A DNA stretch of 64,000 bases from Sphingomonadaceae bacterium (GTDB lineage: Bacteria > Pseudomonadota > Alphaproteobacteria > Sphingomonadales > Sphingomonadaceae). The number at the start of each line of letters is the position of its first letter. The first letter of the stretch is position 1. Shown in pieces: positions 1 through 64,000 of the stretch. Made by a program: the position numbers and the translations under genes. Under the pieces are notes generated by a model. It worked only from the letters and a program-made list of their open reading frames with translations. It was not told the DNA's origin and ran no database searches. The stretch lies in contig JAJTEF010000024.1 in the NCBI GenBank assembly GCA_021300355.1, positions 1 to 64,000 of the forward strand. The letters are read 5' to 3'.

Positions 1-1611
1 TCCCGATCATCGGTTCAGGCCGAAATAGTCATCGCCAATCATGCGCTGATGATGGTCAATGCCGCGCGCGGTCGTGATGAACTCAACCGCCCAAGCCGCA
101 TCATCTTCGACGAGGGCCATCATTTGTTTGATGCTGCGGACTCAATGTTTGCAGCAGCACTAACCGGCCAAGAAACCATTGAACTGCGCCGCTGGGTGAT
201 TGGCCCCGAAGGCAAAGCCCGCGGCCGACGCCGTGGTTTGTCGGCGCGCCTCGCCGATGTCGCATCTTATGATGAAGAAGGCGGCCTTGCCATCGAGATG
301 GCACGAATGGCGGCAGAAGCGCTGCCCGGCGATGGTTGGCTGGCGCGGTTGGCGGAAGGTGTTCCCTCGGGACCCATTGAACGGTTTTTGGCCGCGGTTC
401 GGGCGATGGTGTTTGCCCGTGATGAAACAAACGCCACCGAAGGCGGCTATGGTCTGGAAACCGAACTGGCTGATCCCGACGCCGCGGTTGTCGATGCCGC
501 CGCAGACGCAGCCGTTGCACTGGAGGCGCTGGCGCGTCCCCTGACAGTGCTGGGACAGCGGCTTGAGGCGATGGTGCCCGATCCCCCCGATTGGCTTGAT
601 GGCAGCGCCAGAGCCCGCGTTGAGGGCGCTATGGCGAGCTTGAGTTGGCGGATTGATACGGTCCGCGCATGGATTTCGATGCTCGCGCGTGCGGTAGGCC
701 CGGTGGATTCTGAATTTGTCGATTGGCTCGCGATTGACAGGTTCGAAGGTCGCGAAATGGACATCGGCATGCACCGGCGCTGGCTTGACCCGATGAAGCC
801 CGTCGCGGACATCGTCCTGAAACCAAGCCATGGGGTCCTTGCCACATCGGCAACTTTGCGCAGTGGCGGCGACTGGAAAAATGCGGAGACCCGCACAGGC
901 GCGTTGCATTTGGATAAGCCCGCCACACATTTTTCTGCGATCAGCCCCTTTGACTATACGGCGCAGGCAGAGGTCCTGATCGTCACGGATATCAAAAAGG
1001 GCGATGCTGCGGCACTGGCGGGGGCCTATGCCGCGCTTATTACGGCATCGGGTGGCGGCGTCCTTGGCCTGTTCACGGCAATTCGGCGTTTGCGATCAAC
1101 CTATGCCCGCATTGCCGACCGTTTGGCGCGTGATGGCCTACCGCTCTATGCCCAACATGTTGACCCGATTGACACCGGAACCTTAGTCGACATTTTCCGG
1201 GATGATCCGCACGCCAGCTTGCTGGGCACGGATGCTTTGCGCGACGGCGTGGATGTGCCGGGGCATTCGCTGCGCCTTGTCATCATGGAACAGATACCAT
1301 GGCCGCGTCCGGACATATTGCACCGCGCCCGCCGCCTCAAAAATGGCGGTATTGATTTTGATGATCGCATCATTCGCGCAAAAATGGCGCAGGCATTTGG
1401 ACGCCTGATCCGCAGTGCAGACGACAAGGGGCATTTTGTTCTGCTCTCGTCCGCCGTGCCCAGCCGGCTATTGACGGCGTTTCCGCCGGGAACGCCTATA
1501 CGAAGGGTTACGTTGGCTGAGGCAGTCGCTTCGGTAAAAACAGGCCTTTCGCCGGATGAAAAATTGCGGCAGGACGTCAAAATCAGTCTCGATGAAAGCA
1601 ACCCGTTTTGA
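1..1611 (+). CDS. ATP-dependent DNA helicase, DinG/Rad3 (XPD)-like, 5' end outside window
   Basis: Frame open from base 1. Motifs IIFDEGHHLFDAADS (DEAH box), VLATSATL, and C-terminal LLGTDALRDGVDVPG...QAFGRLIRS. Confidence 0.85.
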   Translation, partial: SRSSVQAEIVIANHALMMVNAARGRDELNRPSRIIFDEGHHLFDAADSMFAAALTGQETIELRRWVIGPEGKARGRRRGLSARLADVASYDEEGGLAIEMARMAAEALPGDGWLARLAEGVPSGPIERFLAAVRAMVFARDETNATEGGYGLETELADPDAAVVDAAADAAVALEALARPLTVLGQRLEAMVPDPPDWLDGSARARVEGAMASLSWRIDTVRAWISMLARAVGPVDSEFVDWLAIDRFEGREMDIGMHRRWLDPMKPVADIVLKPSHGVLATSATLRSGGDWKNAETRTGALHLDKPATHFSAISPFDYTAQAEVLIVTDIKKGDAAALAGAYAALITASGGGVLGLFTAIRRLRSTYARIADRLARDGLPLYAQHVDPIDTGTLVDIFRDDPHASLLGTDALRDGVDVPGHSLRLVIMEQIPWPRPDILHRARRLKNGGIDFDDRIIRAKMAQAFGRLIRSADDKGHFVLLSSAVPSRLLTAFPPGTPIRRVTLAEAVASVKTGLSPDEKLRQDVKISLDESNPF

Positions 1612-2153
1612 CGTTCGCGCTCACCTTATTCCGCCATGCAAAATCGAGCTGGGATGACTCGGTGCCGCGGGACTTTGACCGCCCGTTGAATAAGCGCGGC
1701 GAAAAAGCTGCCGTCACGATGGGCACATGGGTGAAGCGCAACGGTCTGGTTTTCGACCATGTCGTTGCCAGCCCCGCTGTGCGCGTGATCGACACGATTG
1801 ACCAGTTTGTGAAGGGTACTGGCGGACGCATGGACCCGCATTGGGACCGCCGGATATATCTGGCATCGTCAGCCACGTTGATGGACGTGCTGCGCGACCA
1901 GGCGGACGAACATAAGAACCTTTTGATGGTCGGACATAATCCGGGAATGGAAGATCTGGTTTTCGATATTTGCCCCGATGACGGCACGTCGCCATTGCGC
2001 GATCTGGTTTGGGAAAAATATCCCACCGCCGCCATTGCGCGTATGGAACTGAACATCGACCATTGGGCGGACGTTGAGCGGTCGTGTGGGCATCTGACCC
2101 ATTTCATCCGACCGCGCGATCTTGATCCCGATCTTGGGCCGCAAGACGAATGA
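1608..2153 (+). CDS. SixA-like histidine phosphatase family protein
   Basis: N-terminal LFRHAKSSWDD (RHG-type motif), VVASPAVR, LMVGHNPGMEDL; overlaps upstream stop by 4 bp. Confidence 0.85.
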   Translation: MTFALTLFRHAKSSWDDSVPRDFDRPLNKRGEKAAVTMGTWVKRNGLVFDHVVASPAVRVIDTIDQFVKGTGGRMDPHWDRRIYLASSATLMDVLRDQADEHKNLLMVGHNPGMEDLVFDICPDDGTSPLRDLVWEKYPTAAIARMELNIDHWADVERSCGHLTHFIRPRDLDPDLGPQDE

Positions 2154-2671
2154 CTCTCGTAATTTGGCGTAAAGCAGGCGTGCATGATGCGGATGCGCTA
2201 GCGCTTCTTGGATCCGCAACATTCCTTGCGACCTTTGCCTTTGACCATCCCGGCCAACCACTGATCGAACATCTGCGTACCGAACACAGTCCGGAATATT
2301 ATGCCAATGCCTTGGCGCAGCCCGGTGTGGATATCGTGATGGGTGAAACACCACTCGGCGCGCCTGTTGGCTACGCCATGATAACCCCGCCATCGCACCC
2401 GGACCTGCAACAGGATGGGGATATTGAGTTAAAGCGCATTTATTTGCTGGGGCCCTGGCAAGGTGGCGGCAACGGCAGACAATTGCTTGAGCAAGCCTTT
2501 GCCATCGCGGCCGAGCGCGGTGCGAAACGCATGCTGTTAGCGGTGTATGAAAACAACGAAAAAGCGGTCGCTTTTTATGAGCGCGCCGGTTTTGCCGCGA
2601 TTGGAAATACCGTCTTCATGGTCGGGGATGTCCCGTTTCGCGATATGGTCTACGCGCGGCCGCTTATTTGA
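2150..2671 (+). CDS. GNAT family N-acetyltransferase
   Basis: IELKRIYLLGPWQGGGNGRQLLEQAF and LAVYENNEKAVAFYERAGF, typical GNAT motifs. Confidence 0.85.
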   Translation: MTLVIWRKAGVHDADALALLGSATFLATFAFDHPGQPLIEHLRTEHSPEYYANALAQPGVDIVMGETPLGAPVGYAMITPPSHPDLQQDGDIELKRIYLLGPWQGGGNGRQLLEQAFAIAAERGAKRMLLAVYENNEKAVAFYERAGFAAIGNTVFMVGDVPFRDMVYARPLI

Positions 2672-2673
2672 AC

Positions 2674-3033
2674 TTACGCCGCGGCAAGCGCGGATGCGAG
2701 CCTATCGCGAATGGCACGCAGCGCGGAAACATCAAACTGTGGACCAGTCGCAACGGGGGCTGATGCAACAACCGCCGCTGGGGCCGGAACGTCACCTGTT
2801 TCCAAAAAGCGTCTGGCGCCTTTGACCGTATATCCCTCGCTATAGAGTAACCGGTGGATAGTGTGCAGCAAGGCCACGTCATCGGGTCGATATAGACGGC
2901 GTCCACCGGCGCGGGTCAGTGGTTTCAGCATTGGGAATTGTTCTTCCCAATAACGCAAAATATGCGTCCGAACGCCCAAAACCTGCGCCATTTCGCCAAT
3001 GGTTCGAAATGCGTCCGCCGATTTTTCAACCAT
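2674..3033 (-). CDS. MerR family transcriptional regulator
   Basis: [26 protein letters not shown]...[11 protein letters not shown], MerR HTH. Confidence 0.88.
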
Positions 3034-3039
3034 GATGGG

Positions 3040-3330
3040 TTATTTGACCTTTTGACGCATGCCTTGGCTGGCCCGAAATGTCAGGACCCGACGCGGCGTT
3101 ATGGGCACTTCCACACCCGTTTTGGGATTACGCCCTACCCGCTGGCCTTTGTCACGCAAAACAAAGGTGCCAAAACCGGATATTTTTACATTTTCGCCGT
3201 CAAGCACAGCCGTCGTCATATGATCAAGAATAGACTCAATCATCGTTGCCGCGTCAGCGCGCGACAAACCGATTTGACGATTGAGAATTTCCGCCAGATC
3301 GGCGCGCGTTAAAGTTCCTGTGTCTGCCAT
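3040..3330 (-). CDS. ihfA: Integration host factor subunit alpha
   Basis: 96 aa HU/IHF fold; [39 protein letters not shown]. Confidence 0.93.
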
Positions 3331-3417
3331 TTACGGTCTCCGGATGTCCAACCACCCTTAATTGCAACAACATACAGGAGAATTTTCAATTGTAAAACGG
3401 CGATCTTTGGAAAACGG

Positions 3418-4386
3418 TTACATTCGAACGACAGAAGCGCCCCATGTGAAACCACCGCCCATTGCCTCGATCACAACGACATCCCCGGCCTTAATCCGGC
3501 CGTCCCGCACGGCAACATCAAGGGCAAGCGGAACAGAGGCTGCCGAGGTATTTGCATGCTGGTCGACCGTCAGAACAACTTTGTCGGCGTCGAGCCCAAG
3601 TTTCTTGGCGGTCGCTTCAATAATCCGGGCATTTGCCTGATGTGGCACCACCCAATCAACATCCGCGGCGGTGAGTTCTGCTTCCTCAAGAACTTCATGA
3701 AGTACGCTGGTCAGGTTGGTGACCGCGTGGCGAAACACTTCGCGGCCCTTCATGCGCAACTTACCAACGGTACCCGTCGTGGATGGACCGCCGTCGACAT
3801 ATAATAATTCATTATGCTGGCCGTCGGCATGCAGCTTGGTGGCCAAGGCACCCCGGGTTCCAACTTCGCCCGACAGCACGACTGCGCCGGCTCCATCACC
3901 AAAAAGCACACAGGTTGTGCGGTCTTCCCAGTCCAAGATGCGGCTGAAGGTTTCTGCGCCGATCACCAATGCGTTACGCGCCGATCCTGCGCGGATCATG
4001 CTTTCCGCCACAGAAAATGCGTACAGGAACCCCGAACATACCGCAGCGACATCAAAGGCCACGCCGCCATTGCAGCCGAGCGCGTGCTGGACAATGGTGG
4101 CCGATGCCGGGAATGTCTGGTCCGGAGTGGCGGTCGCCAAAATAATCAGATCAATGTCGGACGCGGCCATATTTGCCGCCTCAAGCGCGTTGCGCGACGC
4201 CTCTATCGCAAGGCTGGATGTCGTTTCATCGGGTTCAGCGATGTAGCGAAATTTGATACCGGTGCGTTCGGTGATCCATTCGTCCGTCGTGTCGACTTTG
4301 GCAGCAAGTTCGGCGTTTGATACGCGGTTGCGCGGAAGCGCGGACCCTGTGCCTTTGATAACGGCGTGAAGGGCCACAACGGTCAT
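3418..4386 (-). CDS. fabH: Beta-ketoacyl-ACP synthase III
   Basis: [14 protein letters not shown] active-site Cys, [24 protein letters not shown]; adjacent to plsX. Confidence 0.95.
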
Positions 4387-5408
4387 TCTGCCTGCACCCG
4401 CGCCAGATCTTGGGTGATGCGCGCCGTAATGTCTTCTTCCACCAACCGCGCGGCGACTTCTACTGCGTTCGCCACGCCCTTAACGTTCGCACTTCCGTGA
4501 CTTTTTACCACGACACCGTTCAGCCCCATGAAGACGGCGCCATTGTGATTATTGGGGTCAAGATGATGGCGCAGCAACTCAGTCGCGGGACGCGACACCA
4601 GAAAGCCGAATTTTGACCGCACCGAGCTTGTAAAAGCGCGGCGCAGCAGATCGGTCACGAACCGGGCAGTACCCTCAATGGACTTCAGCGCGATATTTCC
4701 CGTGAAGCCATCGCAAACGACAACGTCGCATTCGCCGCGGTTGATTTTGTCCGCCTCGACAAATCCCTGAAAATCCATGTGTAGGCCAGTCGCATTGCGC
4801 AGATGCAAGGCCGCATCGCGCAGCTGATCGGTGCCCTTCATTTCTTCTGTGCCAATGTTCAAAAGCCGAACCCGCGGGCGGTCAAAACCGAAAATGATGC
4901 GGGAATAGGCCGCACCCATAATGGCGAACTGGACCAGATTTTTCGCTTCGCACTCGGTGTTTGCGCCCAGATCGAGCATTACCACGTCGGTGTCTTCAAG
5001 CGTCGGTAAAAGCGCAGAAAGCGCTGGCCGGTCGATCCCGGGCATGGTCCGTAAGGCGAGTTTTGCGGTGGCCATCAACGCGCCGGTATTGCCTGCGCTG
5101 ACTGCAGCGCTGGCTTCTCCTGTTTTCACGGCGTTTATCGCCAGGCCCATGGAGCTGGTCTTGGCCTTGCGCAGAGCAGCGCTGACCTTGTCATCCGCCG
5201 TTACGACATCGTCGGAGTGCAGGATTTCGGAGGCAGCCCGCAGATTGGGGTGTTGATCAAGCGCCGCTTTGATGCGGACTTCATCCCCAACCAAAAGAAA
5301 GTTGAAACTTTCATGCCGGTGACGCGCCAACGCCGCACCTGCAATCATAACAGGTACGCCCTCGTCACCGCCCATCGCGTCTATGGCGATACGCGGTTTC
5401 GTGGACAC
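4383..5408 (-). CDS. plsX: Phosphate acyltransferase PlsX
   Basis: [31 protein letters not shown]; plsX-fabH order. Confidence 0.95.
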
Positions 5409-5431
5409 CTATTATTCTCCTTTAGGAAGGA

Positions 5432-5608
5432 TCAGGCGACTGCCACCACTTCGCGGCCATTATAATGGCCACAAGCATCGCACAGGTGATGCGGACGCTT
5501 CAGTTCGCCGCAATTTGGGCATTCTTGATACGCTGCAACTGTCAGCGAATCATGGCTGCGACGCATGCCGCGCTTCGAAGGGGATGTTTTTCTTTTGGGG
5601 ACAGCCAT
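5432..5608 (-). CDS. rpmF: 50S ribosomal protein L32
   Basis: 58 aa [58 protein letters not shown], translated by hand (below ORF-track cutoff); upstream of plsX. Confidence 0.96.
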
Positions 5609-5805
5609 CTCGGCACCTGTTCCATTTCAAAATCAATAAGTTCTAGGGCATGCTAGGCGAAAGAGGTGGTCGTGGCAAGCAATCGCCAGAATCAGCCTAA
5701 GTCAACCGCACATGTCTGTGTGAGCCGCGCGCTATACTTCTTTTTCTGGGCTTTGCAACCCGTGAGATAGCAGATAAGCTCCGCAAACGAACAGGGAGAG
5801 AATAT

Positions 5806-6204
5806 ATGTTGAGTTTACCCGTAACCCTTACCATCGCTGCAGGCGCCGCTTTGGTGAACATTTGGCTCATGTTACGCTGTGGGCAGGCACGGACCAAAGA
5901 AAGCGTCTCGATTGGCGATGGCGGCAGCGAATTTGTTATCCGGCGGATGCGCGCGCATGCCAATTTCGTCGAGAGCGCGCCATTTGTCTTGGTCTTGATT
6001 GCCGCACTTGAGGCAACGGGCGGCACCAACAACTGGCTATGGGGCCTGGGCATCCTTTATATCGTTGGCCGGCTTGCGCATGGCCTGGGCATGGACGGCG
6101 GCACATTGGGCAAAGGCCGGATGGTCGGCACGCTGACTTCTATGCTGACGCTGCTTGGGCTCGCTGGATGGGCGCTCGCCCGCGTTTACGCAGTGGTGCT
6201 GTAA
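5806..6204 (+). CDS. MAPEG family membrane protein
   Basis: RRMRAHANFVESAPFVLVLIAALEATG, MAPEG signature, about 4 TM segments. Confidence 0.85.
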   Translation: MLSLPVTLTIAAGAALVNIWLMLRCGQARTKESVSIGDGGSEFVIRRMRAHANFVESAPFVLVLIAALEATGGTNNWLWGLGILYIVGRLAHGLGMDGGTLGKGRMVGTLTSMLTLLGLAGWALARVYAVVL

Positions 6205-6205
6205 C

Positions 6206-6892
6206 TCACCGGGCGGCCAGAACGTCATCGGCGACAAATGCATTGTGCTGTCGCTCATAACCGAACTGGCTGGTTGGTCCGTGACCGGGGATGAAGGTAA
6301 CATCATCCCCCAACGGCCATAGCTTTGTCGTAATCGCATTGATGAGGTCCGCGTGGTTTCCGCGTGGAAAATCGGTGCGGCCGATAGAGCCCTGAAACAA
6401 GACGTCACCGACAATTGCAAGACGACTGGGCGCATGATGAAAAATCACGTGCCCCGGCGTATGTCCGGGACAATGAATGACATCGAGCGTCAGGTTACCC
6501 ACGGTGACCGTGTCGCCATCCACCAGCCAGCGATCTGGTTCGAACGTATGCGCTTCCATACCCCAGCGTGCGCCGTCATAGTCGAGCTTTGCAATCCAGA
6601 AGCGGTCTTCTTCATGCGGCCCCTCAATCGGCAGGCCTAATTCTTTTGCGAGCATGCCGGTCTGGCCGCAATGGTCAAGATGGCCGTGCGTCACCAATAG
6701 CTTTTCCAGCTCGACCCCCGTCTGCGCCACAGCGGCTTTCAACTTGTCCAGATCACCACCCGGGTCGACCAGTGCCGCCTTGTTCGTTTCTGTACACCAA
6801 AACAGCGTACAATTTTGCTGAAGCGGCGTCACCGGAATGATGGCGGCTTTTAGGGGCGGTGCCTTGGGTGCAGCAGATGTTACGTTCGACAT
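6206..6892 (-). CDS. MBL-fold metallo-hydrolase (glyoxalase II-like)
   Basis: VTHGHLDHCGQ, HCPGHTPGHVIF, GDVLFQGSIGRTDFP, FIPGHGP. Confidence 0.92.
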   Translation of the reverse strand: MSNVTSAAPKAPPLKAAIIPVTPLQQNCTLFWCTETNKAALVDPGGDLDKLKAAVAQTGVELEKLLVTHGHLDHCGQTGMLAKELGLPIEGPHEEDRFWIAKLDYDGARWGMEAHTFEPDRWLVDGDTVTVGNLTLDVIHCPGHTPGHVIFHHAPSRLAIVGDVLFQGSIGRTDFPRGNHADLINAITTKLWPLGDDVTFIPGHGPTSQFGYERQHNAFVADDVLAAR

Positions 6893-6932
6893 GCGGCACT
6901 ATGTGGCCGACTGAAGCGCGCGAGGCAAGCCT

Positions 6933-7574
6933 TCAGAGCCGACGCCCTGCCCACACCACGCGGCCGATGACCGTAACAGTTGCGCCGTCAACATCTGGCC
7001 AGTCGGGATAATTGGGGTTGTCGGAAAGCACCGACAGTCGCCCCCGCGGCCCTTGCGCCAGACGTTTGACCATCAACATATCGTCCAGCCGGATAACATG
7101 GATGCCATCACGCACCGCTTGGGCCGCCGCGCGGTCGTCGACCATGATATCGTCACCATGGTTCAGCGTGGGTGACATCGATTCACCGTCCACGCGGATG
7201 AGAGAGAGCTTAGCTGGATCAAGCCCCATCCTGCGCAGCCATTTTTCATCAAAGCCGATCTTGCCAGCCAGCGCCTCGCCATCGTGCATAGCGCCCACAC
7301 CTGCAGAAGCGCCGACCTCCAGCTTCGGAATGAGGCGAATTCCGGACGTCACCTCAGTGTCTGAGGATTTGCCCAACAAAACCTCATCAACACCAAAAAA
7401 TCGGGCCAATATGCCGCGCTCGGTTTCGGGCAACTTTTTGGGCGTTCCGCGTTTGATAAACTGCTGGATATAAGCCGGATTTCGACCGACCAGCTTTGAC
7501 AATCCGGCAAAATCTTCGCCGCTTTCCGAAATGAGTCGCTCCAGAGCAGCTCTTGGTTCTTCCTCCATGGTCAT
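6933..7574 (-). CDS. HTH repressor with LexA-like S24 peptidase domain
   Basis: C-terminal DGESMSPTLNHGD (catalytic Ser) and DDMLMVKRL (catalytic Lys); Ala-Gly in VGASAGVGAM; N-terminal HTH-like region. Confidence 0.85.
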   Translation of the reverse strand: MTMEEEPRAALERLISESGEDFAGLSKLVGRNPAYIQQFIKRGTPKKLPETERGILARFFGVDEVLLGKSSDTEVTSGIRLIPKLEVGASAGVGAMHDGEALAGKIGFDEKWLRRMGLDPAKLSLIRVDGESMSPTLNHGDDIMVDDRAAAQAVRDGIHVIRLDDMLMVKRLAQGPRGRLSVLSDNPNYPDWPDVDGATVTVIGRVVWAGRRL

Positions 7575-7589
7575 CCCTCCGCTTCGGTT

Positions 7590-7621
7590 GGATATATCCT
7601 AGACTTGTAGGATTTATCCTA
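7590..7621. promoter_or_regulatory. Two repeated 12-bp near-palindromic operators (GGAT[A/T]TATCCTA) 20 bp apart
   Basis: ggatatatccta at 7590-7601 and ggatttatccta at 7610-7621, in the divergent region between the S24 gene and the 68-aa ORF. Confidence 0.6.
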
Positions 7622-7629
7622 TCAGATTT

Positions 7630-7644
7630 GTTCTATATTTGTTC
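7630..7644 (+). promoter_or_regulatory. Candidate SOS box (alphaproteobacterial LexA site GTTC-N7-GTTC)
   Basis: GTTC TATATTT GTTC read directly; matches the established alphaproteobacterial LexA direct-repeat consensus. Confidence 0.65.
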
Positions 7645-7691
7645 TTACTGATTCGGGCAAGCAAATCCGGGGCGAACATGGAGGAGACATT

Positions 7692-7898
7692 ATGCATATC
7701 AAACGCCTGATTGAACGGTTTCTGCGTGATCAGGGCCTACCTCCCACCAAGTTCGGGCGCTTGGCGGCGCGCGATCCGCGACTCGTGCTCGACATCAGAT
7801 TGGGTCGCGAAATCCGACCCGAAATGGAGGAAAAACTGCGCGCATTCAAATGCAGCTATGGCGAGAAGCCCGACGCACAAGGGAGTGAACGGCAATGA
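7692..7898 (+). CDS. Small protein of unknown function (68 aa), divergent from S24 repressor
   Basis: ggaggagac RBS, ATG, 68 aa basic/helical; 4-bp ATGA overlap with next ORF. Confidence 0.7.
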   Translation: MHIKRLIERFLRDQGLPPTKFGRLAARDPRLVLDIRLGREIRPEMEEKLRAFKCSYGEKPDAQGSERQ

Positions 7899-8197
7899 CG
7901 CGCCAGATAAAGTCCCGCAGCCTTGTTCGTGCGCTTCAATCGTTAATGCCCACAGCAAGCATCACGATATTGCACGAGCGGCCTTGGCATAGCCTTTCAT
8001 TTAGCGGCGCCCAAATAGGTCTGTCCGTTGCACTGCCCGTAACCGCCGCAGAACAGCGTTCGGCCGTCGCACAGCTATTAGAAGATCATGAATTCTCGTT
8101 ACCGAGCCAACTGGTAGCAGACATCGCCATAACCGAGACCGCTATATTCGACGGCCAATACCGCCTGATAATCGACGCGCTCTTACTGGAGGATTAG
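7895..8197 (+). CDS. Small protein of unknown function (100 aa), coupled to the 68-aa ORF
   Basis: ATGA overlap with upstream ORF, complete 100-aa ORF; no family recognised. Confidence 0.65.
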   Translation: MTRQIKSRSLVRALQSLMPTASITILHERPWHSLSFSGAQIGLSVALPVTAAEQRSAVAQLLEDHEFSLPSQLVADIAITETAIFDGQYRLIIDALLLED

Positions 8198-8246
8198 CGC
8201 ATGCCAAAAGGTTGTTAAGCGGCGCATTCGGCCTTACACATAAAAT

Positions 8247-9407
8247 ATGACAGCAAAATCAGCACCGGTAATTCAGCGCATTCAACCAGACGCGGTCATT
8301 CCACGGTTCCAATATTATTGGGACGCAACCGTGACGTGGGTTCAGGGCAATGTCTTTGAACTGAGCGTAGCCATTGGCATGGCCATTATCGTTTTCATCG
8401 CGCTCAGCTGGTTGAAACGCATTGCGTCCAAAATTGCGCGTGAAAGCGAACATCGCGCGCATGTGAAATCGATCGTCGCGCGTACTTTAGCGCGTACGAG
8501 CAAGTTTTTCCGGGTCATGGTGTCGATTGAACTGGTGAACCAGATTGCCAATGCTCCGGCGGCGTTGGCCCATGCCATCGATATCTTATTCACCATCGCG
8601 ATCGTTGTGCAGGTGGCGATATGGCTGCGCGAAATCATATTGGGCATGATTGAGCGGCGCGCTGGCGAAGGGCTGCACGAACATGAGACGCTGCAAAGCG
8701 CGATGGTGTTAATCCGGCTGCTCGTCAGCTTTGCTTTGTTCGCCGTTGCTGCAATCGTCATTCTCGACAATCTCGGCGTTAACGTCACCGGCCTTGTCGC
8801 TGGTTTAGGCGTTGGCGGCATTGCCATTGGCCTTGCTGCCCAGGGGATTTTCTCCGACCTGTTCGCCGCCATATCGATTATTTTTGATAAGCCCTTCCGC
8901 CGCGGCGATACGGTATCTTATGACAACACCGTCGCCCGGGTCGAAGTCATCGGCATGAAAAGCACAAGGCTGCGCGCGCTGACGGGTGAAGAGAAGATCA
9001 TCTCCAACAGCAAGTTGCTTGAGAAGGAAATTACGAACAACACGCTGACGCTCTACCGCCGGGTCACCTTCGTCCTGACGCTCGTATACCAAACCCCGCC
9101 CGCCCTAGCGAAGCGGATCCCGGAAATTTTGCGCGAAGTTGTCGAAAGCAATGGCGCGCAATTTATCCGCGCTGGGTTCAATAACTTTGCCGCAAGCTCG
9201 CTCGATTTCCATCTCGTTTTCGATATCGAAAGCGACGATGTAGAGGTTATGTTTCAGGCACGGCATGACATTGGCATTGCCATCATCGACCGGTTTGCGC
9301 GTGAAGGCATTTCCTTTGCTTATCCCACACAAACCACATTCACCGCAGCCCCCGATGGCCATATGGTCATGCCCTATGCGCCGCCTGCTCCCGCGCCCAA
9401 AGCCTGA
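8247..9407 (+). CDS. MscS family mechanosensitive ion channel protein
   Basis: LGVGGIAIGLAAQGIFSDLFAAISIIFDKPFRRGDTV, MscS pore/beta-domain motif. Confidence 0.92.
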   Translation: MTAKSAPVIQRIQPDAVIPRFQYYWDATVTWVQGNVFELSVAIGMAIIVFIALSWLKRIASKIARESEHRAHVKSIVARTLARTSKFFRVMVSIELVNQIANAPAALAHAIDILFTIAIVVQVAIWLREIILGMIERRAGEGLHEHETLQSAMVLIRLLVSFALFAVAAIVILDNLGVNVTGLVAGLGVGGIAIGLAAQGIFSDLFAAISIIFDKPFRRGDTVSYDNTVARVEVIGMKSTRLRALTGEEKIISNSKLLEKEITNNTLTLYRRVTFVLTLVYQTPPALAKRIPEILREVVESNGAQFIRAGFNNFAASSLDFHLVFDIESDDVEVMFQARHDIGIAIIDRFAREGISFAYPTQTTFTAAPDGHMVMPYAPPAPAPKA

Positions 9408-9523
9408 TTCGCGGATGATGGGTTGCTGGGGCGCAAGCTTGCCGTAACGGCAAATCGCCGGGGCTTGTATTGGACGTTCGAAACCGCCACGGTGCGGCCA
9501 AATAGTTTGCAGGAGAAACACCC

Positions 9524-9982
9524 ATGACCACTATTACCCCAGCGGAATTCGCGACGAAGGTCGGCGAAAAAATCGGCACTTCTGAATGGATTTTGGTTGA
9601 TCAGGACATGATCAACAAATTTGCAGATGCAACCGGTGACCACCAGTTCATCCATATCAATGAAGAAATGGCCAAGATGACTCCATTCGGTGGCACCATT
9701 GCACATGGATTTTTGACCCTGTCGCTCTTTCCCGTACTCAGCGCGAAGTCCGATTGTCCCAAGATCGAAGGCGTCAAAATGGGCGTCAATTATGGTGGCA
9801 ACAAAACCCGTTTTCTGGCGCCCGTCCGTTCGGGCAAGCGGGTGCGCGGACATTTCAAACTTCTTGAACTCGTTGAAAAGCGTCCTGGCCAATGGCAGCA
9901 GACGCTTGAGTTCACCGTCGAGATTGAGGGTGAAGACAAACCAGCACTTCAGGCTGAATGGATCAGCCAGTTTTTCGTATAA
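9524..9982 (+). CDS. MaoC family dehydratase
   Basis: FADATGDHQFIHINEEMAKMTPFGGTIAHGFLTLSL hot-dog/MaoC motif. Confidence 0.92.
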   Translation: MTTITPAEFATKVGEKIGTSEWILVDQDMINKFADATGDHQFIHINEEMAKMTPFGGTIAHGFLTLSLFPVLSAKSDCPKIEGVKMGVNYGGNKTRFLAPVRSGKRVRGHFKLLELVEKRPGQWQQTLEFTVEIEGEDKPALQAEWISQFFV

Positions 9983-10006
9983 TTTTTAATTCAAGGAACC
10001 ATTACC

Positions 10007-11185
10007 ATGCGTGACGCAGTAATCGTATCAACCGCCCGTACCGCCATCGGCAAAGCCTATCGCGGTGGATTTAACGCAACGCTCGGGCCAACGCTCGGCA
10101 GCTATTCGTTGAAGGCCGCTGTGGAGCGCGCTGGCATTGAAGGCGGCGAAATTGATGACGTCCTTTGGGGCTCCGCGCTTCAGCAAGGCACACAGGGCGG
10201 CAACCTTGCACGTCAGGTTGCATTGCGCGCTGGCCTGCCGATTTCTGTTTCGGGCATGACCATGGATCGCCAATGTTCGTCGGGCCTGATGTCCATCGCA
10301 ACTGCAGCCAAGCAAATCATCGTCGACAATGTCGACGTGATGGCAGCTGGTGGTCAGGACTCGATCTCATTGGTGCAAACCAAGGAAATGCGCGTTCAGG
10401 CTGACCCTGCATTGGTTGCTATGCATAATTCGATTTACATGCCGATGCTTCAAACCGCTGAAGTCGTGGCAAAGCGCTACAACATCAGCCGCGATGCGAT
10501 GGACGAATACGCCCTGCAATCGCAGCAGCGCACCGCCGCTGGTCAAGCAGCCGGTTATTTCGATGCTGAAATCATTCCTGTGACCACGATGATGAATGTC
10601 GTGAACAAGGAAACGGGCGAAGTCAGCCAGAAAGAAGTTACCATTGCCAAGGATGAAGGCAATCGCGCCGATACGCAGCTCGCAGGTTTGCAATCGCTTC
10701 AACCCGTGCTCGGTCCAGACATGACCATCACTGCCGGTAACGCCAGCCAGTTGTCCGACGGTTCTTCGGCGTCCATCTTGATGGAAGCCAAGGTTGCGGA
10801 GAAAAAGGGCCTCAACCCGCTTGGTCGTTATGTCGGCATGGCCGTTGCAGGCACAGAGCCAGACGAAATGGGCATTGGCCCCGTGTTCGCAATTCCAAAA
10901 TTGCTGCAGCGTTTTGGCCTAAAGATGGACGACATCGGCATCTGGGAATTGAACGAAGCATTTGCTGTTCAAGTTCTGTACTGCCGCGACAAGCTTGGCA
11001 TTCCAAACGAGTTGCTGAACGTCAATGGCGGTTCGATCTCGATCGGACACCCATATGGTATGACGGGCGCACGTTGCGTCGGCCATACATTGATCGAAGG
11101 CAAACGTCGCGGTGCGAAATATGGCGTCGTCACGATGTGCGTTGGCGGCGGCATGGGCGCAGCCGGCCTTTTTGAAATCTTCTAA
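10007..11185 (+). CDS. Acetyl-CoA C-acyltransferase (thiolase)
   Basis: [15 protein letters not shown] (active Cys), [32 protein letters not shown]. Confidence 0.93.
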
Positions 11186-11205
11186 AAACGAAACGGAGCA
11201 GCCGC

Positions 11206-11499
11206 ATGTCAGCTATTGGTGTCATCGCAACTTTAACCGTCGCCGACGGCAAAAACGAAGCCTTTGAGGCTGTGTTTGCAGAGCTTGCGGCTGCCGTTCG
11301 GGCCAATGAACCGGGGAACGTATTTTATACGTTGACCCGGTCACGGTCCAACCCACAGGTTTACAAAGTGCTCGAGCAATATGTCGATCAGGATGCGCTC
11401 ACCGCACATGGCGCCAGCGACTATTTCAAGGCCGCTGGCCCCAAGCTGGCGCCCTGCCTCGCGGGTGCGCCCGATATCGAGTATCTTGATGCGCTATAA
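11206..11499 (+). CDS. Antibiotic biosynthesis monooxygenase (ABM)-domain protein
   Basis: 97 aa; EPGNVFYTLTRSRSNPQVYKVLEQYVDQDALTAHGASDYFK. Confidence 0.85.
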   Translation: MSAIGVIATLTVADGKNEAFEAVFAELAAAVRANEPGNVFYTLTRSRSNPQVYKVLEQYVDQDALTAHGASDYFKAAGPKLAPCLAGAPDIEYLDAL

Positions 11500-11620
11500 A
11501 GCTTAAAACCTCTATTGGGCCGTGAACGCATAAATCTCACCTTCACGGTTTGAGGCCATTTTGTTCAGTGCAAGGAATTCTCCGTAATTCCTGTCACCTT
11601 CATTCCTGCATGTGCATACC

Positions 11621-11666
11621 CTCTGCGCCTCTGCGTGCAAAACAGACCCGCGCAGAGGACGCAGAG
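11621..11666. repeat. Intergenic inverted repeat (CTCTGCG-CCTCTGCG type)
   Basis: ctctgcgcctctgcg (11621-11635) vs cgcagaggacgcagag (11651-11666), reverse-complementary except one extra base. Confidence 0.7.
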
Positions 11667-11684
11667 GTACACATTCCCAACCCC

Positions 11685-11773
11685 CGTCACCCTGAACTGG
11701 TTTCAGGGTCCATTTATCCTTTATAGCTCTGAGCGTGCTGCACGATGGACCCTGAACGTGTTTCAGGGTGACG
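11685..11773. repeat. Large nested inverted repeat (CACCCTGAA...TTCAGGGT)
   Basis: Arm cgtcaccctgaactggtttcagggtccat (11685-11713) pairs with atggaccctgaacgtgtttcagggtgacg (11745-11773), 24/29; each arm is itself a palindrome. Confidence 0.85.
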
Positions 11774-11934
11774 AAGTGGAAGGATGACGGCCCGCAACGT
11801 CCGCCGCAACATGGCAGCTTTCATCGGCAAATATGGGCAGCACCGCGCGCGATGATAAACTGCCCATCGACGGGCCAGCGTTCAACGGTGGCAGTGATGT
11901 GCAATGTCATAAACGCAACATGGCACCAATGGCC

Positions 11935-13176
11935 CTAGCCATTGTGGCTGACAATCCAGTCTTCGACGACCGGTGCAATTTTTTCGCGCCATTTGCTGCC
12001 GTTGAAGATGCCATAATGGCCAACTTCAGGCGCCATATGATATTTCTTGAGCGCGTCAGGCAAAGCCGTCGCAATGTTGAGCGCCGCCTTGGTTTGCCCA
12101 AGGCCGCTGATGTCGTCCCGCTCACCTTCAATCGCCAGCAGGCCGATGTCCGTAATCGCGCCGGGATCAACGAGCTTACCGCGATAGTTGAATTCGCCCT
12201 TGGGCAACAAATGACGCTGAAAAACAGTATCGACGGTCTGCAGATAAAATTCCGCCGTCATGTCGCAGACGGAGCGATATTCGTCGTAAAATTCTTTGTG
12301 CCGATCCGCGCTTTCGCCGTCGCCTTTGACGAGGTCGGAGAACATCGACCAATGGCTGACCATATGGTTACCCAAATTCATCGACATAAAGCCCGAGAGC
12401 TGCAGAAAACCGGGATATACCCGACGGCCCGAACCTTTATAATAAGGCGGGACGGTCGCAATGACATTTTGTACGAACCATTCATGCGGGCGGCGTGTGG
12501 CGTGGTCGTTTACCGCCGTCGGCGCTTCGCGGGTGTCGATTGGGCCGCCCATCATCGTCAAGGTGCGTGGCCGCAACGGATGGTCCTTGGCGCTAATCAC
12601 CGCAGCTGCGGCATAGGCCGGGACCGAAGGCTGACATACCGCCAACATATGCGCGCCGCGTCCGCCGGCATCGGGGCCGATGAATTCAAGCCATTCGATG
12701 AGATAATCGATGTAGGTTTCAAGATCAAAGCCGCCGCCGATCAACGGCACATCGCGCGCATCTTTCCAATCGGTGATATACACATCATGCGTTGGGATCA
12801 TGCGTTCGACCGTTCCGCGCAACAGTGTCGCGAAATGACCCGACATCGGGGCGCAAATGAGCAACCGCGGTTTCGCGCTGCTGCCTTCATAAACGAACCG
12901 CTTCAGCTGTCCAAAGGGCTTGCGCGCCAGATTCTCTTCTTGAACCGGCATCGTCTTTCCATCGACAGTAACGCTGTCCAATCCGAATGCAGGCTTTCCG
13001 CGTGGCAGAACTGAATGCGCAAACACGTCCAATGCCGACGCCGCGATGGGGGCAAGACCGCCGACACTAAATGGCCCGGTGAAATTCTTGAGCACATCTG
13101 CCTGCGCCTGTGCAATTTTTCCTGCACCTGCTAACCAGCTCCGTTGCATATCATAACCGGTATAAAGCATTTGCAA
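11935..13176 (-). CDS. phaZ: Intracellular polyhydroxyalkanoate depolymerase
   Basis: MLYTGYDMQRSWLAGAGK...DVYITDWKDARDVPL...HMLAVCQPSVP (lipase-box-like C). Confidence 0.9.
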   Translation of the reverse strand: MQMLYTGYDMQRSWLAGAGKIAQAQADVLKNFTGPFSVGGLAPIAASALDVFAHSVLPRGKPAFGLDSVTVDGKTMPVQEENLARKPFGQLKRFVYEGSSAKPRLLICAPMSGHFATLLRGTVERMIPTHDVYITDWKDARDVPLIGGGFDLETYIDYLIEWLEFIGPDAGGRGAHMLAVCQPSVPAYAAAAVISAKDHPLRPRTLTMMGGPIDTREAPTAVNDHATRRPHEWFVQNVIATVPPYYKGSGRRVYPGFLQLSGFMSMNLGNHMVSHWSMFSDLVKGDGESADRHKEFYDEYRSVCDMTAEFYLQTVDTVFQRHLLPKGEFNYRGKLVDPGAITDIGLLAIEGERDDISGLGQTKAALNIATALPDALKKYHMAPEVGHYGIFNGSKWREKIAPVVEDWIVSHNG

Positions 13177-13322
13177 TCCTTAGATTTCGGTCTTTCTGCC
13201 CCGAAAAATAGGGCATTCTTGTCGAATCCATAAGCGTTTATTGTGCATTGCACCATAGAAAAAGGCATCAGCATCATCTGTCGCGCATTGTTACCGCTTC
13301 GGCGCACTGCTAGGCGGGCGAA

Positions 13323-15128
13323 ATGACGAACGAAATTTCCGACATCCCAACAACGCCTACAGCCGACGCCATTGAAGCGCCTGTCGTAAAACAAAAGCTT
13401 AATGTCGGCAGCTTGCGGATGATCGGGCACTTTACGATCAAATACCCACGACAGATTGCATATGCGCTTCTCGCACTCATTGGGGCAGCGTCATCGACCC
13501 TGGCTATCCCTTATGGCCTGCGGCTGATTATTGATGAGGGCTTTGCGAAAAATGGCGGCGACCCCGCGCCATATTTTTATCTGCTGCTGGGCATTGTCGT
13601 CATCATCGGTGTTTCGACAGCATTTCGTTTTTACTTTGTCAGCTGGTTGGGTGAACGCGTCGTCGGCGACATCCGCGTTGCCGTTCAAAGCAACTTGCTG
13701 CGGCTTGCGCCACGCTTTTTTGAAGAGAATAGGCCCGGCGAAATCGCGAGCCGGATGACCGCTGATACGGCGATTATCGAACAGATTGTTGGCACCACGG
13801 TGTCGGTTGCGTTGCGGAATATCTTTATCGGTATCGGCGGCGTGACATTGCTTTTTGGCTTGGCGCCAAGTCTGGCCATTTGGCTTTTGGCGGGCATTCC
13901 GGTTGTTGTACTGCCAATCGTTTTTCTCGGTCGGCGGTTGGAAAAGGCATCGCGCACCAGTCAGGATAATGTCGCCAGCGTCGGCACCATCATTTCCGAA
14001 GCCCTTGGCGCAATCAAAATCGTTCAGGCATTTGGTCAAGAAACGCGTGAGGGCGTCAGATTTGCAGATGCGGTCGAGGGCACATTTGCAGCCGCGAAAA
14101 AGCGTATAAGGATACGCGCGTTCCTGACAGCGTTGGTCATGGCGCTCATTTTCGGCGGCATCACGCTGCTGGTGTGGGAAGGCACGGACCAAGTCAAAGA
14201 AGGCGTTATAACCTCCGGCACATTGTTCGCCGTAGTGCTCTATGGCGCACTTGTCGCCGGATCCTTCGGCGCATTGACCGAAGTATATGGGGACCTTGTG
14301 CGCGCATCGGGCGCGGCTTCGCGGTTGGCAGAGTTGCTGCATGAAGTACCCGAAATTGCGCCTCCCGCCAGCCCTGTTGTTATGCCACCAGCGCGCGGTC
14401 AGCTTGAGTTTCAGCATGTCCGGTTCCGCTATCCCACCCGACCCGGAGTTGCTGCGCTTGACGATTTCAGCCTGAAGATTTCCCCCGGAGAGACAGTCGC
14501 TGTCGTCGGGCCATCAGGCGCAGGCAAGTCGACCTTGTTCCAGCTTGCTGAACGTTTTTACGACCCTGAGGCTGGCACTGTCCGCATTGATGGCGTGGCG
14601 CTGACCAGTGCAGATCCAGCCGAGTTCCGCCAGCGCATCGCCCTGGTTCCTCAAGACACCGTTTTATTCGCGGCCTCTGCGCGGGACAATTTGCGCTATG
14701 GTCATTGGCTGGCGGACGATGCCGCCATTTGGGCGGCAGCAGAGCAAGCGAATGCCGCGGAGTTCCTGCGTGCCTTGCCAGAGGGTCTGGACACGTTTTT
14801 GGGCGAGAGCGGTGCGCGGCTATCTGGTGGTCAGCGACAGCGCCTTGCGATTGCCCGCGCGCTGCTGCGCGATGCCCCAATACTGTTGCTCGACGAAGCT
14901 ACCAGTGCGCTGGATGCCGAAAGCGAACGCCTTGTTCAGGACGCGCTTGAACGCCTCATGATTGGCCGCACGACCATCGTCATTGCCCACCGTTTGGCGA
15001 CCGTGCGCTCGGCCGACCGCATCATTGTCATGGATCAGGGCAAGATTGTTGAAGAAGGCGACCACGCGACCCTTAGTGCGGCGGGCGGCCTATATTCACG
15101 TTTGGCCAGCCTGCAGTTTGACGCTTAA
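13323..15128 (+). CDS. ABC transporter, fused transmembrane and ATP-binding domains (MsbA-like)
   Basis: Walker A GPSGAGKST, signature LSGGQRQRLAIARAL, Walker B ILLLDEATSALD. Confidence 0.93.
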   Translation: MTNEISDIPTTPTADAIEAPVVKQKLNVGSLRMIGHFTIKYPRQIAYALLALIGAASSTLAIPYGLRLIIDEGFAKNGGDPAPYFYLLLGIVVIIGVSTAFRFYFVSWLGERVVGDIRVAVQSNLLRLAPRFFEENRPGEIASRMTADTAIIEQIVGTTVSVALRNIFIGIGGVTLLFGLAPSLAIWLLAGIPVVVLPIVFLGRRLEKASRTSQDNVASVGTIISEALGAIKIVQAFGQETREGVRFADAVEGTFAAAKKRIRIRAFLTALVMALIFGGITLLVWEGTDQVKEGVITSGTLFAVVLYGALVAGSFGALTEVYGDLVRASGAASRLAELLHEVPEIAPPASPVVMPPARGQLEFQHVRFRYPTRPGVAALDDFSLKISPGETVAVVGPSGAGKSTLFQLAERFYDPEAGTVRIDGVALTSADPAEFRQRIALVPQDTVLFAASARDNLRYGHWLADDAAIWAAAEQANAAEFLRALPEGLDTFLGESGARLSGGQRQRLAIARALLRDAPILLLDEATSALDAESERLVQDALERLMIGRTTIVIAHRLATVRSADRIIVMDQGKIVEEGDHATLSAAGGLYSRLASLQFDA

Positions 15129-15574
15129 AAAGACGCGCGCAAACGGTCGCGCATTGCATGTGGTTCCGACGCCTGCGGAACAGGGGCGCGCATTTTTTCG
15201 CTGAGCCGCTGAAGCCGGTCATATAATTCTTCGCTCGCACCGATCAGCGCTTGCGTCTCTGGAGGAAATTGCAACACCAGCTGCCCATCGCTGGCGGGCG
15301 CATAGCCCAGATTGTTGGTTTCGTTTCGCGCTTCGCTCTCGGTTATTTCGCCAGCGCGCAATGCCTTTTGGTTCAACAACCACGCAATGCTGTGCATCAG
15401 ACGCGTGGTGACCTTGAGGGACTCGCAGGAGAAAGCGACCGAAATCTCTGGAGACAAATGCCCTGCATCAAAACTGCGGTCAAAACAGGCGCGCGCTTCA
15501 TCGGCGAGCAGCATCGCTTCTGTGTATAGAGAATCCACTAATAATGGGGTCAGTTCAAGTTGTGCGTTGCGCAT
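15125..15574 (-). CDS. DUF1465 family protein
   Basis: 149 aa; SLYTEAMLLADEARACFD...VTTRLMHSIAWLLNQKALRAGEIT. Confidence 0.8.
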   Translation of the reverse strand: MRNAQLELTPLLVDSLYTEAMLLADEARACFDRSFDAGHLSPEISVAFSCESLKVTTRLMHSIAWLLNQKALRAGEITESEARNETNNLGYAPASDGQLVLQFPPETQALIGASEELYDRLQRLSEKMRAPVPQASEPHAMRDRLRASF

Positions 15575-15698
15575 GCGCTTTTATGGCACGGCGTTCGACC
15601 AGATGTTAGTGGAAACGATAATATGGCGGCAACATATTGTCAGTGTACCGGTATGGAACGATCATAGCGCAATTGTAAACGCTTGGGACGGTAACGGG

Positions 15699-15947
15699 TC
15701 AGGCGATAATGTCTGGCACGAGCTGGTCTTCAAGACGCATGATTCGGTCTTTCAATATCAGCTTCTTCTTTTTCAGACGTGCAATCTGAAGCTGATCAAC
15801 GACCGACTGCATGGTTAGCGCCGTAATGGCATCATCCAAATCGCGATGTTCAATCTTCAGTTGTTCCAGCTGCTGCTGGTAGCCGTCGTCGTTCATTCCC
15901 CCTTCTAACCAGGGTCGCGCAAACAAGTCATCGTTAAAAGCGGGCAT
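15699..15947 (-). CDS. YdcH/DUF465 family small coiled-coil protein (start may be the internal ATG near 15896)
   Basis: EHRDLDDAITAL...QIARLKKKKLILKDRIMRLED. Confidence 0.8.
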   Translation of the reverse strand: MPAFNDDLFARPWLEGGMNDDGYQQQLEQLKIEHRDLDDAITALTMQSVVDQLQIARLKKKKLILKDRIMRLEDQLVPDIIA

Positions 15948-16066
15948 GATTGCGGGGGCATGATTTTGGCGTCCGCCAAACGGAAAATTATCGGCAAGAC
16001 TCGCGCGATGTTTCGTGATTTACTTCGGCTGTTGGACCACCGAGTCTCACACTGAAGGAGAATGAT

Positions 16067-16237
16067 GTGAATATTAATCATCTGTCCGCACTTCGCAGCA
16101 AACATGCTGATCTTGAACAAAAGTTGCAGCGCGAAGAACATAGACCTTTTCCTGACACCGGCATCATTCTGAGCCTTAAGAAGCAGAAACTGCAACTTAA
16201 GGACGTACTTATGCAGGAATCGGCCGCAACTGGCTGA
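16067..16237 (+). CDS. Second YdcH/DUF465-like small protein, GTG start
   Basis: 56 aa VNINHLSALRSKHADLEQKLQREEHRPFPDTGIILSLKKQKLQLKDVLMQESAATG, hand translated; preceded by actgaaggagaa. Confidence 0.78.
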   Translation: MNINHLSALRSKHADLEQKLQREEHRPFPDTGIILSLKKQKLQLKDVLMQESAATG

Positions 16238-16287
16238 CTACGAATAATTTCAAGCGGGGTATCGCTTGCCTTTTGTGTCTCTGCTAG

Positions 16288-18561
16288 ATGGGGCATATGG
16301 AAAGCGCCACCCGTTCCGCCCGCAACATATTGACCGGTCTTCACGAAGTGATGGCCTCGCGAAACCATGCGCAAGGCAAATTGAACCATGTGGTCAACAT
16401 CATTGGTGAAGCGCTGTCGAGCGAAGTGTGCTCAATCTACCTGTTGCGCGATGGTGCGCTTGAATTATTTGCGACGCGCGGATTGAACGAAGCGGCGGTC
16501 CACGTCACCCGGCTCGGCCTGGGCGAAGGCCTTGTCGGCACGATTGCGGAAAATGTCGAAACATTGAACTTGGATGAGGCCGCAGCCCACCCTAATTTCC
16601 GCTATGTGCCCGAAACAGGCGAAGAACGCTTTCACAGCTTTGCAGGCGTGCCGATTGTGCGTTCCGAACGCGCAGTTGGCGTATTGGCCGTGCAACATGT
16701 CGAACCACGGAAATATGAAGAGGTCGAAATTGAGGCGCTTCAAACCGTCGCAATGGTGCTGTCAGAACTGATCGCCAATGCAGACCTTGTCGACGAGCCA
16801 AGCGCGCGGGGCGGGAATGACACCGGCACGATTAGCCTCACGGGCCTGCCGCTCGTAAAAGGCGCTGCTGCCGGCGTTGCCATTTTTCATCAGCCCAATG
16901 TCCGTATTGAACATACCGTCGCTGAGGATATCGAAGCCGAGCGTCACCGCGTTTATTCCGCCTTTGATAAAATGCGCGAACAAATCGACCGCATGGCCAG
17001 CCAAATTGATTTCGGCACGGGCGGCGAGCATGAAGAGGTCATCGCGACCTACAAGATGTTCGCATATGACGAAGGCTGGAGCCGCCGCATTAACGAGGCA
17101 ATCGACAGCGGCCTGACGGCGGAAGCCGCCATTGAACGCGTCCAGCAACGCACCCGCATGCGTATGCGTCAGATTGACGATGCGCTGCTTGCGGACCGCA
17201 TGCATGATCTGGAGGATCTATCCAACCGGTTGCTGCGCATTGTGTCGGGTCAGATGAGTACCGCGGCGCAACTCGGTCTGAAAAAAGACTCGATCCTGAT
17301 TGCGCGCAATTTGGGCCCGGCCGAGCTGCTGGAATATGACAAACGGCGTCTGCGCGGCGTGGTGCTTGAAGAAGGATCGCTGACCGCGCACGTCGTGATT
17401 GTCGCGCGCGCGATGGGTATCCCCGTGCTGGGCCGCGTACAAGGCATCCGCCACAAGGTGCGCGATGGCGACATGCTACTTCTGAACGCCGACGAAAAAA
17501 GCGTCATCGTCAGGCCATCGTCAGCTGCCGAAGAGCTTTTCCAACATGATCTGGTCGACCGGCAAAAGAAAAAAGCCCGCTATGCAGCGATGCGTGACGC
17601 GGCATCGGTCACCAATGATGGCGTGCCGGTGACGTTAATGATCAACGCCGGATTGCGCGACGATATGTCGGCTTTGGCCACCACCGGTGCAGAAGGTGTG
17701 GGCCTGTTCCGCACAGAATTCCAGTTTCTGATATCGGCCACGCTGCCGCAACGTGAGCGTCAGCAACGTTTTTATCGCGACGTGCTTGACGCGGCAGGCG
17801 ACAAGCCGGTCATTTTTCGTACGCTCGATATCGGCGGCGACAAAACCCTACCCTATTTGAAAGACGAAACGAGCGAGGAAGAAAATCCTGCTCTCGGCTG
17901 GCGCGCGCTGCGCCTGTCTTTGGACCATGCAGGGCTGATGAAGGCGCAGGCCCGCGCGCTCATTGAAGCATCCGCTGGCCGCACATTGAACGTCATGTTT
18001 CCGATGGTGTCAGAGCCGTGGGAATTTGACGCGGCCCGAGAAATATTTGAAGGCCAGATGCAATTTTTGGGTCGGCAAAAGAAACGGCTGCCGACAAAAA
18101 TCCGTTATGGTGCAATGCTCGAGGTGCCGGCGCTGGCCGAAACACTTGATATGTTGCTGCCTAAAATCGATTTTCTGTCGATTGGTACGAATGACCTCAC
18201 CCAGTTCCTGTTTGCAGCAGACCGTGCTGACCCGCGCTTGGCCGAGCGATATGATTGGCTGAGCCCCGCCATTTTGCGTTTCATCCGGCGCGTGGTTCAG
18301 ACAACGGACGGCTATCCCGTCGACGTCGCGGTATGCGGCGAAATGGGTGGGCGGACACTTGAAGCGCTCGCGTTGATTGGCCTGGGCATCCATCGCCTGT
18401 CGATCACGCCAGCGGCCGTCGGTCCCATAAAAGCGATGGTGCGCACCACCAACCATGCCGACATCCGCAAGAAGATGGATGAGCTGCTGAAAAATCCCAC
18501 CGGGAATTTGCGTGAGGAGCTGGCCATATGGGCGGCAAGCCAAGGCATTGAAACCGGCTAA
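16288..18561 (+). CDS. ptsP: Phosphoenolpyruvate-protein phosphotransferase PtsP (GAF + EI, nitrogen PTS)
   Basis: N-terminal GAF domain; LTAHVVIVARAMGIPVL, GVGLFRTEFQFL, CGEMGG. Confidence 0.94.
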   Translation: MGHMESATRSARNILTGLHEVMASRNHAQGKLNHVVNIIGEALSSEVCSIYLLRDGALELFATRGLNEAAVHVTRLGLGEGLVGTIAENVETLNLDEAAAHPNFRYVPETGEERFHSFAGVPIVRSERAVGVLAVQHVEPRKYEEVEIEALQTVAMVLSELIANADLVDEPSARGGNDTGTISLTGLPLVKGAAAGVAIFHQPNVRIEHTVAEDIEAERHRVYSAFDKMREQIDRMASQIDFGTGGEHEEVIATYKMFAYDEGWSRRINEAIDSGLTAEAAIERVQQRTRMRMRQIDDALLADRMHDLEDLSNRLLRIVSGQMSTAAQLGLKKDSILIARNLGPAELLEYDKRRLRGVVLEEGSLTAHVVIVARAMGIPVLGRVQGIRHKVRDGDMLLLNADEKSVIVRPSSAAEELFQHDLVDRQKKKARYAAMRDAASVTNDGVPVTLMINAGLRDDMSALATTGAEGVGLFRTEFQFLISATLPQRERQQRFYRDVLDAAGDKPVIFRTLDIGGDKTLPYLKDETSEEENPALGWRALRLSLDHAGLMKAQARALIEASAGRTLNVMFPMVSEPWEFDAAREIFEGQMQFLGRQKKRLPTKIRYGAMLEVPALAETLDMLLPKIDFLSIGTNDLTQFLFAADRADPRLAERYDWLSPAILRFIRRVVQTTDGYPVDVAVCGEMGGRTLEALALIGLGIHRLSITPAAVGPIKAMVRTTNHADIRKKMDELLKNPTGNLREELAIWAASQGIETG

Positions 18562-18664
18562 TTTGCAGGATTTCCGAAAGGTGCAAAGTTGTAATCGCCG
18601 TTGACTTTATCAACAAGATGACCATTGTCCGCATAACTGCACAAAGAGGTGGAAAAAACGGGGT

Positions 18665-19225
18665 GTGGAGATTGCAGTGGACTTATTAGCGACTGTTGAC
18701 GAAGATCACGGATCCGTAGGTAGCCAGCTAAAAGCAGGCCGCGAACGGCTAGGCCTTAGTCTATCCGATATCGCCGCAAAAACGCGTGTGCCGACTCGCC
18801 ACCTCGAATCTATCGAGCAATCAGATTTTGATGCCCTCCCGGGCCAAACATACACGCTCGGTTTCGCGCGATCTTATGCCAATGCCGTCGACATGGATGC
18901 TGCGGCAATTAGTGAGGCGATGCGCTGGGAATTGGCGCGCAGTGGCCATGAAGGCTATCAGGCACCAGCTCAAAACTACGAACCAGCCGACCCCGCGCGC
19001 GTGCCTTCGAAAACACTCGCATGGACATCAGCTGCAATCGCGGCAGTGGCGCTGGCGGCATATTTGATTTTCAGAAGCCTGACACTCACAGATGCTGCGC
19101 CAGCCGACAAACCGGTCACGTCACCGATCTCAGTAAAGCCAGCCGCCACAGCGCCGATCGCGCCTCTGCCGGCAAATAGTGCTGACCCTGCTCAGCAAAG
19201 TACCGACAACGCGGAACAAATCTAA
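18665..19225 (+). CDS. RodZ-like HTH domain protein with one TM segment
   Basis: GSQLKAGRERLGLSLSDIAAKTRVPTRHLESIEQSDFDALPGQTYTLGFARSYA; TM after residue 115. Confidence 0.82.
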   Translation: MEIAVDLLATVDEDHGSVGSQLKAGRERLGLSLSDIAAKTRVPTRHLESIEQSDFDALPGQTYTLGFARSYANAVDMDAAAISEAMRWELARSGHEGYQAPAQNYEPADPARVPSKTLAWTSAAIAAVALAAYLIFRSLTLTDAAPADKPVTSPISVKPAATAPIAPLPANSADPAQQSTDNAEQI

Positions 19226-19327
19226 ATAAAATCAGGTTTTCTTTGCACTGAAATGGTGTGATGGGTATTTGTCGCGTTGGTCCAATCAGCGATACGTCCA
19301 AACTTGTCAGTTTAAGGGGAATGAGCA

Positions 19328-20287
19328 ATGAATTTTCGGCTTGCTTTGTTGAGCGGCGCAGCATTTGCACTCAGCGCATCCGCAGTTGCGCAAGATGCAA
19401 ATATTGACGGACGCGTGGGCAAGCTTGAAAGGGAAATGCGCGCTGTCCAGCGTCAGGTCTTTCCCGCAGGTGCCGGCAAATTTATCGCGCCTGATATCCA
19501 GTCACCGACCACTGCGAAGCCCGAGACCCCCTCCACCACCTCAGCGACCTCTGACCTGTTGGTGCGTGTCGATGCGTTGGAAGCACAGCTGGCCACTTTA
19601 ACGGGTCAGGTCGAGCAGCAGGGCAACAATATGCGTGGCCTCGAAGCGCGCCTGAAAATCTTGGAAGCGCAGTTGGCGACCGCGCAGCTAGCGAGTGCAC
19701 CACAGGAAACCGCAGTGCCGGCAACCGCACAGGTCACAACCGCTCCAAGCGTCTTACCTGCCGCAGCACCTGTGCCCGCAGCAGTGACCGTCAAGCCAAG
19801 ACCCGTTGTAGCAGCAGCCAAGCCGGTGGCTTCGGCAGCCAAACCGAGCGCAGCCCGCGTTGCCGCAGTTGCGGCCATTGAACGGCCAGCAACTGGCGAC
19901 GCTTTTGAAGATGGCTACACGTATGGCTTCAGATTGTGGGAAGCGAAATTCTACCCAGAAGCGCAAGCCACGCTGGAAGAAACGCTTAAAACATATCCAA
20001 AGCACAGACGTGCAAGCTTCCTGCGCAACTTGCTCGGACGGGCGTGGCTCGACGACAAAAAGCCTGCAACCGCCGTCAAAATTTTCTACGATAACTACAA
20101 AGCCGACCCGCGTGGCGAACGTGCGCCCGACAGTCTGTTTTTCTTAGGGTCAGCTTTAACCGACCTCGGCAAAACGGCTGAGGCATGCGAAGCATATGGT
20201 GAGCTTACAAGAGCCTATCCCGACGTTGCCAGCGGTCGCTTGGCGGATCGGGTCACTGCCGGTAAAACGCGCGCGAAGTGCAAGTAA
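19328..20287 (+). CDS. CpoB/YbgF-like tetratricopeptide protein
   Basis: Signal peptide, coiled coil, then C-terminal TPR region DAFEDGYTYGFRLWEAKFYPEAQATLEETLKTYPKHRRAS; adjacent to tilS. Confidence 0.82.
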   Translation: MNFRLALLSGAAFALSASAVAQDANIDGRVGKLEREMRAVQRQVFPAGAGKFIAPDIQSPTTAKPETPSTTSATSDLLVRVDALEAQLATLTGQVEQQGNNMRGLEARLKILEAQLATAQLASAPQETAVPATAQVTTAPSVLPAAAPVPAAVTVKPRPVVAAAKPVASAAKPSAARVAAVAAIERPATGDAFEDGYTYGFRLWEAKFYPEAQATLEETLKTYPKHRRASFLRNLLGRAWLDDKKPATAVKIFYDNYKADPRGERAPDSLFFLGSALTDLGKTAEACEAYGELTRAYPDVASGRLADRVTAGKTRAKCK

Positions 20288-21214
20288 CCTTCGACGCTGC
20301 GCTTCTCGACCGTTTTAACGGCGCGGTAAATGCGCTGCATGTCCCGGCGGGTGCGCGCATATTGTGTGCGGTATCCGGCGGGCCCGACAGCCTGGCACTG
20401 CTGATATTGTTGCACAAAACCATGCCCGATCGCGTTGTCGCGGCGACCGTCGATCATGGGTTAAGGCCAGAATCTGCCGACGAAGCATTATATGTGCAGC
20501 GCATGTGCAAAGACATGCATGTGCCGCATGTTATTTTATCGCCTACCGAAAAAATCAGCGGAAATATTCAATCATCCGCCCGACATGCAAGATACACTTT
20601 GTTGGCGCAGGCGGCAGAGCAGCATGATTGTGCGTACATCGCCACCGCCCACCATGCCGATGATCAGCTTGAAACCGTTTTGATGCGCCTTGCGCGCGGC
20701 AGCGGCGTTGACGGGCTATCGGCCATCCGGTCGACAAATGGGCATATACTGCGCCCCTTATTGGGGTTCACGAAAGACGAATTGATTTCCATTTGCGCGG
20801 CCGCTGGGCTTAATCCAGTGGCGGACCCCAGCAACGCAAATACCGACTTTGAACGGGTCGCGATGCGCAATTGGCTGGCGAACACACAGCATCCCATTCG
20901 CGCCGTCCGTGCCGGACGTACCGCCAGCGCACTGGCAGATGCCTCAGAAGCGCTGAATTGGATGACTGAAACACTCACGCAAGAAAGGGTGCAGCGCGAT
21001 ACGGCCACCATCATGTGCGATGCGCGCGATGTCCCGCGCGAGATACAGCGCCGCCTGTTGATCCATTGCCTGCAAATGCTGTGCCCCGCGCGGCGATGCC
21101 ATTGACCGCCTGCTTTCCGAACTTTCGGACGGGCGCACAGCCACCATGGGTGCTGTCAAATGCGAAGGCGGCGCCAATTGGCGGTTTACCATGGCACCGC
21201 CGCGGCGAAACTAA
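20278..21214 (+). pseudogene. tilS: tRNA(Ile)-lysidine synthase TilS, apparent frameshift near 21084-21096
   Basis: CAVSGGPDSLALL PP-loop, VDHGLRPES; ORF stops at 21105 (LCPARRCH*), while the shifted frame continues GDAIDRLLSELSDGRTATMGAVKCEGGANWRFTMAPPRRN* to 21214. Confidence 0.8.
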
Positions 21215-21324
21215 GTTTACGCCGACCCGAATTTTGCCAATCCCTATATTGTCATTCACATAATCGCGCCTACATTGCACCAGTATCTCCGCGTATTTGG
21301 CGCGGGGCTGAAATCAAGGCAGTG

Positions 21325-23194
21325 ATGATGAACGACGAGCAGGAACCAAAGAGCAACCCGATGCTGCGGAATATGGCCATCTGGTCAGCCATCATTGTGG
21401 CGCTTCTGGTCGTCGCCTCCATTTTCAACGGCTCATCTACACCGGCCAACGGTATCACCTATTCGTCCTTCCGCGACAAGGTTGAGGCCGGCGAAGTCAA
21501 ATCTGTGGCCGTCGCGCCGGATCGTATCAGCGGCAAAATGCAGAATGACGAAACGTTCGTCACGGTTCCGCTGCCCAACGACTCCAGCCTCCCGTCCTTG
21601 CTGATTGAAAAAGGCGTGGTGGTTGAAGCGAAGGCCGAAGAGCAACCCAGCCTGCTGTTAATCCTCGTATATCAGGCACTTCCCTTCCTGCTGATCGGCA
21701 AAGCTGCTGACCGAAAAGCATGGTAAGGTCACGTTTGAAGATGTTGCCGGCATTGACGAAGCGCGTGAAGAGCTTCAGGAAATCGTCGAATTTTTGAAGG
21801 ACCCGCAGAAGTTCAGCCGTCTGGGTGGCAAGATTCCCAAGGGCGCATTGCTCGTGGGTTCGCCGGGCACCGGTAAGACTTTGCTGGCACGCGCTATTGC
21901 GGGTGAGGCAGGCGTTCCATTCTTTTCCATTTCGGGTTCTGACTTCGTTGAAATGTTCGTTGGCGTCGGCGCGAGCCGTGTGCGCGACATGTTTGAACAG
22001 GCAAAGAAAAACGCGCCGTGCATCGTCTTCATCGACGAAATCGATGCCGTAGGCCGCAGCCGTGGCGCTGGCCTTGGCAACCAAAATGACGAGCGCGAAC
22101 AGACGCTCAACCAGCTTCTGGTCGAAATGGATGGTTTTGAAGCGAATGAAGGCATCATCATCGTTGCCGCAACAAACCGCCCCGACGTGCTTGACCCTGC
22201 CCTGCTGCGTCCCGGTCGTTTCGACAGACAAGTCGTGGTGCCGCGTCCTGATATTGATGGCCGCGTAAAGATCCTCGACGTCCATATGAAGAAAGTGCCC
22301 TTGGCACCTGATGTCGATGGCCGTGTCATTGCACGCGGTACGCCCGGTTTCTCCGGCGCGGACCTTGCAAACCTCGTCAACGAAGCTGCCCTGTTGGCGG
22401 CACGCCGTGGCAAGCGCTTGGTGGCCATGCGCGAATTTGAGGACGCGAAAGACAAGGTGATGATGGGCACCGAGCGCAAGTCCATGGTCATGACCGAAGA
22501 CGAAAAGAAAATGACCGCTTATCACGAAGCCGGACATGCGATTGTGTCGATCCATGAAGCGGCTTCGGATCCAATCCATAAAGCGACCATCATTCCGCGC
22601 GGTCGCGCGCTGGGTATGGTCATGCGCCTGCCCGAACGTGATAATTACAGCTATCATCGCGACAAAATGCACGCCAACCTGTCAGTATCAATGGGTGGCC
22701 GTGTGGCGGAAGAACTGATCTTCGGCTACGACAAAGTCAGCTCCGGCGCCTCAAGCGATATTCAATATGCGACGAGCCTTGCGCGGGACATGGTGACCCA
22801 ATGGGGCATGTCCGACGAAATGGGCCCGCTGCAATATGAAGAGCGGCAGGAAGGTTATCTTGGCTATGGCATGTCGCAGCGTTCGACTATGTCGGACGAG
22901 ACAGCACGCAAGATCGATGCTGAAATTCGCAAGCTGGTTGAAGGTGGCCATAAGCGCGCGACCGACCTTTTGAAAAAGCACGACAAGCAGCTCCATCTTT
23001 TGGCAAACGCATTGCTGGAATTCGAAACGCTGTCCGGTGATGAGATCAAGCAACTGCTTGAAACCGGCAAGTTCGAACGCGACGATGGCAAAATTGCGCA
23101 ACCATCGTCCATCCCGACAGTGGGCACGGCTATTCCAAAGGCAGGTCGTCGCAAATCATCACCAGTTGGTGACGTAACGCCACAAGGCGTCTGA
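21325..23194 (+). pseudogene. ftsH: ATP-dependent zinc metalloprotease FtsH, frameshift plus deletion near 21697
   Basis: MMNDEQEPKSNPMLRN...[11 protein letters not shown] then frame change to [26 protein letters not shown]...GSPGTGKT...HEAGHA. TM2 and Gly-rich linker absent. Confidence 0.85.
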
Positions 23195-23259
23195 TTTTCA
23201 TCTTTGCAAGATAACCTCAACGCTCTAGTCCGGTTGACGAGAGAGTTGAGGTCGCAAAT

Positions 23260-23619
23260 ATGAAATTCGCTGTGCTTATTGCCAGCGGTGCGCTGCTGTG
23301 TGCCGTTCCCGCCCAAGCCATGGATGCGGAAACATTTTATGTGAAGGCGCTCGCCCTCAAGAAAAAGGGCATGGGCGCGGTATTCTCAAAAGAGATAAAG
23401 CCGATGGCACGGCTGTTTCAAGCCGCCGCGGCTTCTGTCAAAGCAGAAAATGAACAAGCGCATGCTGTGGGCAAGCCGTTGTTTTGCGCGCCCAAAAAAT
23501 ACCGTCTGACCGCTGAGCAATTTCTGGAGGGTTTCGCGAGCATTCCCCAAGAACGCAGGCGCATTCAAACAGTCCGGGATGCCTGGCGCGAGATCGTCAT
23601 CCGCCGTTTTCCATGTTAG
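23260..23619 (+). CDS. Secreted protein of unknown function (possible Rap1a/Tai-like)
   Basis: Signal peptide ...AVPAQA; 119 aa ending ...VRDAWREIVIRRFPC. Confidence 0.6.
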   Translation: MKFAVLIASGALLCAVPAQAMDAETFYVKALALKKKGMGAVFSKEIKPMARLFQAAAASVKAENEQAHAVGKPLFCAPKKYRLTAEQFLEGFASIPQERRRIQTVRDAWREIVIRRFPC

Positions 23620-23682
23620 GTCGAACCTACATAACGCCTATTTCATCACGAGGCTTCATCCGTGCGGGAATGCCAAAAGAAA

Positions 23683-23703
23683 AGGCCCGGACAAGCCGGG
23701 CCT
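23683..23703 (-). terminator. Rho-independent terminator downstream of rpoZ
   Basis: aggcccgg-acaag-ccgggcct perfect 8-bp stem; T-rich run follows on minus strand. Confidence 0.75.
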
Positions 23704-23728
23704 CATTCTTCAACATATGTGCGCTATA

Positions 23729-24073
23729 TTACCGGTCGTAATCGCGCTGCATGCCTGCGCCACGTGCGGGAGCAGCGGCCGTGAGGCGAAGTGCTTCTGC
23801 CGAAAGGCTGATCGAGCCGACTGCATCGGCTTCTTCATCTTCGTCCACCTGAACCTTCTGAAGCGATTGCACGAGGCCTTCTTTCAGCTGGGCTGGGCGA
23901 ACGGTTTCTTCAGCGATTTCGCGCAAAGCCACAACGGGGTTTTTATCGCGATCACGATCAACAGTCAGTTCAGCACCACCAGAGATTTCACGCGCGCGTT
24001 CGGCGGCGAGTAATACGAGGTCAAACCGGTTGGTGACCTTGTCGATGCAATCTTCAACAGTAACGCGTGCCAT
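23729..24073 (-). CDS. rpoZ: DNA-directed RNA polymerase subunit omega
   Basis: [33 protein letters not shown]...[13 protein letters not shown]. Confidence 0.95.
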
Positions 24074-24192
24074 CTTGGCTCCTGATTCTTCGGAATTTCG
24101 GGAAGTTGCTCGCGCCTAAAGACAACCAGCGAAAATGTCAATGAAAAGGGCAGGCAGCTTGCCGTAGCCTGCGCAAAGCGGTAACTTGGGCT

Positions 24193-25374
24193 ATGGCAAC
24201 ACAATCAGGCACCCCGGGGTTTCCCGGAAAGCAGTTTCAGGTTGCTGGCCATCAGCTCCATCTGGTGCATGCCCCGAACGACAGGCTTGATGCGGTGTTG
24301 CGCCTGATCGCGGTGGCGGAAAAATCCATTCAGATGTTTTTCTATATGTTTGCCGACGATTCGGTTGGACGCGACGTGCGGAGTGCGTTGATCGATGCGG
24401 CAAACCGCGGTGTGCAGGTGCAGCTGATCATCGACAGCTTTGGTTCTGCCGCGATTAGCGACCGTTTCTTTGACGAACTGACCGATGCGGGCGGGAGATA
24501 TCATTGCTTCAGCACCCGCAAGGGCTTGGGCTATATCATCCGCAACCACCAAAAAATCCTCATAGCCGATGGCACGCACGCGCTGGTGGGCGGATTCAAC
24601 ATTACCGATCAATATTTCGGGCGCGCAGGCGATGATGATTGGGAAGATTTGGGCATCGTTATAACCGGTCCGGAAGTGCCGCGTCTGGCGCGCTATTTTG
24701 ACGAAATGGCGGGTGCATCGGTCGACGGAAAGGTGCGTTATCGTAAAATCCGTTCGATTATCCAGCATTGGCAACCGGGCATAGGCGAAATCCAATGGCT
24801 GTTGGGCGGACCAACAAATCGGATCTCGCCATGGGCGCTTACGTTCAAACGGTCTCTGCAGGTCGGAAAAAGGTTCGACATTGCGTCGGCCTATTTTTCC
24901 CCGTCGCAAACGATATTGCGCCGATTGGCGAAGGTATCAAAGCGGAACAAAGGATCGCGCCTCGTCTTGGCGGGCAAAACCGACAATGGGGCCACCATTC
25001 CTGCGGCACGGTTGCTCTACCGTTACCTGCTGCGGCGCCGAACGAAGATTTACGAATTTCAGCCGCGCCGCCTGCACATGAAGCTGATGGTCATTGATGA
25101 TGCGGTGTATATTGGCTCGGCCAATCTCGACGTCCGCAGCATGTTCATCAATCTTGAGATCATGGTCCGGATCAAGGATGATGCGCTTGCGCTGTATATG
25201 CGCACATTGATCGATGGGCTGGTTGCGCAGTCCGAAGAACAAACGCCCGTGTTGTTAAAAACGCGCGACAATATTTGGAGCCGGTTCAAGGGTTGGTTTG
25301 CATATTTCCTCGTGAATTCAGTGGACTACACCATCGGTCGGCGGATTAAGTTCAGCCTGCTGCGCAACCGGTAA
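24193..25374 (+). CDS. Phospholipase D-like / cardiolipin synthase family protein
   Basis: Two HxK PLD motifs: NHQKILIADGTHALVGGFN and HMKLMVIDDAVYIGSANLD. Confidence 0.9.
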   Translation: MATQSGTPGFPGKQFQVAGHQLHLVHAPNDRLDAVLRLIAVAEKSIQMFFYMFADDSVGRDVRSALIDAANRGVQVQLIIDSFGSAAISDRFFDELTDAGGRYHCFSTRKGLGYIIRNHQKILIADGTHALVGGFNITDQYFGRAGDDDWEDLGIVITGPEVPRLARYFDEMAGASVDGKVRYRKIRSIIQHWQPGIGEIQWLLGGPTNRISPWALTFKRSLQVGKRFDIASAYFSPSQTILRRLAKVSKRNKGSRLVLAGKTDNGATIPAARLLYRYLLRRRTKIYEFQPRRLHMKLMVIDDAVYIGSANLDVRSMFINLEIMVRIKDDALALYMRTLIDGLVAQSEEQTPVLLKTRDNIWSRFKGWFAYFLVNSVDYTIGRRIKFSLLRNR

Positions 25375-25518
25375 TAACGCTTTCCAGCCCCAGAAAGGGC
25401 AACAATTGTTTCGAGCCTATGTCCGTCACGATTGCACTGCGTTTATCCAAACGCATTAAGCAATAATCTGTTCCGCCACGCTTGCATTGTCTGACATATC
25501 GGTCCTAATGCCGCAGCT

Positions 25519-25842
25519 ATGGCAAAGCTTCCCCGGGGAACAATTTCAGTGATTTTCGTGGCGCAGCGGACCGATGCTGATGCAGTGGGCTATGCCCGCG
25601 CAGCCGCGATGATGGAAACGCTGGCTGTGCAACAAAAGGGGTATATCGCCATGGATTCAGTGCGGGGGTCAGACGGGCTTGGCATAACCGTCAGCTATTG
25701 GACTGATGAAGCCAGCGCAAAAGCATGGCGCGATCACCCCGAACACATGGCTGTGCGCGATGCGGGACGCGATCTTTGGTACAGTGATTACAGCCTGCAT
25801 GTCGCAGAAGTCACGCGCAGCTATGATTGGGAAAGACCATGA
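25519..25842 (+). CDS. Antibiotic biosynthesis monooxygenase (ABM)-like protein
   Basis: YWTDEASAKAWRDHPEHMAVRDAGRDLWYSDYSLHVAEV. Confidence 0.82.
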   Translation: MAKLPRGTISVIFVAQRTDADAVGYARAAAMMETLAVQQKGYIAMDSVRGSDGLGITVSYWTDEASAKAWRDHPEHMAVRDAGRDLWYSDYSLHVAEVTRSYDWERP

Positions 25843-27143
25843 GTACAGTTCAGGCCATACCCAACAGCCGCGTCGTCGTGCTGTTCCTCGTCATGCTCGT
25901 GGCCGCCGCGGGCAATACGGCGATGCAGTCGGCATTGCCGGCCATCGCAAGCGAACTGGATATGCCCGACGTGTTGGTCAGCCTCGCGTTTAGCTGGTCT
26001 GCACTTTTATGGGTCATCACGGCACCCAAATGGGCGCGCTTGTCCGACCGGCGGGGCCGCAAGCAATTGATGAGTGTTGGCATCATTGGCTTCATCTCAT
26101 CGATGGGCCTTTGCGGATTGGTCTTGTGGCTTGGTCTCGCCGGCCTGATCGGCCCAATCGTTACATTCATACTCTTTGCCATCTTCCGCAGCCTTTATGG
26201 CGGTTTTGGTTCTGCAGCCCCGCCCGCAGTTCAGGCTTATGTTGCCGCACGAACCGAACGCGCGGAGCGGACGAAGGCATTGTCGATGCTTGCATCGTCA
26301 TTCGGCGTGGGCACCGTCATAGGCCCGGCGACAGCGCATTATTTGTTGTTCCCGCCCTTTGGCCTTGCCGGACCGTTGATCATGTTTGCGATATTTGGCG
26401 TCGCTGTCCTGATCGCTTTGCATATGCTGTTGCCGAACGACACGCCGCGCTTTGCCGCGCGTGGCTCGGTTGCTGCCTATCCCAATTCTGCGTCCATGAA
26501 CGCGCTCGATACCGAAGACGTCGATGGCGAAGCACTGGGCTCATTACCCGATGAAGAAGTTCGCTTGCCATGGCGCGATGAAAGAATGGCGTCGTGGCTT
26601 ATTGCGGGCCTCATTGGCGGGCACGCGCAGGCAATCATCCTTGGCGTCGTCGGTTTCCTCGTCCGCGATCGCCTTGGGCTGCATGATCGCCCTTGGGAAG
26701 CGGTACAGGCCAGTGGCTCAGTCATGCTGATAGGCGCGATGGCGACGTTATTGGCGCAATGGGGCTTGATCCCGATCTTGTCGCTCGCCGCGCGCAGTTC
26801 CGTGCTTTGTGGTTCGATACTGGCGCTGATTGGCACCATATTAACCGGCGTTAGCCACGATTTTTACGGCATCAGCACAGGCTTTGCGATTGCGTCTTTG
26901 GGCTTTGGGCTGTTCCGGCCGGGCTTTACCGCAGGTGCCTCATTGGCTGTCAGGCGGCACGAGCAAGGCGACGTTGCTGGTAAAATCGCATCGATCAATG
27001 GCGCAGCCTATATTTTCGCGCCAGCAGTCGGCGTCGCCCTGTTGAACTGGTGGGAGCCAGCAACCTTCATCCTCATCTCTGCCTCATTGGTTTTTCTGAT
27101 CATTTGGGGCAGGCGGGCGTTGATTGTTCCCGACGAAGCTTAA
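25839..27143 (+). CDS. MFS transporter
   Basis: About 12 hydrophobic segments; WARLSDRRGRKQLM motif A. Start placed at the internal ATG (MSTVQA). Confidence 0.87.
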   Translation: MSTVQAIPNSRVVVLFLVMLVAAAGNTAMQSALPAIASELDMPDVLVSLAFSWSALLWVITAPKWARLSDRRGRKQLMSVGIIGFISSMGLCGLVLWLGLAGLIGPIVTFILFAIFRSLYGGFGSAAPPAVQAYVAARTERAERTKALSMLASSFGVGTVIGPATAHYLLFPPFGLAGPLIMFAIFGVAVLIALHMLLPNDTPRFAARGSVAAYPNSASMNALDTEDVDGEALGSLPDEEVRLPWRDERMASWLIAGLIGGHAQAIILGVVGFLVRDRLGLHDRPWEAVQASGSVMLIGAMATLLAQWGLIPILSLAARSSVLCGSILALIGTILTGVSHDFYGISTGFAIASLGFGLFRPGFTAGASLAVRRHEQGDVAGKIASINGAAYIFAPAVGVALLNWWEPATFILISASLVFLIIWGRRALIVPDEA

Positions 27144-27310
27144 GGCGCATGCCGCCAGTCGCTCCAAAAATTGCGACGAACGCCCGCAGATTTTACGCAA
27201 AAAAAAAGGGCCGACCGGAGCCGACCCTGAAAAAGTCTTTAGGAGAGGATGCCTGTAAGGCTTGTCCCCTATCGCGATATTTCATTTTTTGTGCAAGTGC
27301 GAACAGTACA

Positions 27311-27339
27311 ATAGCAGTTGCATATCATGCAACTGCTAT
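27311..27339. promoter_or_regulatory. Perfect 13+13 bp inverted repeat, candidate LysR operator containing T-N11-A
   Basis: atagcagttgcat-atc-atgcaactgctat, 88 bp upstream of the LysR ATG; core TGCATATCATGCA. Confidence 0.65.
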
Positions 27340-27426
27340 CTATAAGATTATTAGGAATCCTGCGGCATTTTTACGATCGCAGAATAAAAATATTTTTGTT
27401 GCAGTGCGACAAAACGGGGAGATCAT

Positions 27427-28302
27427 ATGCGCAGATTGCCACCATTACGGTCATTGGAAGCCTTTTTGCGCGTTGCCAAATTGGGTTCGGCCAAAGCCGC
27501 GGCCAGTGAACTGGCGCTGTCACCTCCCGCCTTAAGCCGCCGCATAAAAGCACTTGAAGATTTTATCGGCAAATCGCTGTTTGACCGCCGCGCTCAAGCC
27601 ATGGTCATTAACGCCGATGGCGAAACCTTGCTGGCTGCTGTTGAGCCGGCGATGGACGCGATGGCCGAAGCTGTTGAAGAGCTTGCTGGCCGTGGCGGCG
27701 AATATCGCCTGCGCCTCGGCTTGCTTCCGCTTTTCGGTTCACAGCGCCTTATCCCGCGCCTCCCCGAATTGCGCAAAGCTTTCCCGAAATTGCATATCGA
27801 CGTCGATACCTCTGGCCATGCGGAAAATCTGCTGGGCGATATCATCGATGCCGCGATTATCATCGCTGCTGAGGTTGACCCAAAACTCTACAGCGTTCGT
27901 CTCGATCGTAACCTTGTCTATGCAATCGCGTCGGAAAAGTGGGCCAAAGAAAATAATGTGCAAAAGCCCGAAGACTTGGCCAAGCATACGGTCATGGTCC
28001 ATAGCGATATGCCCATGATATTTGATGCCTGGCGTCAGGCCATGGGCGTGCCCCGTTTAAAGCCAGCGGCCATTGATAGCCTGGACAGCGGCCCGCTGAT
28101 ACTTGAAGCAGCCGCCAATGGACTGGGCGTCGCGATTATGCATGGAAGCCATTTTTCGGACGCGCGTGATCCACGCCTGACGCGTCTTTTCGATACAGAG
28201 GTTGAAAGCCCCTATAGCTACTGGTTCGTGTGCCGCCCGCGCGCGCTAAAGCAGCGCGCCGTCAAGATTTTCCACGACTGGCTGTTAAAGTCGGGCGTAT
28301 AA
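27427..28302 (+). CDS. LysR family transcriptional regulator (GcvA-like)
   Basis: LRSLEAFLRVAKLGSAKAAASELALSPPALSRRIKALEDFIGKSLFDRR. Confidence 0.92.
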   Translation: MRRLPPLRSLEAFLRVAKLGSAKAAASELALSPPALSRRIKALEDFIGKSLFDRRAQAMVINADGETLLAAVEPAMDAMAEAVEELAGRGGEYRLRLGLLPLFGSQRLIPRLPELRKAFPKLHIDVDTSGHAENLLGDIIDAAIIIAAEVDPKLYSVRLDRNLVYAIASEKWAKENNVQKPEDLAKHTVMVHSDMPMIFDAWRQAMGVPRLKPAAIDSLDSGPLILEAAANGLGVAIMHGSHFSDARDPRLTRLFDTEVESPYSYWFVCRPRALKQRAVKIFHDWLLKSGV

Positions 28303-28353
28303 AATTAGGTAGCGCGAACACTTGACCCATCGCCCGCGCGCCGTCATTGCAGT

Positions 28354-28596
28354 GTGATGACTGACGACGTTGCTGAACTGAATTTCGAACAGGCGCTGCG
28401 CGCGCTTGAGGATATCGTCCACAAGCTGGAAAGCGGTGAAGCGCCGCTTGATGAATCCATTGCACTTTATGAACGCGGCAACACGCTGCGGGCGCTGTGC
28501 CAGCAACGGCTTGATATGGCGAAGGCCCGGATTGAAGCGATTACGCTTGGCCCTGATGGTGCGCCAACGGGCACCACATCGTTCGACGCGGGATGA
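28354..28596 (+). CDS. xseB: Exodeoxyribonuclease VII small subunit
   Basis: LNFEQALRALEDIVHKLESGEAPLDESIALYERGNTLRALCQQRLDMAKARIE. Confidence 0.95.
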   Translation: MMTDDVAELNFEQALRALEDIVHKLESGEAPLDESIALYERGNTLRALCQQRLDMAKARIEAITLGPDGAPTGTTSFDAG

Positions 28597-29507
28597 ATGT
28601 GATGTCGGAGCTATCGACATCTTCACTGCTTCAAGATGCGCTGGGTAGTATTGCAGCAGACGTTGACCAAGAATTCGACACGCTGCTGACATTACCCGGC
28701 GACGCACGCGACCGTTTATATGCAGCCATGCGGCACGCAACGATTGGCGGCGGCAAGCGTCTTCGTCCGTTGCTGGTGACGGCCACCGCAGCGTTGTTCC
28801 ATGTCGACCGGAAAACAGCTTTGCGCGTGGGTACGGCGGTTGAGGCCATTCACGTCTATTCGCTAGTGCATGACGATCTACCCTGCATGGATGATGATGA
28901 TTTGCGCCGTGGCAAGCCCACCGTGCATCGCGCATTTGACGAAGCAACGGCGGTTTTGGCCGGTGACTCGCTGCATGCACTTGCGTTTGAAATCTTGGCC
29001 AATCCAGCTACCCATAGCGACCCATTTGTGCGTGGTGAGCTGGTGTCGACGTTGGCGCTGGCCAGTGGCCCTGAAGGCATGGCTGGTGGCCAGATGATGG
29101 ACATTGAGGCGGAGAACGCAGCGTTCGATTTGCAGACTGTCATGCGGCTGCAGGCGTTGAAAACCGGCGCGCTTATTGCCGCAAGCGTCGAAATGGGCGC
29201 CATTTTGGGCCATATCCCACCCGAAGGCCGCACGCATTTGCGCGGCTATGCCCGCGACATTGGCCTCGCCTTTCAAATTGCCGATGACATTTTGGATGTC
29301 GAGGGCGACCCCGAATTGGCTGGCAAGGCACTTCAGAAAGATGCCGAGGCAGGCAAGGGCACATTTGTGTCGCTGATGGGCCTTGATCGCGCCAAGCAAC
29401 AGGCCGAAATGCTGGTCCAGCAAGCCAATGATTATCTATCGAGCTATGGCGCAGAGGCAGATTTGTTGCGCGCTATTGCAAATTATATCACGGAAAGAGA
29501 TCGCTGA
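28593..29507 (+). CDS. ispA: Polyprenyl (farnesyl) diphosphate synthase
   Basis: GGKRLRPLL, YSLVHDDLPCMDDDDLRRGKPTVH, second DDILD; downstream of xseB. Confidence 0.92.
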   Translation: MNVMSELSTSSLLQDALGSIAADVDQEFDTLLTLPGDARDRLYAAMRHATIGGGKRLRPLLVTATAALFHVDRKTALRVGTAVEAIHVYSLVHDDLPCMDDDDLRRGKPTVHRAFDEATAVLAGDSLHALAFEILANPATHSDPFVRGELVSTLALASGPEGMAGGQMMDIEAENAAFDLQTVMRLQALKTGALIAASVEMGAILGHIPPEGRTHLRGYARDIGLAFQIADDILDVEGDPELAGKALQKDAEAGKGTFVSLMGLDRAKQQAEMLVQQANDYLSSYGAEADLLRAIANYITERDR

Positions 29508-30016
29508 TGACCCATCGGATTGGCGTATATCCCGGAACCTTTGACCCCATCACCTTGGGCCATATGGACATCATCCGGCGCGGCGCAAAGCTTGTCGATG
29601 AACTCATCATTGGCGTGACCACCAACGCGTCAAAATCGCCGATGTTCGCGGATGAAGAGCGTATCGCGATGGTCGAGCGCGAAGTGGCGACAATCGGCGC
29701 AGATCATATCCGCGTCGTCGGGTTCAATTCATTGCTGATGGACTTTGCCGAAGCACAAGGCGCCAGCACGGTCATTCGCGGCATTCGCGGCGTCACCGAT
29801 TTCGAATATGAATATCAACTCACGGGCATGAACCGCCAGTTGAATGACCGCGTAGAGACGCTGTTCCTGATGGCCGATGTCTCGCTTCAGCCCATCGCCT
29901 CTCGGTTGGTGAAGGAAATCGCGATATATGGTGGCGAAATTGGCAAGTTTGTGACGCCCACAATCCGCGACGAAGTTGTCGCGCGCGTTCAATTATTGGG
30001 CAGCAAGGCAAGCTAA
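29507..30016 (+). CDS. coaD: Pantetheine-phosphate adenylyltransferase
   Basis: MTHRIGVYPGTFDPITLGHMDIIRRGAKL. Confidence 0.95.
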   Translation: MTHRIGVYPGTFDPITLGHMDIIRRGAKLVDELIIGVTTNASKSPMFADEERIAMVEREVATIGADHIRVVGFNSLLMDFAEAQGASTVIRGIRGVTDFEYEYQLTGMNRQLNDRVETLFLMADVSLQPIASRLVKEIAIYGGEIGKFVTPTIRDEVVARVQLLGSKAS

Positions 30017-30031
30017 TTACGCGCCCGCGCG

Positions 30032-30526
30032 TTACTTCGCCTTACGCCGCTTGCGTTCCGTAGGCGCCGGTAGCTCAAGATATTCCTCCGGCACATATAT
30101 CGCATAAGTTGCCAAGCGGATCTCGTGCACGAATTGAAACAGGCAAGCCGACAACAGCGCCAGTGCCAGCATGAATACCGCTACGGCGATCCATGCTGCA
30201 GAAATATTCGTGAGCCCCATCACAAACAGCACCACGATCATGATACACACCGAAATCGCGGACAAAACCGCGCACAATATCGATCTTCCCACCACACGCA
30301 TCCGCTTTTCAATGATGCGCAGTTCGGTGACGACCCGTTCATGCGCCGTCCCGTCGGTCTGGGCATATTGCCGCTGCAGGTCGCGTGACCGGTCAACAAT
30401 CCGCGACAGTCGGCCCGTCAGGACATTGAGCAGGCTGCCCACCGCAACGAGCAAAAATGCCGGTGTCAGTGCCGTTTGCAGAACGGAAATGACCGCCGCC
30501 AGATCCGGGCCAAATTTACCGTCCAT
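30032..30526 (-). CDS. DUF2721 family membrane protein
   Basis: LTPAFLLVAVGSLLNVLTGRLSRIVDRSRDL plus three hydrophobic segments. Confidence 0.75.
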   Translation of the reverse strand: MDGKFGPDLAAVISVLQTALTPAFLLVAVGSLLNVLTGRLSRIVDRSRDLQRQYAQTDGTAHERVVTELRIIEKRMRVVGRSILCAVLSAISVCIMIVVLFVMGLTNISAAWIAVAVFMLALALLSACLFQFVHEIRLATYAIYVPEEYLELPAPTERKRRKAK

Positions 30527-32078
30527 TTTGCAATTCTGCCGCCAATGTCCGCAAATCGGTTTTCAGCAACTTGCCGATATGGCTGCGCGGCATTTCGTCG
30601 ATGAGATAGAGTACCGAAATGCGCTGGGTCTTACCAAGCTGCCCATTCACGCGTTCCAAGATAGCGTCAAGCGTGCTGCTGGCGTCGGGATGCAACCGCA
30701 CAAAGCCAACCGGCGTTTCGCCCCATGCATCGGACGGCATGCCGACCACGGCCGCCTCAGCAACCTCCGCTTGCGCCTCCAGCAGCTCTTCGAGATCTTT
30801 GGGGTAAATGTTGAACCCGCCGGAGATGATCATATCCTTCGCGCGCCCGACGATGGAGACAAAGCCGTCTTCATCGACAATCCCGATATCGCCGGTTTTG
30901 AGCCAGATATTGCCATCCTCATCGCGCCATTCCATCTCGCGCGTCTTTTCCGGCTGGTTCTTATAGCCGGACATCATGGTAGGTGACCGGCCCGTTAATA
31001 CGCCTTTTGATCCAGCAGGCAGGCGATTGTCGTCGTCATCAAGGACGATCAGTTCATGGCCCGTCACGGGCTGACCCACGGTGTGCAGCTTGTCGGGGAA
31101 ATTATGCGCCTGCAACATGCAGACCACCCCGCCCTCGGTCATCCCATAAATTTCGACCAGCCCGCCGGGCCAGCGTTTGACGACATCGGCCTTTAACTCC
31201 GCCGGGAATGGCGCGCTGGTGCAAAATTTGATGACGAAATGCGAAAGATCATAATTCGCAAAACCATCATGCGCCATGAGGCGTTGATATTGGACGGGCA
31301 CCAGCATTGTATGCGTTGTCCGGTCGGCCTGCGCATGACCAAGATAGCCAGTGACATCAAATTTATCCATGATCCGCGCAAATCCGCCATGGCACATGGT
31401 CGGCAGGAACACGGCGAGCGTCGTGTTGGAATATAAAGGCGTGGAGACCAAGGAACGGGTGTCACGGCTGTAAATCGATTTGAAACCACCCGCCATCTGG
31501 TGCCAGCGCATGGCGTGCGCGTGGATGATGCCCTTTGGCGTGCCTGTCGTTCCGCTCGAATAAATGATGTTGAAAGGGTCAGTCGGCGCCGGTGCAGCTG
31601 ATGCAAATGTAGCACCCTCTTCGGCCATCCAAGCGTCAAGGCTTGGGTGCTGCGCGTCGCCATTATCCAATATGACAATGCGCACATCGCCCAAGTCTAT
31701 ACCGCCAAGTTCAGCCAGCTTTGCCACATCAACGAAGAGATGCATCGCCCCTGAGTCCCGTAACATTGCAGACAATTGCGCCGGGGTAGCCGATGTCGTC
31801 AGCGGGGCAGCGCAGCCGCCTGCACGCACTGCGGCCAAATAAACCAGCGCGTAATTGATGTTGCTCATGCCCAAAATGGCGACCGCCTGACCATGCTGAA
31901 GACCATCACGCTGAAGCTGGGCGGCAATGCGTGACGTTAGCTGCGCAACTTGGCTCCAGGAAACCGTGGTGAACTTGTCAGCGAGCGCTTGCGCGTCGGG
32001 TTTTTCTGCACCCCAAGCGCCGATAAGTGCGCCAAAGTCGCCAAAGCTCTTTTCCAGTTCAGTCTCGATATTCATCAC
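30516..32078 (-). CDS. AMP-dependent acyl-CoA synthetase/ligase
   Basis: IIYSSGTTGTPKGIIH, YGMTEGG, WLKTGDIGIVDEDGFVSIVGRAKDMIISGGFNIYPKDLEE. Confidence 0.93.
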   Translation of the reverse strand: MMNIETELEKSFGDFGALIGAWGAEKPDAQALADKFTTVSWSQVAQLTSRIAAQLQRDGLQHGQAVAILGMSNINYALVYLAAVRAGGCAAPLTTSATPAQLSAMLRDSGAMHLFVDVAKLAELGGIDLGDVRIVILDNGDAQHPSLDAWMAEEGATFASAAPAPTDPFNIIYSSGTTGTPKGIIHAHAMRWHQMAGGFKSIYSRDTRSLVSTPLYSNTTLAVFLPTMCHGGFARIMDKFDVTGYLGHAQADRTTHTMLVPVQYQRLMAHDGFANYDLSHFVIKFCTSAPFPAELKADVVKRWPGGLVEIYGMTEGGVVCMLQAHNFPDKLHTVGQPVTGHELIVLDDDDNRLPAGSKGVLTGRSPTMMSGYKNQPEKTREMEWRDEDGNIWLKTGDIGIVDEDGFVSIVGRAKDMIISGGFNIYPKDLEELLEAQAEVAEAAVVGMPSDAWGETPVGFVRLHPDASSTLDAILERVNGQLGKTQRISVLYLIDEMPRSHIGKLLKTDLRTLAAELQNGR

Positions 32079-32118
32079 GTTTTGTGCCTATCCCTTAGAT
32101 GCGCATGTGATGATTTAG

Positions 32119-34854
<2,736 letters not shown>

Positions 34855-34937
34855 GCGCAAAGCCTGTGCAAACTATCGCTTCGACAATTGGAAGCGTGCG
34901 GCGTTTATTGTAACCCGCACGCCTCGGGGGGAATATC

Positions 34938-35303
34938 ATGCACAAACGTCACTATCTTGCGCTCGCGCTCATCGTCGTGCCGGTTTTGGCGCAGGCGGGC
35001 GACAGCCGTGTCGAAATCGGCACCGGATTGGCCAGCTATTATGGCGCCGAACTCAGCGGCAATCGCACGGCCAGTGGCGAGCGTTTTGATCCCAACGCGA
35101 TGACTGCGGCGCACCGGACGTTATCTTTTGGCACAAGGGTGGCGGTCACCAATCTGGCCAATGGTCAGGAAGTTATCGTGCGGGTGAACGACCGCGGTCC
35201 GTGGAGCAAATCACGCATCGTGGATCTATCTTATGCTGCGGCCAAACAGATCGGCATGCACCGCAGCGGGACCGCAAAGGTTAAGCTCGAGCGACTCGAT
35301 TAA
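34938..35303 (+). CDS. RlpA family septal ring lytic transglycosylase-like protein
   Basis: GLASYYGAELSGNRTASGERFDPNAMTAAHRTLSFGTRVAVTNLANGQEVIVRVNDRGPW. Confidence 0.92.
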   Translation: MHKRHYLALALIVVPVLAQAGDSRVEIGTGLASYYGAELSGNRTASGERFDPNAMTAAHRTLSFGTRVAVTNLANGQEVIVRVNDRGPWSKSRIVDLSYAAAKQIGMHRSGTAKVKLERLD

Positions 35304-36022
35304 CCAAGCGCAGCGCGCTGCCAGTCCGGCAGAACAAGCGCCGTCAAATCTTCCACGCGGCGCAACTCCACCGATATATCGAGTTCCGGATAGACGCACC
35401 GCTGCCGGCTCTCGTCGGCTTGTGCCAATGGGACCACCGCCAGCCGTCGGTTCACCTTTTGCCGCCAGTTCATGCGCGCGGTATTCTCCTGCCCGACATA
35501 GCATCCCTTGGTGAAGGATACCCCGTTCAGTTCGGCGGCGTTGGCCTCAAGCCACAATGTCTGTTCGCTGCCCAGCTCATGTACGCCCTCGGTGATGCCC
35601 AGCCCAAGCCGATGCGCGCGATAGGCGGCGCTCACATCCACATCATCGTCCGCCAGGGCGTCCAGCCAGCGTGTTCCAAGCTCCGCATGGCGCGGGTCTG
35701 AACTGCCTTCGCCTTTCCAGAACACGCCGCATGCCGGATCAATGGCAATGGCGATTTTCCGGCGCAACCGGTACATCGACAGGCGCCGGACCAATGCGTC
35801 TGCTTGCGTGCCTTCGCAATCGATAAGCACATCGTCACCATCTGCCCACAGGATGAAATCGAACAGCGCCTTTCCCTGCGGGCCCAGCAAACCTGCCCAT
35901 AAGGGCATTTGTGCCGCGGTGTCCTGCGTCACCAGCCCCTGCAAAAATTGGCGCACGTCCTCACCTGCCTCGGTGGGCGACAGACGGATAACGCAGCGGT
36001 CGAATAGACGGGTGTTTGGCAT
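35300..36022 (-). CDS. YgfZ/GcvT-domain folate-binding protein
   Basis: FTKGCYVGQENTARM (KGCYxGQE motif); FLQGLVTQDTA. Confidence 0.9.
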   Translation of the reverse strand: MPNTRLFDRCVIRLSPTEAGEDVRQFLQGLVTQDTAAQMPLWAGLLGPQGKALFDFILWADGDDVLIDCEGTQADALVRRLSMYRLRRKIAIAIDPACGVFWKGEGSSDPRHAELGTRWLDALADDDVDVSAAYRAHRLGLGITEGVHELGSEQTLWLEANAAELNGVSFTKGCYVGQENTARMNWRQKVNRRLAVVPLAQADESRQRCVYPELDISVELRRVEDLTALVLPDWQRAALG

Positions 36023-36060
36023 AGGTGACAGATAGGGGGAGAGGCGCTTAAAGGGAAGCC

Positions 36061-37116
36061 ATGACCGACCAGACGATTCTTTCCGTCCGCCGCCCTGATG
36101 ATTGGCATCTCCATTTTCGTGATGGCGCAGCGATGCGCAGCGTGGTGCCTTTCACCGCGAAACAGTTTGCGCGTGCGATTGTCATGCCCAATTTGTCGCC
36201 ACCAGTCACGACGGTTGAGGCGGGCGCGGCCTATCGTGACCGGATTTTGGCGGCTGTGCCCGAAGGCGTCACGTTCACGCCGCTTATGACAGCCTATCTT
36301 ACCGACGTAAGTGACGGGAATGAACTCGCGCGCGGTCACGCCGAAGGTGTGTTTACAGCGGCAAAGCTATACCCCGCGCATGCCACCACCGGCAGCGCGC
36401 ATGGCGTCACCAGCGTAACCAACATCATGCCCGCGCTGGAGCATATGGCGCGGATCGGCATGCCATTGCTGATCCACGGCGAAGTCACAGACTCGCATGT
36501 CGATATCTTTGACCGTGAGGCTGTGTTCATTGAACGGACTCTGTCGAAACTGGTGCGCGATCTGCCTGAACTCAAGATCGTGTTTGAACATATCACCACC
36601 GCAGACGCCGTTGCTTTTGTGGATGCCAGCGGCCCCAATGTCGGGGCGACAATTACGCCGCAACATTTGCACATCAACCGCAATGCGATGTTTGCGGGCG
36701 GCATCCGTCCGCATGCTTACTGTCTGCCGGTTGCCAAACGTGAGGTGCACCGGCTTGCGCTTCGCAAGGCTGCGACATCGGGCAGCCGTAAATATTTCCT
36801 CGGCACCGACAGCGCGCCGCACGACAAATCTGCCAAGGAAAGCGCCTGCGGATGCGCGGGTATCTTCAACGCGCCCTTCGCATTGGAAAGCTACGCCGCC
36901 GTCTTTGAAGAAGAAGGCGCGCTGGACAAATTTGAGGCCTTTGCCTCGGAAAATGGCCCGCGTTTCTACGGCCTGCCGTTGAACGAGGAGCGCATAATAT
37001 TGGAACGCACCGATGTCGTCGTGCCTGAGCTGTTGGCGCTGGAAGGGCTTGATGTCGTGCCGTTTCACGCAGGGGAAACATTGCGCTGGCGGCTGAAGGT
37101 TAGGATCAGGACCTAA
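36061..37116 (+). CDS. pyrC: Dihydroorotase
   Basis: [32 protein letters not shown]. Confidence 0.95.
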
Positions 37117-38009
37117 GCTTTTGATGCCCTGTAGGTTTTAATCGCGTCCGCACAGAAAATCGCGATACTGGCCCAGATCAGGATGAAGCACGCCAGCTTC
37201 GTCGTGCTCAATGGCTCACCGTACACGAACACGCCCAGCAGGAAAGCAATGGACGGTGCCGTATATTGCACAAAGCCCAGGCTGGTATAGCTCATCCGGC
37301 GGGCGGCGGTCGCGAACATCAGCAGCGGGATGGCAGTGACCGCACCTGCCAATATCAAAAGCCCCGACGTCGTCACATCATCGCCAAATCCGCCGCCGCC
37401 AACTTGCGCAAAATAGAGCACCGCGCCCAATGCCAATGGCGCGAGCAATGTCGTCTCGGTCGCCAGGCCGGGAACAGAGCCAACGGGGGTAATCTTGCGG
37501 ATAAGGCCGTAGAGGCCAAAACTTAAAGCGAGCGATATCGATACCCATAAGGTATCGAGCGCATCACCGATGAGGATAGCAACGCCAATGGCGGCAACGG
37601 CAACGGCGACCATCTGAAGCGGCCGCAATCGCTCACCTAAAAACAGACGCCCCAGCAGGACATTCACCAAGGGGTTGAGATAATAGCCAAGGCTGGCTGC
37701 CAAAATATGGTCCGTGGAAACGGCCCAAATGTAGATCAGCCAGTTAATGGCGACCAACGTGGCAGAGGCGAGCAAATTGCGCAGATGCGCCTTATGCCGG
37801 AAAATGGCGGCATATTCGCCAAGCTGTTTGCGAAAGGCCATAATGACCAAAAGCAGGGGAATGGACCACAAGACGCGCTGCGCAACGACCGCGATTGGGG
37901 AGACATGGCTCAGCAGCTTGAAGTAAACCGGGACGAAGCCCCAGATGAGATATGCCGACATGGCATAAGGCAAGCCACTTGGCTGCGCGGTTTCAGATTT
38001 GTCGGTCAT
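37113..38009 (-). CDS. rarD: EamA family transporter RarD
   Basis: [41 protein letters not shown]; 10 TM. Confidence 0.9.
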
Positions 38010-38036
38010 ATGTTGTGCTAAGCCTTCGCGAGGGGA

Positions 38037-38258
38037 TCAAATGATCCCGCCGCCTATCCAGAGGCGCAGCGCGCAAATGGCTATAACGACCAAGCAGAAG
38101 TTGCGGCCGCTGTCCTTTTCCGACGCGAAGCCAAAGGCCGCGCCGACGCCAGCGATCAGAATAATGAGCCAGTTCAGCCATCCCAGCAACGGGATGAATC
38201 CGATAATAGCCATCAGCAGTGCAATCAGGCCAAACAGAAATGCGAGGATATTTGCCAT
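38037..38258 (-). CDS. Small membrane protein of unknown function
   Basis: MANILAFLFGLIALLMAIIGFIPLLGWLNWLIILIAGVGAAFG; start at internal ATG 38258. Confidence 0.6.
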   Translation of the reverse strand: MANILAFLFGLIALLMAIIGFIPLLGWLNWLIILIAGVGAAFGFASEKDSGRNFCLVVIAICALRLWIGGGII

Positions 38259-38347
38259 AAGGCGACTGTGGCGGGTTTTTAGGATTGTGGCAAGCACAGC
38301 CAGCCGTCCCAATCGGTCCCGCGAATATCGCGGTACCGAAATGACAA

Positions 38348-38377
38348 GAGGCTCAGCCTGTTTCCAGACTGAGCCTC
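38348..38377 (-). terminator. Terminator-like hairpin downstream of the 38403 gene
   Basis: gaggctcag...ctgagcctc perfect 9-bp stem immediately after the minus-strand stop. Confidence 0.6.
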
Positions 38378-38402
38378 ATTATACCCACGCATATGTGGAC
38401 AT

Positions 38403-38972
38403 TCAGCGCCACTGTTCCAATCCGCGATAGTTGATGTCGACCACGCGGCCACGCTCTACAAAGCAGGTGAACCAGCCCTTGTCATAACCGCGCTGGTAAG
38501 CGTTGCCGCCAAATCGGTCATTGCCGTAATAGTTATTCTCGTAACGGCCACGTCCGCCGTCTTGAACAACGACATTGCCTGTGACCCGATAGCCAAAACG
38601 TGTCCGTTCGATGCTGCGCACTTGCGTGACGTCTGAACGGCTGTAGCCATTGGCCCAGCGTTCAACGCTGGCGACGCACTGGTTTACAGCGGCGCGGCCG
38701 CCGCCGCCACGATTGTCGTAATTATAGCCTGCACGGTTATCATCGTAGCGATCGTCATAACCGCGGCGATCGTTGCGGCCATTGTTGCCGCTTGAAAGCA
38801 CAGCGGCAAGACCACCGAGCACCACCGCTCCGGCAATAATCTCGCCGGCACTTATGCTATCACGGTCGCGGTTGCGGTCATGGCGATCACGCGCTTGGGC
38901 GGGAACGGTTACACTCACCAAAGCTGCAGCAGCAGCTCCCGCGCCAAGCAAAGTTTTGGTCATGAAATTCAT
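38403..38972 (-). CDS. Secreted Arg/Asp/Gly/Tyr-rich protein of unknown function
   Basis: Signal peptide ..TVPAQA; RDRHDRNRDRDS and YDDRYDDNRAGYNYDNRGGGG low-complexity region; C-terminal CVASVERWANGYSRSDV domain. Confidence 0.75.
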   Translation of the reverse strand: MNFMTKTLLGAGAAAAALVSVTVPAQARDRHDRNRDRDSISAGEIIAGAVVLGGLAAVLSSGNNGRNDRRGYDDRYDDNRAGYNYDNRGGGGRAAVNQCVASVERWANGYSRSDVTQVRSIERTRFGYRVTGNVVVQDGGRGRYENNYYGNDRFGGNAYQRGYDKGWFTCFVERGRVVDINYRGLEQWR

Positions 38973-39098
38973 CTTCGTTCTCCTTGAACCGGTCCAGTCA
39001 TTCTGTGCCGATGGAGAGCGAATAGGCGATTCGGGTTGACCGGATGCTGAATTGACTTGTCAGCATCCGTTCATCTAAATTGCATTTTTCATGAACAA

Positions 39099-41255
39099 TT
39101 ATTCGGTGAGGGTCAGCCCCGTCCATTTGCCGAGAAACGCATAAATGTCCGAATATTCGTCAATAACCTTATCGGTCGGCTTGCCTGAACCATGGCCCGC
39201 ACGGCTTTCGATGCGGATGATCTTGGGCTTGTTGCCGGTTTCTGCAGCTTGCAGGGCGGAGATATATTTGAAGCTATGCCCCGGAACCACACGGTCATCG
39301 GTATCCGCGGTCGAGACAATGACCGCTGGATATTCGACCCCCGATTTGATGTTGTGATAGGGTGAGTAAGTCATCTGCATTTTAAAGTCGGCTTCCTTAC
39401 TGGGGTAGCCATAATCATCGACCCAATAACGGCCAGCGGTGAAACGGTCGAAGCGGACCATATCCATCACGCCCACTGCGGCATGGCCTGCCGCGAACAG
39501 GTCAGGGCGCTGGTTCACAACGGCACCAATCAGCAGTCCCCCATTGGACCGCCCTTCGATGGCAATCTTGCCCTTGGCCGAAACGCCGCTGGATATAAGA
39601 TATTCGGCTGCGGCAGCAAAATCGTCAAAGACATTTTGTTTGTTCATCAAACGACCGGCATCATGCCACGGCTTCCCATATTCACCGCCGCCACGAATAT
39701 TGGCGAGGGCGAAGACGCCGCCCGATTGCAACCAAGCCATACGTGTTGCTGAATAAGTAGGCGTCTGCGAAATGTTGAACCCGCCATAGGAATAGAGCAA
39801 TGTCGGCGCGCCCTTGGTCAGATCGAGATTTTTCTTGTGCACGACGAACATCGGTATCTTCGTGCCATCCTTCGACGGGTAAAACACTTGTTCGACCGTG
39901 AAGTCTGCCGGGTTGAAGCTTAGCTTTGGCTGCGCGAAGGGCGCCGATGCACCCGTCTTGCTGTCGAAACGATACACGGCGCCCGGCTGATTGAAGCTGG
40001 AGAATCCGTAAAATGTCTCTGGATCACCCGGCGTCCCTGAAAAGCCACTGGCCGTCCCGATTGCGCTGAGCTTGATTGCCTGCACAGGCTGGCCTGCGAG
40101 GTCGGTCATCAGCGCCATCGATTTGGCATCTTTGATATATGACAGGATCAGCCGGTCGCCGACGATCTGCGCGCGCGACAGGGTTTCCGCCCGCTCCGCT
40201 ATAACGTCAGTAAATACGGGCGTTTTCGCACCCAGATCAACCGTCACCACCTTAAGCTTTGCCGCGTCCTTGTTGGTGGTGAACCACAAAGTGTTGCCCA
40301 TGCCTTCGATCAGGCCCCAATCATGCTCGAGACCGGTAACGAGCGGCTGCGGTTTCCATGTTGGCTTTTTGCCAAGCGGCATCACGTGCAGTTCATACTT
40401 CTCATCGGTTCCGGACGACGTCGTAATGACCGCCCATTTGCCGTCGTGCGTCACTTGCGCGCTATGCCCATATTCGGGCTTGTCCGGCGTTGCGTATATT
40501 GCCTTGTCTTCCGACTGGGGCGTGCCGATTTTGTGATAATAGATCGTCTGGTTATAATTCAGCTGCTGAAATGCCGCGCCTTCTTTTGGCTCTGCAAAAC
40601 GCGAGTATAAAAACCCGTCATTGCCCACCCAGCTTATGTTGGTGAATTTTGCCCAGTTGATTTCGTCGGCAAGCACCTTGCCGGTCACGGTGTCGAGGAC
40701 TTTAATCGTCCGCCAGTCTGAACCGCCGTCCTGAACAGCATAAGCCAGCAACTTGCCATTTTTCGATGGCACCCAGCTATCGAGCGCAGTGGCGCCGTCT
40801 TTCGCCCATAGATTGGGATCGATCAAAATGCGGTCAGCGCCGGTCAGGCCTTTGCGGACATACAGCACGGACTGGTTCTGCAGGCCGTCATTCTTTGTGA
40901 AGAAATAATAACCACCGGCTTTTTCAGGAAGGCCAAAGCGCTCATAATCGAAAAGCTTCTTCATGCGCTCGGCGAGTATTTTCTTGCCGGGCAAAGTTTC
41001 CAGATATGCGTCGGTGACGGCATTCTGCGCCTTTACCCATTCTGCGACTTCCGGATTGACGCGCACATCATCTTCCAGCCAGCGATAGGGATCGGCAACC
41101 TTTACGCCGAATTGTTCATCGACCACATTGACGGTTTTGGTCTGCGGATAGGTCAATTTGACTGCGACATCGGCGGTGGCTGAATTTGCGGTCATAGCGA
41201 CCGACGAAATCGGGGCCATCATAACGGCTGCACCGGCCAAAAATACACTTCGCAT
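39099..41255 (-). CDS. Prolyl oligopeptidase family serine peptidase (S9)
   Basis: DPYRWLEDD; GRSNGGLLIGAVVNQRPDLFAA; SRAGHGSGKPTDKVIDEYSD. Confidence 0.93.
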   Translation of the reverse strand: MRSVFLAGAAVMMAPISSVAMTANSATADVAVKLTYPQTKTVNVVDEQFGVKVADPYRWLEDDVRVNPEVAEWVKAQNAVTDAYLETLPGKKILAERMKKLFDYERFGLPEKAGGYYFFTKNDGLQNQSVLYVRKGLTGADRILIDPNLWAKDGATALDSWVPSKNGKLLAYAVQDGGSDWRTIKVLDTVTGKVLADEINWAKFTNISWVGNDGFLYSRFAEPKEGAAFQQLNYNQTIYYHKIGTPQSEDKAIYATPDKPEYGHSAQVTHDGKWAVITTSSGTDEKYELHVMPLGKKPTWKPQPLVTGLEHDWGLIEGMGNTLWFTTNKDAAKLKVVTVDLGAKTPVFTDVIAERAETLSRAQIVGDRLILSYIKDAKSMALMTDLAGQPVQAIKLSAIGTASGFSGTPGDPETFYGFSSFNQPGAVYRFDSKTGASAPFAQPKLSFNPADFTVEQVFYPSKDGTKIPMFVVHKKNLDLTKGAPTLLYSYGGFNISQTPTYSATRMAWLQSGGVFALANIRGGGEYGKPWHDAGRLMNKQNVFDDFAAAAEYLISSGVSAKGKIAIEGRSNGGLLIGAVVNQRPDLFAAGHAAVGVMDMVRFDRFTAGRYWVDDYGYPSKEADFKMQMTYSPYHNIKSGVEYPAVIVSTADTDDRVVPGHSFKYISALQAAETGNKPKIIRIESRAGHGSGKPTDKVIDEYSDIYAFLGKWTGLTLTE

Positions 41256-41366
41256 ATTATCATTTCCCCAACTCTCAAAATCTCTGTCATCCGACTATAG
41301 CGTCCACGCGTGAACGCCAACTATTCCTGCCGTCGCCCGCAAGAATATTTCGCATTTTCGTCGAAA

Positions 41367-42366
41367 TCATGCACTCCGCTGCCGCTGCGCCAACAATATG
41401 GCCGCGGTAACGCCTGCGGCAAATAACATGCCTTCCAAACCGGCGGTGACGATCTGGCTGATGGGACCAAAGCCGCTTTCGCCAAATAAGCCACCGATTT
41501 GGTCGAACCGCAGCCGCGATTGGGGAAGAAGCCGCGCCAGCTCATATATGCTGCCGCCAAGCAAGCGCCCACCGGCCATGACAATGCCAGCGCCGGATAA
41601 TGCCCCAAATACGGCCGCGGGCAGTATCGCAAAACGCAGCGGCATGTGGCGCATCTGCCGTCGGCCAAGCCATACACCAAGCCCCACAGAGGCGCCAATC
41701 ACCGCACCTTCCAGCGCGCCCGTCATTTGCGTGGGTGATTGCCCGATCACCAGATTGAACGCATCCAAGCCAAGCAGCTTCACAATACCGCCGATCAGGA
41801 AACCGCCCACCGCGCCGCCTGCCATCGTTGCGGACCAACGCCCGGAATTCCAAAGGCCAACCGCTGCAATGCCGAAGCTCACGCCCGCAGCGCCCAATAA
41901 TGCGACCAACACCGTAATTGCCGTCAGGACAAGCACGATGGATGCCGCGCCCATGCCCGGTGCCATTGGCTGCGATGCTCCCGCAAAACCGTAAAACAAA
42001 CCGCCCAGCAGCCCCGCCAGGCCACCGCCGACAACACCCGCGCCGCCCAGTGCCCAAAATGTCGCCCAATCCGTCGTGGCAGCTGTGGTGATAGAGGCGC
42101 TGGCACATCGGCCGCGCGGCATCATCCCCAAGCACACGGCGCAGGCTGCGGATGCATTGCGTGAGCGCTTCGTCGGTGACAGGAACACCGCGCCAGACAT
42201 CGTCCATGAACTGGTCTTTCGACACAAGCGCGCCGGCATTGGTTGCAAGCAGAACAAGCGCATCAAAATAGCGGCTGGAGACGTCGACAACGACGCCATC
42301 GCAATGCAGGCGTCTGCTGCTCACCTGAAGCGTGAAGCGGCCGAACCGGAGACTATCTGATTTCAT
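41367..42366 (-). pseudogene. Winged-helix (OmpR/ToxR-type) DNA-binding domain + multi-TM protein, frame broken near 42100-42112
   Basis: Frame A: LRFGRFTLQVSSRRLHCDG...ALTQCIRSLRRVLGDDAARP (wHTH). Frame B: TDWATFWALGGAGVVGGGLAG... membrane part to 41367. Frames abut where the end of the wHTH should be. Confidence 0.7.
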
Positions 42367-42452
42367 TTTTCACCAAATGCTCATGTTCTGCTCATGCCTG
42401 CAATGTCGCTGCGCTGTATGCATAGCTCTCATTCACGGAAAAGGGCAATGCT

Positions 42453-43013
42453 ATGCATGCGGAGAATATCGGGCCAGCAAGGCCACGACGGAATATCTGG
42501 CGGATCTTGGGCTGGGGCGGCGCTGTTGCGCTTATCCTGACGCCATTGGTCGCGATGCAGTTCACCACAGAAGTTAATTGGGACGAAACCGACTTCATCG
42601 TTGCGGCCATCATTTTCGGGATTGTGGGCGGCCTGATTGAATTCGCGGTGCGCCTGTCATCAAACTGGTACTTCCGCTTTGGGTCAATGTTTACTGTGCT
42701 GGCAGGGTTCATGGTCATCTGGTCCAACTTGGCTGTTGGCATGATTGGGAATGAGGATAGCTCGGCCAATTTATGGTTCGGCGCGGTATTGCTAATCGCG
42801 ATTGTCGGCAGCATCGCGTCGCGATTTCGCAGGCGCATATTGCAGCAGGCCATGTTGGCTGCCGGCATAGTGCAGATTAACATTGGCGTCTTTGCCGGCA
42901 TATTGGGCAGCGACGCGCGCGGCGGACGGTTTACGATTGTGCTTTCGGTGGCATGGTTGATTTCCAGCCTGCTCTTTTGGTTGGCCGATCGAAGCACTCG
43001 GACGAAATCATAA
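42453..43013 (+). CDS. Membrane protein of unknown function
   Basis: 186 aa, about 5 hydrophobic helices. Confidence 0.65.
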   Translation: MHAENIGPARPRRNIWRILGWGGAVALILTPLVAMQFTTEVNWDETDFIVAAIIFGIVGGLIEFAVRLSSNWYFRFGSMFTVLAGFMVIWSNLAVGMIGNEDSSANLWFGAVLLIAIVGSIASRFRRRILQQAMLAAGIVQINIGVFAGILGSDARGGRFTIVLSVAWLISSLLFWLADRSTRTKS

Positions 43014-43021
43014 ACCCATGA

Positions 43022-43055
43022 AAAAGGGCGGCACCCTTTCGGATACCGCCCTTTT
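43022..43055 (-). terminator. Rho-independent terminator downstream of rplQ
   Basis: aaaagggcgg...ccgccctttt stem with T-run on minus strand. Confidence 0.8.
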
Positions 43056-43078
43056 GAAATTCTTAGAGCAAGACGTGC

Positions 43079-43492
43079 TTATTCAGCGTCGTCCAATACT
43101 TCAACTGGGCCGCTGTCCTGACCCTTGGCGTCGACATTGCGGTCAACGAGTTCGATGACGCCCATTGGTGCAGCATCGGATCCACGGAAACCAGCCTTGA
43201 TCACGCGGCTGTAACCACCGCTGCGGTCGGCGTAGCGCGTTGCCAGTTCGTCAAACAACTTTACCAGCTGCTTGTCGTCCATCAAACGGCTCATCGCGAG
43301 ACGACGGTTGGACAAGCCACCCTTCTTCGCAAGCGTGATCAGCTTTTCGATGTAAGGACGCAGTTCCTTCGCCTTTGGCAAAGTCGTCTTGATCTGTTCA
43401 TGCTTGATAAGCGACGCTGCCATGTTGCGAAGCATCGCGGTACGGTGCGACGTGGTACGTTGCAGCTTACGGTGGCCAACTTTATGGCGCAT
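43079..43492 (-). CDS. rplQ: 50S ribosomal protein L17
   Basis: [57 protein letters not shown]. Confidence 0.97.
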
Positions 43493-43604
43493 ATTTCATT
43501 CCTTCGTTCGTAGGGGGGCCGTATCAGGTACCCCGATCCTGGCCGTTTAAGGGCGGCCATTTCCCTTTTGGTTGGGCCGAAGCACTGCCTCGGCCCAATA
43601 TTCT

Positions 43605-44666
43605 TTAGCCAAGCAGTTCTTGCTCAAGCTTCTTTGCCATCTCTTCGATGTTTTCTGGCGGCCATCCGGGGATGTCCATGCCAAGGCGCAAGCCCATCGA
43701 CGAGAGCACTTCCTTGATTTCGTTCAGCGACTTGCGACCGAAATTAGGCGTACGCAGCATTTCGGCTTCGCTCTTTTGCACGAGGTCGCCGATGTAGATG
43801 ATGTTGTCGTTCTTGAGGCAGTTTGCGCTGCGGACCGACAATTCCAATTCGTCGACCTTCTTGAGAAGGTAACGGTTGAGCTGGTTTGCATCCGATTCTT
43901 CCGAAGAAGCTGATGGTGCTGCCATGCCAATCATTGGCGACGATGCAGACATCGAATCTTCGAAGTGAACGAACACTTGCAACTGGTCCTGAAGAATGCG
44001 TGCGGCATAAGCCACGGCGTCTTCTGGGGTTACGGTGCCATCGGTTTCGATGGTCAGCGACAACTTGTCATAGTCAAGTTCTTGACCAATGCGCGCATTG
44101 TCCACCTTGTACGCAACCTGACGAACAGGCGAATACAGGCTGTCGACCGGAATGAGGCCAATTGGCGCATCCGCTGGACGGTTGGCGACTGCAGGAACAT
44201 AACCCTTGCCGATGTCGGCAGTGATTTCCATGTTCAGCGTCGCGCCATCGTCGAGGTGACAGATCACGAGATCAGGGTTCATCACTTGGATGTCGCCCGA
44301 AACAGCGATGTCACCAGCGGTTACCGCGCCGGGGCCAGTTGCCGAGAGCTGAAGACGCTTTGGACCTTCGCCTTCCATCTTCAACGCAACTTGCTTGATG
44401 TTCAGAACGATGTCGGTGACATCTTCACGAACGCCCGCGAGCGACGAGAATTCGTGCAACACGTTTTCGATTTTGATCGATGTGATCGCTGCGCCCTGCA
44501 GCGATGAAAGCAATACGCGACGCAGCGCATTGCCGAGAGTCAAACCAAAGCCACGCTCCAGCGGTTCTGCAACAAAAGTTGCCTTACGCTTCGCATCGCT
44601 ACCTGATTTGAGTTCAAGTGCGTTGGGCTTTTTCAGTTCCTGCCAGTTCTTAATATTGACGGACAT
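43605..44666 (-). CDS. rpoA: RNA polymerase subunit alpha (start at MSVNIKNW)
   Basis: [32 protein letters not shown]-terminal [18 protein letters not shown]. Confidence 0.96.
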
Positions 44667-44766
44667 GGATTTCCCCTTGGGTTTTGCGGGACCGGCAATT
44701 TGGTGCACCGTGCCGGTTCGCGGGTAAAAGAAGGAACGACTGAACAGCCGTCCCTGAAACGAATGC

Positions 44767-45156
44767 TTAGACGCGCCGACGCTTGGAAGGACGGACGCCG
44801 TTGTGCGGGATCGATGTCACGTCACGGATCGAGGTGATGGTGAAACCCACTGCCTGCAATGCGCGAAGTGCCGATTCACGACCCGAACCGGGGCCCTTAA
44901 CTTCGACTTCAAGCGTACGAACGCCGTGTTCAGCGGCCTTCTTGCCTGCGTCTTCCGCTGCAACCTGTGCTGCGTAAGGCGTCGACTTGCGGCTGCCCTT
45001 GAAACCCATGGTTCCTGCGGATGACCAGCTGATCGCGTTGCCCTGGGCATCGGTGATCGTGATCATTGTGTTGTTGAAGCTGGCATTGACGTGCGCGACG
45101 CCTGCCGAAATATTTTTACGCTCCCGCTTTTTAATGCGTTGTGGTTCGCGTGCCAT
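44767..45156 (-). CDS. rpsK: 30S ribosomal protein S11
   Basis: [49 protein letters not shown]. Confidence 0.97.
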
Positions 45157-45195
45157 ATAATGTGTATCCTATTCGAAAATGCGAAGAAAAAATAA

Positions 45196-45537
45196 TCAGG
45201 CAAAAGTGCGGGTGCGCGCATTGGTATGCGTACGCTGTCCACGGACTGGAAGGCCCTTACGGTGACGAAGGCCACGGTAGCAGGCGAGATCCATCAAACG
45301 CTTGATGTTCATCGATGTGTTACGGCGAAGATCGCCTTCTACGGTGTAGCCCGCATCGATGGTTTCGCGGATTTGCAGAACTTCGGCATCCGAAAGGTCC
45401 TGCACACGACGGCTATGATCAATTCCTAGCTTTGTCGCGATTTCGACGGCTTTAGTGCGGCCGATACCGTGAATGTAGGTAAGCGCAATGATCACGCGCT
45501 TGTTGGTTGGAATGTTAACTCCGGCAATACGTGCCAA
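45196..45537 (-). CDS. rpsM: 30S ribosomal protein S13 (apparent TTG start, short C-terminus)
   Basis: (L)[29 protein letters not shown]...[15 protein letters not shown]. Confidence 0.92.
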
Positions 45538-45711
45538 TTTATTTACTCCTGCTCCACAGGTGTCCCGAAAGACAAACCCTATCTCAACGCTGATGATATT
45601 CCGAAACGCACAAAACCAGCGGACGCGAAAAAGCGCTGCTGGCTGCACCAGATGTTCGGAATTGACGTCGCCTTACGGTGAGTCGCGCCAACTGTCAAGG
45701 CTAGCGGCGCG

Positions 45712-46617
45712 CTATCCCTTGCCTTTGGTCTTGGTTTTGCCCGGTATTGCGTTTTCTTCGATGAACGCAATAATCCGGCTCGCAATATCCTTGCCGGTGG
45801 CTTTTTCGATTCCTTCAAGCCCTGGCGAACTGTTCACTTCCATGATGACCGGACCATGATTGGACCGGAGCATATCGACGCCGGCGACATTTAGCCCCAT
45901 GGCGCGGGCGGCGCGGACCGCGGTTGATCGTTCTTCCGGCGTGATTTTTATGGCTTCGGCCGAACCGCCGCGATGCAGATTTGATCGAAAATCACCCTCC
46001 GCCCCCTTACGCTGCATCGATGCGACGACCTTGTTGCCGATCACAAAACAACGAATGTCGGTGGCATTTGCCTCTTTGATGAACTCCTGCACGAGGATGT
46101 TCACGTTCGCACCGCGAAACGCCTCAATAACCGAGCGGGCCGACTTTTCGGTCTCACCCAAAACCACGCCAATGCCCTGCGTGCCTTCCAGCAGCTTGAT
46201 GACCACAGGCGCGCCGCCAACCATTTTGATGACTTCGTCGGTTTGCTTGGGATCATGGGCGAACGCCGTGACCGGCAAACCAAGTCCCTTGCGCGCCAAA
46301 ATCTGCAACGACCGCAACTTGTCGCGGGATCGGCCAATGGCGACACTCTCGTTCAATGACCATACGTTCATCATTTCAAACTGACGCAGCACAGCAAGGC
46401 CGTAAAGTGTGATGGACGCGCCAATGCGCGGGATCACCGCGTCATATTTGCCAAGCTTGGCACCCTGGTAATATGCTTCGGGGCGGTGCGACGTGATGTT
46501 CATCGTCACCCGCAACGTATTCAGAATATCAATCTCATGTCCGCGCGCCAAGGCGGCTTCGACGAGCCGTTGGTGCGAATATAGGTTGGCGTTGCGTGCC
46601 AACATGGCGATTTTCAT
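45712..46617 (-). CDS. rimK: RimK family alpha-L-glutamate ligase (S6 modification enzyme family)
   Basis: [22 protein letters not shown]...[16 protein letters not shown]...[31 protein letters not shown]-grasp. Confidence 0.93.
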
Positions 46618-47090
46618 GTGCTCTTTTGTCCTTGATTCGCTGGCTTGCCCAATACCCAGCGTCGTGCGCTATTGACCAGAAAGCCGCGCCTTAGCGCCCG
46701 TCGGCCAATTAGCAAGGGAAAGGCCATGGAACGCCGGTTCGCCAAGGTGAGCTGTCCGTTCCAACACAGCTTACCAAAACAAAATTGCGCTGAGATGACA
46801 TAGCGTTCTTGCGTGTCACCATTGGAGGATCGCACCATGCGCCGGTCGATGACGGGCGCTTCATAACGCTTTGGCTTTTCGCCCGCATTCAGACGGAACC
46901 AGAATTCAACCCACGGCTTGCCGTCGCGGACGATTGGCTTAATCCGGGTTGCATGTATCGATGATGTCGCGGCGCCCGTGTCCATTTTGGCGTGCACGTG
47001 CGACAGGCCAAGGCTCGGCACATCGACCATTTCGCACCAGCCAATTTCTAATTTGCCGCCTGAACGCGGCTTGCCGCCCCCCACAGCCAA
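46614..47090 (-). CDS. rimB: RimB-type retropepsin-like/zinc protease (PF05618), apparent TTG start
   Basis: [32 protein letters not shown]...[10 protein letters not shown]; 4-bp overlap with rimK. Confidence 0.85.
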
Positions 47091-47219
47091 TTAGTTTGGT
47101 TCCGCTGCGGGCGATGCTGTTGCAGCATATATGGCTGCTGTGAGGACAAGATGTTTCATGGAAGGCGTGTCTAACAACCGTTTCCATTTCCGTCACGCTG
47201 AACTTGTTTGCGCGGGCGT

Positions 47220-47864
47220 TCAGCCGATGATGACTTCAATCGCCTTCGTCACGTCGTCAATCGGCGCCATGCCATCGACGCGGCTTACAAGGCCGCGGGC
47301 ATCGTAAAGGGGCAAGATCGGCTCGGTCTTTGCGCGATACTCCGCCATGCGGGTGCGGACGGTTTCTTCATTGTCATCGGGACGACGCTTAAATTCATGC
47401 GATCCACATTTGTCACATGTATCGGCTTTGACAGGTTTTTTGAAAACATCATGATAGCCATCACCGCAATTGGCACAGGTGAAACGGCCAACAACGCGTT
47501 CGACCAACGCGTCTTCGTCAACAACCAGTTCAATCACATAATGGAGCGTCCGTTGGCGTGCGGACAACAGGCCATCGAGAAGCGCGACTTGCGGCGCCGT
47601 GCGTGGGTAGCCGTCAAAAATCAGGCCCTTATCCGCAGGGATCGCATCCATATGCTCGCCAAGAATTTCGGCCATCAATTCGTCTGGGAAAAGCTTCCCC
47701 GCCTTCATGATCTCATCCGCCATTTTACCGACTTCAGTGCCCGCCTTTACGGCCGCGCGCAGGATGTCGCCGGTCGACAATTGCACCATGCCATATTTCT
47801 CGACGAGAAATGCAGCCTGCGTTCCTTTGCCTGCGCCAGGAGGCCCCAAAAGGATGATATTCAT
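47220..47864 (-). CDS. adk: Adenylate kinase
   Basis: MNIILLGPPGAGKGTQAAFLVEKYGMVQLSTGDILRAAV; FDGYPRT; Cys4 zinc lid CANCGDGYHDVF..CDKCG. Confidence 0.97.
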   Translation of the reverse strand: MNIILLGPPGAGKGTQAAFLVEKYGMVQLSTGDILRAAVKAGTEVGKMADEIMKAGKLFPDELMAEILGEHMDAIPADKGLIFDGYPRTAPQVALLDGLLSARQRTLHYVIELVVDEDALVERVVGRFTCANCGDGYHDVFKKPVKADTCDKCGSHEFKRRPDDNEETVRTRMAEYRAKTEPILPLYDARGLVSRVDGMAPIDDVTKAIEVIIG

Positions 47865-47899
47865 GAAACGTGTCCCTGTTCGTTTCGATGTCGCACCCC

Positions 47900-49276
47900 T
47901 TAACGGGCGCGTCCACCCTTCAACTTGGCCTTCTTCAGCAAATCCCCATATTGGTGGGCGAGCAGATGGCTCTGGATCTGTGAAATCGTATCAATGGTGA
48001 CGTTGACCAAAATGAGCAAGCTCGTCCCGCCAATCGCAAAGAACTGCTGCTGGCCAGTTTGGGCCATGACATAGTCGGGCAACAAGCAGACCAAGGTCAG
48101 ATAGGCCGCACCCAACACGGTGATGCGTGTCAGAACATAATCCAGATAAGATTCCGTGTTCTTGCCCGGACGAATGCCCGGAATGAAGCCACCCGCTTTT
48201 TTCAGATTCTCGGATGTTTCTTCCGGATTGAACACCACAGCGGTGTAAAAGAAACAGAAGAAAATGATGCCGAGGCCATAGAGCGCCAGATACACCGGCT
48301 GCCCATGCGCCAAATATTGGTTCAACGTGATTACAAAGTCACCCATCGCGCTTTCACCCGCAACCTTGTTTCCACCAAGCTGCGTGATGGTGATCGGCAA
48401 AAGCAACAATGACGATGCAAAAATCGGCGGAATGACGCCAGCAGTGTTGATCTTCAATGGAAGATGGCTGCGGTCAGCCTGCATCATGCCGCGCTGCGTC
48501 GCGCGCTTTGGATATTGAATAAGCACCCGGCGCTGGCCGCGCTCCATGAAACAGATCAGCAAAGTCAGGCCGACGAACATCAACAAAAAGCCAACGATTA
48601 GAAAACCGCTTATCGATCCGGTCCGCCCACCTTCAAGAAGCTGTGCGAACAACCGTGGCATTTGGGCGACGATACCCGCCATGATGATCAACGAGATACC
48701 GTTGCCGATACCGCGCGACGTAATCTGCTCGCCTAACCACATCAGGAACATGGTGCCGCCGATAAGGCTGATAGTCGCAACGACGCGGAACATCAGGCCC
48801 GGCTCAACAACCGCGCTAATGCCATTGGCCGCAGCCAGGCTTTCGAGCCCTGCGGCGAGGAAATATCCCTGCACCGCGGTCAGGAAAACCGTGCCGTAAC
48901 GCGTATATTGATTGAGTTTCTTGCGTCCGCTCTCGCCCTCTTTCTTGATGGCAGCAAGCGTTGGCGACAGCGATGAAGCGAGCTGCACCACGATCGACGC
49001 AGTAATATAGGGCATGACGCCAAGCGCGATGAGGCTCATGCGCTCAAGGCTGCCGCCCGAGAAAGTGTTGAAGATGTCGAGAACGCCGCCAGCGGCGTTG
49101 TTCGCATAAAGGGCTGCTTGCGCGATGGGGTCAACGCCCGGCAGCGGCACGAAGCTCAGCATCCGGAATATGATGAGCGCGCCGATAGTGAACCAGATGC
49201 GGTTCTTAAGCTCCGTTGCCTGCCCGAACTTCGATAAATTGAGGTTCGAGGCCATTTGGTCGGCCCTAGATGCCAT
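47900..49276 (-). CDS. secY: Preprotein translocase subunit SecY
   Basis: MASRADQMASNLNLSKFGQATELKNRIWFTIGALIIFRMLSFVPLPGVD; 10 TM. Confidence 0.96.
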   Translation of the reverse strand: MASRADQMASNLNLSKFGQATELKNRIWFTIGALIIFRMLSFVPLPGVDPIAQAALYANNAAGGVLDIFNTFSGGSLERMSLIALGVMPYITASIVVQLASSLSPTLAAIKKEGESGRKKLNQYTRYGTVFLTAVQGYFLAAGLESLAAANGISAVVEPGLMFRVVATISLIGGTMFLMWLGEQITSRGIGNGISLIIMAGIVAQMPRLFAQLLEGGRTGSISGFLIVGFLLMFVGLTLLICFMERGQRRVLIQYPKRATQRGMMQADRSHLPLKINTAGVIPPIFASSLLLLPITITQLGGNKVAGESAMGDFVITLNQYLAHGQPVYLALYGLGIIFFCFFYTAVVFNPEETSENLKKAGGFIPGIRPGKNTESYLDYVLTRITVLGAAYLTLVCLLPDYVMAQTGQQQFFAIGGTSLLILVNVTIDTISQIQSHLLAHQYGDLLKKAKLKGGRAR

Positions 49277-49448
49277 GATATACGTTCCTTGGTTCCGGAT
49301 TAACCGTGAATGCACTGTAATCGCGCAACGGCTTCACCCCAAAAATTTCGCCTGACTGTATCTGGACGAACCCCAGAAATGTCAAACCCCGCCAGCCCAT
49401 ATCGGGAAGCGGGGCTGGCATGACAAGAGCGAAGTCGTCGCCCCCGTC

Positions 49449-49985
49449 TTATTTCTTGGCCGCAGCTTCTTTAGCAGCGTTCTTGACTGACGATTTCTTT
49501 GCAGCGGCTTTTTCCGATGCAGAGACCTTCACCAGCACTTCAACCTTGCCACCGGCCTTTTCAACGGCCTCAACGGCTGCCTTCGAAGCACCGGCAACAG
49601 AGAAGTTAACCTTGGAGGTGAGTTCACCCTTAGCCAACAAACGGACGCCGTCCTTGCCACCACGTGCAAGACCAGCTGCCTTCAACGCCGCATGGTCAAC
49701 AACAGCTTTGATGTCGATTTTCTTGGCATCGATAAACTTCTGGATCATGCCCAGATTTACTTCCGCATGGTCCTTGGCGAAGATGTTGTTGAAGCCGCGC
49801 TTTGGAATACGCATGTGAAGTGGCATCTGGCCGCCTTCAAATCCGTTGATAGAAACACCCGAACGGCTGGTCTGACCCTTTTGGCCGCGACCCGAGGTCT
49901 TGCCTTTGCCCGAACCAATACCACGGCCAACGCGCATACGGCGATGGCGGGCGCCTTCGTTGTCTTTAATGTCATTCAATTTCAT
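49449..49985 (-). CDS. rplO: 50S ribosomal protein L15
   Basis: [44 protein letters not shown]-terminal Lys/Ala-rich tail. Confidence 0.96.
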
Positions 49986-50024
49986 GTCGTGCACTCGCTT
50001 TCGCTTTAATTCGCGCTGATGTTA

Positions 50025-50201
50025 TCAGTCCTGAATTTGGACCATGTGACGAACTGTGCGGATCATTCCGCGCACTTCGGCTGTGTCTTCGATTTCGACA
50101 ACGCGGTTCATTTTGTCAAGGCCAAGGCCCTTCAAAGTTGCGCGCTGTGAGGCTGGACGGCGGATCGGCGAACCGGTCTGCTTCAGTTTAATCTTCGCCA
50201 T
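50025..50201 (-). CDS. rpmD: 50S ribosomal protein L30
   Basis: 58 aa [58 protein letters not shown], hand translated. Confidence 0.95.
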
Positions 50202-50206
50202 ATCGA

Positions 50207-50902
50207 TTACTCCGCAATAGCTTCTGCGTCGGCTTCAGCAGTTTTGCTGCCACCGCGACCAAGAAGGTCGGCGATTTTCTTGCCGCGACGCTGCGCTACT
50301 GACTTGGGGCTGGTCTGTTCAGACAGCGCCGCGAAAGTAGCACGGATCATGTTGTAAGGGTTCGACGTACCGACCGACTTGGTCACAACGTCCGCAACGC
50401 CCAGGCTTTCGAAGACAGCGCGCATTGGGCCACCTGCGATGATGCCGGTACCGGCTGGTGCCGAACGCAACGTCACCTTGCCAGCGCCGAAATGGCCCTT
50501 GCCGTCGTGATGCAACGTACGACCATCTTTCAGGGCGACGCGGATCATCGATTTCTTGGCAGCTGCAGTCGCTTTGTTGATGGCTTCTGGCACTTCGCGT
50601 GCTTTACCATGACCAAAACCTACGCGACCTTGACCGTCACCAACAACGACGAGTGCCGCAAAACCGAAGCGCTTACCGCCCTTAACAGTTTTCGAAACGC
50701 GGTTGATGTGAACGAGCTTTTCGATCGTGCCATCATCTTCTTCCTGTGCAGGACGACGATCGTTGTTACGACCACGGCCACCGCCACCACGGTTATCACC
50801 GCCGCCGCCACGACCGCCGCGACCGCGACGTTGACCTTCGGCTGCTTCAGGAGCTGCGCCGTCAGTCACAGGAACAGTGCTTTCAGTGTTTTCAGCCATC
50901 AT
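50207..50902 (-). CDS. rpsE: 30S ribosomal protein S5 with Gly/Arg-rich N-terminal extension
   Basis: [46 protein letters not shown]. Confidence 0.96.
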
Positions 50903-51255
50903 CAGAACTCCAATCCGCCTTCGCGCGCTGCATCAGCAAGCGCTTTGACGCGACCGTGGAACAGGAACCCGCCACGATCAAAAACCACGCTGGAAATGCC
51001 AGCTTTCTTAGCAGCTTCGGCTACCCGCTTGCCAACATCAGCCGCAGCTTCAGTTGTCGAGCCGTTCTTAGCCTTCACGTCCTTGTCGAGGGTCGAAGCA
51101 GACGCGATGGTCGCGCCCTTCGAATCGTCAATGACTTGCGCATAGATGTGGCGACCAGTGCGGTGCACGGAAAGACGAGGACGTCCAGCAACCTGCGCCC
51201 GCAATTTCGAACGAACGCGTTGACGGCGCCTTGCAAAGAGAGACAATTTTGCCAT
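50902..51255 (-). CDS. rplR: 50S ribosomal protein L18
   Basis: [32 protein letters not shown]...[28 protein letters not shown]. Confidence 0.97.
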
Positions 51256-51788
51256 TATTTCTTCTTCCCTTCCTTGCGGAAGATATACTCGCCGCGGTAC
51301 TTGATGCCCTTGCCCTTATATGGCTCTGGCTTCCTCCAGCGACGGATTTCAGCAGCAACCTGCCCAACCTTCTGCTTGTCGATACCTGAAATTTCCACCG
51401 TGGTGTTATCAGGTGTCTTGATTTCGATGCCCTCTGGGATCGCGAAGTCGACATCATGGCTGTAACCAAGTTGAAGCTTCAACATCTTGCCTTGGCTGTT
51501 TGCACGATAACCAACGCCGGTGATTTCGAGGACTTTCGTAAAGCCTTCGGTCACACCCGTAACGAGGTTCTGTACCAGCGTACGCTGCATACCCCAAAAC
51601 GCGCGGGCTGCCTTGCTGCCATTGGCAGGCTTTACCGAAAGGCCGTCTTCCTGCATCTCGTAGGAGATAAGGTCGCTCATAGGCATTTTCAGTTCGCCCT
51701 TCGGTCCTTTGACCGAAAGCGTGCCCGCTTCCATGCTGGCGGTTACGCCGGCAGGAATGGGAACAGGTTTCTTACCAATGCGGCTCAT
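51255..51788 (-). CDS. rplF: 50S ribosomal protein L6
   Basis: [15 protein letters not shown]...[29 protein letters not shown]. Confidence 0.97.
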
Positions 51789-52183
51789 TAGAATACCTCC
51801 GCCAGGATTTCGCCGCCGACATTCTGTGCGCGCGCTTCGGCGTCAGACAGAACGCCCTTTGGCGTCGAAACGATGGTGATGCCAAGGCCGTTGCGGATAA
51901 TCGGAAGCTCTTGGCTTCCTGAATATACGCGGCGACCAGGCTTCGAAACGCGGGCGACATGCTGAATAGCAGGGGCGCCTTCGAAATATTTCAGCTCGAT
52001 GCGGATGCCCTTATGTGCACCCAAAGCTTCTTCGCTGTAACCGCGAATATAGCCTTCACGCTGCAGAACATCGAGAACGCGGGTCCGCAGGCTGGACGCT
52101 GGCGAGACTACAGAGTCTTTCTTCGCCCGCTGGCCGTTGCGGATACGGGTGAGCATATCACCCAAAGGATCGGTCATTGCCAT
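51788..52183 (-). CDS. rpsH: 30S ribosomal protein S8
   Basis: [20 protein letters not shown]...[32 protein letters not shown]. Confidence 0.97.
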
Positions 52184-52194
52184 CTATCTTATCC

Positions 52195-52500
52195 TTACCA
52201 GCTCGACTTCGTAACGCCCGGGATCATGCCCTTATTGGCAAGATTACGCAGTTCGATACGGTTCAGCTTGAATTTACGGTACACGCCGCGAGGACGCCCG
52301 GTGGTTTCGCAACGGTTACGCACGCGGTGCGGGTTACCATTGCGGGGAATTTCAGCCATTTTCAGGCGTGCAATCAAACGCTCGCTGTCATCCAACGACT
52401 GGTCTTTCGCCATCGCCTTCAACTTCGCATAACGTCCGGCGTATTTTTTCGCCAGCTTCTTGCGACGCTCGTTCTTGTTTATGGAGCTCAGTTTAGCCAT
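52195..52500 (-). CDS. rpsN: 30S ribosomal protein S14
   Basis: 101 aa [21 protein letters not shown]...[41 protein letters not shown]. Confidence 0.97.
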
Positions 52501-53084
52501 TATGCAGCCGCCTTTTCGTCAGCTTCTTCTACAGGGAACGGGAAGCCGAACAGCTTAAGCAGTTCGCGCGCCTCGTCGTCCGAGTTTGCCGAAGTCGTTA
52601 CGATCACATCCATGCCGCGCACCGTGTCGATGGCGTCATAGCTGATTTCTGGGAAAATGATCTGTTCCTTGAGACCCATCGCAAAGTTGCCACGGCCGTC
52701 AAAGCTCTTTGGGTTCAGGCCACGGAAATCGCGAATGCGTGGCATTGCGATGGTGACGAGGCGATCCAAGAATTCATACATCTGGGCGCCACGAAGCGTT
52801 ACTTTCACGCCGATTGGCATGCCTTCACGCAGCTTGAAGCCAGCGATGGATTTCTTCGCCTTGGTGATGACTGGCTTTTGACCAGCGATCAGTTCCATTT
52901 CAGCAAGAGCGGTCGTAACCTTCTTCTTGTCCTGCGAACCTTCACCAACACCCATGTTGAGTGTGATCTTTTCGATCTTTGGCACTGCGAAGCGGTTTGT
53001 GTAACCGAACTTTTCAGTCAAGCCCTTGACGACGGCGTCGTCGTACAGCTTCTTCATACGTGGAGTATATTTGGTATCAGCCAC
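52500..53084 (-). CDS. rplE: 50S ribosomal protein L5
   Basis: [23 protein letters not shown]...[30 protein letters not shown]. Confidence 0.97.
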
Positions 53085-53397
53085 TGATCGTCTCCCCGGA
53101 CTTCACGGCCACACGGACCTTCTTGCCGTCCTTGGTTTCCACGCGAACGCGTGTTGCCTTGCCTGTTTTCGGATCCGCCAAAGCCACATTCGAAATGTGC
53201 AGCGGTGCTTCAAAGCGATCGAGACCGCCCTGCGGGTTTGCCTGCGAAGCTTTCCGGTGACGCACAGCAATGTTGACGCCTGCGACGACGACTTTGCTGT
53301 CCTTAGGCATTACGGCGGTTACTTCGCCGGACTTGCCCTTGTCTTTACCGGCGAGCACGACGACCGTGTCACCCTTTTTGATTTTTGCCAGAGCCAT
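53077..53397 (-). CDS. rplX: 50S ribosomal protein L24
   Basis: [43 protein letters not shown]. Confidence 0.96.
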
Positions 53398-53399
53398 TG

Positions 53400-53768
53400 T
53401 TATAGCACCTCCGGTGCCAAGCTGATGATTTTCATGTGGTTCTTGGCGCGCAACTCACGAACCACTGGTCCGAAAATACGTGTGCCAATCGGCTCCTTGT
53501 TGTTACCGATAAGAACGGCAGCATTGGAGTCGAAGCGAATAACCGAACCGTCTGCACGGCGGATGTCTTTGCGGGTACGAACGATAACGGCCTTGTGCAC
53601 GTCACCCTTCTTTACCTTGCCGCGCGGTGCAGCTTCTTTGATCGACACCACGATGATGTCGCCCACGCCAGCTACGCGACGCTTGGAACCGCCAAGCACC
53701 TTGATGCACTGAACGCGCTTTGCGCCGCTGTTGTCCGCAACATCGAGATTGGATTGCATTTGAATCAT
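53400..53768 (-). CDS. rplN: 50S ribosomal protein L14
   Basis: [28 protein letters not shown]...[28 protein letters not shown]. Confidence 0.97.
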
Positions 53769-53772
53769 GGAA

Positions 53773-54036
53773 TCAATCCTCCTTCGTTGCGGCGACCGGG
53801 GCGGCAGCGTCAGCTACCAAGCGCCAGGTCTTGTTTTTGGAAATCGGCGCGCACTCTTCGATGCGGACGACTTGGCCTTCTTTCACGACGTTGTTTTCGT
53901 CATGGGCGTGATACTTCTTCGTGCGACGAATGATCTTGCCGTAAAGCGGGTGCTTCACTTTGCGCTCGACGAGAACGACAATGGTCTTGTCATTCTTGTC
54001 GGAGACCACGGTCCCTGTGAGAATACGTTTTGGCAT
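53773..54036 (-). CDS. rpsQ: 30S ribosomal protein S17
   Basis: [47 protein letters not shown]. Confidence 0.96.
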
Positions 54037-54046
54037 GGGTAGCTCC

Positions 54047-54256
54047 TTATGCCGTCTTTGCGGCGGCGCGCTGGCGCTCACCCTGCAGGGTTTTGATGCG
54101 GGCGATGTCACGACGCACTTCACGCACACGTGCCGGCTTTTCCATCTGGCCAGTGGCCGATTGGAAACGCAGGTTAAACGCTTCGCGCTTCAATTCGCCG
54201 AGCTGAACAGCAAGCTGATCGTCGCTCTTGACGCGGAGATCTTCGGTTTTGCTCAT
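54047..54256 (-). CDS. rpmC: 50S ribosomal protein L29
   Basis: [45 protein letters not shown]. Confidence 0.96.
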
Positions 54257-54257
54257 C

Positions 54258-54692
54258 TTATGATGCTCCCAGATGCGAGGTGTCGCCGAGACGCGCCACG
54301 ACCTTGGTCTTGATTGGCAGTTTCATGGCTGCGCGCTGAAATGCGACAGCTGCGATTGGACCGGGAACACCGTCGAGTTCAAACATGATACGGCCAGGCT
54401 TAACCTTGGCTGCCCAATATTCGACCGAACCCTTGCCCTTACCCTGACGAACTTCGGCAGGCTTTTTCGTGACCGGCACGTCTGGGAAGATACGGATCCA
54501 CAAACGGCCCTGACGGCGGATGTGACGCGTAATCGCGCGGCGAGCCGCTTCGATTTGACGTGCGGTAATCCGCTCTGGCTCAAGCGCCTTCAGGCCGTAT
54601 GAACCGAAGTTCAGGTCAGACCCGCCCTTGGCTTCGCCCTTGATGCGTCCCTTGAACTGCTTGCGGAACTTTGTTTTCTTTGGTTGCAACAT
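54258..54692 (-). CDS. rplP: 50S ribosomal protein L16
   Basis: [24 protein letters not shown]...[44 protein letters not shown]. Confidence 0.97.
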
Positions 54693-54708
54693 GTCTAGTT
54701 CCTAACCT

Positions 54709-55413
54709 TTAGCGGCGGTCAGACTGCGGACGAACGCCGGAAGTCTGCGCTTCCATCATCAGTCGGTCAGTTGCCATTGGGTCATGACCCAAGATTTCGC
54801 CTTTGAAGATCCAGCATTTAATGCCGATGATGCCATAAGCAGTCAGTGCTTCGGCTTCGGCATAGTCAATGTTGGCACGAAGCGTATGCGCAGGCACGCG
54901 GCCTTCACGGTACGATTCAACGCGTGCGATTTCCGCGCCGCCCAAACGACCACCGCAGGTAATCTTGATACCTTCTGCACCCAAACGCATCGCCGATTGC
55001 ATCGCGCGCTTCATGGCACGACGGAATGCGATACGACGGATAAGCTGGTCAGCAATACCCTGCGCTACGAGCTTCGCGTCGACTTCCGGCTTGCGGATTT
55101 CAACGATGTTCAACGACACTTCGGCGGTGGTGAACTTATTGATCTGCTTTTTCAGCTTCTCAATGTCCGCACCCTTCTTGCCGATGATCACGCCGGGACG
55201 TGCTGCGTAGATTGAAACGCGGCAATTCTTGGCAGGACGCTCGATGACGACCTTTGAAATCGCTGCTTGTGGCAGTGTTTCAAAGATGAACTTGCGGATC
55301 TTGATATCTTCCAGAAGCATGCGGCCATATTCCGCACCTTCGGCGTACCAACGGCTATCCCAAGTCCGGTTGATCTGCAGGCGAAGCCCGATTGGATTTG
55401 ATTTCTGACCCAT
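54709..55413 (-). CDS. rpsC: 30S ribosomal protein S3
   Basis: [24 protein letters not shown]...[18 protein letters not shown]. Confidence 0.97.
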
Positions 55414-55416
55414 GAC

Positions 55417-55797
55417 TTATGCCTCTTCTTGCTGTTCACGCACAACGATGCGCAGACGGCTGAATGGTTTGATGATCCGGCTCGATTTGCCGCGGCCACG
55501 TGCCATGAAACGCTTCATGGTCAGTGCCTTGCCAACGCTTGCCTCGGCAACGACAAGGCTGTCGACGTCAAGGTTGTGGTTGTTTTCGGCGTTGGCGATG
55601 GCGGATGCCAGAACCTTGCGCACGTCTTCTGCCATTCCCTTTGTGGAGAATTTCAGAATGTTGAGCGCGTCTTCGGCTTTCTTGCCACGGATCAGCGCGG
55701 CAACGAGGCCAAGCTTCTGGGCCGAACCACGAATGGTTGTGCCCACTGCCAGAGCTTCATTGTCGGCGACGCGACGGGGTGCGGATGCCTTACCCAT
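55417..55797 (-). CDS. rplV: 50S ribosomal protein L22
   Basis: [46 protein letters not shown]...RGRGKSSRI. Confidence 0.97.
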
Positions 55798-56072
55798 TAG
55801 CGTTTGCCCTTCTTATCTGCGCCATGGCCATGATAAGTACGCGTTGGAGCGAACTCACCAAGCTTATGGCCGACCATGTCCTCATTCACCGAAACGGGAA
55901 TGAACTTGTGGCCATTATAGACGCTGAACGTCAGGCCAACGAACTGAGGCAGGATTGTCGAGCGACGCGACCAAGTCTTGATCGGCGCAGCCTTCGATGC
56001 TTCCTGAGCGGTTTCTGCTTTTTTCAGCAGATAGAGGTCAACAAACGGACCTTTCCAGACGGAACGAGACAT
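55797..56072 (-). CDS. rpsS: 30S ribosomal protein S19
   Basis: [20 protein letters not shown]...[30 protein letters not shown]. Confidence 0.97.
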
Positions 56073-56075
56073 GAG

Positions 56076-56912
56076 TTACCTCTTCTTCTTAGCATGCCGC
56101 GAACGGATGATCATCCGGTCGGTCGACTTGTTGCTGCGGGTACGAGCACCCTTTGTTGGCTTACCCCAAGGTGTAACCGGATGACGGCCACCTGATGTAC
56201 GACCTTCACCACCACCATGCGGGTGATCGACAGGGTTCTTAGCAACACCGCGCGTCAGCGGGCGAATGCCGCGCCAGCGATTGCGGCCTGCTTTGGCAAG
56301 GGTCGTGTTCGAGTTGTCAGGGTTCGAAACCGCGCCAACTGTACCCATGCACGTGCCGAGAATGTAGCGCTGCTCGCCTGAGTTCAGGCGAACGATAACG
56401 CGGCCACCGTCACGACCGACCAGCTGCACATATGTGCCTGCCGAACGTGCGATCTGGCCACCCTTACCGGGCTTCATTTCGATGTTGTGGCAAATCGTAC
56501 CAACCGGCATCTGGCTCAGCAACATGGCGTTGCCTGGCTTAACGTCGGTCTTTTCGCCGGCAACAACAACGTCGCCTACGGCAAGACGCTGTGGTGCAAG
56601 GATGTAGGCCAGTTCACCATCTTCGTACTTTACAAGTGCGATGAAGGCCGAACGGTTGGGGTCATATTCCAGACGCTCAACAGTTGCAGGCATATCCCAT
56701 TTACGACGCTTAAAGTCGATCAGACGATATTTTTGCTTATGACCGCCGCCGATACCGCGCGAAGTCACGTGACCCTTGTTGTTACGGCCGCCGGTCTTGC
56801 TCTTACCTTCGGTCAGTCCCTTAACAGGACCGCCTTTGTAGAGGCTCGACCGGTCAACCAGCACAAGGCCGCGACGGGCGGGGCTAGTTGGTTTGTAGCT
56901 TTTGAGTGCCAT
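56076..56912 (-). CDS. rplB: 50S ribosomal protein L2
   Basis: [24 protein letters not shown]...[35 protein letters not shown]. Confidence 0.97.
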
Positions 56913-56922
56913 TATCCTGCCC

Positions 56923-57231
56923 TTAAATACCGGTGGTCACGTCAATGCTCTGGCCTTCGGCCAAAGTGACGATTGCTTTTTTGACATCCGAACGCGTGTA
57001 AGGCTTGCCCTTCCAGCGCTTGGTTTTGCCCTTTTGCACGAGCGTATTCACGTTCAGGACCTTGACGTCGAACAGGGCTTCAACAGCTGCCTTGATCTGT
57101 GGCTTGGTCGAGCTACCCGTGACTTTGAACACAACTGCGTTGTGCTCCGACAGCAGGGTCGCCTTTTCGGTGATGTGCGGTGCAACGATCACGTCATAAT
57201 GACGCACGTCGATTGCTTTATCCTTAGCCAT
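56923..57231 (-). CDS. rplW: 50S ribosomal protein L23
   Basis: [24 protein letters not shown]...[27 protein letters not shown]. Confidence 0.97.
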
Positions 57232-57850
57232 TGAAACGGGCCTCCAGTTTCTCGACCGCAGCGCGGGTCAAGACCAGCGTGTCATGCTTCAGAATGTCAT
57301 AAACATTGGCACCAACAGCAGGCATCACGTTTATGCCGACCAGGTTAGCCGAAGCCATACGGAAATTGTCGTTGACGGTGTCGCCGTCGATAACCAGCGT
57401 CGTCTTGCCGAAACCGAGCTTGCCAACCTGACCCTTAAGCGCCGCAGTCTTTGCAGCAGCCAGATCAAGATCTTCAAGAACGATAAGCGAACCAGCCTTA
57501 GCTTTGCTCGAAAGCGCCATCTTCAGACCCAATGAGCGGATCTTCTTGTTCAACGATGGGTTAAAGTCACGCAGACGGGCACCATGGGCCTTACCGCCAC
57601 CGATGAAGATCGGAGCAGCACGGTCACCGTGACGAGCAGTACCGCCACCCTTCTGGTTGCCGAATTTCTTGCCGGTGCGTGCAACGTCTGAACGCTCACG
57701 GGTCGGACGAGCCGTACCGCGGGCCTTTTCACGCTGCCAGGTAACAACACGGTGCAGAATGTCGGCGCGTGGCTCAATGCCAAATACGTCGTCATTCAGA
57801 TCGATGTCGCCCTTTGCCTTGGCGTCGAGGGTTTGAACCTTGAGCTTCAT
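57224..57850 (-). CDS. rplD: 50S ribosomal protein L4
   Basis: [49 protein letters not shown]. Confidence 0.97.
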
Positions 57851-57853
57851 GGC

Positions 57854-58684
57854 TTAGCCCTCCTTCTTTTCTTCGCCGGCGTCAGCAGCAGGTGCTTCGA
57901 CAGCGGGCGCAGCTTCAGCGGCAGGCGCTTCAGCTTCGACAGCGGGGGTATCTGCAACTTCAACTTCGGTGTTGATGATGACGTCTTCAACCACGGGGGC
58001 TTCATTGTCATTCTTCAACGCGCCGGGGAACGGAGCAGCTTCAGGTGTAGGAACCTTGACGGCATCGCGAACAAGCAACCAACCATTTTTCGCGCCAGGT
58101 ACGGAACCCTTTACGAAGATGAGACCGCGCGCAACATCCGTGCGAACGATTTCAAGATTTTGTTGCGTGCGCTGACGGTCACCCATGTGGCCGGCCATCT
58201 TCTTGTTCTTGAACACCTTGCCTGGATCCTGGCGTTGGCCAGTCGAACCATGGGCACGGTGGGTGATGGACACACCGTGCGATGCGCGCATACCACCGAA
58301 GCCCCAACGCTTCATGGCGCCGGCAAAGCCTTTACCCTGCGTGTGGCCCGTGATGTCGACGAGCTGGCCGTCAACAAAATGGTCTGCGGAAAGAGAAGCG
58401 CCGACAGGCAGCAAGCCGTCGGCATTATCAACGCGGAATTCAGCAACGCGAGCTTTTGGCTCGACCTGCGCTTTAGCGAACTCGCCGCGTTGTGGTTTGT
58501 TTACATTTTTCGCTTTACGGGCGCCGGCACCGAGACGAACAGCAAAATAGCCATCCTTCTCTGCATTGCGGGCTCCGACCACTTGGCAGCCTTCCAGCGC
58601 CAAAACGGTCACAGGTACGTGACGGCCATCTTCATTGAAGAGGCGCATCATACCCATCTTTTTCGCGATCACGCCAGTGCGCAT
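57854..58684 (-). CDS. rplC: 50S ribosomal protein L3 with long acidic/Ala-rich C-terminal extension
   Basis: [37 protein letters not shown]...[50 protein letters not shown]. Confidence 0.96.
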
Positions 58685-58897
58685 GATCCATACTCCAACT
58701 TATGTCAGAGGCCCGGCTGGCAGGATTGCCAGGAGGGCGTGACGCCTAAATCCAGCCCTGAATTTTTAAGCATTGCCCCGTCCGGGCTAGGCACCAGTGG
58801 CTCACCTTAATGAGCAATCTGGTAAGACGGGGAACGCGGCCCGAGTAAACTCGGCGGTATTCCTATTGTCTCACTCTACGTGCGTAGAGATATCGGC
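58685..58897 (-). ncRNA. Candidate structured leader/attenuator in the rpsJ-rplC intergenic region
   Basis: 213-nt gap with several perfect short hairpins and a 7-bp closing helix (ccccgtc/gacgggg) around an internal hairpin. Confidence 0.45.
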
Positions 58898-59209
58898 TTA
58901 CGCCAATTTGATTTCGACATTCACACCGGCAGCAAGGTCGAGCTTCATGAGCGCGTCTACGGTCTGTGGCGTGGGCTGCAAAATGTCGAGCAACCTTTTA
59001 TAAGTACGAACTTCGAACTGCTCGCGTGACTTTTTGTCAACGTGCGGTCCGCGGTTCACTGTGAACTTTTCGATACGGGTAGGAAGTGGAATTGGACCAC
59101 GGATAAGCGCGCCAGTGCGGCGTGCGGTGTCTGCGATATCGCCAGTCGCCTGATCGAGGACGCGATGGTCAAATGCTTTCAGACGGATGCGAATATTCTG
59201 CGTTTCCAT
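58898..59209 (-). CDS. rpsJ: 30S ribosomal protein S10
   Basis: [66 protein letters not shown]. Confidence 0.97.
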
Positions 59210-59315
59210 GGGTTCACCAATTTCCAAATTCTATCAATATCAAAGAGCCGAAAAACAGCCATTCCGACTTGCACTTTCGAAGCCGGAACAACTGTTTTGA
59301 AATTCTAAAAACCGC

Positions 59316-59342
59316 CCCGCCCGAATCAAGGATTCAGGCGGG
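59316..59342 (-). terminator. Rho-independent terminator downstream of tuf
   Basis: cccgcccgaatc-aag-gattcaggcggg, 12-bp stem with one G-U; T-run on minus strand. Confidence 0.8.
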
Positions 59343-59356
59343 ATGCGCGGCCTATA

Positions 59357-60536
59357 TTACTTCGTGATGGTGCTGACAACCCCAGAACCGACGGTGCGTC
59401 CGCCTTCGCGAATTGCGAAGCGAAGACCTGGGTCCATAGCGATTGGAGCAATCAACTTAACCGCGATGGTTACGTTGTCGCCTGGCATAACCATTTCAGT
59501 GCCTTCTGGGAGGATCACTTCGCCGGTCACGTCAGTTGTACGGAAGTAGAACTGTGGACGGTAGTTTGCGAAGAATGGCGTGTGACGGCCGCCTTCGTCC
59601 TTCGAAAGAACGTAGATTTCTGCTGAAAACTCAGTGTGCGGCGTAACCGAACCTGGCTTGCAGAGAACCTGACCACGCTCAACTTCTTCACGGCCTACGC
59701 CACGAACAAGCGCACCGATGTTATCGCCAGCTTCACCCTGAGCGGAACATTTCAACGCCGGTAACGGTCGTCTTCTTGGTGTCCTTGATACCAACGATTT
59801 CAACTTCTTCGCCAACCTTGACGATCCCGGTTTCAACGCGGCCGGTAACAACCGTACCACGACCCGAGATCGAGAACACGTCTTCAACTGGCATCAGGAA
59901 TGGCTTGTCGACTGGACGCTCTGGCTGAGGAATGGCTTCGTCAACGGCAGCCATCAGTGCAAGGACCGATTCCTTACCGATGTTGTCGTCACGGCCTTCG
60001 AGTGCAGCAAGTGCCGAACCACGAACGATTGGAATATCGTCGCCTGGGAAATCATACTTCGAAAGAAGCTCACGGATTTCCATTTCAACCAGCTCGAGAA
60101 TTTCTTCGTCGTCAACCTGGTCAACCTTGTTCATGTAAACAACAAGTGCAGGAACGCCAACCTGACGTGCAAGCAGGATGTGCTCGCGAGTCTGTGGCAT
60201 TGGGCCGTCAGCAGCGTTCACAACGAGGATGGCGCCGTCCATCTGAGCAGCACCGGTGATCATGTTCTTAACATAGTCAGCGTGGCCTGGGCAGTCGACG
60301 TGTGCGTAGTGACGGTTGGCAGTTTCATATTCAACGTGTGCCGTCGAAATGGTGATACCGCGCTCGCGCTCTTCTGGCGCCTTATCGATGTTGGCGAAAT
60401 CAACAGCGGTACCGCCGTAAGTTTCAGCCATGATCTTCGTGATCGCTGCAGTCAGCGTGGTCTTGCCGTGGTCAACGTGACCGATGGTACCAATGTTGCA
60501 ATGCGGTTTCGTCCGCTCAAATTTAGCTTTTGCCAT
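59357..60536 (-). pseudogene. tuf: Elongation factor Tu, frame broken near 59741 by an apparent 11-nt deletion
   Basis: [34 protein letters not shown]...[10 protein letters not shown] then, in another frame, [30 protein letters not shown]...[13 protein letters not shown]. Confidence 0.93.
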
Positions 60537-60606
60537 TTTCTCAAACCTTCTTTCGATTAGGTAATATTTTGATCAGGTGGGACGACGCCTAATCGGCTTT
60601 TGCCTA

Positions 60607-62679
60607 TCAGGCAAGCTTCTCCTTGATTTCGGCCGCAACGTTCGATGGGACTTCATCATAATGATTGAAGAACATCGAATAGTTTGCACGTCCTTGCGTG
60701 AACGAGCGGAGCTGGTTCACATAGCCGAACATGTTGGCCAAAGGCACCATGGACTCAACAACCTGCGCATTACCGCGGCTGTCAGTGCCCTGAATTTGAC
60801 CACGACGTGAGTTCATGTCGCCGATCACATCGCCCAGATATTCCTCAGGCGATACAACTTCGACCTTCATGATTGGTTCAAGCAGTTTGATGCCCGCTTT
60901 TTGCGCAGCTTCACGCATGCCTGCACGACCAGCGATTTCGAATGCCAGCGCCGACGAGTCGACGTCATGATATGCGCCGTCATACAGCGTGATTTCAAAA
61001 TCGATGATCGGGAAGCCGATAAGCGATCCGGACTCTGCGGTTTCGCGCATGCCCTTTTCAACCGATGGGATATATTCCTTCGGAATGTTACCGCCCTTGA
61101 CTTCATCCTTGAAGATGATGCCCGTGCCACGCTCGCCCGGCTTTACGGTGAACTTGATACGGCCGAACTGACCTGAACCACCCGACTGCTTCTTGTGGGT
61201 GTAATCAATGTCAACTTCGCGTGCGAGATATTCGCGGTACGCAACCTGCGGCGCGCCGACATTTGCTTCAACCTTGAATTCACGACGCATACGATCGACG
61301 ATGATGTCGAGGTGAAGCTCGCCCATACCCTTAATGATCGTCTGGCCCGATTCGTGATCGGTCGAAACGCGGAACGATGGATCTTCAGCCGACAGACGAT
61401 TGAGCGCAATGCCCATCTTTTCTTGGTCAGCCTTGGTCTTTGGTTCAACCGAAAGCTCGATAACGGGCTCAGGGAATTCCATACGCTCAAGGATGATTGG
61501 CGCACGTTCGGCGCACAAAGTGTCACCGGTCGTCGTTTCCTTCATGCCGGCAAGCGCGATGATGTCGCCTGCAAATGCTTCGTCAACGTCCTTACGTTCG
61601 TTGGCGTGCATTTCGAGCATACGCCCGACCTTTTCCTTCTTGTCCTTCACCGAGTTCAGGTAGGTGCCCTTGACGAGCGTACCCGAATAGATGCGGATGA
61701 AGGTCAGCGAACCGACGAAAGGATCGTTCATGACCTTGAACGCGAGTGCCGAGAACGGCGCATCGTCAGCTGCTGGGCGGCTGTCTGGCTCAAGGCTGTC
61801 CATCTTGACGCCTTGAACGTCTTCAATGTCGAGCGGCGAAGGCAGATAATCGACAACAGCGTCGAGCAATGGCTGAACGCCCTTGTTCTTGAACGCCGAA
61901 CCACAGCAGACTGGAACGAACGACTGGTTCAACGTGCCCTTGCGGATCAGCGCCTTCAGCGTTGCAACGTCAGGCTCATTGCCTTCAAGATAGGCTTCCA
62001 TGGCGGCATCGTCTTGCTCAACAGCAAGCTCGATGAGGTCGCTACGATACTTCGCAGCTTCGTCAGCCAGATCAGCTGGGATATCTTCGTAGAAGAAGTC
62101 CGCACCAAGCGATTCGTCTTTCCAGATGATCGCACGGTTGTGCACGAGGTCGACGAGACCCTTAAGATCCGCTTCCAAACCGATTGGAATGTACAGAACG
62201 GCTGGCTTTGCACCCAGACGATCGATGATCGATTGAACGCAATATTTGAAGTTCGCGCCGGTACGGTCGAGCTTGTTGATGAAGCACATGCGTGGAACGC
62301 CGTACTTATCGGCCTGACGCCATACGGTTTCGGACTGTGGCTCAACGCCGGCAACGCCGTCGAAGCAAGCGACCGCGCCATCGAGAACGCGCAGCGAACG
62401 TTCAACTTCAATCGTGAAGTCAACGTGGCCTGGCGTATCAATGATGTTGATGCGGTGGTCGTTCCAGAAGCAGGTCGTTGCAGCCGAGGTGATCGTGATG
62501 CCACGCTCTTGCTCTTGCTCCATCCAATCCATGGTGGCTGCGCCATCATGAACTTCGCCGATTTTATACGACTTGCCGGTGTAGAAAAGGATGCGCTCGG
62601 TGGTCGTGGTTTTACCGGCGTCGATATGCGCCATGATACCGATGTTGCGATACATATTGAGTGGATGGCTGCGTGCCAT
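60607..62679 (-). CDS. fusA: Elongation factor G
   Basis: [52 protein letters not shown]. Confidence 0.97.
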
Positions 62680-62724
62680 ATGCTTTACTCCGAAGTGTGG
62701 GCCACCGAAGTGGCCCGAATGTGA

Positions 62725-63195
62725 TTACCAGCGGTAGTGTGCGAATGCACGGTTGGCTTCCGCCATACGGTGCGTATCTTCACGCTTCTTGACGGCGTTT
62801 CCACGGTTTGACGCGGCATCCATCAATTCACCCGACAAACGGGCAGCCATGGTGGTTTCACTGCGGTTACGCGCAGCGCCGATCAACCAACGGATCGCAA
62901 GTGCCTGCGCGCGCTCTGGACGCACTTCGCAAGGAACCTGATAGGTCGCACCACCAACGCGGCGGCTGCGGACTTCGATGCCTGGCTTTACGTTATCCAG
63001 CGCTTCATGGAAGGTTTGGATAGGATCTTTCTTGGCGCGGGCTTCAACAGTTTCCAACGCACCATAAACGATACGCTCTGCTGCTGACTTCTTACCATCA
63101 AGCATCAGGTTGTTCATGAACTTCGAAAGCACGATATCACCGAACTTGGGATCGGGAAGAATGATGCGCTTTTCGGGACGACGACGACGTGACAT
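62725..63195 (-). CDS. rpsG: 30S ribosomal protein S7
   Basis: [47 protein letters not shown]. Confidence 0.97.
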
Positions 63196-63272
63196 ATTTT
63201 ATTTCCTTTATCTCATGGGACCAGTGGCAGCGCAGTTGCGCGCCAATCGGCCAGCCAATGGTAACGTTCGAA

Positions 63273-63644
63273 TTACTTCGGACGCTTTGCACCATATTTG
63301 GAACGCGATTGCTTGCGGTCCTTGACGCCCTGCGTATCGAGTACGCCGCGAAGCACGTGGTAACGCACACCGGGAAGGTCGCGTACGCGGCCGCCACGGA
63401 TAAGCACAACGCTGTGCTCCTGAAGGTTGTGGCCTTCACCTGGGATATAGGAAATAACTTCACGCTGGTTGGTCAGACGGATCTTCGCAACCTTACGCAA
63501 AGCCGAGTTCGGCTTTTTCGGGGTCGTTGTATAAACGCGTGTGCAAACGCCGCGCTTCTGTGGATTTTGGTCCATCGCAGGGACCTTGGACTTGGTCTTC
63601 TGCGGGGTCCGGCCCTTGCGGACCAGCTGGTTAATCGTTGGCAT
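63273..63644 (-). CDS. rpsL: 30S ribosomal protein S12
   Basis: [57 protein letters not shown]; 123 aa. Confidence 0.97.
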
Positions 63645-63828
63645 ATCTTCACCTTGTTTAAAGCGGTTACTTTGGGTGGGCAGCCGTATTTTGCGGTGGA
63701 GGCTCAGCCTTTGGCCCACCCGGCCGATCACACAATGTGCTGCTATTCTGAGTTCTTCCCAAATGACCAAAGAGAATCGGTCCTCTGGCCATGGGAAGGC
63801 GCGCCATTAGCGCCAGCAGGCGGTCGGG

Positions 63829-64000
63829 TCAAGTAGTGCCCACACGTTCGCCCAGCACGGCATTTTCAATCCGGATCCGCCACCACAATAACGCAGCGTT
63901 CAATATCGAAAACGTCAGCGCCATGGCGGGTGCGCCAAGCAGGAGCGGCAGCAGCGCAATTTCCACGACCACCAATGCGTAATTTGGGTGCTTGATAAAG
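63829..64000 (-). CDS. Isoprenylcysteine carboxylmethyltransferase-like membrane protein, C-terminal part (5' end outside window)
   Basis: Hand-translated FIKHPNYALVVVEIALLPLLLGAPAMALTFSILNAALLWWRIRIENAVLGERVGTT*; HPNYxxVxxE motif. Confidence 0.7.
   Translation of the reverse strand, partial: FIKHPNYALVVVEIALLPLLLGAPAMALTFSILNAALLWWRIRIENAVLGERVGTT

Follow-up and report, generated by a model that had tools for sequence, protein, structure and literature searches.

We describe a three-gene module in Sphingomonadaceae DNA, composed of an S24 repressor gene and two small divergent ORFs (orf68 and orf100), that is probably a CI/Cro-type switch which the family has domesticated and fixed in the chromosome, gated by the S24 protein, in many genera by LexA, and by methylation. 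The previously undescribed module is found in nearly all Sphingomonadaceae and is apparently tuned to DNA damage and methylation. We favor this reading because the genes are kept together, the operator is private to the module, the promoter carries footprints of a LexA-type box and a GANTC site, selection is purifying and orf100 is homologous to PF11367 proteins linked to the same S24 gene. It is further favored by the fact that the box and a third operator-like palindrome never occur together, that lexA, recA, uvrA and radA share the box, that GcrA and a CcrM-type protein are encoded, and that a family lacking orf68 retains the palindrome at its S24 promoter. Counted against it are the presence of the box in under half of the promoters, the E-values of the orf68 fold and the failure of Pfam to detect orf100. 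The features, in the coordinates of the window (the whole 64,000-nucleotide stretch that was analyzed), are the following.

6933 to 7574, minus strand: S24 (LexA/CI-like) repressor ORF, 213 aa, matching PF00717 (1.4e-16)
7588 to 7621, no strand assigned: predicted double S24 operator, from its palindromes and core
7588 to 7601: operator palindrome 1, TTGGATATATCCTA
7597 to 7612: operator core, TCCTAGACTTGTAGGA
7608 to 7621: operator palindrome 2, TAGGATTTATCCTA
7630 to 7644, plus strand: LexA-type box GTTC-N7-GTTC, GTTCTATATTTGTTC, from the sequence itself
7650 to 7654, no strand assigned: GANTC (GATTC), CcrM methylation site, conserved in orthologous promoters
7680 to 7687, plus strand: Shine-Dalgarno-like sequence of orf68, GGAGGAGA, from the sequence itself
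7692 to 7898, plus strand: orf68, 68 aa, probable Cro-like HTH protein, from coding selection and an AlphaFold model
7895 to 8197, plus strand: orf100, 100 aa, reduced PF11367 tail-completion (terminator) homologue, from hhalign, tree and fold

Conservation of the three genes

The original prediction described two ATGA-overlapping ORFs of 68 and 100 aa diverging from a LexA-like S24 protein with a Ser/Lys dyad, and both the coordinates and the PF00717 match bear this out. The stop codon of orf68 overlaps the ATG of orf100 as ATGA. Residues 11-212 of the S24 protein also match the PHROG transcriptional repressor phrog_4 (1.5e-37). Ser132 and Lys170 are intact, as is a candidate cleavage site at Ala91-Gly92, and all of these are kept in the alignment of S24 orthologues with two exceptions (L018 and L026). 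From the intact dyad and cleavage site, we infer that the S24 protein may cleave itself. In the two exceptional loci, the S24 copy either lacks the catalytic Ser loop (L018, genome G034) or is frameshifted (L026, G017), and the operator and orf68 are still there.

The S24, orf68 and orf100 genes stay linked in 29 of the 30 loci fetched from about 20 Sphingomonadaceae genera. In the 30 loci inspected from the source genus, orf68 is nearly always there and has an orf100-like frame after it, usually with the ATGA overlap. A profile search detected orf100 in nearly every family genome sampled (eight same-family genomes are without it), and 55 of 61 Sphingomonadales genomes gave an S24 match. The dN/dS values are 0.04-0.11 for S24, 0.09-0.7 for orf68 and 0.19-0.47 for orf100, which point to purifying selection on all three genes. 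Coding conservation of the small ORFs and conservation of the neighborhood, two checks proposed with the original prediction, thus both came out in its favor. None of the three proteins matched the PADLOC-DB 2023 defence models.

These observations weigh against reading the locus as a prophage remnant in decay that has no present function. The phage ancestry of S24 and orf100 would fit such a remnant, as would the few genomes that have lost the module with short S24 remnants left behind. The view was already disfavored, and we consider it very improbable given purifying selection on the three genes, the presence of the module in most of the family and an operator and GANTC site that are almost invariant across many genera. 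The short S24 remnants are found in two module-less genomes (L281 in G271 and L282 in G206) and suggest loss by decay.

Paralogous pairs of S24 and orf68-like genes, with no orf100, were seen in four loci (L264-L267, in G028, G031 and G024). Their operator, near 4040-4255 in the oriented loci, has a diverged core and is accompanied by a LexA-type box and GANTC. The pairs lie on apparent conjugative elements, with a relaxase-like gene upstream and variable cargo, which in L265 consists of a complete Zorya system (ZorA-D) and, after it, a DruH protein.

Three sites in the divergent promoter region

The two operator palindromes are spaced by 20 bp and both lie between the S24 gene and orf68. The core has the general form TCCTAGAC-NN-GTAGGA and reads TCCTAGAC-TT-GTAGGA in the source genome, where positions 7588-7621 are the sole good match and no second site was found at zero to one mismatch. 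A wider S24 regulon in the source genome was therefore rejected. Of 201 family genomes, 138 contain the core, nearly always as a single copy, and only three have second core sites. At least 120 matches to the 19-mer TTTTCCTAGACAAGTAGGA were obtained among about 85,000 species, with titles that name sphingomonads or loosely classified MAGs and, in one case, Hyphomonadaceae. An orf68 homologue follows the core in nearly all loci of sufficient length, with one or two exceptions. We assign the core to the S24 protein for two reasons: the palindrome TAGGA-N4-TCCTA is also present at the S24 promoter of another family (f2), where orf68 was not found, and the diverged S24 paralogue carries a diverged core. 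The S24 protein is thus predicted to bind at 7588-7621. No paper on the operator sequence was found among the open-access papers searched, and a scan for sigma-70-like promoters gave no match.

Two loci (L242 in G349 and L243 in G396) contain a second operator with LexA-type box and GANTC, near position 1470 of the loci, preceding a short Cys-containing gene (92-100 aa) with no S24 gene nearby; this gene is possibly an extra target of the same switch. Another second operator core precedes an HTH-like gene (L241/L261, G286). The protein encoded after that gene is, judging by its sequence, presumably a terminase small subunit.

GTTC-N7-GTTC is the alphaproteobacterial LexA motif (PMC7987155, PMC8116508). 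The exact direct repeat that the original prediction placed upstream of the small ORFs is real, on the plus strand at 7630-7644, and ends 47 bp before the ATG of orf68. Taken alone, the motif is no more frequent than chance predicts: the window contains three occurrences against 2.2 expected, and there is no genome-wide excess (63 against 78 for a reversed control). Comparison across orthologues lifts it above chance. Of 181 distinct orthologous promoters, 74 have the box, in one orientation or the other, on the downstream side of the S24 operator, against a mean of 0.24 and a maximum of 2 in shuffles, although the 181 promoters share descent and the shuffles therefore overstate significance. 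The same motif precedes lexA, recA, uvrA and radA in the source genome, and its interpretation as a LexA-type site is supported by this and by the promoter counts. It also precedes a gene of the PA0069 radical SAM family, and one more gene behind the motif, which no NCBIfam model matched, we take from its sequence to be ImuA.

Conservation of the box across sphingomonads, also raised in the original prediction, holds in part. The box is recurrent and is found in nearly all orthologous promoters of the source genus, but it is clade-specific and is missing from more than half of the 181 promoters. Its orientation is forward in the source genus and mostly reversed in other genera. Elsewhere it is missing or its slot is occupied by a third S24-type palindrome; in a set slightly larger than the 181 promoters, 30 have the third palindrome, 75 have the box and none has both.

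GANTC is present in 176 of the 181 promoters (shuffles: mean 34, maximum 49) and ranks first of 256 gapped 4-mers, the runner-up reaching 93. Its middle base varies freely across promoters (T86, G58, A45, C17) and its flanks are fixed. The free middle base of GANTC and the two orientations of the box argue for selection on these motifs despite the shared descent of the promoters. Genes for GcrA and for a RAMA-domain (CcrM-type) protein are present in the source genome, and from the known biology of GANTC and GcrA (PMC7987155, PMC8116508), methylation by CcrM, read by GcrA, would be a third input of the operon promoter. The S24 operator core and the GANTC site, both overlooked in the original prediction, are more conserved than the LexA-type box and are the older parts of the promoter. 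The footprint is consistent with the dual control by LexA and S24 that was originally proposed, a proposal that missed the methylation input and the phage origin of the module.

The orf68 and orf100 proteins and the GTA question

The AlphaFold model of orf68 has four helices (pLDDT 77) and resembles XRE/HipB/434 folds, including 434 Cro and repressor, with E-values that are not significant. No convincing match to orf68 was obtained in Pfam, NCBIfam, PHROGs or PDB sequences, and a search for phage copies gave weak matches only. The model suggests that orf68 is a probable Cro-like DNA-binding protein.

The orf100 protein gave no match in Pfam, PF11367 included, where its score falls under the cut-off, and no convincing match in NCBIfam, PHROGs or PDB sequences. 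Its ancestry was recognized through other families. In f2, f6 and f7, the S24 gene is followed by a protein of 137-182 aa with the motif W-x-S-A-T-F-D-G-Q-E-H (the corresponding frame in L258 is 214 aa). Both of the two long proteins tested match PF11367, which a genome search also located at the S24 loci of these families; the GTA clusters of several of these genomes hold a separate PF11367 copy. Alignment of orf100 to the S24-linked PF11367 proteins using hhalign gave 96.6% with an E-value of 5.6e-10, and in a tree orf100 groups with them at a support of 1.0, apart from the GTA copies and those of other phages; the underlying alignment is short and divergent, which leaves the branch order within the clade uncertain. 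The AlphaFold model of orf100 (pLDDT 82.5) has mostly tail terminators as its best fold neighbors in the PDB (best E 2e-3, none below 1e-3), and 11 fold matches at E < 1e-3 among viral models, several of them named tail completion proteins. The protein keeps the tail-completion signature W-x-S-x-T/S-F/Y-x-G and lacks about 26 residues near the N-terminus relative to PF11367 proteins. By profile comparison, tree and fold, orf100 is a reduced descendant of the phage/GTA tail-completion protein PF11367, the full-length form of which adjoins the same S24 gene in sister families. The statement that no phage genes are nearby, made in the original prediction, consequently fails.

In five loci (L248, L249, L251, L252 and L259, from f2, f3, f6 and f7), an extra protein is encoded between S24 and the tail-completion gene. 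A K-x-G-W stretch is conserved in its C-terminal part, and Pfam gave no significant match.

The descent of orf100 raises the question of gene transfer agents (GTAs). In Caulobacter, RogA is a 213-aa LexA-like repressor, without cleavage residues, of the two-gene activator operon gafYZ (PMC9632790, PMC11150451). The module could accordingly be a GTA control module, with the S24 protein as the sphingomonad counterpart of RogA and orf68-orf100 as a GTA activator or assembly factor that is a relic in GTA-less genomes. The likeness comprises the repressor of the same size and type, the two-gene operon, a DNA-binding first protein and the phage/GTA connection, to which the tail-completion homology of orf100 adds. 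A GTA marker is present in none of eight module-less and 25 of 52 module-bearing family genomes. This association is weak, with p values, computed without phylogenetic correction, of 0.016 in the family set, 0.26 in one genus and 0.26 order-wide. Several differences from RogA, as judged by its published description, make this reading unlikely. The cleavage residues are intact here, the repressor adjoins its own operon, and GafY-type DnaA domain IV proteins other than DnaA were not seen in nearly all genomes: in a PF08299 search, DnaA alone matches in nearly all of them, the source genome included. Moreover, neither of two GTA markers searched for was found in the source genome, yet the module is kept there under selection. 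The identification of the S24 protein as RogA or another GTA repressor was rejected on its cleavage residues, the missing GafY-like partner and the lack of GTA markers in the source genome. A GTA role of the module is possible.

The GTA marker TIGR02217 is carried by half of the sampled Sphingomonadales genomes. Since DnaA is the sole DnaA-C-type protein in almost all of them, the GTA activator of these GTA-positive genomes may not be a recognizable GafY.

Proposed switch and comparison with known systems

In the domesticated switch that we favor, the S24 repressor would bind its private double operator between the divergent promoters and repress the S24 gene itself together with the orf68-orf100 operon. 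LexA would add a further lock at the operon promoter in the source genus and many others, and in other genera the third S24-type palindrome would fill the LexA slot. Through GANTC, CcrM methylation and GcrA would influence the operon promoter and tie its firing to replication. Upon DNA damage, activated RecA would promote cleavage of LexA and the S24 protein, and the two proteins translated together, one Cro-like and DNA-binding, the other a shortened tail-completion homologue, would be released. Binding by S24 and LexA, autocleavage, induction and output are all inferred here from sequence.

The output is a guess, given that no further target of the switch was recognized in the source genome. 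In the RcGTA terminator, an N-terminal helix contacts the stopper and the distal face contacts the tail tube (PMC7296036); being short of about 26 N-terminal residues, orf100 could cap tubes without joining heads. We tentatively suggest that orf100 acts on phage or GTA tail tubes as they grow, capping or blocking them when particles are induced by the SOS response, with orf68 as a feedback regulator. As an alternative output, orf100 may partner orf68. Somewhat more doubtful is a family-wide immune or restraint device, in which a truncated terminator under S24 control, gated by SOS and the cell cycle, caps the tails of prophages, phages or GTAs.

It is less likely still that orf68 and orf100 act within the SOS response alone, as a feedback or checkpoint pair that reuses the tail fold as a scaffold and makes no contact with tails. 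The DNA-binding appearance of orf68, the ATGA coupling (which suggests a complex), the far-diverged sequence of orf100 and the persistence of the switch in genomes without GTA markers fit such a pair; the tail-completion signature retained in orf100 speaks against it.

If the reading is right, a large and intensively studied bacterial family has a core module that so far has gone undescribed, in which a switch of phage type and a structural protein of phage origin were domesticated and wired to LexA and CcrM methylation together. It would allow the integration of SOS and replication state at a single promoter to be tested directly, and it may illustrate how part of a virion becomes a host protein for regulation or defence.

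Tab and Tai show that defence systems can target the assembly of tails (PMC10884400, PMC11364771). Tab is linked to the tape measure protein and Tai to the central tail fibre, and both are encoded by prophages, satellites or islands. Their likeness to the module is limited to the proposed effect on tail assembly. PF11367 (Tail_completion_gp17) and the RcGTA tail terminator Rcc01690 (PMC7296036) share a homologous core and fold with orf100, which differs in being about 26 residues shorter near the N-terminus, in its sub-threshold Pfam score and in its location outside any virion gene cluster. The promoter resembles CcrM/GcrA-controlled promoters of Alphaproteobacteria in its conserved GANTC and in the GcrA and CcrM-type genes encoded by the genome; it differs from them in that its GANTC is accompanied by an S24 operator and, across many genera, by a distinct LexA-type box as well.

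A similar layout is that of lambdoid CI/Cro and of SetR in SXT-type ICEs, where an autocleavable S24 repressor is divergent from a small HTH gene that is released by the SOS response. The arrangement of S24 divergent from orf68 over shared palindromes matches CI/Cro, although the fold E-values of orf68 are not significant. Common to all are an apparently autocleavage-competent S24 protein, a small divergent HTH gene (probable for orf68), shared palindromic operators and an expected SOS release. The module differs in its fixed chromosomal locus across the family, the absence of replication and packaging genes, the additional LexA-type and GANTC sites, and an operon that ends with a tail-completion homologue.
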